DNA from: an uncultured Flavobacteriales bacterium
GTDB lineage: Bacteria > Bacteroidota > Bacteroidia > Flavobacteriales_G > Salibacteraceae
Reading direction: 5' to 3'
Assembly: GCA_913062955.1 (NCBI GenBank)
Contig: CAJXZP010000030.1
Span: forward strand, 1-43,003
DNA length: 43,003 nt
The notes under the pieces were generated by a model. That model made no database searches. It worked only from the letters and a program-made list of their open reading frames with translations, and had not been told where the DNA came from. The number at the start of each line of letters is the position of its first letter. Positions within the stretch are counted from its first letter, which is position 1. This document shows positions 1 to 43,003 of this stretch, piece after piece. Both the position numbers and the translations under genes were made by a program.

Positions 1-555
1 TAAGCCATTTCAATACGGAAATTCCGGTGAAATCTAGCATGTATTAAAGGATAAGCGAAATAGTTTTACACTGAAGAGTAGAAAGAGGCGGAAACTTTAA
101 AAGAGGGTTTCATATCCAATATCGAATAGGATACAAGTAATTTTAGTATTTCAATACGTTCTCGAATTTTGCAAATGCAAAGTTAAAACCGGAAATGCTC
201 TTTCGATTATTCATGTGCCCGCACCCTGGTGCCCCTTCCTATGCTCAAAAAACAAACCTAAATTCGGGAATAAATGTGAGGGAGTTAAGTTTTAAACTTG
301 GTGGCAAGGGGCATGGATTAATTAGCTACCTTAGTGTCGTCCATTACTAGAAATGGAAAGTGGATGTTTTTAGAAGGGGAGCAACCAGAAGATTCTAATA
401 ATAGAAGGAGATTAGAATAATAGGATTGTTATTTCAAATTTGGAGGATTTACCAATTAACATTTATGTATGGAGATCCATTGGTAAAGGAGTTTGAAGAA
501 GGAAGGAAACGGATTTGTATCCGTTGGGAATTGATTACTATTTAATACCGTTAAA
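1..555. other. Gene-free left edge
   Basis: No credible coding region on either strand. The stretch is AT-rich with many stops in all frames. The only structure noticed is a widely spaced 8-bp inverted repeat (TGCCCCTT at 230-237, AAGGGGCA at 306-313), too weak to name. It may hold the promoter of the small gene that follows and the tail of a transcript entering from outside the window. Confidence 0.5.
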
Positions 556-1092
556 ATGAATGCTTCTTTAAACTTGGATGAGTTTTTGGGTGAATTACAG
601 TTAAAGCTTCCTAAAAGCAATATGGCTCAACGAAAAGTTTTAGCTAAAAAAATAGTTGCGTATGAAATAGATGTTTTAAGCTTAACAAGTTTGCTTGAAG
701 TAGATACGATCACGGCAATGAGGTTTTCTTGGTTGTTAACCGAAATTGGAATGCTTGCTCCCGAGGTATTGAATCGGGATTTAGTTTTTCTATTTACACT
801 GAGGTCAAAGACGCTTTTCTCGGATTTTGAGAAATCCTTTTCCATGTATTGGAAAATTTGTGGTGTGCCAATTGAAAATGAATCGAAAGCTATAGAATTG
901 TTGTTCTCCTGGTTGATGAATAATACGGTTAATATTACTGTTAAATCTAGGTCTGTTGATGTATTATTGGGAATAACAAAAAAATATCCAGGTTTGAAAA
1001 ATGAATTAAAATTAATGTTAGAAGATCAGATAGTTAAACAATCGGGAGCCTATTTGGTAAAGTTAAATAGGTCTTTAAAGGATCTTAATTGA
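556..1092 (+). CDS. Hypothetical protein, mostly alpha-helical, HEAT-like
   Basis: A 178-residue soluble protein that I do not recognise. It has no signal peptide and no membrane segment. It is rich in Leu and predicted helices, with spaced amphipathic segments (for example residues 28-50, 60-80 and 108-124) reminiscent of short HEAT-like helical repeat proteins of Bacteroidota; that resemblance is an impression, not a domain match. The ATG at 556 is the natural start, and codon use matches the neighbours. It stands alone, 156 bp before the next gene and on the same strand. Confidence is good that it is a real gene and low for any function. Confidence 0.6.
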   Translation: MNASLNLDEFLGELQLKLPKSNMAQRKVLAKKIVAYEIDVLSLTSLLEVDTITAMRFSWLLTEIGMLAPEVLNRDLVFLFTLRSKTLFSDFEKSFSMYWKICGVPIENESKAIELLFSWLMNNTVNITVKSRSVDVLLGITKKYPGLKNELKLMLEDQIVKQSGAYLVKLNRSLKDLN

Positions 1093-1248
1093 TGTTTAAA
1101 TGGATTTTCCCCTCGGCTATTATGCGTTCAACTCATTCAGGTATAATTACCCTTTGATAGGGAATAGGAAATAAACACTTTTGAATCTAACCGATTTTAT
1201 AATCGAATTTAAATTTATATTAACTAATACTTTTTAAAACAATCCAAC

Positions 1249-1920
1249 ATGAGTAATTCAACAGTAACCAACGTAAGTAGTTCGACCGTAACAATTAACG
1301 ATCAAATTGTGAAAAAATGGGAAGATGCACGAACTAATGCAGCCGCTATTAAGACCATTGCAAATGCATCCGGTAACAAGTTTCAATTTAGCTTTGCGTC
1401 CACAACCGATAGTATCCATGTGTATTTAGGAGTTGACGCTAATGAAATTCTTAGCGTCACAGTAATTCCAACAAATGATGATACCATAATAAACACCCAA
1501 TGTTTAGGAATTCATTCCATTTCAGGAAGTAAAGAAACCTTATCTTCATTTGTTCCGGGTACCGGAAACGAAAATGCAATTTCCTGGGGTGTAGCGAATA
1601 CAAGAATAAATAATTGGATAGATTCAGTGAAAAGGGATGCATATATTGACGCAAGTACTGCAAGTAGTAGTGCTCCTTTAGTACTTGCATTTTATGTGGA
1701 TAAAATGGATTTTGACTTTGGAGATACACATTTTGGGTATCTTGGATTAATTGAAACAACAATTGATGGAGTAACAACTTATGCCGCAGATTTAACTATA
1801 TATAGTGAAGCTGAAGAGGCAAAATATTTAGAGGATTTGACTGTTTTAGTACCTCCGTTTAAAGGCGGTAGAGTTAGTGATCAAGCTAATTTCGGGTTAT
1901 ACAACCGAATAAATCCCTAA
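1249..1920 (+). CDS. Hypothetical protein upstream of a two-component system
   Basis: A 223-residue soluble protein of unknown function. The first 20 residues are very rich in Ser, Thr, Val and Asn with no hydrophobic signal core, so export by a standard signal peptide is unlikely. The rest looks like an alternating beta/loop protein. A stretch near the middle (LAFYVDKMDFDFGDTHFGY) is probably a conserved structural element. The start is the ATG at 1249, after an AT-rich leader. It precedes a membrane protein, a histidine kinase and a LuxR-type regulator on the same strand with short gaps, so it may be co-transcribed and may be the sensed or regulated protein (inference). I recognise no family. 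Confidence 0.6.
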   Translation: MSNSTVTNVSSSTVTINDQIVKKWEDARTNAAAIKTIANASGNKFQFSFASTTDSIHVYLGVDANEILSVTVIPTNDDTIINTQCLGIHSISGSKETLSSFVPGTGNENAISWGVANTRINNWIDSVKRDAYIDASTASSSAPLVLAFYVDKMDFDFGDTHFGYLGLIETTIDGVTTYAADLTIYSEAEEAKYLEDLTVLVPPFKGGRVSDQANFGLYNRINP

Positions 1921-1964
1921 GCAATATCGAAACTAATATTTTAACTTCAGTAGCCCCTTTTCTT

Positions 1965-2573
1965 TTGATTGGGGGTTTGCTTTACGGTGCCTGGACGTTT
2001 AAAAAACAAACGGTTCAGGGTAAGATCCTTATTGGGTTTATGTTAATTAGCCTAATAATTGATCTTATTTCGAGAGGGTATGCGAGAATGAGTATTAATA
2101 ATTTAATTCTTCTAAATGTATTAAGTTTTGCGGAGGTTTCTTTTTTCTCTTTCTTTTATTTTTCATTGGGAAAGAACAAGAAAGTGCCCGTGCTTTTAGG
2201 AAGTGTTGGGTTTCTATACGTGATTTTTGAATTCATTAATTTTGAGGATCAAAGTGTGGCACTATTTCAATCGTATTCTAAAGTAGTTGTCGCCTTTTTG
2301 ATTGTAATAATGTCTATGAATTATATCATTACTCAGATTTCAAAGGGCAAGGAAATAGAAAATAGAATCTTGAATTTGGGAATATTATTCTTTTTTTCAA
2401 TGGAGTTTATTTTGTTGCTTCCGCTGAATTACCTGATTAATTATTATTCAGAAATAGTCGGATATTTATGGTTGTTTAGAGTTTCGGTAATTATCATCTT
2501 TTATTTAATACTAATTCATTTTCTATGGAACAATGGGGAGGGGGACAGCCAGATACATTTGCAGTCTGGATAG
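1965..2573 (+). CDS. Integral membrane protein, about six TM helices, next to a histidine kinase
   Basis: A 202-residue, strongly hydrophobic protein with about six membrane-spanning segments and few charged loops, probably in the inner membrane. Its 3' end overlaps the start of the histidine kinase gene by 49 bp, so the two are very likely translated together. A role as membrane input module for the kinase is an inference. The start is uncertain: the frame has no ATG near its beginning. The first conventional start is TTG at 1965, but the frame is open back to about 1890, and the codons just upstream encode a further hydrophobic stretch (about 1938-1964, ILTSVAPFL). A rare ATT or ATA start, or translational coupling to the gene ending at 1920, is possible. 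Confidence 0.6.
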   Translation: MIGGLLYGAWTFKKQTVQGKILIGFMLISLIIDLISRGYARMSINNLILLNVLSFAEVSFFSFFYFSLGKNKKVPVLLGSVGFLYVIFEFINFEDQSVALFQSYSKVVVAFLIVIMSMNYIITQISKGKEIENRILNLGILFFFSMEFILLLPLNYLINYYSEIVGYLWLFRVSVIIIFYLILIHFLWNNGEGDSQIHLQSG

Positions 2574-3289
2574 TGTTTTCGGCAGCTTTCTTGTTGGTTT
2601 TATTAGTGTTCATCACCCTTTTAGTTCGGGCTATTTTTAAACGAATAGTTCAAGAAAGGTTAAAGGAGTCAAAAGCTAAAATGATCCATCAACAAAAATT
2701 GTTGGATACAACCATTCAGACCCAAGAAGTGGAAAGGAAAAGAATTGCTGAAGATTTGCATGATGAATTAATCGGCAAATTAATGGTGATAAAATTACGT
2801 CATGAAGCGGAATGCAATCAACAGTCTGAATTGATCTCTTTAGTGAATGAAAGTATTGAAACTGCACGAAGAATATCGCATGATTTAAGTCCTCCTTTGT
2901 TGGAGTTTACTTCATTGGCAGATTTGCTATTTGAAATGATTGATAACTGGAAGGTGAGATTTGAAATTACAACCAACTTTGACGTGCGGAAAAATGACTT
3001 GGTGAGTGATGATTTCAAAATTCAATTTTTGAGAATTACCCAGGAAACAATCACTAATATTGATAAGCATGCAAAGGCAAGTAAAATTGACTTTCATTTC
3101 AGACAGTCTCGATCTAGTGTAGCTTTAAAAATTGTGGATAATGGCGTTGGTTTTGATAAAAATGCGATAAAAATGGGCTTGGGCTTAAAAAGTATTGAGA
3201 CTAGAGTCCAGTTTTTAAAGGGTAGTTATCATTTGGATTCAAAGAAAGATATTGGGACTTCGGTTCTGTATTTTTTTAATAAATTTTAA
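2525..3289 (+). CDS. Sensor histidine kinase, HisKA_3 (NarL/DegS type)
   Basis: A 254-residue membrane-anchored kinase expected to phosphorylate the adjacent response regulator. One N-terminal membrane helix (residues about 13-34) leads into a short coiled-coil linker. The HisKA_3 dimerisation domain carries the phospho-acceptor in ERKRIAEDLHDE (His79). The ATPase domain shows an N box (QETITNIDKHAKAS), a G1 box (VDNGVGFD) and a G2 box (GLGLKSIETRV). There is no periplasmic sensing domain, so input probably comes from the membrane protein encoded just upstream. ATG 2525 lies inside the upstream gene; a GTG at 2573 touching its stop codon is an alternative, but it would trim the membrane helix. 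The response regulator begins about 10 bp after the stop. Confidence 0.92.
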   Translation: MEQWGGGQPDTFAVWIVFSAAFLLVLLVFITLLVRAIFKRIVQERLKESKAKMIHQQKLLDTTIQTQEVERKRIAEDLHDELIGKLMVIKLRHEAECNQQSELISLVNESIETARRISHDLSPPLLEFTSLADLLFEMIDNWKVRFEITTNFDVRKNDLVSDDFKIQFLRITQETITNIDKHAKASKIDFHFRQSRSSVALKIVDNGVGFDKNAIKMGLGLKSIETRVQFLKGSYHLDSKKDIGTSVLYFFNKF

Positions 3290-3300
3290 ATATTAAAGTG

Positions 3301-3975
3301 ATGGGGAAGATAAACTTAGCGATAGTAGATGATGAGGCATTAATTGTTTCCTTATTGGGTAGCTTTTTTAGTGAACAATCTGAAATCAATGTTTGCCTAA
3401 CCGCTGAAAGCGGGGAGGCATTTATTGAGCGATTAAAATCTGCAAAAGTGCGACCCGATGTTGTTCTTTTGGATTTGAAGATGAAAGGGATGAGTGGTAT
3501 TGATGTATTGGAAATTCTGCGAAAAGACTTTCCAGATATCCATGCGGTTATAATGTCTTCTCATTACAAGCAGTCCTTTACCGGATTTATGTTAAAAACA
3601 GGAGTTGCCGCTTTTATTCCGAAAGGGATTGTTTCGGATCAATTGGTTGGTATAGTCAAGGAAGTACATAACAACGGTTTTTTCTTAATGCCAGATCAGC
3701 TTAGTATTTTAAGAAATCAAGTTTCCTCTAGAGCTCCCGAACCTATTTTGAATGATAACAATGTTTTGTCGGAACGAGAGCTGGAAATCTTAAAGCTCAT
3801 TTGTTTGCAAAAAACCGCAAAGGAAATTGGTGAAGTCTTGTTTATTGCGCAAAGAACAGTGGAAGGGCATAAGAATAATTTGTTTATTAAAACGGAAACG
3901 AAGAATATTGCGGGACTAGTAATTTATGCGATTCAAAATAAAATTATTGAAGCGGATGAAATTATACTTCACTAA
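3301..3975 (+). CDS. LuxR/NarL-family response regulator
   Basis: A 224-residue DNA-binding regulator, partner of the kinase upstream. The receiver domain has the acidic pair Asp10/Asp11, phospho-acceptor Asp58 (LLDLKMKG), switch Ser86 and Lys108. The C-terminal LuxR-type helix-turn-helix starts at about residue 158 (LSERELEILKLI) with the recognition part IAQRTVEGHKNN. I chose ATG 3301 over the GTG three bases earlier. The gene ends 20 bp before a perfect hairpin terminator, so it closes the operon. NarL-type regulators usually bind inverted repeats; the repeated element at 4033-4067 and 13081-13114 is a possible target (inference). Confidence 0.93.
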   Translation: MGKINLAIVDDEALIVSLLGSFFSEQSEINVCLTAESGEAFIERLKSAKVRPDVVLLDLKMKGMSGIDVLEILRKDFPDIHAVIMSSHYKQSFTGFMLKTGVAAFIPKGIVSDQLVGIVKEVHNNGFFLMPDQLSILRNQVSSRAPEPILNDNNVLSERELEILKLICLQKTAKEIGEVLFIAQRTVEGHKNNLFIKTETKNIAGLVIYAIQNKIIEADEIILH

Positions 3976-3994
3976 TTATGTTAAATAGTAATCT

Positions 3995-4027
3995 AAATGG
4001 CGTTTGTTTTCAAACGCCATTTTTTTT
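3995..4027 (+). terminator. Intrinsic terminator of the two-component operon
   Basis: A perfect 12-bp stem (AAATGGCGTTTG, 3995-4006, pairing with 4011-4022) with a TTTT loop, followed by a run of T to 4027. It sits 20 bp after the response regulator stop codon and should end that transcript. Confidence 0.93.
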
Positions 4028-4032
4028 GCGTG

Positions 4033-4067
4033 TAATTACCCGATTTTTCAGTTAGCGTATTTATACG
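4033..4067 (+). promoter_or_regulatory. Composite repeat element, copy 1 (candidate operator)
   Basis: TAATTACCCGATTTTT (4033-4048), an 8-nt spacer, then the interrupted inverted repeat CGTATTTATACG (4056-4067). Almost the same arrangement recurs at 13081-13114. Here it lies between the terminator and the dioxygenase gene starting at 4138, where a promoter or operator is expected. That it binds the adjacent LuxR-type regulator is an inference. Confidence 0.45.
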
Positions 4068-4137
4068 GTTTTCGAGACCTTTTGTTTTTTTCAACTTTAC
4101 AGTTCAAAAAAAACAGGGTGAAGTGGAAGTGGAGTTA

Positions 4138-4713
4138 ATGAAAAATAGCCAGTATTGTGAATCAAAAAAATTGGGCTTTGGCTTTGATGTTTCCAAATTG
4201 CAACGGGATATTGAGAAATTGAATTTTCAGAATTTCGAATATTACAATGTAATTCCCCTAAGGTCTCCTGCCCATTTGGTGGATGAATCCCTCCCATTTC
4301 CAGAATCAGTTACTGATTTTGCGGATGGTACTTGGACCGATTGGATGGATACGCCAGCCTTAAGTCAATCCCCATATTTGATGGAGGTAATAAATTATTT
4401 TAGGCAGTTTACCACCGTGAATTTAGTCCGTTTGTTACGATTGGCTCCGGGAGCAATTGTTCAGGAACATAAAGATCCTACTTTGGGTTTAGAACAAGAA
4501 AAATCGATGATTCGACTGACCATTCCAATTCAGGGAACGGAAGGGGTACATTTTTGGTTAAATGATAAAATTGTTCCTATGGCTTTGGGTGAATGTTGGT
4601 ATTTACGTTTGTCAGATCCGCATAGGGTAGCAAATAGAAGTGATAAGGAAAGAATTAATTTGACGATTGATATAATACCCAATGATTGGGTGTTCCAACA
4701 AATGGTAGAATGA
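4138..4713 (+). CDS. Aspartyl/asparaginyl beta-hydroxylase-like Fe(II)/2-oxoglutarate dioxygenase
   Basis: A 191-residue cytoplasmic protein resembling the aspartyl/asparaginyl beta-hydroxylase fold (double-stranded beta-helix, Fe(II) and 2-oxoglutarate). The metal triad is visible: His111 and Asp113 in EHKDPTLG and distal His162 in DPHRVANR. Arg172, ten residues later, is the likely 2-oxoglutarate-binding arginine. The conserved run LVRLLRLAPGAIVQEHKD is typical of the family. The substrate is unknown; bacterial relatives act on peptides, free amino acids or natural products. I chose ATG 4138 over a GTG at 4123, because the extra residues add nothing conserved. A candidate operator lies 70 bp upstream, so the gene may be controlled by the neighbouring two-component system (inference). 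Confidence 0.82.
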   Translation: MKNSQYCESKKLGFGFDVSKLQRDIEKLNFQNFEYYNVIPLRSPAHLVDESLPFPESVTDFADGTWTDWMDTPALSQSPYLMEVINYFRQFTTVNLVRLLRLAPGAIVQEHKDPTLGLEQEKSMIRLTIPIQGTEGVHFWLNDKIVPMALGECWYLRLSDPHRVANRSDKERINLTIDIIPNDWVFQQMVE

Positions 4714-5282
4714 AAACATATTAATACTTACCCTTGCTTTGGTTCTATGGGTCCAGGTGTGTGATGCTCCTTAACAAAATAATTGATTGTGTGTGTGAAA
4801 AATTGTTTTGAGATAAACCTTTAGAGGCTAAAGTATTCCTCTAGGAGACGCCAAGATTATTCTTGGCGTTTTTTTTGTCATTTAATGTACGGTTATACGT
4901 GGAAATGAATGTGCATTTTATTCTGGATTGGAATATATTAGGGTTGGGTCATTTTCTTGTTGTAAACGAAGGAGACACTCAAAAACTACGGTGTTGGAGA
5001 AACGGGATGGGTTACATGTGAGATCCTAAAAGTGAATCAAAGTATTGTAATCCTTGGTTGAAGTGGTGTTTATTCCCTAAGTTTATTTAATAGAGTAGGA
5101 ATTATTATTCAACAAAAACCTAGTCCGATTCAATTTTCTTTTTTTTTTCCTAAAGAAATTGGAAGTAACATTTGGTTTTTTAGAATGAAATTACTTCCGA
5201 AGTATGGTGTACGAAATTTTCTATTTGACATTAATTGACTCGTATATTAGGAGGTAATGATCCGAAGTAAAATTATATATAA
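4714..5282. other. Gene-free stretch with two hairpins
   Basis: 569 bp without a convincing gene. It holds a hairpin at 4822-4843 (TAGAGG/CCTCTA) and an intrinsic terminator at 4848-4876. A 38-codon ATG frame from 4905 lacks any supporting feature. The right part (4880-5282) is AT-rich with poly-T runs and shows nothing else. The 3' end of the convergent penicillin acylase-family gene is at the right border. Confidence 0.5.
4848..4876 (+). terminator. Intrinsic terminator
   Basis: A perfect 9-bp stem ACGCCAAGA (4848-4856) with TCTTGGCGT (4861-4869), loop TTAT, followed by T to 4876. It lies 135 bp after the dioxygenase gene, directly behind a smaller hairpin (4822-4843). It either ends that gene's long 3' untranslated region or marks the end of a separate small transcript. 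Confidence 0.9.
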
Positions 5283-7658
5283 TTACTTAGGGATCATGAT
5301 CCAAATTCCTTCCATATTACTTTCTATCGACTCTCGTTTCATTTTCTGGGTTCTAAATTTCCCATCGATGTACATGTGTGCCTGGTCCTTGTAATGAGCG
5401 TTCATAAAGTTACCGGAAGCACCGGTCGGATTGATGCTAATAGAGTTTTCTAGATCGTCAAAATCCATTAAAATGCGCATAGCAGGTCCCGACCTAGAAA
5501 TGTAAATACCAGAAGCATTTAGAGTAAAAGCCATTTTATTAATCACCTCTTCTCCTCCGGATGCAGGGTAAGGACCGACATTGAAAATTTTATTTAAGGG
5601 CGCTGTTTGACCTACTGGATGAGGGTGTTCAATAAAATGAACTTTTTCCCAAAACCACTGATTTGGATCGGTTCCTAATTGTTGACTTAATTCTTGGATC
5701 GATAAAGTAAATGCTTCCGCTATTATCTCTTCTCGACTTTCCTGATGAACCGTGTTAATATTATCCCACCAAACGGAAGTATCATTACGTAAAAAATCAG
5801 GAATTGCATGAAGATACATGGAGTTTGTTAAAAGTAAATCAAATCTTCGTTGACTAATTTCATCTACCATAGCTTTACTTAAAATATGGTATAAAATTTT
5901 GTAATAAATTGCCGGGGCTGTACTGGTTAAATGATGATCTCCTTCCCATTTAGAAAGAATACTTGCTGCTTTCTGTTCCATATTAGTAGTTGGATTTACT
6001 AGTCTAAGTATCATCTTACCATTCTCAGGATAGAATGGGGAAACATCATCCATAATGAGTTTTTTCATCGATTCAATATCCCAATCGTCTTTTTTAGAAA
6101 TGGCTTCATTTATGGCTTTATATCGTGCGCCAGCGTAATAATATCCGGGATGAATAATTCCGTTAATACTATCCGGTTGATTATTTGCCGAAATTACATA
6201 TCCTATTTCTGGATTAATGTTTCTAGGATTATCCTTGAAGTCGTAAAATCCCAGAGGTTCATCTTTTCCCATTGCGCCATCTAAAAGTAATTTGGGTTGC
6301 ACATGTTTTGGTCGTTTAATAAGCAAAGAAGAACCATACCAACCAATGTTACCTTCCACATCTCCATACATTATATTTAAGCCGGGCGAATCAATATCCC
6401 TAGCTGCTTTTTCAAAATCATCAAAGCTACTGGATGTACTTAATTTTGCAATTGCGTAGAGTTTTCTATCGGTAACCTTATTGGCGGTAAACCATAAAGA
6501 TATAGGTTGGTCAAACTCGGATTGCAAAGTGGCTAGATTACTTATGATAGGGCCATGAGGGGTTTCTGTAACGGTAAATCTCTCTTCTCTTCCCCCCTTT
6601 ATTTTTAGGGTTTCTTCTCTGTAGGTCAATGGGGTCCATTCGTTATTATATAATACTTTTCCCTCTTTTAGGGTTTCTTTATAAAGGTCGGCTGCATCAT
6701 TTGGGAAAATTGTAAGTCCCCAAGAGTGATGGTCATTATGTGCGACTAAAGGGTAGGGGATTCCCGCTAAAAAGTTTCCATATAACTTTAAGTCTGGGGT
6801 TTCAATATGAGCCTCGTACCATACCGAAGGTTGTGAAAATCCAATATGGGTGTCATTGGCAAAAAGGACTTTACCCGATTTGGATTTCTTACCTGAAATT
6901 ACCCAAGAATTAGAACCATAAAATATCGGAACAGGTAGGTGCTTTAAGGCATCATTTATTTGATAAGAAAGTTCTGTGGGGTCAAAGTTAGTAGTGTCTT
7001 TATTGTGACTTGGAATGGTAAAGTCTTGGTTTCGCATGTCTATAGATAGATCTGCAATATATTGGGAACCTACATGCTGATTAATCCAACTTAAAATGGG
7101 TTCGTTTTTTAATTCCATAGAGAAGCCAAATCCCATATATCCTAATATGCGATAAATATCGGCAACCGAAAATTCTGATTTTTGAATGCCAATTAATTGA
7201 AATTCAAGAGGTGTTTTCCCTTCTTTTACATATTGATTTACCCCTTCAAGAAAGGCATGAACGTTTTCTTTAACTTCTTTGGGAGCCTCATTTTCAAAGG
7301 CTTTAGCAGCCCTTATTGCATTCTCGTTTAGCCCCACCGTTCGGATGAATTTATCGGTGTTTATTAAACTATCTCCCAAAATTTCGCTGAGGCGACCGCC
7401 ACCAACTCTTCGTAATAATTCCATTTGAAATAAACGGTCGCTGGCTTGAACATACCCTAATAATCTAAAAGCATCCGAGTTACTCGATGCGTAAATATGA
7501 GGGATCCCGTAGCTATCATAAATCACTTCTGATGTTTCTTTTAGCCCTTTAATTTCAATCGTTTGAGAATAATCTTTTACAGTAGATTTTAGGTAAAGAA
7601 ACAGAGATGCAAAACCAATAAATAAGAGGGTGATTAATCCTAAGAATATTTTTTTCAT
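5283..7658 (-). CDS. Penicillin acylase family protein (Ntn hydrolase)
   Basis: A 791-residue member of the penicillin amidase family, which cleaves amide bonds (beta-lactam side chains, acyl-homoserine lactones or other N-acyl compounds; the true substrate is not readable here). An N-terminal hydrophobic segment (residues about 4-22) is a signal peptide or membrane anchor, placing the enzyme in the periplasm. The alpha subunit has the usual DSYGIPHIYA start and the GYVQASDRLFQME motif. Self-cleavage is expected before Ser249 in YGSNSWVISG, making Ser249 the catalytic N-terminal residue of the beta subunit. FANDTHIGFSQPSVWYEAHI and VAHNDHHSWGLT are further family motifs. Length is normal for the family and all key residues are present. 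The gene is monocistronic. Confidence 0.93.
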   Translation of the reverse strand: MKKIFLGLITLLFIGFASLFLYLKSTVKDYSQTIEIKGLKETSEVIYDSYGIPHIYASSNSDAFRLLGYVQASDRLFQMELLRRVGGGRLSEILGDSLINTDKFIRTVGLNENAIRAAKAFENEAPKEVKENVHAFLEGVNQYVKEGKTPLEFQLIGIQKSEFSVADIYRILGYMGFGFSMELKNEPILSWINQHVGSQYIADLSIDMRNQDFTIPSHNKDTTNFDPTELSYQINDALKHLPVPIFYGSNSWVISGKKSKSGKVLFANDTHIGFSQPSVWYEAHIETPDLKLYGNFLAGIPYPLVAHNDHHSWGLTIFPNDAADLYKETLKEGKVLYNNEWTPLTYREETLKIKGGREERFTVTETPHGPIISNLATLQSEFDQPISLWFTANKVTDRKLYAIAKLSTSSSFDDFEKAARDIDSPGLNIMYGDVEGNIGWYGSSLLIKRPKHVQPKLLLDGAMGKDEPLGFYDFKDNPRNINPEIGYVISANNQPDSINGIIHPGYYYAGARYKAINEAISKKDDWDIESMKKLIMDDVSPFYPENGKMILRLVNPTTNMEQKAASILSKWEGDHHLTSTAPAIYYKILYHILSKAMVDEISQRRFDLLLTNSMYLHAIPDFLRNDTSVWWDNINTVHQESREEIIAEAFTLSIQELSQQLGTDPNQWFWEKVHFIEHPHPVGQTAPLNKIFNVGPYPASGGEEVINKMAFTLNASGIYISRSGPAMRILMDFDDLENSISINPTGASGNFMNAHYKDQAHMYIDGKFRTQKMKRESIESNMEGIWIMIPK

Positions 7659-7714
7659 GGGCGAAATTGAAAATGGTTAAAAGAGAACCATCTGGTTATT
7701 GATTTAATTACCTT

Positions 7715-7722
7715 CAAAAATA
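7715..7722 (-). promoter_or_regulatory. Candidate -7 promoter box of the penicillin acylase-family gene
   Basis: Read on the minus strand this is TATTTTTG, matching the Bacteroidota -7 consensus TAnnTTTG. It would start transcription about 50 nt before the ATG at 7658. A clear -33 TTTG at ideal spacing is not seen, so the call is tentative. Confidence 0.35.
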
Positions 7723-7861
7723 ACCTCTTTTTCAAAATAAGAAAGGCTTTGGTTCTTAGATATTTAAACCCACCAAATAAGGGTTGAATACTTTGTTAAT
7801 AATTGTAGCAAAATCCACTTTAAAATTGAGGCTCAATTCCATATTTTTAGCACAATTTTGA

Positions 7862-9721
7862 ATGTTGATGGCAGAAGAAACAAACTACACCGAAGATAAT
7901 ATCAAATCCCTTGATTGGAAGCAACATATACGTTTGCGTCCAGGGATGTATATTGGTAAATTGGGCGATGGAAAAAGTTACGATGATGGTATCTATATTC
8001 TCCTAAAAGAAATTTTAGACAACTCTATTGACGAGTTTGTGATGGGGAATGGGCGGACTATTGAAGTAAGTATCAAAGATGGCCTGGTAAAAGTGAGGGA
8101 TTACGGTCGAGGAATTCCCCTGGGAAAAGTGGTCGCTTGTGTTTCACAAATGAATACTGGAGGTAAGTACGATAGTGCTGCTTTTAAGAAATCTGTGGGA
8201 CTGAATGGGGTGGGTACTAAAGCTGTAAATGCGCTTTCCGATTTTTTCTTAGTAGAGTCCTTTCGGGATGGGAAAACTAAAAAAGCGGAGTTTTCCGTTG
8301 GAGAGATTCAAGAGGATGCTGAGATTATGGAATCCACTGCCCGTAAAGGAACTAAATTTTCATTTAAACCAGATCCCAAAATATTCCCTAATTATCATTA
8401 CAGATCCGAACATGTTGAAAGTTTAATTTGGAATTATGCCTACCTCAATAGAGGGTTAACCGTTTTATTCAACGGAGATAAAATCCGATCTGAAAATGGG
8501 CTAAAAGACTTATTAACCAATAAGCTATCTGCAAAATCATTGTATCCCATTATTCACTTGGAAGGGGACGATATTGAGGTAGCAATAACCCATACGGACA
8601 GTTATGGAGAGGAATATTACTCTTTTGTCAATGGTCAATATACCACCCAAGGGGGGACGCATCAGAGTGCATTTAGAGAAGCCTATATTAAAACCATCCG
8701 GGATCACTTTGGTAAAAATTACGAAACCGTAGATATTCGTTCAGGAATATCCGCTGCGGTTAGTGTTAAGGTATTAGAACCCGTTTTCGAATCGCAAACA
8801 AAAACGAAATTAGGCTCAAATGATGTGGGACCTGAAGGTCCGAGTATGAAGGTTTTTGTAATGGACTTCATGACCACAAGGTTGGATAATTTCTTACACA
8901 GAAACCCAGCAGCAGCACAAGAAATTCAAAAGCGAATTATCCAGTCAGAACGGGAAAGAAAGGATTTGGCAGGAATAAAAAAATTGGCCAGGGATCGTGC
9001 TAAAAAAGCAAACCTTCACAATAAAAAATTACGGGATTGTCGTATTCATTTCAATACCAAAAAGGATGCGATTGATGATACCACCTTGTTCATCACCGAG
9101 GGTGATTCTGCATCGGGTTCAATTACCAAAGCGAGGGATGTACAAACTCAAGCGGTATTTAGTTTAAAAGGAAAACCGTTAAACTGCTTTGGGTTAACTA
9201 AAAAGATTGTTTACGAAAATGAAGAGTTTAACCTGTTGCAAGCTGCTTTAAATATTGAAGATGGTTTAGAAGGTTTAAGATACAATAAAGTGGTACTCGC
9301 TACCGATGCCGATGTGGATGGGATGCACATTCGATTATTACTGATCACCTTTTTCTTACAGTTTTTCCCTGATTTGGTGAAGTCTGGACATTTATATGTT
9401 TTGGAAACACCTCTTTTTAGGGTGCGTAATAAAAAGGAAACTATTTATTGCTATTCTTCTGAAGAACGTAAACGGGCTATGATTAAGTTGAAAGGTAATC
9501 CAGAGATTACACGATTTAAAGGTTTGGGAGAGATTTCTCCAGATGAATTTAGAGCCTTTATCGGGGAAAAGATTCGTCTGCAACCTGTAATTGTGGGACA
9601 TGATACGCCCATTAATGATTTATTAGAGTTTTATATGGGGAAGAATACCCCGGATAGACAAAAATTTATCATCAAGAATCTAAAAGTAGAAAAGGATATT
9701 GAAGAAGAGATCGCCAATTAA
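7862..9721 (+). CDS. parE: DNA topoisomerase IV subunit B (ParE)
   Basis: A 619-residue ATPase subunit of a type IIA topoisomerase, which decatenates daughter chromosomes with ParC. The GHKL ATPase domain shows EILDNSIDE (Mg-binding Asn54), DYGRGIP (80-86) and [14 protein letters not shown]. The transducer domain follows, then the TOPRIM domain with TEGDSASGS (Glu413) and [11 protein letters not shown] (Asp482, Asp484, Asp486). The short length, with no long TOPRIM insertion, fits ParE of Bacteroidota rather than GyrB. Two ATGs (7862 and 7868) could serve as start. The next gene, parC, begins 55 bp after the stop, so the holoenzyme is encoded in one operon. Confidence 0.93.
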
Positions 9722-9776
9722 TATGGGATCAATCTTCGGTTAATTAATGGTAAGACCTTTTCGAAGGGAAATATAT

Positions 9777-12362
9777 ATGAGTGTAGACGATAACGATAAT
9801 ATTCACGAGGAACCTGAATTTGAAAATGAAGGAGACAATAACATGGAGCATGTTATTCGTGTTTCTGGGTTGTATGAAGATTGGTTCTTAGATTATGCCT
9901 CTTACGTAATTTTAGAACGTGCCGTTCCACATATTTATGATGGATTAAAACCCGTTCAGCGTAGGATACTTCATAGTATGCGTGAACTGGAGGATGGACG
10001 TTACAATAAGGTGGCAAATGTGGTAGGTAATACCATGAAATACCATCCACACGGTGATGCATCTATCGCAGATGCGATGGTGCAATTGGGGCAAAAAGAT
10101 TTGTTGATTGATACCCAGGGGAACTGGGGAAGTATTTTCACCGGAGATGGAGCAGCAGCTGCTCGTTATATTGAGGCCAGATTAACCAAGTTCGCCTTAG
10201 AAGTTATTTTTAATCCAAAAACAACCGATTGGCAACAATCGTATGATGGTCGAAATAAAGAACCTATTACACAACCTGTGAAATTTCCTTTGTTGTTAGC
10301 GCAAGGGGTGGAAGGTATTGCGGTAGGGATGGCTACAAAAATCTTACCCCATAATTTTATTGAACTTATTGAGCAATCTATTAATGCGCTATTAGGTAAA
10401 AGAGTGAAAATTTTGCCGGATTTCTTAACCGGAGGAATGGGCGATTTTTCTGCCTATAATGATGGGTTAAGAGGTGGTAAAGTGAAAGTGCGTGCGCGCA
10501 TGGAAATAGTAGATGCCAAAACATTGAAAATTGTTGAAATTCCTTTCGGAACCAGTACGGGCGATCTGATGGATAGCATCGTTAAAGCCAACGACAAAGG
10601 GAAAATAAAGGTTAAAAAAATTGAAGATAATACCGCTGCCGAAGTGGAGATTTTAGTGCATTTAGCCCCAGGTACAAGTCCGGATAATATGATGGATGCC
10701 TTGTATGCATTTACGGATTGTGAGAAGTCCATTTCACCCAATGCTGCGGTAATTATGGATGACAAACCGCATTTTGTTGGCGTGTCTGAAATGGTGACTC
10801 ACTCGGCTTTACGTACCAGGGATTTGCTAGAATTGGAATTGCAAATCAAATTAAGAGAGCTTCAAGAAAAATGGCATCAATCTTCTTTGGAAAAGATTTT
10901 TATAGAAAATAAAATCTATATCGAATTTGATGGGAAAACTTATGAAGAGGCTAAAAAATATACCTTAAAAGCTTTAAAACCTTTTATTAAGAATTTAATT
11001 AGGGAGGTTACAGATGAAGACCTGACCAAGTTGATGGATATTCCAATGCGTAGAATAACCAAACACGATGCCGAAAAAGCGGATTCATTTATTTCGAATT
11101 TGGAAGCAGAAATGGTTAAAGTGAAACATGATCTGGAGCACTTAACAGATTTCGCTGTCCAATACTTTAAAAACTTAAAGTCTAAATACGGAAAAGGGAG
11201 AGAGCGTAAAACGGAAATTAAGTCCTTTAATACCATTGACGCAACTAAAGTGGCTGCCGCAAATGTGAAATTGTATATTAATTACGAAGAAGGATTTGTA
11301 GGTACGGGCTTAAAAAGAAGTGAAGGTGAATTTTTAGCCAATTGTTCCGATATTGATGATGTCATTGTCATTCTTAAAACGGGGAAAATGCGTGTAGTTC
11401 GAGTTTCCGACAAAACTTTTGTAGGTAAAGGAGTGTTGCATGCAGATATCTGGAAAAAGGGTGATATCCGTACCACTTATAATTTAATATATAGAGATGG
11501 TCATATAGGTCCTTATCGCGTAAAAAGGTTTCAAGTAACCTCCATTACTAGAGATAAGGAATATGATTTGACTCGAGGGATTCCAAAATCATCGGTTACT
11601 TATTTTACAGCAAACCCAAATGGGGAAGCGGAAAAGGTTTTCGTGGTGTTAAGGAATACCGGAAAAGTGAAAAAATTGAAATTTGATTTCGATTTTGCTT
11701 CCATAGCCATTAAAGGTAGAGCCTCTGGAGGTAATATTTTGTCTAAGCATATTATTTCCAAAATTGAATTAAGAGAAAAAGGAATATCTACCCTGTCCGC
11801 TAGAAAAATCTGGTTTGACGACTCCGTGTCCCAATTTAATTCGGATGAGCGGGGGGCGCTTTTAGGCGCTTTTAAAGGAGAGGACAAAATCCTACATATT
11901 ACTGCAAGTGGCCATTACCGATTAACTGATTTTGATGTATCTACAAAGGTAGATGATGATTACTTGATATTAGAAAAATGGAAGCCTGGAAAACCAATTT
12001 CAGCCATTTATTGGGACGGAGAAAAGGAGCAGTACTTTGTGAAACGATTCCTGATTGAAGACACCTCCAAAAAGGTTCTCTTTATTTCGGAGCATGAAAA
12101 CTCTCATTTAGAATTGATTTCTTCCGATTGGTTGCCAATTGTGAATATTTCGTTTGATAAAAGAACGAACGACCGGGAAGATGAGGAAATTAATGTGGAG
12201 GAATTTATCGCCCTAAAAAGTTATAAGGCCTTGGGTAATAGGTTAACTAAATTTAAGGTGAAGTCCTTAGATCTCAAAGAACCATTGCCCTTTGAGGAAC
12301 CTGAAGAAAATGAGGAAGAGGACCTAGATGACGATTCTCAAATTAAATTATTTGACGAATAA
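9777..12362 (+). CDS. parC: DNA topoisomerase IV subunit A (ParC)
   Basis: An 861-residue cleavage-religation subunit of topoisomerase IV. The winged-helix/tower core begins with the family motif YEDWFLDYASYVILERAVP (about residue 33). The DNA-attacking tyrosine is Tyr131 in AAARYIEARL. KYHPHGDASIADAM marks the quinolone-resistance region. The C-terminal half contains the beta-propeller-like DNA-wrapping region, and the protein ends in an acidic tail of about 25 residues. I chose ATG 9777 over ATG 9747: the extra ten residues are basic and unconserved, whereas the later start gives the acidic leader usual in relatives. The neighbour upstream is parE. Confidence 0.93.
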   Translation: MSVDDNDNIHEEPEFENEGDNNMEHVIRVSGLYEDWFLDYASYVILERAVPHIYDGLKPVQRRILHSMRELEDGRYNKVANVVGNTMKYHPHGDASIADAMVQLGQKDLLIDTQGNWGSIFTGDGAAAARYIEARLTKFALEVIFNPKTTDWQQSYDGRNKEPITQPVKFPLLLAQGVEGIAVGMATKILPHNFIELIEQSINALLGKRVKILPDFLTGGMGDFSAYNDGLRGGKVKVRARMEIVDAKTLKIVEIPFGTSTGDLMDSIVKANDKGKIKVKKIEDNTAAEVEILVHLAPGTSPDNMMDALYAFTDCEKSISPNAAVIMDDKPHFVGVSEMVTHSALRTRDLLELELQIKLRELQEKWHQSSLEKIFIENKIYIEFDGKTYEEAKKYTLKALKPFIKNLIREVTDEDLTKLMDIPMRRITKHDAEKADSFISNLEAEMVKVKHDLEHLTDFAVQYFKNLKSKYGKGRERKTEIKSFNTIDATKVAAANVKLYINYEEGFVGTGLKRSEGEFLANCSDIDDVIVILKTGKMRVVRVSDKTFVGKGVLHADIWKKGDIRTTYNLIYRDGHIGPYRVKRFQVTSITRDKEYDLTRGIPKSSVTYFTANPNGEAEKVFVVLRNTGKVKKLKFDFDFASIAIKGRASGGNILSKHIISKIELREKGISTLSARKIWFDDSVSQFNSDERGALLGAFKGEDKILHITASGHYRLTDFDVSTKVDDDYLILEKWKPGKPISAIYWDGEKEQYFVKRFLIEDTSKKVLFISEHENSHLELISSDWLPIVNISFDKRTNDREDEEINVEEFIALKSYKALGNRLTKFKVKSLDLKEPLPFEEPEENEEEDLDDDSQIKLFDE

Positions 12363-12407
12363 TTGATGAAATCTCAATTTTTGTAATTAAAAAGAAAATA
12401 GAATATT

Positions 12408-12944
12408 ATGAGTGATGTATTGGATTATTTATTTGAATTATTCAAAATACTGATTCCTGCGGTATCGGTAGTTGTAGTGGTTCAAATAATGTTGAAAAAC
12501 CATTTTGACGATCAAAAGAGACGGGATGAATTGGCGGTTTCAAAAGCAAATAGACAAGATTTACGTCCATTAAAAATGCAGGCCTATGAGCGATTAATAT
12601 TATTCTTAGAACGTCTTCAACCCGATAGTTTGATGATGCGAATGCAACGCCCAGGAATGTCGGCCAGAGTATTACATACCGCTATGCTAAAAAATATCCG
12701 TCAGGAGTATGAACATAATATGACGCAACAATTGTATGTATCTCCATCTGCGTGGAAATTGGTGTTGATGGCTAGGGATGAAGTGACCAAGCTGATAAAT
12801 ATTTCGTCTACCAATCTAGCGGCAGAGGCTACAGCGATTGATCTTGCCAATGAAATGGTGGGTGTTATTACAAAGTTGGATAGTATCCCTACAGATGTTG
12901 CTATTAGAGGTTTGAAGATCGAATTTCAGTCGAAATTCAAATAA
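12408..12944 (+). CDS. Conserved hypothetical membrane-anchored protein (intact copy)
   Basis: A 178-residue protein with one N-terminal membrane helix (residues about 10-30) followed by a helical cytoplasmic domain. The soluble part has the run KMQAYERLILFLERLQP and an amphipathic C-terminal region. It sits 45 bp after parC and ends at a strong terminator, so it is probably the last gene of the parE-parC transcript. I associate this type of protein with the same location in other Bacteroidota but cannot verify that here; the function is unknown. Parts of this gene recur twice within the next 1.7 kb, as a decayed remnant (13991-14117) and as a copy lacking its 5' half (14284-14604). This is the only intact one. 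Confidence 0.8.
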   Translation: MSDVLDYLFELFKILIPAVSVVVVVQIMLKNHFDDQKRRDELAVSKANRQDLRPLKMQAYERLILFLERLQPDSLMMRMQRPGMSARVLHTAMLKNIRQEYEHNMTQQLYVSPSAWKLVLMARDEVTKLINISSTNLAAEATAIDLANEMVGVITKLDSIPTDVAIRGLKIEFQSKFK

Positions 12945-12964
12945 TACCTATTTTAACTATTAAT

Positions 12965-12996
12965 AAAAAAAGGGAGTTGTGTACTCCCTTTTTTTT
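12965..12996 (+). terminator. Intrinsic terminator after the intact copy
   Basis: AAAAAAAGGGAGT (12965-12977) pairs with ACTCCC plus T-tract (12983-12996), with a TGTGT loop. It closes the parE-parC transcript. A related hairpin with the same GGGAGT/ACTCCC core follows the remnant copy at 14139-14165. Confidence 0.92.
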
Positions 12997-13514
12997 ATGC
13001 GCTAAATTCTGAAATTACCTGAGAAAGAAAACTGAAAATTCACTATTGATCCTCTTCTCATCCAAATTGATCCCTCCAAGTAATTACTCAATTTTTAAAA
13101 AGCGTATTTATACGCTTTTATCCATCATTATAAACCTCTTTCTTTGAGTAGTTCAATTGCTTGAGTCATAAAAACTTACTTAATTGGAAAACCTCTGCAG
13201 GGTAGGGAATTATATTCTTGTAATCGTCAATCCAAAAATAACAACACAAGTACATGGTATATGATATGCCAAGTCTAAAAAAAGAAATACTAAGTTGTTG
13301 TATTGTTAGGGTTTGAAGGTTCATTGATGTTAGCCATTTGTTTATTAGGTGTTTAGATGGATGTGCTGAAAATTCCGGAAATAGAAAAGTACTCTATTTG
13401 TAAGACTTTTGATGAAAAAAAAAGATTCAAAAGAATGTGTTCGATAGGGATTCATTGATTTATTCTCATTAAATAAATCAGGGCATAAAATATTAATAAT
13501 TATAATAATAAATT
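12997..13514. other. Gene-free stretch before the lectin gene
   Basis: About 520 bp without a gene. It contains the second composite element (13081-13114). The sequence just before the lectin start (about 13480-13514) is almost entirely A and T. No open frame of useful size or other repeat was seen. Confidence 0.5.
13081..13114 (+). promoter_or_regulatory. Composite repeat element, copy 2 (candidate operator)
   Basis: TAATTACTCAATTTTT (13081-13096), a 6-nt spacer, then CGTATTTATACG (13103-13114). The second part is the loop and inner stem of a 9-bp hairpin (13098-13119). It matches the element at 4033-4067 with two mismatches in the first 16 bases and none in the AGCGTATTTATACG part. It is 400 bp upstream of the lectin gene. 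Confidence 0.45.
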
Positions 13515-13925
13515 ATGGAATTGAAAACAGTAGAAACGGAACAAAGCACTAAAACAGCCGCATTTGGAGGTAATGGTGGTAGCGCATTTGAAACATGTAC
13601 AGATATAAATATGATAGGTCTCCGCACGGGCTCAAGGGTTGATCAGATTACTATCAATGGAGCATCCCATGGTGGTGGTGGTGGAAGTGATATAGGAACA
13701 ATAACCCTAGGTTCGGATGACTATATTTGTGATGTTGAGATAAGATCTGGTTCAGAAGTTGATTATGTTAGGTTCTTGACAAGTGATGGCGTTAGTATTG
13801 GTGGTGGCGGCTCTGGTGGAAGTCTTACTCGACTAGAAAATATTAGAGTTACCGCAATTGGAGGGAGGTCAGGTTCTCGTGTTGACAAATTAGAAATTAC
13901 GTATATACCAAATTATAAAGGCTAA
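13515..13925 (+). CDS. Jacalin-like beta-prism lectin domain protein
   Basis: A 136-residue protein that is essentially one jacalin-related lectin domain, a carbohydrate-binding beta-prism fold. The threefold internal symmetry of the fold shows as three repeats of R-[ST]-G-S-x-V-D: RTGSRVDQITI (37-47), RSGSEVDYVRF (77-87) and RSGSRVDKLEITY (118-130). Gly-rich turns (FGGNGGSAFE, GGGGGS, GGGGSGGS) separate them, as in jacalins. There is no signal peptide and no sorting domain, so it is either cytoplasmic or exported by an unknown route. The ATG at 13515 follows a very AT-rich leader. It stands alone between copies of an unrelated gene, which suggests insertion or rearrangement. Sugar specificity cannot be read from the sequence. 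Confidence 0.85.
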   Translation: MELKTVETEQSTKTAAFGGNGGSAFETCTDINMIGLRTGSRVDQITINGASHGGGGGSDIGTITLGSDDYICDVEIRSGSEVDYVRFLTSDGVSIGGGGSGGSLTRLENIRVTAIGGRSGSRVDKLEITYIPNYKG

Positions 13926-13990
13926 AATCAAACCTGTAACACACGCAGTATAGTTAATTACCATTTTAGGCAAATTTCAAGTTATTCACT

Positions 13991-14117
13991 CGTATTAAAC
14001 TGTGACTGGTAAAAAATGATTCGAAATGGGTAAATCACCGTACTGCCAATGTTATAATTACAAACGGATGTTGCCATAAATGGGTTGAAAATAGAATTCC
14101 AAGGGAAGTCTAGATAA
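13991..14117 (+). pseudogene. Decayed remnant of the 178-residue gene's 3' end
   Basis: The codons at 14064-14117 read TDVAINGLKIEFQGKSR and a stop, clearly related to TDVAIRGLKIEFQSKFK at the end of the intact copy. Upstream, short blocks (TGCCAATG at 14046-14053, ATTACAAA at 14057-14064, and around 13997-14018) align in the same order but with deletions and frameshifts. The divergence is much greater than in the second partial copy, so this is an older event. A terminator related to that of the intact gene follows at 14139-14165. Confidence 0.7.
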
Positions 14118-14138
14118 AGCTATTTATGACATTAAATG

Positions 14139-14165
14139 AAAGGGAGTTTTTAACTCCCTTTTTTT
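14139..14165 (+). terminator. Intrinsic terminator behind the remnant
   Basis: AAAGGGAGTT (14139-14148) pairs with AACTCCCTTT (14152-14161), followed by T to 14165. It shares the GGGAGT/ACTCCC core with the terminator at 12965-12996, so it was probably duplicated with the gene end. It now terminates anything reading through from the lectin gene. Confidence 0.88.
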
Positions 14166-14283
14166 GTGTTTAAAAATTTTCAATTCGTTTAATCAGAATG
14201 TTACAGATTGTAAATTTTTCTTTCATAAATTAAAGTATTTTAGTTTGACGTAACACATGAAATACAGTTAAATTGTTTGATGG

Positions 14284-14604
14284 ATAATTGATGAGATATC
14301 AATAATTGTAATTAAAAGAACTGTTAGAGTATTACACACCGCCATGCTAAAAAATATCCGTCAGGAGTATGAACATAATATGACGCAACAATTGTATGTA
14401 TCTCCATCTGCGTGGAAACTGGTATTGATGGCTAGGGATGAAGTGACAAAACTGATAAATATTTCGTCTACCAATCTAACGGCAGAGGCTACAGCGATTG
14501 ATCTTGCCAATGAAATGGTGGGTGTTATTACAAAGTTGGATAGTATCCCTACAGATGTTGCGATTAGAGGTTTGAAGATCGAATTTCAATCGAAATTCAA
14601 ATAG
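14284..14604 (+). pseudogene. 5'-deleted copy of the 178-residue gene
   Basis: The stretch 14284-14319 resembles the leader just before the intact gene (12360-12395). It then jumps directly to codons equivalent to residue 88 onward. About 300 bp containing the start codon and the membrane helix are missing. From the internal ATG at 14344 the remaining 86 residues match the intact protein except for one Ala-to-Thr change (NLTAEA); other differences are silent. The near identity points to a recent duplication or gene conversion. The frame is intact, so an 86-residue cytoplasmic fragment could be made if a promoter exists, but I treat it as a broken copy. Confidence 0.82.
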
Positions 14605-14815
14605 GAGCCCATCTTTCTGGATTTGAGATCCTTATGGATTAGGGTGGGAAAACACGGTGATTTAGGTATAGCGTCACAATTATAAGCTATTTGGTCACAA
14701 ATTACGGGTTGTTTTTCGTAGCCTATTGGTTATCAGTATATTAAGCGTATTCCTGGCGTTTTGAATTTTGATTGTATCATATATTTTTGTTTGTCTAAAC
14801 TATTATACGAACAAA

Positions 14816-17800
14816 ATGAAAACACTTTCACCTAAAACCGTTTCATTTCTTTTTTTTATTCTGATTTTTATTCAGACTAATTTGGTTGCATTGCCCGCTG
14901 TACCTACCATTGTTTGTGATCCAACTACCAATGGAGGATCTATTTCAGGGAATCAAATTGGCGGAGTAGGGGGTTTTGACCCCTCCCTAATTTCAAATAT
15001 TTCTTTGGCTTCTGGAGGTTCAGGTACCATTGAGTACAAATGGATGACCAGTACCATTCCCGTGGTTAATACTCTGGGCAATACCTATTGGCAAGATGTT
15101 CCTGGAGAAACTTCCGCTACATTCGATCCTGCTTTTATTACCAAGACTACCTATGTGATTCGTGTTTCAAAAAGCAATACGTGTTACAATTGGGGCGAGC
15201 AATCTAATATGATTACGCTGCAAGTTCCTTCTACTCCTGTTACCGCCTGTTTGTTATATGCAGTTCAGGATAAAAAATCAAGTGATTTTTCTCAATTATT
15301 TACCGTAGACGTTTTCAACGGTAATACCGTAACCAATTTAGGTCCTCCATTAAATGGTTGGGATATAGAAGGTTTAGAAGTAGATAAAAATACCGGTATT
15401 TTATATGGTTCCTCTGGGAATGATAACGAGCATGGATTTGATGGATATTTCTATAGTATTGATGCCGTAAATGGAAACTTAAATATTATTGGTTCTACCG
15501 GATATGATGATGTCGTGTCTTTAGCTTTTAATCCATTATCTAATGTATTGTATGCCTGGGTAGATGATTATGGATTAATTACCATTAATACAAGTACCGG
15601 AGCCGGAACCATGGTTTATTCCTCTCCTCTAGATTTTGATGGGATGGCATGGAGTAATGATGGGGCAATATTATATGTTGCCACAGATGATATGGAATTA
15701 TCCACTTTTGATCCTGTTACTGGAACAATTACCCTACTTACAAATACTCTCCCGGGACCGGTAGAATCTTTGGAAATGAGACCTGACGGAAATTTGATGT
15801 TTGGAACGCATTTGGCGAGTACCACCATTTATACCATCAACCCCCAAACATTAGTGATCAATTCTTCAAATAATATCCTTACACCTTTCGATGATATTGA
15901 GTCTATTGTTTGGCCTGATTGGTGTTCATTGTCTATTAGTATTGATGTTCAAAAAACGGATGTTAGTTGCTTTAATGCCAATGATGGTGCGATTCAACTT
16001 TCAGGAATGGGAGGAGTTAGTCCTTATTCTTACACATGGAGTAATGGTTTGTCCACAAACTCTGATTCCCATTTAATTGCAGGAAGTTACTCCGTTACGG
16101 TGACAGATGCCAATGGAGTTTCTCAAACTACCATCGTTAACATAGGCCAGCCTACGGCACTTTTAAATGCCTCAATTCAAACTACCCAAGTTACATGTGC
16201 GGGTGGATTAACGGATGGAGGTATGACGACATTGGTTACTGGGGGAACAGCTCCTTATACCTATTCTTGGTCAAATTCTGGAAACACTTCCTTTTTATCG
16301 GCTCTTATTCCTGGTAATTACTCGGTGACTATTACCGATGCGAACGGTTGTTCAACGGTTGCCAATTCCGGTATTCCTTCCATTTGTTGTAATATTACTA
16401 ATGCAGGTATCATTTCTGGAACTCAATCTAATTGTGGCCCTTTTGATCCAGGTGCCATTTCGAATGCCCTTTTTGCCGTGGGTGGTGTAGGTAATTTGGA
16501 ATATGTTTGGTTACAAAGTTTAGTGAATGTTCCTAACCTTCAAGGAAATCCTCATTGGTCCATGATTCCAGGATCCAACAGCCCCAGTTATGATCCAGGA
16601 ACTCTGACCCAGACTACGTATTTTATCAGATGTGCGAGAACATCTACCTGTAATTTCTTTGCCGGAGAATCCAACATTATTGAGGTGACCGTAAATCCGG
16701 AAGTCTCCGTAACACTGACCTCTTCCCAAAATGTATTATGTTATGGAGGGGCAAATGGAGGTATTTCTATATTAGCAACCGGAACTCAACCTATTTCATA
16801 CTTATGGTCCAATGGAGATACTAATAGGAACTTGACAAATATAGGGGCAGGAACATATACTTTAACGGTGACGGATGCCAACAGTTGTACCGATGAAATT
16901 CAAGCAATCATACAAGAGCCAACCGTATTAATCGGAAGTTCTATGGTAAACACAAGTGTATCTATCCATGGAGGTTCAAATGGATCGGTAACGGCATTGG
17001 CAAATGGAGGAACGCCAACATACACCTATGCGTGGAATACTGGAGCAAGCTCAGCTGTGGTAACAGGATTAACCGCAGGAACGTATAGCGTAACGATTAC
17101 GGATGCCAACGGGTGTTCCACTACAACAACTTCTACGGTAACGGAACCAACGGTATTAACTTCATCCACTACGGTAATCGTTCATGTGGATTGTAATGGA
17201 AATGCTACTGGGGAAGCAGGAGTTTCTGCAAATGGTGCCGTTTCACCTTATGCTTATACTTGGTCCAATGGATCTAATACGGCCATAATTTCTAGTTTAA
17301 TTGCGGGAACCTACACGGTAACTATTACGGATGCCCATGGAGCCACCACAACAAACTCTGTTTTTGTGACTGAGCCAACGGCATTACTAGTTACGGTGCA
17401 AGCGACACAAGTAACTTGTGGTGGGGGATTATCAAATGGTAGTTTATCTACTGTAATATCAGGGGGAAGCGCTCCTTTTAGTTTTGTTTGGTCTAATGGG
17501 CAAACTACGCAGAGTATTTCTGGTTTAACTTCAGGTAATTATTTGGTTACAGTTACGGATGGTAATGGATGTAGCTCTATTTCAAATGGAACCATTGCAA
17601 CCTTGTGTTGTAATGTAACTTTTGCAGGGGAAATAGGAGGGGCTCAAACAAGTTGTAGCGCTTTTGATCCTACGGTTTTAACAAGTGTGACTTTACCTTC
17701 AGGTGGAATTGGAAACATCGAGTACATTTGGTTATCTAGTTTAGTAAATGTTCCTAATACACCAGGAAACCCGGATTGGAGTATGATTACTGGTTCTACT

Positions 17801-20629
17801 AATGCGAGTTACGATCCAGGAGTGGTTTCCCAAACGACTTATTATATTAGATGTGCAAGAAGGAGTAACTGTTCTTCCTTTTCGGGTGAATCTAATATAA
17901 TTACCGTGGAGGTAAATACCAATAATTTGGTCACTTCATTGGTTCAGGTGGTATCGGGTTGTTCAAATGAAATGTTTGAAGCGGCCCTAGGATACAATGT
18001 TTTTGTAAAAGAAAATGTGACGGTTAAAACGAATGAAACGGAAGGAGCCATGGCCTTGGGGGGGGATTTAACCCTAGCCGGAAATTATACTTTGGCTGGA
18101 AATTCCACAGGATCGTTTCAGGATCAAGGTGACGCACAAAATTCGGCTCTAGTAGTGGGGGGAAGCGTAAATTATTCCAGTCAATCGGGTATGAATGTGG
18201 TCAATAACGGGTTTGTTAAGATTTGTGATGTTTCTGGTTCAAATATTCATGATTGGGATACACAAAACAACCAAGCACAGAACACAAGAATATCGGCTGG
18301 GAATAATAATTCAAATCCAAGAATAAACTTGTCCATCCATCAAAGCGCAACATCTATTACAAAGTGTCCCATTGATTTTGACGATGCTTTTGTTAGGTTA
18401 AATGCAACGGCTCAAAGTTTAGCAGCTTGTTCCAGTACTTTACAAATGAGTTCTACGGGACCTAATAGAAAGCAGGTAATCTTAGCTTCAAATGCAAAAA
18501 ACGTATTAAACGTAGATTGGAATGACCTTAAAAATTTACAAGAATTCAAATTCGTAAATCAACCGAATGCAAATTCATCGCTACTCATTAATGTAAACAA
18601 TTCAGGAAATACAAATGTTTCTTGGAAAGTACCAAATTTCCCTGGGATTGGGGATCAGCATGGACAGTACATTATTTGGAATTTCTATAATACAACGACT
18701 ATCACTTTGAAAGGGGGAGGTACTTTAAAAGGTACCTTGTTAGCCCCTAATGCCGATTTAGTAGATAACAACTCGGGTAATATTGATGGACAACTAATTG
18801 TAAACTCGTTCTACCATAACGGTGGCGAAATGCACAATTATTTATTTGCGGGTAACATAGAGGGATGTGCTGCAGGAAATTGCGAAACTCCAGTGAATGG
18901 GACCCTATCCATTTGTTCAAATGCAAATGCAATCATTAAAGCGAAGGGGGGCGATTCTTATTTATGGAGTACCGGGGCAACTACGGCACAAACCACCTTG
19001 GGTGTTGGAATCCATACCGTAACGGTTACCAATGCCAGTGGTTGTTCCAATATAGAAACGCTAACAATTACCGCTTTATCAGGTACGATAGCTGTAGCTA
19101 ACGTAACGGACGTGACGTGTCATGGATCTGCAGATGGTTTAGTGGCATTAAATATTACGTCCGGATTGGCACCGTATACCTATTCTTGGTCTACGGGGAG
19201 TTCAAGTTCTTCTATAAGTCATCTGTCTGCAGGAACCTATACCGTTACCATTACAAACGTTTATGGATGTGAAGAGATTAAACAGATAGTGGTCAATGAA
19301 CCCAATGTCTTGAATGTAACTTCAGTAATTACGGATAATAGCTGTAACGCTGCAAACACGGTTTGTGATTTTAATTTAGGAGGTTATGTCCATGGTCAGG
19401 TAGTTACTGGAAATCTTGTTCAGCTAGGTATAACCGTTTCAAGTACTGCAAATAGAGGGAGTTTACATGATTTAATTATTTTCAATACCGACCTTTCGGG
19501 AACAAGAGATTCTGACTTAGAAGTGAAACGAGGAAATATCTTAATTTTTCCGGAGAATAATGTAGATCATAACAATGATGGGATTTATGATTTACCAGAT
19601 GATACTCCCCAGGGTGGTACCATTACCTTAACGTTCGCTAAAACTAGAAAGGTTATTTCTTTTGACTTTATCGATAAGGATAATGGTTCGAATGGATATG
19701 CCAAGGCGTATGATGAGAATAATAACCTCATTGCCAATAAGCCCATTGTAAATATGGGCAATGGTTCAATTCAACCGATTAATTTAAATGCTTCAGGGGT
19801 TAAAAAATTAGTGATCTATTTTTATAACTCAGGGGGGATTGGAAACTTCCAATTTGATTGTGATGAAAACCCAATTTGCGATGGTGTTATTGCACTTACC
19901 ACAATGGGAGGAACAGCACCGTATTCTTATTCCTGGTCCAATGGAGCAACCACATCTACGATTACGGAAGCATGTGCGGGATCGTATCAGGTGACTATTA
20001 CGGATGCAAGTGGATGCGCTACCGTTGAAAATGTAAATGTGGAGGAGCCCATTGCTTTATCGGGAAGTATCATGGGGTATAATGCAACCCATAGAAATTC
20101 GTGTAACGGGTACATTGATATGGTTTCTATGACGGGAGGAACACCCTATTATTCCTACGTATGGAATACGGGAGAAACAACCTCTGGAATTGAAGATTTA
20201 TGTACTGGATCTTATTCTGTTACCGTTACCGATGACAAGGGGTGTCAAGCAAAAGGAGGCCTAACGCTTAAATCTGGCGGAGGCGTTTGCGGTCGAAACA
20301 ATTATGGGAACAACGGTGAAAGAGATGGAATTACCACGGGTAGTGGTGTGAACACAAATGAAACCGATTTAATCTCAAAAACCATTTATCCAAACCCATC
20401 ACAAGATGATTTTACGCTGGAGTTCTCAACTAGAAACTCCGGATTTGTATCGGTGGTATTGTATGATTTTGCGGGCAATATGATTGATGTATTGTACAAT
20501 GATTATGTAGAGGGTAATGAAATAATGACTACCTCATACACCAAAGGTTCAAGTTTAAGTTCAGGTGTTTACACCATTGCTATTAAAACAGATGGATTTA
20601 CCACGTATGAAAGACTGATTATCCAATAA
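14816..20629 (+). CDS. Giant multidomain adhesin with SprB repeats and T9SS sorting domain
   Basis: A 1,937-residue surface or secreted protein. Domains in order (approximate residues): signal peptide (1-28); an Ig-like module (30-135); a beta-propeller-like region (143-370); SprB-type repeats (374-520); a second Ig-like module (523-625); SprB repeats (629-928); a third Ig-like module (930-1034); a choice-of-anchor A-like beta domain (1053-1348); further SprB repeats to about 1830, one split by a foreign domain (1515-1686); and a T9SS type A sorting domain (1855-1937, IYPNPSQDDFTLEF to YERLIIQ). SprB repeats show the consensus GGTxPYxYxWSNG...AGTYTVTVTDANGC. SprB-type proteins mediate adhesion and gliding in Flavobacteriia. 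ATG 14816 was chosen over an upstream TTG because it starts directly at the signal peptide. Confidence 0.9.
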   Translation: MKTLSPKTVSFLFFILIFIQTNLVALPAVPTIVCDPTTNGGSISGNQIGGVGGFDPSLISNISLASGGSGTIEYKWMTSTIPVVNTLGNTYWQDVPGETSATFDPAFITKTTYVIRVSKSNTCYNWGEQSNMITLQVPSTPVTACLLYAVQDKKSSDFSQLFTVDVFNGNTVTNLGPPLNGWDIEGLEVDKNTGILYGSSGNDNEHGFDGYFYSIDAVNGNLNIIGSTGYDDVVSLAFNPLSNVLYAWVDDYGLITINTSTGAGTMVYSSPLDFDGMAWSNDGAILYVATDDMELSTFDPVTGTITLLTNTLPGPVESLEMRPDGNLMFGTHLASTTIYTINPQTLVINSSNNILTPFDDIESIVWPDWCSLSISIDVQKTDVSCFNANDGAIQLSGMGGVSPYSYTWSNGLSTNSDSHLIAGSYSVTVTDANGVSQTTIVNIGQPTALLNASIQTTQVTCAGGLTDGGMTTLVTGGTAPYTYSWSNSGNTSFLSALIPGNYSVTITDANGCSTVANSGIPSICCNITNAGIISGTQSNCGPFDPGAISNALFAVGGVGNLEYVWLQSLVNVPNLQGNPHWSMIPGSNSPSYDPGTLTQTTYFIRCARTSTCNFFAGESNIIEVTVNPEVSVTLTSSQNVLCYGGANGGISILATGTQPISYLWSNGDTNRNLTNIGAGTYTLTVTDANSCTDEIQAIIQEPTVLIGSSMVNTSVSIHGGSNGSVTALANGGTPTYTYAWNTGASSAVVTGLTAGTYSVTITDANGCSTTTTSTVTEPTVLTSSTTVIVHVDCNGNATGEAGVSANGAVSPYAYTWSNGSNTAIISSLIAGTYTVTITDAHGATTTNSVFVTEPTALLVTVQATQVTCGGGLSNGSLSTVISGGSAPFSFVWSNGQTTQSISGLTSGNYLVTVTDGNGCSSISNGTIATLCCNVTFAGEIGGAQTSCSAFDPTVLTSVTLPSGGIGNIEYIWLSSLVNVPNTPGNPDWSMITGSTNASYDPGVVSQTTYYIRCARRSNCSSFSGESNIITVEVNTNNLVTSLVQVVSGCSNEMFEAALGYNVFVKENVTVKTNETEGAMALGGDLTLAGNYTLAGNSTGSFQDQGDAQNSALVVGGSVNYSSQSGMNVVNNGFVKICDVSGSNIHDWDTQNNQAQNTRISAGNNNSNPRINLSIHQSATSITKCPIDFDDAFVRLNATAQSLAACSSTLQMSSTGPNRKQVILASNAKNVLNVDWNDLKNLQEFKFVNQPNANSSLLINVNNSGNTNVSWKVPNFPGIGDQHGQYIIWNFYNTTTITLKGGGTLKGTLLAPNADLVDNNSGNIDGQLIVNSFYHNGGEMHNYLFAGNIEGCAAGNCETPVNGTLSICSNANAIIKAKGGDSYLWSTGATTAQTTLGVGIHTVTVTNASGCSNIETLTITALSGTIAVANVTDVTCHGSADGLVALNITSGLAPYTYSWSTGSSSSSISHLSAGTYTVTITNVYGCEEIKQIVVNEPNVLNVTSVITDNSCNAANTVCDFNLGGYVHGQVVTGNLVQLGITVSSTANRGSLHDLIIFNTDLSGTRDSDLEVKRGNILIFPENNVDHNNDGIYDLPDDTPQGGTITLTFAKTRKVISFDFIDKDNGSNGYAKAYDENNNLIANKPIVNMGNGSIQPINLNASGVKKLVIYFYNSGGIGNFQFDCDENPICDGVIALTTMGGTAPYSYSWSNGATTSTITEACAGSYQVTITDASGCATVENVNVEEPIALSGSIMGYNATHRNSCNGYIDMVSMTGGTPYYSYVWNTGETTSGIEDLCTGSYSVTVTDDKGCQAKGGLTLKSGGGVCGRNNYGNNGERDGITTGSGVNTNETDLISKTIYPNPSQDDFTLEFSTRNSGFVSVVLYDFAGNMIDVLYNDYVEGNEIMTTSYTKGSSLSSGVYTIAIKTDGFTTYERLIIQ

Positions 20630-20651
20630 TTGATACACAAATGAAATGAAT

Positions 20652-20680
20652 AGGTGGGGTCGGGAGGCGCCACCTTTTTT
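20652..20680 (+). terminator. Likely terminator of the adhesin gene
   Basis: AGGTGG (20652-20657) pairs with CCACCT (20670-20675), followed by T to 20680. The stem is GC-rich but short, with a 12-nt loop, and it sits 22 bp after the stop codon. Confidence 0.6.
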
Positions 20681-20791
20681 GTGATTAAAGGATAACAATA
20701 TTTTATATTTTGGAATGACCGTCAAGTCCGCCAAATATTACAAATTTGCCTCTCTTAATTAAAAGAGTGATTTCGAAATTATTCGTAGCGA

Positions 20792-22540
20792 ATGTCTAAA
20801 GGTGTATCTGGAAATGTGTTTGATTACAAGCTCTTAAAGCGGGTCCTTAATTACATTTTGCCTTATAAAGGGAAATTTTATTTTACAGGATTATTAGTCA
20901 TAGTCCTAGCTGTAATTGCGCCTATCCGACCCTTGTTAATTCAATATGCTGTTGATAATTTTATTTTGGTGCCTAATTCAGTCATGCTTTATAATATTAC
21001 GATTGCCTTAATCGGATTATTAATTCTGGAATCTGGACTGCAGTTTATTCAAACCTATTTAGCCAATTGGTTAGGGCTATCGGTCGTAAAGGATTTACGG
21101 GTAGATGTGTATAAAAAGATAAATAACTTTAAATTACAGTACTTTGATCAAACTCCTATTGGGACCCTGGTCACTCGGGTGGTTTCTGACTTAGAAACCA
21201 TTTCGGATATTTTTTCACAAGGAATTCTAATTATTATTGGGGATATCCTAAAATTGGTGGCAGTAGTAGTATTTATGCTATTGCAAGACTGGCAGTTAAC
21301 ATTAATCATGTTGATCCCTATGCCCATTCTTTTCGTGGCTACAAATCGGTTTAAAAACTATATTAAATTGGCATTTCAAGATGTGAGAACGGCCATTTCA
21401 AATTTAAACACATTTGTATCCGAACACCTTACTGGAATGGGGGTTGTCCAAGTATTTAACCGAGAAGAAAGAGAATTAGAATCATTTAGAAAAATTAACG
21501 AAGAGCATAAACTGGCAAATATTAGAACCGTTTGGGCCAATTCCATATTCTTTCCTATTGTGGAAGTTTTAAGTGCCATCTCTTTAGCATTATTGGTTTG
21601 GTGGGGGGCAGGAGACGTGGTTTCCGGAAGAACTTCCCTGGGGGTATTGACCGCTTTCATTATGTATATTAATATGTTGTATCGCCCAATTAGACAATTG
21701 GCGGATAAGTTCAATACCCTTCAAATGGGTATGGTAGCGAGCGAACGTGTTTTTAAGGTGTTAGATACCGATGCTTCTATTGCGAATGAAGGAAAGTTAG
21801 ATGCCCAACACCTTCAAGGAGAAATTGAATTTAAAGACTTATGGTTCTCATATACCCCGGATAATTGGATTTTGAAAGGAATAGATTTTCAAGGAAGTCC
21901 TGGACAAACCATTGCTTTTGTTGGAGCCACAGGAGCGGGTAAAACTTCGGTGATTAATTTATTGGGTAGGTTTTACGAATTTCAAAAAGGTGAAATTTTA
22001 ATAGATGGTAAGGATATACGGTCCTACGAGTTGAATTCTCTACGTTCAAGTATTGGGGTTGTTCTTCAGGATGTATTTTTATTTTCGGATACCATTCTGA
22101 ATAATATTTCTCTACGCAACCCTAAAATTAGTGAGGAGCAAATAATTGCAGCATCTAAAACGGTAGGAGCCCATGAGTTTATTTCTAAACTTCCAGGTGC
22201 CTATCATTTTAATGTCCAAGAAAGGGGAGGGATGTTATCCTCGGGTCAAAGGCAACTCATCGCTTTTATTCGTGCTTATGTATATAATCCAAAGATTCTT
22301 ATTTTAGATGAAGCGACCTCTTCGGTCGATTCAGAAACGGAAAGACTTATCCAGAATGCCATTGATATTTTGACCAAAGGACGAACGTCTATTATTATTG
22401 CCCACCGATTAGCGACTATTCAAAAGGCCGATAATATTATTGTTATGGATCAAGGGGAAATAGTGGAGCAAGGGAGTCATACGGAGCTTTTAAATAAAAA
22501 TGGAGTGTATCAAAATTTATTTGAACTGCAGTTCAAATAG
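20792..22540 (+). CDS. ABC exporter, fused membrane and ATPase domains
   Basis: A 582-residue half-transporter working as a homo- or heterodimer in the inner membrane. Six membrane helices occupy the first 320 residues. The nucleotide-binding domain has Walker A GATGAGKT (378-385, Lys384), the signature LSSGQRQL, Walker B ILILDEATSSVD (Asp506, Glu507) and the switch His in AHRLATI. The length fits MsbA/LmrA-type exporters of lipids, peptides or drugs; the substrate is not deducible. Only 34 bp separate it from the M1 peptidase gene, suggesting co-transcription. Confidence 0.92.
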   Translation: MSKGVSGNVFDYKLLKRVLNYILPYKGKFYFTGLLVIVLAVIAPIRPLLIQYAVDNFILVPNSVMLYNITIALIGLLILESGLQFIQTYLANWLGLSVVKDLRVDVYKKINNFKLQYFDQTPIGTLVTRVVSDLETISDIFSQGILIIIGDILKLVAVVVFMLLQDWQLTLIMLIPMPILFVATNRFKNYIKLAFQDVRTAISNLNTFVSEHLTGMGVVQVFNREERELESFRKINEEHKLANIRTVWANSIFFPIVEVLSAISLALLVWWGAGDVVSGRTSLGVLTAFIMYINMLYRPIRQLADKFNTLQMGMVASERVFKVLDTDASIANEGKLDAQHLQGEIEFKDLWFSYTPDNWILKGIDFQGSPGQTIAFVGATGAGKTSVINLLGRFYEFQKGEILIDGKDIRSYELNSLRSSIGVVLQDVFLFSDTILNNISLRNPKISEEQIIAASKTVGAHEFISKLPGAYHFNVQERGGMLSSGQRQLIAFIRAYVYNPKILILDEATSSVDSETERLIQNAIDILTKGRTSIIIAHRLATIQKADNIIVMDQGEIVEQGSHTELLNKNGVYQNLFELQFK

Positions 22541-22574
22541 GTGTAAGTTTACCGTTTCCACATAAAACGTATAC

Positions 22575-24488
22575 ATGAAATTTACTTCCATTATTCTATT
22601 ACTATTTATTAATACCCTTTGCTTTTCTCAGTACTCCGATTATTCTGAAATTGAAGCTATTGCCAAATCAGAAATGAACCATGCCCACAATAAAACACAT
22701 CGTGTAGTTACTTTATCCGATAGCATTGATGTGGTTTATCATAATATTCATTGGTGGGTATATCCAGGAACGGGAAACATTTATGGAAACGTTCTGACCC
22801 AATTTATTGTGGGTACTCATAACATCAACCAAGTATATTTCGATTTGTCGGATGATTTGAATGTAGATTCAATTCTATATCATGGGGGTAGTATTTCCTA
22901 TTCGCATTTAAATGATGTATTAAATATTACGCTTCCAACAATGATTTCCGCAGGAACTATGGATTCACTAACAGTATATTATAACGGAACTCCAACCGAT
23001 GGTTTTGTGACCAGTTCTCATGGAAGTCCATCAGTTTCTGAAGCTTGGACTATTTCGGAACCCTATGGAGCTAGAGAATGGTGGCCATGTAAAGATCAAT
23101 TAAATGATAAAATTGATTCAATGGATATTCATATTACCACATCCATTGGAAATATGGCAGGATCTTTAGGTTTATTGGAATCTATTGATACCGTTGGGAC
23201 AGATGTAACTTATAACTGGAAACATAGATATTTAGTCGTTCCCTATTTAGTGAGTTTGGCGGTGACTAATTATGTGGAATATACCAATTATGTACAAACC
23301 AGTACCGATTCATTTCCTGTTGTTAATTATGTGTATCCCGAGGACTCTCTATATGCTGTATCTCAATTAAACCGTATTTCCAATTTCTTTGACCTTTTTG
23401 ATTCCTTGTTTATGGATTATCCATTTAAAAATGAAAAATATGGACATTGTCAAAGTCAAATAGGAGGAGGAATGGAGCATCAAACAATGTCGACCATGGG
23501 AAACTTTTCGGATGACCTTATGGCTCATGAGTTAGCCCACCAATGGTTTGGTGATTATGTCACTTGTGCCTCTTGGGAAGAACTGTGGTTGAACGAGGGT
23601 TTTGCGACTTATTTAACAGGACTGACTATAGAAAAATTTAAAAGCAGTAATGAATGGGAACAATGGAAATATAGTAAAGTAAACTATATTACGTCCGCAC
23701 CTGGGGGAAGTGTTTTTGTGACAGATACCATCTCTTTTTGGAGATTATTTGACTCTAGACTTACCTACGATAAGGGAGGATATGTATTACATATGTTACG
23801 ATGGAAACTAGGTGATGATGCTTTTTTTGCAGGTGTTCGTAGTTATTTGAATGATCCAAAGATTAGATTTGGATTTGCGACAAATGCAGATTTAATTACT
23901 CACCTAGAAGCGGCTGGAAATACGGATTTAACCGAATTTTTTGAGGACTGGTTTTACGGAGAAGGTTATCCGAGTTATACCGTAACTTTAGCCGGGGATC
24001 AACCTAATTATTCGGTAATGATCAGTCAGGTCACAAGTATGCCTAGCAGTGTTTCATTTTTTGAAATGCCCGTTGAATTAAGGTTTAGGAGTCCCCAGGT
24101 GGATACCTTAATGACTTTTGAAAATACCGTAAATGATCAATGGTTTGATTTTTATTTAGATAAAGAAATTTCCCTAATTTATGTTGATCCTAATCAATGG
24201 TTAATAAAAGGGAGTTCTAATACGGTTGTAGGTGTGGAAGATGCTACCATGGCCAAAAAACAACCCGTATTATTTCCACGGTTAGCGAAAGACTTTGTGA
24301 CCATTACAAACATCCCTGAAATGAGTAATGTAAAAGAAGTAAAGGTCTTTGGAGTTTCTGGTAATCTAATCTCGGTGGGTATGCAAACTTCTAACGGTAG
24401 TTGGATATTAAATACGGGAGACTTAGCGAGTGGTATGTACTTTGTAAATCATCCGAGTTGGAGTCATCCCTTAAGATTCGTCAAGTAA
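22575..24488 (+). CDS. Secreted M1-family aminopeptidase with T9SS sorting domain
   Basis: A 637-residue zinc metallopeptidase. A signal peptide (MKFTSIILLLFINTLCFS) starts the protein. The N-terminal beta domain is followed by the exopeptidase motif GGGMEH (297-302, the GAMEN equivalent) and the zinc site HELAH (His318, Glu319, His322) with the third ligand Glu341 in LNEGFATY. The last 75 residues (ending SGMYFVNHPSWSHPLRFVK) look like a T9SS sorting domain, so the enzyme should cross the outer membrane. It lacks the long C-terminal helical domain of aminopeptidase N and so belongs to the short M1 group. Probably co-transcribed with the ABC exporter upstream. Confidence 0.92.
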   Translation: MKFTSIILLLFINTLCFSQYSDYSEIEAIAKSEMNHAHNKTHRVVTLSDSIDVVYHNIHWWVYPGTGNIYGNVLTQFIVGTHNINQVYFDLSDDLNVDSILYHGGSISYSHLNDVLNITLPTMISAGTMDSLTVYYNGTPTDGFVTSSHGSPSVSEAWTISEPYGAREWWPCKDQLNDKIDSMDIHITTSIGNMAGSLGLLESIDTVGTDVTYNWKHRYLVVPYLVSLAVTNYVEYTNYVQTSTDSFPVVNYVYPEDSLYAVSQLNRISNFFDLFDSLFMDYPFKNEKYGHCQSQIGGGMEHQTMSTMGNFSDDLMAHELAHQWFGDYVTCASWEELWLNEGFATYLTGLTIEKFKSSNEWEQWKYSKVNYITSAPGGSVFVTDTISFWRLFDSRLTYDKGGYVLHMLRWKLGDDAFFAGVRSYLNDPKIRFGFATNADLITHLEAAGNTDLTEFFEDWFYGEGYPSYTVTLAGDQPNYSVMISQVTSMPSSVSFFEMPVELRFRSPQVDTLMTFENTVNDQWFDFYLDKEISLIYVDPNQWLIKGSSNTVVGVEDATMAKKQPVLFPRLAKDFVTITNIPEMSNVKEVKVFGVSGNLISVGMQTSNGSWILNTGDLASGMYFVNHPSWSHPLRFVK

Positions 24489-24490
24489 AT

Positions 24491-25189
24491 TTATAGATGT
24501 AAATAGAAGGGCTTGAATCGGGTCAAAACCTCGGGTGTATAATCGCGGTTTTGTTCTTCAATAATAAGCTCTTCTCTTTTACAATCTCCAGGTTTTTTTT
24601 GGATAGTCATTAATACGCGTTTCACTTCTTTACCGATTTTACTTCTTACCAAAACAATTTCGATCGGGTAGAGGGTTAATTCTTTACAATACTTCAAAAT
24701 TTGATCTAAATACCGGGAAGGATAGATCCAACTTATTTTTCCGTTTTCAGAAAGAAGTTTTTTTGAATTTTCAAGTAAATCAAACAAACTGAGGGTATCG
24801 GTATGTCTAGCTCCGAGATTTACTGCCGCGCTAGATTTTGTGCCGTTTTCAAAAAATGGTGGATTCGATACAATCAAGTCAAAATTCGATTTTGTTTCAA
24901 ATTCCTGTAAGGATACTTTTAAAAATTTTATTTGAGATGGAATAGGGAAATTGGAAAGGTTTTTCTGTGCCAACTCAATGGCCTGTTTTGAAATATCAAT
25001 TCCAGTATAATTAGCTTTTGGATTCCGTTGAGCCATCATTAGGGAAATGACTCCAGTTCCGGTTCCAATTTCCAAAACGTGCTTTGAATTTTTATTTTTT
25101 ATCCAAGTAGCGAGTAGAGCAGCATCCGTTCCAAATTTAAAAACTTCGGAATCCTGTTGGAGTGTAAATTGTTTGAATTGGAAATTCAT
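24491..25189 (-). CDS. trmN6: tRNA1(Val) (adenine(37)-N6)-methyltransferase
   Basis: A 232-residue class I SAM-dependent methyltransferase that modifies A37 of tRNA-Val1 (YfiC family). The N-terminal FKFGTDAALLATW is characteristic. SAM motif I is VLEIGTGTGVIS (38-49) and the catalytic NPPF motif is at 109-112. It is the last gene of the rpsP-rimM-trmN6 group, 17 bp after rimM. Its stop lies 2 bp from that of the convergent M1 peptidase gene. N6-adenine methylation of another substrate cannot be excluded, but length and motifs fit TrmN6. Confidence 0.88.
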   Translation of the reverse strand: MNFQFKQFTLQQDSEVFKFGTDAALLATWIKNKNSKHVLEIGTGTGVISLMMAQRNPKANYTGIDISKQAIELAQKNLSNFPIPSQIKFLKVSLQEFETKSNFDLIVSNPPFFENGTKSSAAVNLGARHTDTLSLFDLLENSKKLLSENGKISWIYPSRYLDQILKYCKELTLYPIEIVLVRSKIGKEVKRVLMTIQKKPGDCKREELIIEEQNRDYTPEVLTRFKPFYLHL

Positions 25190-25206
25190 CCTACTAGGAA
25201 ATAGGA

Positions 25207-25737
25207 TTATTCTAGGTAGAAATTGATTAGGCCGTCAGGAGCATCTAATCGTAATATTTTATTTTCTCTATCAATTTCTAGGATAAAGTTTCCAAGAACG
25301 GGAACCATCACCTCTTTTCCTGAAGGGTGATTAATTTCAAAAACATCTTGTGCCGGGGCTTCCAATACATTTTCTAATATTCCAATATCTCCGTGATGTT
25401 TATCAATTACTTTAAAGCCAATTAATTCATCGTTGTAGAATTCATCCCCTTGTGGAACAGGCTCCAGGTGAGAAGGAAGGTATACTAAATTTCCGGAAAT
25501 ATCTTTAGCTTCTTGTTCGGTGTCTAAGTCTTCAAAACTAGCAATGGCGAAACCATTGTTTTGAGGGTTAAATTTGGTGAAAAAAAACGGAATCAGCGTT
25601 TTATTGATTTCAATAAAAACTGATTCCGGAATTTCAATCAGATCCGCTACAGGATGAGTAAATTTTATTTTGACAGCGCCTTTGAACCCATGAGGGCGAA
25701 CAACCTTGCCTAATTCAAAATATCCTGAGTGATCCAT
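25207..25737 (-). CDS. rimM: Ribosome maturation factor RimM
   Basis: A 176-residue assembly factor for the 30S subunit head; it binds S19 and helps 16S processing. The N-terminal domain has the family motif GKVVRPHGFKGAVKI. The PRC-barrel C-terminal domain includes FYNDELIGFKV and KEVMVPVLGNFILEID. It starts 8 bp after rpsP, the usual operon partner, so S16 and its assembly factor are co-expressed. Confidence 0.94.
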   Translation of the reverse strand: MDHSGYFELGKVVRPHGFKGAVKIKFTHPVADLIEIPESVFIEINKTLIPFFFTKFNPQNNGFAIASFEDLDTEQEAKDISGNLVYLPSHLEPVPQGDEFYNDELIGFKVIDKHHGDIGILENVLEAPAQDVFEINHPSGKEVMVPVLGNFILEIDRENKILRLDAPDGLINFYLE

Positions 25738-25745
25738 TAACAGAA

Positions 25746-26315
25746 TTATGCTTCTGTAGTTTCTTCAGAGGAAGCTTCTGCTTCACCTTCACTAACTTCT
25801 GCAGTTGCAGTTGCAGCTTCAGCATCTGCTTTTGCTTTAGCAGCCTCAGCAGCTAATTCCGCATTTTTTGCAGCGTACTCAGCAGCACGTTTTTCTTTGA
25901 TCTCAGTCTCTGCTTTTAGAGATGCAGCAGCTACTTCTCTTACCACTTTGTCTAATCCAGAAATTTTAGAAGCAATTTGTGCGTCTTTTCCTTCCATCCA
26001 TTTGTCAAACTTTGCTTGAGCTTGCTCTTGAGTCATTGCACCTTTAGCAACACCTTTGTTCAGGTGATTCATGTACATTACTCCTTTGTAGCTCAAAATT
26101 GCACGACAAGTATCCGTTGGTTGTGCACCTACGCTTAACCAATGTACTGCTCTGTCAAAGTTTAAATCAACGGTTGCAGGATTGGTGTTTGGATTGTAAG
26201 TTCCTACTTTTTCAACAAATTTTCCATCACGTGGAGCTCTTGAATCAGCAGCTACGATATGGTAAAAAGGACTTCTCTTCTTACCGTGTCTTTGTAATCT
26301 TAATTTTAATGGCAT
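25746..26315 (-). CDS. rpsP: 30S ribosomal protein S16
   Basis: A 189-residue form of S16. Residues 1-80 are the standard protein (start [20 protein letters not shown]). The rest is a C-terminal extension rich in Ala, Glu and Lys, ending in a run of Glu and Ala; such extensions are common in Bacteroidota. I placed the start at 26315: an ATG 60 bp upstream in frame would add a hydrophobic leader absent from S16. First gene of the rpsP-rimM-trmN6 group. Confidence 0.95.
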
Positions 26316-26620
26316 ATAGCACTTTATTTTTGTGGAGTACGAAACTCCGATAAATAATGGGCGGCAAAAGTGCAACTATCTTTTCAAAAATCCTATACCA
26401 TCTTCGGATATTTGTGTTTTTGTAAAGGGTTGGTTTTCTGCGATAAAACACCTTTTATAAGTAAGGGCGATTTTAAGGACGGACACCCGAGATATAAACG
26501 AATCGTTAAACAAAAATAAATCCCTTTACATCACTATCCTTTTTAACCCTAGATTGACTTAGTTTTGATCTTTAGGCACGGTCATTGTAAATGCCATTCT
26601 GAACCAAACCTATATCATTA
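26316..26620. promoter_or_regulatory. Divergent intergenic region between rpsP and the lipoprotein pair
   Basis: 305 bp that must hold two divergent promoters. The best visible box for the rightward pair is at 26560-26567. On the rpsP side a TTTTG about 50 bp upstream of the start may contribute, but no full consensus is seen. Nothing else was recognised. Confidence 0.5.
26560..26567 (+). promoter_or_regulatory. Candidate -7 promoter box of the lipoprotein pair
   Basis: TAGTTTTG matches the Bacteroidota -7 consensus TAnnTTTG and lies 53 bp before the ATG at 26621. A T-rich block about 20 bp upstream (26540-26544) could serve as the -33 element. Confidence 0.45.
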
Positions 26621-28024
26621 ATGAGAAGAATTTTACTATTTGTATTTTGTTGTGTAACTCTGTTTTGGGCGGGTTGTACTGGGTCTAGAAGTTATTCTAA
26701 TAAGGCAAAAAAATTACAACAAGCGGGTCTAAATGAAGAAGCTGCAGCCTTTTATTTACAAGCGCTACAAAGGAATCCGAAAAATGTAGACGCCAAAATT
26801 GGATTGAAAACTACGGGGCAAATTCAAATTGAAAAATCTTTAACTTCCTTTTATAAAGCGTATTCCGTAACCAATTATAAGGAAGCGGTATATAAGTATC
26901 AAGAGGCATTAAATTTTGCGAAGCAATACGGGAACTTTGTCAAAATTGAAATTCCGCCTTATTATAATGACTATTACCAAGAGATGTTGGTGGTATACCT
27001 TGCTGTACGGTACGAAACTGCGGGTGACCTTTTGTATGAGGAGAAGTTTAAAGAGGCAAAAATGATCTATTCAGAAATCCTTCGATTAAACCCGGAATAT
27101 AAGGATGTAAAGGAATTGAATTTACAATCTACCATTGAACCTCTTTATCGTCAAGGGGTGGCTTCCTTTAAAACCGAGCAGTATCGTAAGTGTTATGGAA
27201 TTATGTCGAAAGTCTTGGCTAAAAAGAGCAATTATAAGGATGCCATTGATTATAAGGAAAGGGCATTGGAGGAAGGGCAGGTTACGGTAGCTGTTTTAGA
27301 ATTTCAAAGTGCTGTGCCCAGTAAGCAAAGAATTGTACAGTCTATTCAAAGTGCCGTAGTGTCGGGAATCATTAAAACCAATGACCCTTTTATTAAGGTA
27401 TTGGATCGCTCCAATATGAACGATTTAATTCAGGAACAAAAAATTAATGTGAAGGACGCTGCTTATGGTAATTCCGCTATTAAAGCAGGAGAGCTAATGG
27501 GGGCAAATATGTTAATTCAAGGAAAACTCATAAACTACTCGTATTCTGGTGGAAAAATTTCTCGTCAATTAAAGCAAGGTTTTGAAAGTTATAAAGTAAA
27601 GAAAACGAACCCGGAAACAAAGAAAACGTATTACCAAACGTATTACAAAAGAGTGAATTACTGGGAGTTTGAAGGTGCTTCTGCTGTATTTGCCGAGGTT
27701 CAGTACCAACTCATTTCTGCCGAAACAGGAGAGGTAGTGAAAGCGGACGTTTTACGTCAAAAGAATTCGGATTATGTAAACTATGTACAATACAAAGGGA
27801 ATTACAAAAACTTGTACGGTGGTAAATACAGTGGTTCAGGTTCCAAGTTTCAAAAAGGAGATGTTATTTATTCTTCCGGTTCACAGAAAAGAAATTTACG
27901 TCAAAAAGTGACGACCTCTAAAAAAACCTTAAAATCGGAAGAGCAATTGGGTTCTTCTGTTTTGAGTAAAATATCAAACGGGATTGTACGAGGAGTTACC
28001 AATTTTAATACGGATGAGTTATAA
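26621..28024 (+). CDS. CsgG-like lipoprotein with N-terminal TPR-type helices
   Basis: A 467-residue lipoprotein. The signal peptide ends in a lipobox at Cys19 (LFWAGC). Residues about 25-215 contain TPR-like helical repeats (NEEAAAFYLQALQRNPKNVDAK, FKEAKMIYSEILRLNPEYKD). The C-terminal half (about 225-460) resembles the CsgG/curli-assembly fold, with VTVAVLEFQSAVPSKQRI and an IKVLDRSNMNDLIQEQK helix. Such proteins form or regulate outer-membrane secretion pores; pore formation here is not shown. Its stop overlaps the next gene by 11 bp, so the two products are probably made together. Confidence 0.82.
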   Translation: MRRILLFVFCCVTLFWAGCTGSRSYSNKAKKLQQAGLNEEAAAFYLQALQRNPKNVDAKIGLKTTGQIQIEKSLTSFYKAYSVTNYKEAVYKYQEALNFAKQYGNFVKIEIPPYYNDYYQEMLVVYLAVRYETAGDLLYEEKFKEAKMIYSEILRLNPEYKDVKELNLQSTIEPLYRQGVASFKTEQYRKCYGIMSKVLAKKSNYKDAIDYKERALEEGQVTVAVLEFQSAVPSKQRIVQSIQSAVVSGIIKTNDPFIKVLDRSNMNDLIQEQKINVKDAAYGNSAIKAGELMGANMLIQGKLINYSYSGGKISRQLKQGFESYKVKKTNPETKKTYYQTYYKRVNYWEFEGASAVFAEVQYQLISAETGEVVKADVLRQKNSDYVNYVQYKGNYKNLYGGKYSGSGSKFQKGDVIYSSGSQKRNLRQKVTTSKKTLKSEEQLGSSVLSKISNGIVRGVTNFNTDEL

Positions 28025-29420
28025 ATCAATTTTTTACCTAGTCCTTTTCAGTTTTGGACTTTTTTCTAACTGTTCGTCTTCCAAGCAAGTGGCAAAACCA
28101 GCCGAAGTAGTAGGCGATCAGGGGGGCGCAAAACCTCGTTGGGTAACCAGCAGACCGACAGATTCTGGATACTACATCGGTATTGCGGTCGCTTCAAAAA
28201 CAACCACACCCACCACTTATGCTACCATGGCACAAAGGAATGCGTTAAATGAATTGGCCTCTTCCATTGAAGTTAAGGTGAAGTCCAACTCCATGTTGTT
28301 TTCTTTTGAAGAGCAAAATGCATATCGAGATGAATTTAAAGAGTTTGTCCAGGTGAAAACGAATCAAAGTATTGAGAACTATGAACTTGTAGCCACCTGG
28401 GAGAATGCCTATGAGTATTGGGTGTATTACCGGTTATCTAAAACCCAATTTCAAAAAGATAAACAGGAAAGAATTTCCAAAGCAACCGATTTATCCGTGG
28501 GTATTTTGAATCAAGCGGAACAGGAATGGAGTCTTGGAAATTATCGCATGGCCATGATTCATTTTTTTGATGCTTTAAAGCCAATAAAACCCCATTTGGG
28601 TGAGTCATTGGAAGTTACTTTAAATGGGAGTAAGGATGTTTTTTTAGGTAATTATTTATTGACCCAAATTTCCCAAGCCACCCGAGCTTTTGTATTATCT
28701 GGTAAAACCTCCATGATTGAAAATACGTGGGGGAGCCAAGTTTCTAGCGAAAAATTGACATTTCTGGTCCAGAGTCCAGAGCATAAACCTTTAGCTCAAA
28801 TCCCGGTTCAATTTACCTATTCGGAAGGATTGATTAGACCTAGAGATGGCGTGACAAGTAGCTCAGGAATGGTTTTTACGGAAATAAAAAAAATGGGGAA
28901 TACCCATACTTTACAAGAAGTAAAAGCGGTCATTGACTTTCAAGAAATGGTTTTGGGGAACGGGAGGCCAGATGAAATTGATAAACTCATTTTTGAACGT
29001 ATTTCAAACGTTTCGAGTACCATTAAAATAAAAGTGTTAGCCCCTACTATTTATATAGATGCTAAAGAATTGGCCTCTGGGAGAGGGAATACCACAACTT
29101 TAAAAAAAGCGTTTGAATTAGAAGCAAATCAATTAGGGTTTCTTTCCACTAAATCCAGAAAAGAAGCAGATTTAATTGTTGAAATTACTGCGAATACACA
29201 AAATGCGGGGGAGTCCTATGATTTGAAATATGTATACTTAAATGCACAAATTAAAGTAGTGGAACAGAAAACCCAAGCGGTAGTTTATCAAGAGGCTATT
29301 TCAAAACTCAAAGGAGTGGGTGCCACCTATAAGGAAGCTTCATTACAGGCTTATGGAAAAGCGAAAGACCAAGTAAGACAAAAGATTGTACCTCGTTTCT
29401 ACCGAAGATATACCAACTAA
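28014..29420 (+). CDS. LPP20-like lipoprotein, partner of the CsgG-like protein
   Basis: A 468-residue lipoprotein. The signal peptide leads to Cys20 (LFSNCSSSK; Asn just before the Cys is unusual). Residues about 40-150 resemble the LPP20 domain (KPRWVTSRPTDSGYYIGIAVA, AQRNALNELASSIEVKV, EYWVYYRLSKTQF). The rest is helical then beta-rich, with a late domain (about 350-460) that may be a second LPP20/CsgG-like module. ATG 28014 overlaps the previous stop (ATGAGTTATAA); an in-frame start 30 bp upstream would place extra polar residues before the signal peptide. LPP20 and CsgG-like pairs are typically outer-membrane partners. The stop overlaps that of xerD by 4 bp. Confidence 0.8.
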   Translation: MSYKSIFYLVLFSFGLFSNCSSSKQVAKPAEVVGDQGGAKPRWVTSRPTDSGYYIGIAVASKTTTPTTYATMAQRNALNELASSIEVKVKSNSMLFSFEEQNAYRDEFKEFVQVKTNQSIENYELVATWENAYEYWVYYRLSKTQFQKDKQERISKATDLSVGILNQAEQEWSLGNYRMAMIHFFDALKPIKPHLGESLEVTLNGSKDVFLGNYLLTQISQATRAFVLSGKTSMIENTWGSQVSSEKLTFLVQSPEHKPLAQIPVQFTYSEGLIRPRDGVTSSSGMVFTEIKKMGNTHTLQEVKAVIDFQEMVLGNGRPDEIDKLIFERISNVSSTIKIKVLAPTIYIDAKELASGRGNTTTLKKAFELEANQLGFLSTKSRKEADLIVEITANTQNAGESYDLKYVYLNAQIKVVEQKTQAVVYQEAISKLKGVGATYKEASLQAYGKAKDQVRQKIVPRFYRRYTN

Positions 29421-30319
29421 CTTCGGGGATGGAACTGGATAATGGCATCCAGTAAATCGGCTTGGTTTAAATGAGTGTAAATCTCGGTAGTGGTGATCGA
29501 TTCATGGCCCAACATATCTTGGATGGCCCGTAAATCAGCTCCCCGTTGCAACAACTCTGTCGCAAAAGAATGACGTAAGGTATGGGGACTAATATTCTTT
29601 TTGATTCCTGCCTTTTCCGTAAGCGTTTTAATAATAGTGAAAATCATAACCCGAGTTAATTGCTTTCCTCTTCTATTTAAAAACAAAAAATCTTCCTGTC
29701 CTTTTTGAACCGGTACATGGATACGGACTTCCTTCATATATAGAAGAATATGCTTTTTTGCCATTCCACCTAAAGGAACGAGTCTTTGTTTATCCCCTTT
29801 GCCAGTCACTCGAATAAATTCATCTTCAAAATAAATATTCGATATTTTAAGGTTTACTAGTTCGCTTACCCGTAAACCACACCCATATAAAACTTCAATT
29901 ATCGCTAAATTTCGTTCTCCTTCTGGTTTACTACGATCAATTTGTTTCAGGAGTAATTCCACTTCCTCATTGCTTAAAGTATCTGGTAATTTTCTTCCTA
30001 CTCGAGCGGTTTCAATCAATTCGGCCGGATTATTATCTATGATGTCATCCATCAGCAAGAATTTGTAAAATGCTTTGATGCCCGAAAGAATACGGTTTTG
30101 AGAAGTAATCGCTAATCCAAGTGCCGTAACGTAATGTAGAAAACCTCGAATGTGTTCGGTAGTTACTCGGGTAGGCGACACATTTGGATATTCCATTTCC
30201 ATAAACTGTTCCAATTTATTTAAATCTTCTAGGTAACCTACCAAAGTATTTTCGGATAAAGAACGCTCTATCCGTAAATAGGCTTTGAACTCATTTTTAT
30301 AGACATTCCAATTTGACAT
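29417..30319 (-). CDS. xerD: Site-specific tyrosine recombinase XerD
   Basis: A 300-residue recombinase expected to resolve chromosome dimers at dif with a Xer partner or alone. The N-terminal SAM-like DNA-binding domain covers about residues 1-90. The catalytic set is complete: Arg150 (CGLRVSEL), Lys174 (GKGDKQR), His246 and Arg249 (HTLRHSFATELL), His272 (LGHESITTT) and nucleophile Tyr281 (IYTHL). The length and the absence of the extra helix typical of integron integrases identify it as housekeeping XerD rather than IntI. It lies 10 kb from the cassette-like array, so linkage is weak. Confidence 0.93.
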   Translation of the reverse strand: MSNWNVYKNEFKAYLRIERSLSENTLVGYLEDLNKLEQFMEMEYPNVSPTRVTTEHIRGFLHYVTALGLAITSQNRILSGIKAFYKFLLMDDIIDNNPAELIETARVGRKLPDTLSNEEVELLLKQIDRSKPEGERNLAIIEVLYGCGLRVSELVNLKISNIYFEDEFIRVTGKGDKQRLVPLGGMAKKHILLYMKEVRIHVPVQKGQEDFLFLNRRGKQLTRVMIFTIIKTLTEKAGIKKNISPHTLRHSFATELLQRGADLRAIQDMLGHESITTTEIYTHLNQADLLDAIIQFHPRS

Positions 30320-30382
30320 ATCGTCTGTTTAAAATCAATTTAAGATTTGTTAACGGCTGAAATTTAATGATATGCACCCGAA

Positions 30383-30862
30383 ATGGTAACTAATAACACT
30401 AAAAATACGTACGTTTTTTTAGACCGTAAATTGATTACGGTGGCGGACTCTAGGTTTGCTTCAACAAAATTAAGAGATATGAACACGTATAGAGAACAAG
30501 CGAGTACAAACAATATCACCGAGTCATTGTTTAAAACAAATTATGAAGCGAATTCTAATTTCCCTATTACGACCGAGGTAGTCGGATTATCGTTGTTTCA
30601 AATGCCGGCTATTTACCATCATTTAAGTGAAGGTACCCAATTATCACTGTATTACAATTATGGAGCCGCCAATGCACAGCAAGTTGTGGAGATTTACTTT
30701 AAAAACTTCAAGTTAGGGTATTTACCAAATGCTACCGCTTCTTTAATTGAAAAAGTGTTGATGCATGGCTTTGACCTCAAGGTGAAAGTAACTCAAATAA
30801 TCAAGAAAAAATACATGCCTATTAGCACCTTGGGTATTCTTATTAACGAAAACTATTTATAA
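30383..30862 (+). CDS. Stand-alone HIRAN-like domain protein
   Basis: A 159-residue soluble protein. Residues about 62-155 fit the HIRAN pattern: TTEVVGLSLFQ, GTQLSLYYNYG, VVEIYFKNFKLGYLPNATASLIEKVL and a final beta strand. HIRAN domains bind DNA 3' ends or damaged DNA in larger helicases; stand-alone forms are common in bacteria and poorly understood. The first 60 residues are polar and unassigned. It is followed after 19 bp by a small unknown gene and then by pgi, all on the same strand, so the three may form a transcript. The match is by eye and moderate. Confidence 0.65.
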   Translation: MVTNNTKNTYVFLDRKLITVADSRFASTKLRDMNTYREQASTNNITESLFKTNYEANSNFPITTEVVGLSLFQMPAIYHHLSEGTQLSLYYNYGAANAQQVVEIYFKNFKLGYLPNATASLIEKVLMHGFDLKVKVTQIIKKKYMPISTLGILINENYL

Positions 30863-30881
30863 ACCGATAAGAACCATTTCC

Positions 30882-31322
30882 ATGAAAACGATTCATCAAA
30901 TAAAAGCCGTTTCTAGACAAAAGAATAAGCCCTCAAATGTATCTAAGGTAGAATGGGCTAATGCCATAAATTGGACCATCGAGGCATGGAAATGTCATTT
31001 AAAAGGGCAGACATGGATTCATGATTTCGTGATCAAATGTCCGGAGCAGTATTTTTTAATGCTGAATGAAAAAGGACAGTTCATTTTCCCTTTGAAAAGT
31101 GTACGATTTGAAGATAACGATGCCAATACGGCCTGGGCCGTTCGTTTACGTCATGGAATCCAAGAAATGCGTATAAAAGGAGAGTGGAACGAATCTATGG
31201 AGTGGACCAAGGTTTTACGCCAATTGATCCGTTATCAAGGGGTTTCACCAAATCAAGATGCCTTAAAAAAACGGCAAGCCATAAAAGGATATAAATTGAT
31301 TAGAATTAAGCCTGCGGCTTAA
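30882..31322 (+). CDS. Hypothetical protein
   Basis: A 146-residue basic protein of unknown function without signal peptide or membrane segment. It is rich in Lys, Trp and Ile, with Trp clusters (NWTIEAWKCHLKGQTW) and a C-terminal basic tail. The basic charge could suit nucleic-acid binding (inference). It lies between the HIRAN-like gene (19-bp gap) and pgi (32-bp gap), probably in one transcript. Confidence 0.6.
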   Translation: MKTIHQIKAVSRQKNKPSNVSKVEWANAINWTIEAWKCHLKGQTWIHDFVIKCPEQYFLMLNEKGQFIFPLKSVRFEDNDANTAWAVRLRHGIQEMRIKGEWNESMEWTKVLRQLIRYQGVSPNQDALKKRQAIKGYKLIRIKPAA

Positions 31323-31354
31323 GCTTATGTCGTAAAAATGCTTTGTTTTGTGGC

Positions 31355-32986
31355 ATGTTTTCAACCAATCCAACACAGACCACCGCATGGAAGAATCTAT
31401 TGGCTCATTATGAACTGATTAAAGAAGAATCCATCGCAAATAGGTTGACGGATAATTGTAGTCGTTTTGAAAATTTCTCCCTTTCTACAGAAGAATTATT
31501 GTTTGATTTTTCAAAAAACAATATTTCTTCAAAAACCGTGGACCTTTTAACGGAACTAGCTAAGCAATGTGGTTTAGTAGGCCAAATTGAAGCCCTTTAT
31601 TCAGGGGCGATTTTGAATACTTCGGAGAAAAGATCTGCGTTGCATACGGCATTACGATCCTCTCATTCAGATGAAGTTGTAGTGGATGGGGAAAACATTA
31701 TTCCTAAAATTCATCAAGAATTACATAAAATCAAAAAATTTTCGAATAAATTACATGAAGGTGATTTATTAGGCTTTACAGGAAAGCCAATTGATACAGT
31801 CGTCAACATTGGAGTTGGAGGATCTGATTTAGGGCCATTAATGGTGGTGGAATCACTGAAGCCGTATCAGGTTAAAGGTATTTCAACCCATTTTATTTCC
31901 AATGTAGATGGGAGTTTATTATCAGAGATTTTAGGTGAAATTAATCCCGAAACTACCTTGTTTTTAGTGGCTAGTAAAACCTTTACTACCCAAGAAACGA
32001 TGACCAATGCCTTTTCGGCTAGAGTATGGTTAATTAATGCTCTTGGAAGTGAGGTTGCGGTAAATCGACACTTTGTAGCCATGTCTACTCAAAAAGACAA
32101 GGTGATGGAATTTGGGGTTAGTGAGGATAACATATTTACTTTTTGGGACTGGGTAGGAGGTCGATATTCCTTATGGTCATCCATTGGGTTAAGTATTTCT
32201 TTGTCTATTGGTCATGATAATTTCTCGCAATTATTAGCGGGTGCAAAAGAAATGGACGTCCATTTCCGTTCGCAAAAACTGGAAACTAACATTCCAGTTA
32301 TGATGGCTTTAATTAGTATTTGGAATGTGAATTTTAATGGCTATGGGACGGAAGCAATATTACCTTACAGCCATGATATGCAGTACTTTCCGATGTATCT
32401 GCAACAGTTGGGGATGGAAAGTAATGGAAAGACTTTAGATCGAAATGGAAAATCAATTGCCTATGCCACCAGTCCAGTAATTTGGGGTGAGTGTGGAACC
32501 AATGGGCAGCATTCATTTTACCAATTAATTCACCAAGGATCGCAAAAAATACCCTGTGACTTTATTGGGTTCGCTCAAAGTCAACATCCCGTAGGTGATC
32601 ATCATGAAAAATTGATGGCTAACTTCTTTGCGCAAACCGAAGGCTTAATGAATGGTAAAACGGAAGCTTTGGTTCGTCAAGAGAGTCCGTTGGTATCCGA
32701 AGATTTAGTTCCCTTTAAAGTGTTTAAAGGTGGGGTACCTACCAATACTATTTTGATGAAAGAATTATCGCCTAAAAATTTAGGGGCTTTAATTTCTATG
32801 TACGAGCATAAAACCTTTGTACAAGGGGCTATTTGGAATATTAATAGCTTTGATCAGTGGGGGGTAGAACTGGGAAAAAATCTAGCCAATACCATCCTAC
32901 CGGAACTTAAAAACGAGCATGAAATCTCATCGCACGATTGTTCCACAAATGGCTTAATCAATCAATACAAGGAATTTAGAAAGTAA
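31355..32986 (+). CDS. pgi: Glucose-6-phosphate isomerase
   Basis: A 543-residue enzyme interconverting glucose-6-phosphate and fructose-6-phosphate in glycolysis and gluconeogenesis. Recognised motifs are the phosphate-binding VGGSDLGPLMVVESL, VASKTFTTQETMTNA, GGRYSLWSSIGLS, the active-site GTNGQHSFYQLIHQG and the C-terminal signature GAIWNINSFDQWGVELGK. The length fits the long E. coli-type enzyme. ATG 31355 was preferred over a TTG at 31343. The gene ends 8 bp from the convergent ybaB. Confidence 0.95.
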   Translation: MFSTNPTQTTAWKNLLAHYELIKEESIANRLTDNCSRFENFSLSTEELLFDFSKNNISSKTVDLLTELAKQCGLVGQIEALYSGAILNTSEKRSALHTALRSSHSDEVVVDGENIIPKIHQELHKIKKFSNKLHEGDLLGFTGKPIDTVVNIGVGGSDLGPLMVVESLKPYQVKGISTHFISNVDGSLLSEILGEINPETTLFLVASKTFTTQETMTNAFSARVWLINALGSEVAVNRHFVAMSTQKDKVMEFGVSEDNIFTFWDWVGGRYSLWSSIGLSISLSIGHDNFSQLLAGAKEMDVHFRSQKLETNIPVMMALISIWNVNFNGYGTEAILPYSHDMQYFPMYLQQLGMESNGKTLDRNGKSIAYATSPVIWGECGTNGQHSFYQLIHQGSQKIPCDFIGFAQSQHPVGDHHEKLMANFFAQTEGLMNGKTEALVRQESPLVSEDLVPFKVFKGGVPTNTILMKELSPKNLGALISMYEHKTFVQGAIWNINSFDQWGVELGKNLANTILPELKNEHEISSHDCSTNGLINQYKEFRK

Positions 32987-32994
32987 GCACGTAT

Positions 32995-33303
32995 TTAACC
33001 CATTAACCCATCCAATCCAGGGATGTTGGGCATGTTTTCTTTCATCACCATTTTTAATTCCTCTTGCTGCATTAAATCCGCTTTTTCCAAGGCCTTATTT
33101 AATGTTATCACTAATTCATCTTCAAATTGCTCTTTGTCATCGTATATTTCTTGGTCAATTCGGATGTCTATGATTTGACGGTTTCCGTTGGCAATGACTT
33201 CGATTTGTTGACTAGGGGAAAGAGAACGAACGTAGGTATCGTTCATTCTCTTTGCTAATTCTTCTTTGCCTTGATGGATTTTGTTTTTGATGTCTCCAAA
33301 CAT
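32995..33303 (-). CDS. ybaB: YbaB/EbfC-family nucleoid-associated protein
   Basis: A 102-residue small DNA-binding protein. The family hallmarks are a helical N terminus with the pattern FGDIKNKIHQGKEEL, a central beta strand pair (QIEVIANGNRQIIDIRID) and a helical C terminus (LVITLNKALEKADLMQQEELK). It ends in a Gly/Met-rich tail (NIPGLDGLMG), as typical relatives do. It begins 3 bp after the methylmalonyl-CoA mutase large-subunit gene, so it is the third gene of that operon; no functional link is known. Confidence 0.88.
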   Translation of the reverse strand: MFGDIKNKIHQGKEELAKRMNDTYVRSLSPSQQIEVIANGNRQIIDIRIDQEIYDDKEQFEDELVITLNKALEKADLMQQEELKMVMKENMPNIPGLDGLMG

Positions 33304-33306
33304 GAG

Positions 33307-35457
33307 TTATTGTTTTTGAGCCTCAATAAGGATATCTAAAATCTCTAATGCGGCTTTGGAAATATTGGTGCCTGGTCCAAAAATCCCTAATACTCCAGCT
33401 GCGTATAAAAACTCGTAATCTTGCTGTGGAATAACGCCTCCTGCAACTACCATGATGTCTTCACGACCTAAAGTTTTTAATTCTTTAATAACTTGAGGTA
33501 CTAATGTTTTATGTCCTGCGGCTAAAGAAGATATACCTAGAATATGTACGTCATTCTCTACGGCTTGTTTGGCTGCTTCTGCCGGGGTTTGAAATAGAGG
33601 GCCGATGTCTACATCAAAGCCCATATCGGCAAATGAAGTTGAAATTACCTTGGCACCACGATCATGTCCATCTTGACCCATTTTAGCCACCATTATACGA
33701 GGTTGTCTACCGGCTAATTTGGCAAACTGTGCTGTCTTTTCAACGGCAATTTTGTAATCCTTGTTATCCATAGCTTCTGATGAGTATACTCCTTTTACGG
33801 ATTGTGTGGTGGCTTTAAATCGTCCAAATGTGGTTTCCATTGCCGATGAAATTTCACCCAGTGTGGCTCTTAATCTTGCGGCATCTACCGCTAGTTCTAA
33901 TAAATTTCCCTTTCCTGATTTCGCAGCCTCTGCTAATTTAGCCAATGCAGCTTCACATTCAGCCGTATTTCTAGATTTTTTAATAGCGTTAATGCGTTCA
34001 ATTTGGGATAAACGAACCGCTGTATTATCTACATCTAAAATTTCTAATTCTTCGTTGTCCGTATTGACTTGAAATTTGTTAACCCCCACAATAACATCTT
34101 TTCCCGAGTCAATCCGAGCTTGCTTTCTAGCCGCAGCTTCTTCAATTCTTAGTTTGGGTAATCCCGTTTCAATGGCTTTGGTCATTCCTCCCAATTCTTC
34201 CACTTCTTGAATTAAAGTCCACGCTTTCTCTACCAATTGATTCGTTAGGAATTCTATATATTTAGAACCACCCCAAGGATCAACGACTTGGGTAATACCG
34301 GTTTCTTCTTGTAAGTAAATCTGTGTGTTACGTGCAATTCGTGCCGAGAAATCAGTAGGTAAGGCAATGGCTTCATCCAATGCGTTGGTGTGTAAAGATT
34401 GTGTTCCACCTAGCGCTGCAGCTAAGGCTTCAATGGTCGTACGGGCTACATTGTTAAACGGATCTTGCTCGGTTAAACTCCATCCGGAGGTTTGACAATG
34501 GGTTCTTAATGCGAGTGATTTTTCGTTTTTAGGATGGAATTGCTTGATCAGTTTAGACCAAATTAAACGACCAGCACGCATTTTTGCAATTTCCATGAAG
34601 TGATTCATACCAATGGCCCAGAAGAACGATAATCGGGGTGCAAATTGATCAATATCTAAACCGGTAGCAATTCCGGTACGAACATATTCTAAACCATCCG
34701 CTAGGGTATACGCTAATTCAATATCAGCGGTAGCTCCCGCTTCTTGCATATGGTACCCCGAAATTGAAATCGAGTTAAATTTCGGCATGTTCTTAGACGT
34801 GTACTGAAAAATATCCGCAATAATTCGCATCGATGGTGTAGGAGGGTAGATGTACGTATTCCGTACCATAAACTCCTTCAAAATATCGTTTTGAATCGTT
34901 CCTGCCAACAACTCAGGTTTCACCCCTTGTTCTTCTGCAGCCACAATATAGAACGCCATAATAGGAAGTACAGCTCCATTCATAGTCATCGAAACCGACA
35001 TTTTATCCAATGGAATTTGATCGAAAAGGATTTTCATATCCTCCACGGAATCAATAGCAACACCGGCTTTACCTACATCGCCTTCCACACGTTCGTGATC
35101 GGAATCATATCCTCGGTGAGTCGCTAAATCAAAAGCTACCGACAGTCCTTTTTGTCCCGCCTCTAAGTTTCTTCTGTAAAATGCATTCGATTCTTCTGCC
35201 GTACTAAATCCGGCATACTGACGTACTGTCCATGCTCTAGAAGAATACATGGTGGAGTATGGCCCCCGTAAATATGGAGGGATACCCGCTACATATCCCG
35301 TTGGAATAACCGCATTATTTGGAACCCCATCCATATCGGATGGTATTTCAATTTGTTCTGGAGCTTTCCAAAAGCTCACATTTTCAACTGCAATATTCTC
35401 AGAACCATTGGATTTCAATGCTTCTTTGATATTTATATGTTTGAAGTTTTTACGCAT
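33307..35457 (-). CDS. mutB: Methylmalonyl-CoA mutase, large (catalytic) subunit
   Basis: A 716-residue adenosylcobalamin-dependent enzyme that converts succinyl-CoA and methylmalonyl-CoA. The TIM-barrel substrate domain has [33 protein letters not shown] and the [17 protein letters not shown] active-site region. The C-terminal cobalamin domain carries the cobalt ligand His598 in [10 protein letters not shown], followed by the dimethylbenzimidazole-off motif region [11 protein letters not shown]. It starts 11 bp after the small subunit gene. In Bacteroidota the pathway makes or uses propionate. All key residues are present. Confidence 0.96.
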
Positions 35458-35468
35458 GTTGAAATATT

Positions 35469-36815
35469 CTATAATTTATTAATCGCATCCGATAAACGAA
35501 CACCTTTAATCTTGTTCTTTGCTTTTTCCGAAAAAAGTTTTTCTTTGTCCTCGAGAGGATTAGGGTATTTATTTACTCCTAAAACCGTCAGATCTCCAGA
35601 TTCTGCTTTCGCCCATTCTGCTTCCCGATTTTCGGCAATCATACTCGGAATGGTACCGTTGTCCATATTGGGTTTAAATCCTCCGGTATCTTCCAGTGAA
35701 ACAAATAACTCCCAGGTTTTCTCTGCGATTTTTTCCGTTAAAGATTCAATGAAATAGGATCCAGAAGCGACATCAACTACTTTGCCTGCAAAGGCTTCAT
35801 CTCTAATAATTAACTGGGTGTTTCTAGCCATACGTTCTGAAAAACCGTTGGACCAACGTACGGAGTTATCAAAAGGTAATACCGTAATAGATTGACACCC
35901 TCCAATTACAGCCGAAAGGGCTTGGGTAGAACTACGTAACATATTATTATTGATATCCAATACGGTTTGATTCCACGCACTGGTAATTCCATGCACCCTA
36001 ATGGCATGGTTTTCTACTCCGTATTCCTTTAATACAATGCTCCAAATCGCTTTAAATGCACGGTATTTAGCAATTTCAGAAAAGTAATCTGTTCCAGTTG
36101 CAAAGGAGAAGCTAATCAATTTAGCCGCATCCGCTGGTGCAATTTCGTTGGCTACCATTTCTGAAAAAATCTCGTGAGCTAATGCCATACTAACGGCTAA
36201 TTGCTGCACATTAGAACCACCTTGGTTAAAGAAATTATCACCACTTACGTTGATCAAACTCATTTTTGGAAAGTATTCCAATACCTTATTGGCTAATTCG
36301 ATACGTTCTTCTAAATCTCCCATTCGGTGGTAAAACACTTCAAACGTACCTTCAAAATTTCGAGTGTCGTAATCGTTATCATTGCACCAGAAATAGTAAT
36401 TCTTGATTAAATCGTAGGTTGCATTTTTAAAACGAACCTCAATATGTTCCGGTAAAATATCTTTAAATAAGATATCAAAGTTGATGTTGTAGGGAACGCT
36501 GATTTTAACGGAATCTACACCTGCATTTAATGCTTCCAACATTTTCGTGTTGGCCATGGCAGGTTTCCTGCAATTAAACTCTTGAGTGATGTACCAGTTG
36601 TCCTTGGTGTGGCTTGATTTTACGGACTGTGTCACAAAATCTGAAAATTCAGATGAAGGTGCGTTTTCAGTCGTGTAATTGGGTTGGATTTCAATCCCAT
36701 CTTGCGTGAATCGGGAGAGCGATTTAAGCTCTTTACCTTTTAAATCTGCAATGATTTTTTCTTGCCATTCTTGATGACTAGTGGTTTGAAATTCTTTAAA
36801 ATTCAATTTTTCCAT
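35469..36815 (-). CDS. mutA: Methylmalonyl-CoA mutase, small subunit
   Basis: A 448-residue non-catalytic partner of MutB. It has the TIM-barrel fold of the large subunit ([37 protein letters not shown]) but no cobalamin-binding domain: the chain ends soon after the barrel. That makes it shorter than typical 600-residue small subunits, which keep a degenerate cobalamin domain; the short type is seen in other Bacteroidota as far as I recall. First gene of the mutA-mutB-ybaB operon, transcribed away from tex. Confidence 0.93.
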
Positions 36816-37006
36816 GAACTATTATTTATTCCGTTGAATAGGTCACGAAAGTAAGATTTTGTAAGGGATTAGTCTCGTTTGAATACTCGGTTTTTGAACA
36901 GGACTACGTGGGTAAAAACAAGCGGAATTTCCATTAAAATAAAGGAATAAAGTACGGCCTGTTGGAGGTAAATATTTACTTTGGCCTCCCTTAAAAACAC
37001 CATTGT

Positions 37007-39115
37007 ATGCAGATTGTTGAACAACTTTTTAAAGAGCTAAATATTTCAAAATCAATTATTGAAAAGGTATTGGGCTTATTAAACGAAGGAGCTACCATTC
37101 CGTTTATAGCACGTTATAGAAAGGAGTTGACCGGTAACTTAGACGAAGTAGCTTTGGTGGACATTAGGGATAGGCATCAATACTGGGTCACTTTTATAGC
37201 CCGTAAGGAAACTGTTTTAAAGGCCATAGAGGAGCAAGGAAAGCTCACGGATGTCTTGAAAGAGAAGATAGAGAAATGCCAATCGGCCGTGGAATTGGAG
37301 GATTTGTATGTGCCCTATAAAACCAAGCGGAAATCGAAAGGGCAAAAAGCAATGGATCAGGGATTGAGGCCCTTGGCTATTTTTATCCAAAAACAAAACC
37401 ATAGCCATTCCATAGAAAACAAAGCCTACGATTTTGTGAAAGGAGAGGTAGAGTCGGTAGAGGCTGCTTTAGAAGGAGCAGTACACATTCTAGCGGAGTG
37501 GATTTCCGAAAGTCAATGGGTACGAGATCGTATGCGAACCCAATTTCAGAAACATGCTACTGCTACTGGAAAAGTAAAGAATGGTAAAAAGGAAGAAGGC
37601 GAAAAATATACAGATTATTTTCAATTTAGTGAGCGTTGCAACCGCATAGCATCTCACCGTGTATTGGCTTTATTTAGAGGAGATAACGAAGGGATACTTA
37701 ATTTTAAAATTGAAGTAGATAAAGAAACTGCATTAACGCAAATTGAACGAGGTTTAGGACGGAATTATGGTCAGAATGACTATGTAGAGAAAGCCATTAA
37801 GGAGGCGTATAAACGTATTTTACATCCCAATTTTGAGAGTGAAACCAAGAAGGGATTAAAAGAAAAAGCGGATGTCGCGTCCATTTCTGTATTTGCGAGT
37901 AATCTGCGTCAATTATTGTTGCAATCGCCTTTGGGAGCTAAAACTACTTTGGCCATCGATCCTGGATTTCGAACGGGATGTAAAGTGGCAGTATTAAATG
38001 CTTCGGGCGATTTTTTGGAAAACACTACCATTTTTCCACATGCGCCACAGCGTAAGGGGGAGGAGGCTATTCAAATTTTACAAGGATTAGTTAAAAAGTA
38101 TAACGTGGAAGCCATAGCCGTAGGAAATGGAACGGCTGGTATGGAAACTGAAACCTTATGTAGAAAGGCTTTTGAGAATACGGAGGTCTCCGTGTTCTCG
38201 GTGAACGAAGCCGGGGCGAGTATTTATTCCGCTAGTGAGATTGCTCGGGATGAATTTGGGGAGTTAGATTTAACTGTTCGTGGTGCAATTTCCATTGGTC
38301 GTAGATTAATGGATCCGTTGGCTGAATTAGTGAAAATTGATGCGAAATCAATAGGAGTAGGGCAATACCAGCATGATGTAAATCAACCCTTACTAAAGCA
38401 AAAACTCACCGAGGTAGTGGAGAGTTGTGTCAACCATGTGGGAGTAGAACTAAACACCGCTTCTTATCCTATTTTATCCTTTGTATCAGGCTTAGGAACT
38501 ACCTTGGCGAAGAATATAGTGAATTACCGCCAGGAAAACGGAAACTTTAAAAACCGTAAAGAATTATTAAAAGTCCCCAAAATGGGCAAGAAGACCTTTG
38601 AGCAAGCGGCTGGTTTTTTACGGATCGAAGAAAGCAATCAACCGTTGGATAATACCATTATTCACCCAGAGAGTTATGGGGTGGTTACCGAAATGGCTAA
38701 AATGAATGGAATTTCTGTCGCTGAAATGTTACGTACAAAAAGCGTTGAAAAAGAAAAATTGAACGAGCTGAATACGAAGTATGGAAAGCTAACCATGGAT
38801 TTCATTGTAAACGAAATTGTGCGACCAACCATTGATCCACGGGAGCCTTTGGCCGAAATGAAAACCAATAACTTGGAAAGTATAGAGGAGTTATTTCCAG
38901 GAATGAAACTCTCGGGTACCATTAATAACATTACCAATTTTGGCGCATTTGTGAATCTTGGGATAAAAGAATCAGGACTAGTTCATATTTCGCATTTATC
39001 CAATACGTTCGTTTCTAGTATTCACGATGTGGTGCAATTGAACCAACAAGTAGATGTCACGGTGTTATCCGTAGATTTGGCCCGCAAACGTATTCAGTTA
39101 TCTATGAAAGATTAG
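37007..39115 (+). CDS. tex: Tex RNA-binding transcription accessory protein
   Basis: A 702-residue nucleic-acid-binding protein related to Tex/Spt6. The N-terminal helical domain starts with the family run NEGATIPFIARYRKELTG. A YqgF-like RNase H-fold domain begins near residue 317 (TTLAIDPGFRTGCKVAVL), followed by helix-hairpin-helix motifs (SFVSGLGTTLAKNIVNYR). The C terminus is an S1 domain (about 630-700, GTINNITNFGAFVNLG). The exact role is not settled. It is divergent from mutA and ends 6 bp from the convergent radical SAM gene. Confidence 0.94.
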   Translation: MQIVEQLFKELNISKSIIEKVLGLLNEGATIPFIARYRKELTGNLDEVALVDIRDRHQYWVTFIARKETVLKAIEEQGKLTDVLKEKIEKCQSAVELEDLYVPYKTKRKSKGQKAMDQGLRPLAIFIQKQNHSHSIENKAYDFVKGEVESVEAALEGAVHILAEWISESQWVRDRMRTQFQKHATATGKVKNGKKEEGEKYTDYFQFSERCNRIASHRVLALFRGDNEGILNFKIEVDKETALTQIERGLGRNYGQNDYVEKAIKEAYKRILHPNFESETKKGLKEKADVASISVFASNLRQLLLQSPLGAKTTLAIDPGFRTGCKVAVLNASGDFLENTTIFPHAPQRKGEEAIQILQGLVKKYNVEAIAVGNGTAGMETETLCRKAFENTEVSVFSVNEAGASIYSASEIARDEFGELDLTVRGAISIGRRLMDPLAELVKIDAKSIGVGQYQHDVNQPLLKQKLTEVVESCVNHVGVELNTASYPILSFVSGLGTTLAKNIVNYRQENGNFKNRKELLKVPKMGKKTFEQAAGFLRIEESNQPLDNTIIHPESYGVVTEMAKMNGISVAEMLRTKSVEKEKLNELNTKYGKLTMDFIVNEIVRPTIDPREPLAEMKTNNLESIEELFPGMKLSGTINNITNFGAFVNLGIKESGLVHISHLSNTFVSSIHDVVQLNQQVDVTVLSVDLARKRIQLSMKD

Positions 39116-39121
39116 GGACGA

Positions 39122-40012
39122 CTAATAACCCGAATTCATTTGGGTGCGAATGTTATCACCCGATGGGTTTTGAATGGCCTCTTCAATTTGCTGTAAGAAA
39201 CGTTGTTTGTCTTTTCCTAAGCTCCCCTTTAATACCAAACGATTGGATGCATGATCGCTTCTAAATATGGTTTCCTTTAATTCCAGGTGTTCCATAAATA
39301 ATTTCATTTCTTGAAATAACTGCACATTAGTGAGTTCTATAAATTCGCCTAAGTATCGGTTCTGGTAATGTTCCAATCCTTTATGAGCCGTTAATACGAG
39401 GGTAGAAGCAAATTTGGGCTGCGTAGCGTTTAATACCTTGGCCGAGTTAATAGCGTGTTGTTCGGTAAGGTTTAACCCACCCACACCATTAATAATCATC
39501 ACCGAACTATCCATACCAGCCTCTTTTGACTTGTTCAACCCGTTAATTGTAGTCTGGTAGGTCTCGCCTTTTTGAATGGCTTCCAATACGTGGCTGTCGC
39601 CCGATTCTATACCCACATACAAAAGGTTTAAACCGTTCTCGCGTAACAAAATTAAATCCGCCATCGATTTTCGAGCCAAGTTACTCGGTGAAGCATAGGT
39701 AGAAATTCTACGTAATTTTGGAAATGTAACATTTAACTTTTCTAAGATGCGAAGTAACCGGGGAGTGGATAAAACCAAGGGGTCGCCATCGGCTAAAAAC
39801 ACTTTGGTAATCTGATCGGCATGGGGTAGGAAGGCCTCGATATCGGTAAATACATCTTCTTCTTTTCTGGCTTTAAAGCTTTTAGAAGTATACATTTCAC
39901 AAAAGGAACATTTGTTCCAAGAGCAACCTAACGTAATTTGAATGATTAACGAACGTCCTTCACTAGGAGGTCTAAATAATGGTTCGTGATATTGAATTGG
40001 AAATGTATACAT
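39122..40012 (-). CDS. Radical SAM protein with Cx4Cx2C cluster motif
   Basis: A 296-residue radical SAM enzyme. The 4Fe-4S-binding motif is GCSWNKCSFC, with Cys30, Cys35 and Cys38, so the spacing is Cx4Cx2C rather than the classical Cx3Cx2C. The partial TIM barrel shows FLADGDPLVL, ISTYASPSNLA and LLYVGIESGD, which bind SAM. It resembles the Elp3/HemN-like B group. No auxiliary cluster or B12 domain is seen. The substrate is unknown. It is a single gene, and its stop is 6 bp from tex. Confidence 0.85.
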   Translation of the reverse strand: MYTFPIQYHEPLFRPPSEGRSLIIQITLGCSWNKCSFCEMYTSKSFKARKEEDVFTDIEAFLPHADQITKVFLADGDPLVLSTPRLLRILEKLNVTFPKLRRISTYASPSNLARKSMADLILLRENGLNLLYVGIESGDSHVLEAIQKGETYQTTINGLNKSKEAGMDSSVMIINGVGGLNLTEQHAINSAKVLNATQPKFASTLVLTAHKGLEHYQNRYLGEFIELTNVQLFQEMKLFMEHLELKETIFRSDHASNRLVLKGSLGKDKQRFLQQIEEAIQNPSGDNIRTQMNSGY

Positions 40013-40094
40013 GCTGCAAATTTAGGATCTCTTTTAAATCCTACTAAACATAAGAGGTTTAGATTATTTTATAGGGATTATCCAATAAGAAACG

Positions 40095-40102
40095 TACCTT
40101 TG
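40095..40102 (+). promoter_or_regulatory. Candidate -7 promoter box of the cold-shock gene
   Basis: TACCTTTG matches the Bacteroidota -7 consensus TAnnTTTG exactly and sits 29 bp before the ATG at 40131. The -33 element would be in the T-rich stretch near 40068-40076. Confidence 0.55.
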
Positions 40103-40130
40103 TGGCTCACTAAAAAGATATTACAAGTAC

Positions 40131-40586
40131 ATGGCTAAGTCTCAAGAAACATTTGGTAAAAAAGAAAGAGAAAAGAAACGTTTGAAAAAACGTCAAGAAA
40201 AAGCACTTTTAAAAGAAGAGCGTAAAGCGAATAAGGAAAAAGGACTTTCTTTCGAAGATCAAATTGCCTATGTGGATGAATTTGGCCAATTAACCGATAC
40301 TCCACCAGATCCAACAAAAAAGGTAGAGGTAGAACTAGATAGCATTATGCTAGGCGCTGCATCTCGTGAACCAGAAGAAGAAGTGGATCCTGTACACAAA
40401 GGACGTGTAGAATTCTTTAACGATAGTAAAGGATATGGTTTCATTAAAGATATGAAAGATGGCGAAAAGTACTTTGTACACATGAGTGGTTTAATTGACA
40501 CGATTGTAGAAAACAACATGGTTACTTTTGAACTAGAAAGAGGAATGAAAGGAATGAATGCAGTAAAAGTAAAACTGGATAAATAA
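40131..40586 (+). CDS. Cold-shock domain protein with long charged N-terminal extension
   Basis: A 151-residue single-stranded nucleic-acid binder. The C-terminal cold-shock domain (about 88-150) has both RNA-binding motifs, KGYGFI (100-105) and YFVHMS (114-119). Before it lies an 85-residue extension. Its first 40 residues are extremely rich in Lys, Arg and Glu and likely helical; the middle is acidic. Ordinary cold-shock proteins have only the 65-70-residue domain. The extension could tether RNA or ribosomes (inference). It is monocistronic, with its own promoter box and terminator, and is the last core gene before the cassette-like array. Confidence 0.9.
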   Translation: MAKSQETFGKKEREKKRLKKRQEKALLKEERKANKEKGLSFEDQIAYVDEFGQLTDTPPDPTKKVEVELDSIMLGAASREPEEEVDPVHKGRVEFFNDSKGYGFIKDMKDGEKYFVHMSGLIDTIVENNMVTFELERGMKGMNAVKVKLDK

Positions 40587-40607
40587 ATTCCATTACTATA
40601 ACATTGG

Positions 40608-40641
40608 AAGAGGCTATTCCGTTGGGTAGCCTCTTTTTTTT
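40608..40641 (+). terminator. Terminator of the cold-shock gene
   Basis: AAGAGGCTA (40608-40616) pairs with TAGCCTCTT (40627-40635), loop of 10 nt, followed by T to 40641. Confidence 0.93.
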
Positions 40642-40851
40642 GCATTGTATTTTCATGTTGTTGCGATTTTGTTTTAAATTGCATGCTCCGATTAACCTAC
40701 GGTTTTTCACCCGAAGCCATGTATATTGGCCCCGTTAATCGACATTAAACGTTTATAAGTGTTTACACTCGTTTACAAACGTTTGTTGTCGGCTTTTGGT
40801 AGAAAAATAAGTGATAGCGGGTGTTTTGGAATGAATAATATAAATGAATAG

Positions 40852-40877
40852 CCGTAGAATAAACGTTTAATCTACGG
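40852..40877. repeat. 26-bp dyad symmetry with a central AAACGTTT
   Basis: CCGTAGA (40852-40858) and TCTACGG (40871-40877) flank TAAACGTTTA (40860-40869). The 26 bp are palindromic apart from the single symmetric pair 40859/40870 (A opposite A). It could be an operator or a hairpin. Confidence 0.75.
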
Positions 40878-40901
40878 TTAAAATAAAATATACATATAGC
40901 A

Positions 40902-40927
40902 GATATATCACACTAGTGTGATATATC
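40902..40927. repeat. Perfect 26-bp palindrome
   Basis: GATATATCACACT is followed immediately by its exact reverse complement, with no loop. It ends 5 bp before the GTTGTAC heptamer. No T-tract follows, so it is not a normal terminator; a protein-binding site or recombination accessory site is more likely (inference). Confidence 0.85.
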
Positions 40928-40932
40928 CGGTT

Positions 40933-40939
40933 GTTGTAC
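40933..40939 (+). other. GTTGTAC cassette boundary heptamer (attI-like or attC end)
   Basis: GTTGTAC lies exactly 12 nt before the ATG of the first cassette-like gene. The same heptamer with the same spacing precedes the second gene. No inverted partner GTACAAC exists between the cold-shock gene and this site, so it marks the entry side of the array. Confidence 0.55.
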
Positions 40940-40951
40940 GCAAGCAGGAAA

Positions 40952-41428
40952 ATGAAAATTTCGATGATATTATTTATTTTTTTATTCCATACTAGTCTTG
41001 GACTAATAAATTCGGATTTCGATAGTCCATTTATGAAAAGTGATTTTATCAAAATCTACCAAGATTTCGGGAAAAAGGCAAAGCCCAACGGACTAATTTG
41101 CTCAGTGCAAATTGATAATAAGGGAATGATGTATCAGCTAAAGGTAAATGCGCCAATAAATTCAATTGAGGATGGAAAAGTCGTTTATGTGTGTGATAGT
41201 TGTTCAGAAAACCGAGGGAAAATTATCACAATCGAATATCCAGAAAATTTAAAAGTCTCTTATTACCATTTGGACACAATAATTGTTTCCGAAAATCAAC
41301 TGGTGAAAAAAGGAGAGCAAATTGGAGTGTCAGGAATATCCGGAAGAACAGTTGTTAATTGTCTTGGAGTTCGGGTGGAAAGGAATGATTCGATAATAAA
41401 TCCATCGAATATAATAAAACGAGAATAG
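40952..41428 (+). CDS. Exported M23-like (LytM) domain protein lacking zinc ligands
   Basis: A 158-residue protein. A signal peptide (MKISMILFIFLFHTSLG) sends it to the periplasm. Residues about 65-155 follow the M23/LytM beta fold: APINSIEDGKVVYV, GKIITIEYP, VSYYHLDTI, VKKGEQIGVSGISG. His106 in YYHL remains, but the expected HxxxD and HLHFE zinc ligands are absent; NCLGVRVER (136-144) stands where HLHFEV is expected. It is probably a non-catalytic domain that binds cell wall or regulates other hydrolases, as degenerate LytM factors do (inference). ATG 40952 was chosen over a TTG at 40931, which would run through the boundary heptamer. It is the first cassette-like gene. Confidence 0.72.
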   Translation: MKISMILFIFLFHTSLGLINSDFDSPFMKSDFIKIYQDFGKKAKPNGLICSVQIDNKGMMYQLKVNAPINSIEDGKVVYVCDSCSENRGKIITIEYPENLKVSYYHLDTIIVSENQLVKKGEQIGVSGISGRTVVNCLGVRVERNDSIINPSNIIKRE

Positions 41429-41433
41429 CCAGC

Positions 41434-41621
41434 GTACAACAATCTCTATATTTAATGCTTAAAAATGGGGTTAGGAAAGTCCTTCTCTCGTAGTCCGTTA
41501 AAGTGTATTTTTGGATTTTAACCGATGAAATATTAAAACAAAAAACACACGTTAACTCGGTTCGTGCACTTCCGAAAGCTTCGCCTTTTGAAAGCGCACT
41601 AAACATAGAGTGGCGTTGTAC
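41434..41621 (+). repeat. attC-like foldback site between two cassette-like genes
   Basis: 188 bp bounded by the inverted heptamers GTACAAC (41434-41440) and GTTGTAC (41615-41621). Inside them, CTCTATATTTAATGC (41444-41458) pairs with 41596-41610 at 13 of 15 positions, with unequal spacers (3 and 4 nt). Further in, 41495-41513 pairs with 41539-41560 through a bulged stem. The apical loop is about 25 nt. The whole sequence folds end to end as one imperfect hairpin with unpaired bases, the hallmark architecture of integron attC sites. The heptamers differ from the canonical core (GTTRRRY) at one position. Confidence 0.72.
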
Positions 41622-41633
41622 ACAATTAACAAA

Positions 41634-42908
41634 ATGAACGAAACAGATATAATATCAATAGAAGAGTTGAGAAATGAAATCATTCAATTCAATAATGATA
41701 TGAATGTTCAAAAACTTGAAAACCTTTATCACTCAAAGTCATTTTCAGAAATCATAGGTGTTAGCAGAAAAGAATTAGTACACAGCAATTTCATAGCTTG
41801 GATATTAAATGAAAATGAAAGTCATTCTTTGGGGAAATTTCCAATTCAAAAATTTCTTGAATTATTAGTAATTCACTCTAAAGAAATTCAATTAAAAAAA
41901 CACAAAGAATTATTTGACACAATAATCGTTTCGGACTATAAACTATCTGATTTACAAATTGAAACTGAAAAATCAATTACTAATGTAGGGCGGGTTGACA
42001 TATTCATTGAATCGAAAATTTCATACTTAGGAAAAGACAAGAAACTGAAAATTGTGGTTGAAAATAAAGTTGGTACAAAAGAACATAGTGACCAAACAAC
42101 CAAATACTTCAATCATTTTGATTCTACAAAACAACAAGAGGATATAATCCTATATGTGTTTTTAACTCCAATATCAGGTTTGGAACTAATCGAATTAACT
42201 GAACCTGAATGCAGTTCAAAAGAATTTGTCCAAATCAATTATCAATCTATGGTTGATTTCCTTTTTGAACCTGCTATCAAAAAAAATATACCCGACAGAA
42301 CAAAAACAATTATTACTGAATATTTACAGTCTTTAAGTCAACCAACTTTGGACAAAGACGAAGATGAATACAAACGAGGACTAATTATGGCTTTAGGAAC
42401 AGACGAAAGAAATCTATTAACAAAATTCTGGGACAAAAATCAGAAGTTAATTCTTGCAGCATTATATGCAATTAGTTCAGACCCAGAACAGGATAAAGAT
42501 GTTCGAGACAATGCGACTACCGCCCTTGCCAACTTATCTAACTCAAATAAAGACAGAAGCCTATATTCAATTTCCTACAATGGAAATATCGAAATTGAGA
42601 AAATAAAAAAATCTGATATAGGACTTTCAACCATAAACATTCTTGATAAGCACGATTTAATTAATGAAGAAACCTTCAAGTTTTTAAGTACAGACAAGAC
42701 TTGTAGTTTTCAATTAGTTAAAAAGTTAGAAGAAGTAACAGAAAACGAAAAGAAGTACGGGAAATATCGTATAAACTCAGAGACGGAGTTGTTTTTCAAT
42801 GACAACGAATATTTTGTAGCTAGAAATTGGGGAAAACAGAACACAGATAAGTTTATAAAGAAAATGTCCAAAAAATTTAGTGCCTTAAAATATGAAAATC
42901 ATAGTTAA
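41634..42908 (+). CDS. PD-(D/E)XK nuclease family protein (PDDEXK_4-like)
   Basis: A 424-residue protein. The N-terminal half matches the PDDEXK_4 type: ELVHSNFIAWILNENESHSLG (about 47-67), the nuclease core NVGRVDIF (Asp122) and IVVENKVG (Glu143 and Lys145), and the following Gln154 and Tyr158 (QTTKY). All expected catalytic residues are present. The C-terminal 200 residues are helical and unassigned. Such nucleases are frequent in accessory and defence regions, but the role here is not shown. ATG 41634 was chosen over a GTG at 41610, which would run through the boundary heptamer. It is the second cassette-like gene; its composition is more AT-rich than the core genes. Confidence 0.85.
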   Translation: MNETDIISIEELRNEIIQFNNDMNVQKLENLYHSKSFSEIIGVSRKELVHSNFIAWILNENESHSLGKFPIQKFLELLVIHSKEIQLKKHKELFDTIIVSDYKLSDLQIETEKSITNVGRVDIFIESKISYLGKDKKLKIVVENKVGTKEHSDQTTKYFNHFDSTKQQEDIILYVFLTPISGLELIELTEPECSSKEFVQINYQSMVDFLFEPAIKKNIPDRTKTIITEYLQSLSQPTLDKDEDEYKRGLIMALGTDERNLLTKFWDKNQKLILAALYAISSDPEQDKDVRDNATTALANLSNSNKDRSLYSISYNGNIEIEKIKKSDIGLSTINILDKHDLINEETFKFLSTDKTCSFQLVKKLEEVTENEKKYGKYRINSETELFFNDNEYFVARNWGKQNTDKFIKKMSKKFSALKYENHS

Positions 42909-42916
42909 AAAACTGT

Positions 42917-43003
42917 GTACAACACGGTATATAGCAAATAGGGCGTTCGGTGGTTTACGAAAGTTCAGTGCTATTTACCAACACCGCCAAATCGTTGATT
43001 TGG
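42917..43003 (+). repeat. Left arm of a second attC-like site, cut by the window end
   Basis: GTACAAC (42917-42923) begins 8 nt after the nuclease stop codon. Within the arm, CGGTGGT and ACCAACACCG form a bulged stem. The last 17 bases, CCAAATC-GTT-GATTTGG (42987-43003), are a perfect 7-bp hairpin. The matching GTTGTAC and next gene would lie beyond the window. Confidence 0.6.

Follow-up and report, generated by a model that had tools for sequence, protein, structure and literature searches.

At the end of contig C30 from an uncultured Flavobacteriales bacterium, two genes on the same strand are each flanked by the inverted heptamers GTTGTAC and GTACAAC. The question raised by this locus is whether the two genes are mobile cassettes and, if so, which recombinase would move them and at which sites. 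The window analysed here is the entire contig C30 (43,003 bp) of a 131-contig draft genome, and the array is therefore truncated and runs off the end. From sequence alone, and without any experiment, we consider it likely that the window genes are mobile cassettes of a Bacteroidia integron lineage that works without I2, the insertion specific to IntI.

Organization of the array in the window

The array and its surroundings contain the following features.

40131..40586, +, cold-shock domain gene (PF00313); flank outside the system and last gene of conserved synteny before the array
40849..40880, +, imperfect palindrome with the AAACGTTTA motif, found by inverted-repeat search just before the attI-like site
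40902..40932, +, attI-like site: 26-bp perfect palindrome GATATATCACACTAGTGTGATATATC (40902-40927, arm 13) and spacer CGGTT, directly before the GTT of the first cassette
40933..41614, +, cassette 1, running from its own GTT as far as the following GTT (not included); its start GTTGTACGC and the stretch GCGTACAAC at 41432-41440 are reverse complements
40952..41428, +, gene of cassette 1, M23 family peptidase (PF01551, 2e-15)
41432..41621, +, attC-like site 1: R'' GCGTACAAC, spacer AAT, L'' CTCTAT, 174-nt body, L' ATAGAG, spacer TGGC, R' GTTGTAC
41615..43003, +, cassette 2, incomplete at the contig end; GTTGTACACAAT at its start, ACTGTGTACAAC at its end (42923)
41634..42908, +, gene of cassette 2, PD-(D/E)XK nuclease superfamily (PDDEXK_4; PF14281, 2.3e-23)
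42914..43003, +, 5' portion of attC-like site 2, truncated where the contig stops: R'' TGTGTACAAC, spacer ACG, L'' GTATAT...

GTTGTAC is located at 40933-40939 and 41615-41621, exactly 12 nt before the ATGs at 40952 and 41634, and GTACAAC at 41434-41440 and 42917-42923, 5 nt behind the stop at 41428 and 8 nt behind the stop at 42908. The coordinates and distances given in a preliminary description, made from the letters of the window, were all correct. The bare heptamer was not enriched in the window (6 copies versus 3.4 expected; 10 of 100 shuffles had as many). What stood above chance there was not the heptamer alone but longer flank matches specific to each cassette. Cassette 1 is flanked by GTTGTACGC...GCGTACAAC, a 9-nt reverse-complement match, and cassette 2 by GTTGTACACA...TGTGTACAAC, a 10-nt match that was recovered independently as inverted repeat I6 (13 nt at 92%). 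Between the two genes lies a 174-nt body that folds back on itself and whose L box, CTCTAT/ATAGAG, carries an A.C mismatch.

The 3' end of the window (42901-43003) matched 14 of 100 relatives over 83-103 nt at 86-98%, beside unrelated genes, and many of these matches to attC-like site 2 are complete foldback sites of about 180 nt. When a sample of 395 Bacteroidia genomes was searched, none but the own genome had a match to the PDDEXK gene of cassette 2; its occurrence in other species was accordingly dropped as evidence of movement.

A tyrosine recombinase beside related cassettes

Contig C57 of the same genome carries a gene for a 382-aa tyrosine recombinase. Directly behind it are 39 nt holding the palindrome GATATATCACATATGATATATC, the same palindromic attI-like element as in the window, and then cassettes, in the order GTTACCACA, 290-aa gene, TGTGGTAAC, 234-nt foldback, GTTGGTGTTC, second gene, GAACACCAAC, 235-nt foldback. 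Both cassettes obey the GTT/AAC complementarity rule described below. The C57 gene is the sole intact match of its family in this genome, whose other tyrosine recombinases are XerD, one further intact gene and one broken fragment. A recombinase fragment with two in-frame TAG stops lies at a contig end (G000:C52:141-530, L070).

The catalytic residues R237, K262, R329, H352 and Y361 are invariant in 24 homologues. An alignment with four IntI and three Xer proteins showed that the I2 insertion (HEKDL...EWRWQWVFP and the following block, around patch III in IntI) is missing, and that about 95 residues at the N-terminus are extra relative to both IntI and Xer. The I2 gap was seen in the C57 protein, in those of G001, L143 and L163 and in three wider-family proteins, aligned with the four IntI. 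Since it lacks the IntI-specific I2 and has an extra N-terminal domain, the recombinase is not IntI, and no IntI was found elsewhere in its own genome. The IntI model TIGR02249 gave 182-206 bits against a cut-off of 265, matching in two stretches; it was rejected as proof of IntI, as relatives gave only partial matches and none over the cut-off. The XerD model gave 184-198 bits (cut-off 329.6) and the XerC model 176-198 bits (cut-off 335). By score the best NCBIfam model was XerA (NF040815), with 213 bits for the C57 protein and 238 and 234 bits for two others against a cut-off of 220. This model is not specific, because the true XerD of the window also passes it (232 bits).

That XerD (29417-30319) is the only tyrosine recombinase in the window and is typical of its kind, as had been described. 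It was rejected as the enzyme of the array, being a standard XerD with 332 bits against the XerD cut-off of 329.6. The preliminary description had proposed looking for an IntI-like or unusual recombinase; such a gene was found on C57, and it is not IntI-like in the defining sense, that is, it has no I2 insertion.

An AlphaFold2 model of the recombinase (pLDDT 82.6) matched the folds of XerA (VIA Z 23.8) and IntI4 (Z 21.4), both over residues of about 105-380. In a tree the recombinase branches with IntI, apart from XerC/XerD, but only three Xer rows were included, long branches meet, and the order inside the group of IntI and the recombinase is unresolved. The N-terminal domain alone gave weak fold matches to the XPB damage-recognition domain (Z 6.1), aIF1 (6.1) and HARP (4.3); these scores lie within the range of common arrangements and point to no clear relative. 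In L143 the N-terminal residues, about 95, form a conserved domain (LPNPKWSKE...F.G.AWIN) without a Pfam match.

The recombinase and the window array are on different contigs (C57 and C30). As far as a draft genome can tell, the window array is probably either served in trans by the C57 enzyme or a relic; any action of that enzyme on C30 is inferred.

The attI-like site

The 26-bp palindrome at 40902-40927 was missed in the preliminary description. In the window this attI-like site has no recombinase gene and adjoins two cassettes. Palindromes are enriched behind recombinase genes of the family, with arms of at least 8 in 8 of 18 loci and in 12 of 1325 control stretches. That attI is used in double-stranded form is an inference.

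A motif similar to AAACGTTTA is found upstream of the C57 recombinase gene (ATTAAACGTTTAAATATACGGTTATTTTATTTTATA). Because the AAACGTTTA motif also precedes the C57 gene, we infer that a recombinase gene was lost between the motif and attI in the window; the stretch at 40849..40880 might then be the promoter region of the lost gene, which is again an inference. Repeats of the window attI-region stretch (the area of 40849..40880) also occur on C54, C31 and C82. On C82 (L007, 2600-14500), at least 8 copies of a repeat of about 450 bp end in an attI-like palindrome with AAACGTTTA. Most of the copies precede a different gene each, and no recombinase is present there. Decayed attC-like pieces lie at 4365, 6328, 9392 and 10443 on the same contig, and the region resembles an array that is old or built differently.

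The cassette boundary rule

Every cassette starts with GTT and 6-7 variable bases and ends, before its own foldback, with the reverse complement (...AAC). GTTGTAC is merely the version common to the two cassettes of the window. The view that GTACAAC...GTTGTAC is a fixed non-canonical core therefore failed, as the heptamer varies by cassette and only GTT/AAC is constant. A chain search behind recombinase genes followed up to five successive cassettes per locus. Among 38 cassettes there were 34 distinct 10-mers at the start, the constant part being only GTT/AAC; the cassettes were chosen for GTT/AAC, so that it is present in 38/38. Cassette lengths had a median of 852 nt (range 475-3448, n=38). 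Open reading frames of at least 50 aa were present in 34 cassettes and all 34 read in one direction. The cassettes are thus short, mostly with one gene on one strand, and some carry several genes. The canonical box RYYYAAC/GTTRRRY was fitted by 8 of the 38 boundaries, e.g. GCCCAAC...GTTAGGC in L091. Position 11 of the R arm shows the same opposition of A and C as the L box described below: every start has A there, and 27/38 ends have C.

In 34 sites, the cassette end paired with the start of its own cassette over a mean of 9.6 nt and with the neighbour's start over 4.0 nt, 3 of which are forced by the search. The mean of 9.6 nt is biased upward because the boundaries in the chain analysis were picked by complementarity, and the unbiased test of the rule is that of the first cassette. 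It requires that the first 130 bp behind the recombinase gene contain a GTT start to which some AAC end further downstream is complementary over 9 nt or more. Core loci, defined by at least 50% identity to the C57 protein, met it in 16 of 21 cases versus 31 of 518 control windows in the same DNA, and the wider family in 8 of 17 versus 3 of 106, with controls that include real later cassettes. Roughly one in four core loci for which sufficient sequence was available had no clear first cassette. Own-cassette complementarity and the co-occurrence of cassettes with the recombinase are thereby shown.

A literal search of the own genome for GTACAAC and GTTGTAC separated by 80 to 140 nt gave 0 matches, as the heptamers stand 174 nt apart and the arms are variable, and counts of the single heptamer in small contigs gave no signal. 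The expectation in the preliminary description that the heptamers would be enriched as paired flanks of accessory genes fails as literally worded; it passes when corrected to the complementarity rule and the strict foldback signature.

Foldback sites

The usual order in a site is AAC, a 3-nt spacer, a 6-nt L'' (mostly NNNTAT), L' (ATANNN), 4-6 nt and GTT, with 46-235 nt between R'' and the next GTT. Spacers of 3 and 4-6 nt were found in 31 of 34 sites. The L boxes covary: 201 of 204 positions are Watson-Crick pairs, whereas L' boxes exchanged among sites gave a mean of 126 and a maximum of 147. Just inside the L box, A faces C in 29/34 sites as a 1x1 mismatch, which reads T opposite G on the bottom strand. 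In 33/34 sites the bottom strand forms the more stable fold, by a mean of -4.0 kcal/mol. The anatomy of the sites, the covariation of the stem and the strand bias are shown; that the bottom strand is used as a folded single strand is a likely inference for which there is no bench test.

The attC-like site 1 of the window follows the L-box rule, and a near copy of it is present on C56 beside another gene and with another R arm. In the 668 kb of own-genome sequence searched, 4 sites met the strict foldback signature, where 0.33 would be expected if the sequence were random; the site inventory of this genome is partial, as only these 668 kb of sequence were covered. A first, loose foldback detector was dropped since it gave many chance matches in coding DNA, and the chain test and the strict signature were used instead. 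No Rfam family matched in the window or in three related loci. Absence of attC from Rfam is to be expected. The C56 array (L235-L236, 19.0-23.4 kb) reaches the contig end, and one of its attC-like sites ends in GTGTGATATAGCCGCTT, which resembles one half of the attI palindrome.

Distribution in Bacteroidia

The order of recombinase, palindrome, cassette and foldback recurs across Bacteroidia, isolates included (Aquimarina, Algibacter, Arenibacter). At E 1e-60 or better, the family profile matched 197 of 395 Bacteroidia genomes. About 17 of the 197 are near the core and the rest hold more distant relatives, about half of which, where tested, were cassette-linked within the short flanks examined. 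Named loci are from Aquimarina, Algibacter lectus, Arenibacter, Kordia, Flammeovirga, Marivirga, Cyclobacteriaceae and Saprospiraceae. G011 and G001 have the same order as the C57 locus with other sequences. In G001, a single-contig genome of the same genus, one of the sites matched by the 3' end of the window lies about 0.9 kb from a tyrosine recombinase gene. With a candidate recombinase on C57 and related arrays across Bacteroidia, the claim of an array of single-gene mobile cassettes served by an integron-type recombinase encoded elsewhere is supported.

Integron surveys found almost none in Bacteroidetes proper; for this group IntegronFinder 2.0 reported, beyond the In0 elements known earlier, one complete integron in Salinibacter (PMC9024848). 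In a whole-phylum sample, true IntI passed its cut-off in 105 of 395 genomes, and only one listed match was inside the class Bacteroidia.

A second array in G001 (L128:407-694, G001:C1 about 656400) stands behind only the last 95 or so codons of a recombinase gene, and this truncated platform still holds at least 3 cassettes.

Array differences at the GTT of attI

The metagenome contig L147 and G001 share a recombinase and attI that are 99.1% identical over 1593 nt, and their arrays differ from the GTT of attI on. G001 has one extra cassette of about 0.7 kb in first place; the cassette behind it is homologous, at 92.9%, to the one that comes first in L147. This exact array difference between two genomes is shown; gain or loss of cassettes at GTT rests on this one pair, one member of which is a metagenome assembly. 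The preliminary description would have been refuted if the same genes kept their order and spacing in all relatives. This was not the case: in G002, of the same genus, synteny is kept up to the cold-shock gene, followed by a different gene and no array, and the PDDEXK gene is missing from all other genomes of the Bacteroidia sample.

The 99%-identical block of recombinase and attI (L147:1055, G001:C1 near 1441249) starts about 400 bp before the gene. Because its surroundings differ in L147 and G001, the platform itself may also move. The homologous cassettes (92.9%; L147:4949 and L123 of G001, the GTTATGCCC cassette) have the same R'' GGGCATAAC and attC bodies of 53 nt and 116 nt, as if the hairpin part had possibly been exchanged separately from the gene.

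Proposed mechanism and relation to known systems

In the proposed mechanism, a cassette would be a circle with one foldback attC, its arms in the order R''-L''...L'-R'. A dedicated tyrosine recombinase, of which a copy is on C57, would insert and excise this circle, acting on the GTT either of attI or of a further attC. Insertion at GTT would therefore draw the first 10 or so nucleotides of the linear cassette from the same R arm as the last 10. That this recombinase family is the enzyme, and that it catalyses attI x attC and attC x attC recombination, is inferred. It is our speculation that the N-terminal domain of about 95 residues may replace I2 in substrate recognition.

The system is integron-like in operation because it has cassettes with one foldback each, an attachment site, a dedicated recombinase and precise exchange at GTT. 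Like IntI integrons, it has a tyrosine recombinase gene directly beside the attachment site and cassette array (on C57 and in relatives, not in the window), single-gene same-strand cassettes with the boundary at GTT, R/L-arm foldbacks with asymmetric unpaired spacers (3 vs 4-6 nt) and a variable top, 9-10 nt of R-arm complementarity, and a bottom strand that folds better. It is not a strict member of the IntI family, since the defining insertion is missing and most boundaries misfit the canonical box. Unlike IntI, the Bacteroidia recombinase has no I2 and has the N-terminal extension. The sites differ from IntI attC in the L box NNNTAT/ATANNN and in a conserved A.C mismatch that apparently stands in for a clear one-sided extrahelical G; further differences from IntI integrons are the few boundaries fitting RYYYAAC/GTTRRRY (8/38), an attI that is often a perfect palindrome, and the host class Bacteroidia. 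With XerC/XerD and archaeal XerA the recombinase shares a core-binding and a catalytic domain without I2, and with XerA also the best NCBIfam score (213-238 bits, cut-off 220) and the top fold match. It differs from all three in the N-terminal domain and in being a dedicated gene before an attI-like site and cassettes.

One objection is the loss of I2, which argues against recombination of folded single-stranded DNA because I2 is reported to be essential for attC recombination by IntI (PMC7790495, PMC8138268). The separate contigs of recombinase and window array, and the fact that XerA is the named model closest to the enzyme by score, also count against our reading. The I2 helix is reported in no other protein and is treated as the innovation that enabled integrons (PMC7790495). 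The paper on a subgroup of integron-like tyrosine recombinases, from which the present system differs, calls the insertion essential for integron function (PMC8138268), and its relevant passages describe no cassette arrays for members without the insertion.

Alternative explanations

The explanation closest to ours keeps the same cassettes and recombinase but has a double-stranded core exchanged in the manner of Xer, with an R'-L' core and cleavage at G^TT, the foldback being secondary and serving, for example, in regulation or transcription termination. It remains possible, and the missing I2, the Xer/XerA-like fold (Z 23.8 for XerA, 21.4 for IntI4) and the perfectly palindromic attI speak for it. 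However, covarying L arms 46-235 nt apart would then have no clear purpose, nor would the fixed A.C mismatch (G.T on the bottom strand) or the preference for the bottom strand that 33/34 sites show. A canonical integron or CALIN, on which IntI acts or acted and in which ordinary attC boxes have drifted, would account for the same layout and for the 8/38 fitting boundaries; 9-11 nt of R-arm complementarity and use of the bottom strand are known for canonical attC (PMC2727003). We regard it as very unlikely, however: the own genome has no IntI, nearly all IntI of the phylum sample are outside the class Bacteroidia, and the recombinase directly in front of the arrays is a different one, without the IntI insertion and with 182-206 bits where the cut-off is 265.

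Also very unlikely in our judgement are modules moved by the host XerC/XerD proteins (pdif-type gene modules or IMEX). XerD is indeed encoded in the window (29417-30319) and the attI palindrome resembles the core site of a tyrosine recombinase, but the arrays are linked to a dedicated recombinase that is not a Xer protein, and the sites are long foldbacks with cassette-specific arms rather than a conserved dif-like pair of about 28 bp. Finally, contig ends and C82 are full of dispersed repeats, so that non-mobile repeats or terminators flanking genes by chance might be suspected. This is all but excluded by the own-cassette complementarity, the single orientation in 34/34, the linkage to the recombinase and the exact array difference at GTT.

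The integron reading can be taken further. On balance we lean, by a small margin, towards the view that widespread Bacteroidia integrons recombine attC as folded single-stranded DNA with a recombinase that never had I2, that the hairpin would be recognised otherwise, perhaps by the N-terminal domain, that the recombinase would be a sister or outlying branch of IntI, and that I2 would not be required. No published description of such a Bacteroidia system was found in the literature searched, with preprints and most subscription papers outside the search. Software that relies on IntI and standard attC can be expected to overlook it. If the reading is true, a large and independent cassette-building family without I2 is either a second way of recombining single strands or the survivor of an earlier state, the origin of integrons becomes directly testable, and a gene-capture platform is added to a class where integron surveys found almost nothing.

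The cassettes carry diverse accessory genes, some of them unique to one species in the sample. A 2.27-kb cassette of G001 (L123, 11800-14100, minus strand) contains several genes which, judged by eye, apparently encode an ArsR-type regulator, a MerT-like protein and a cation transporter.
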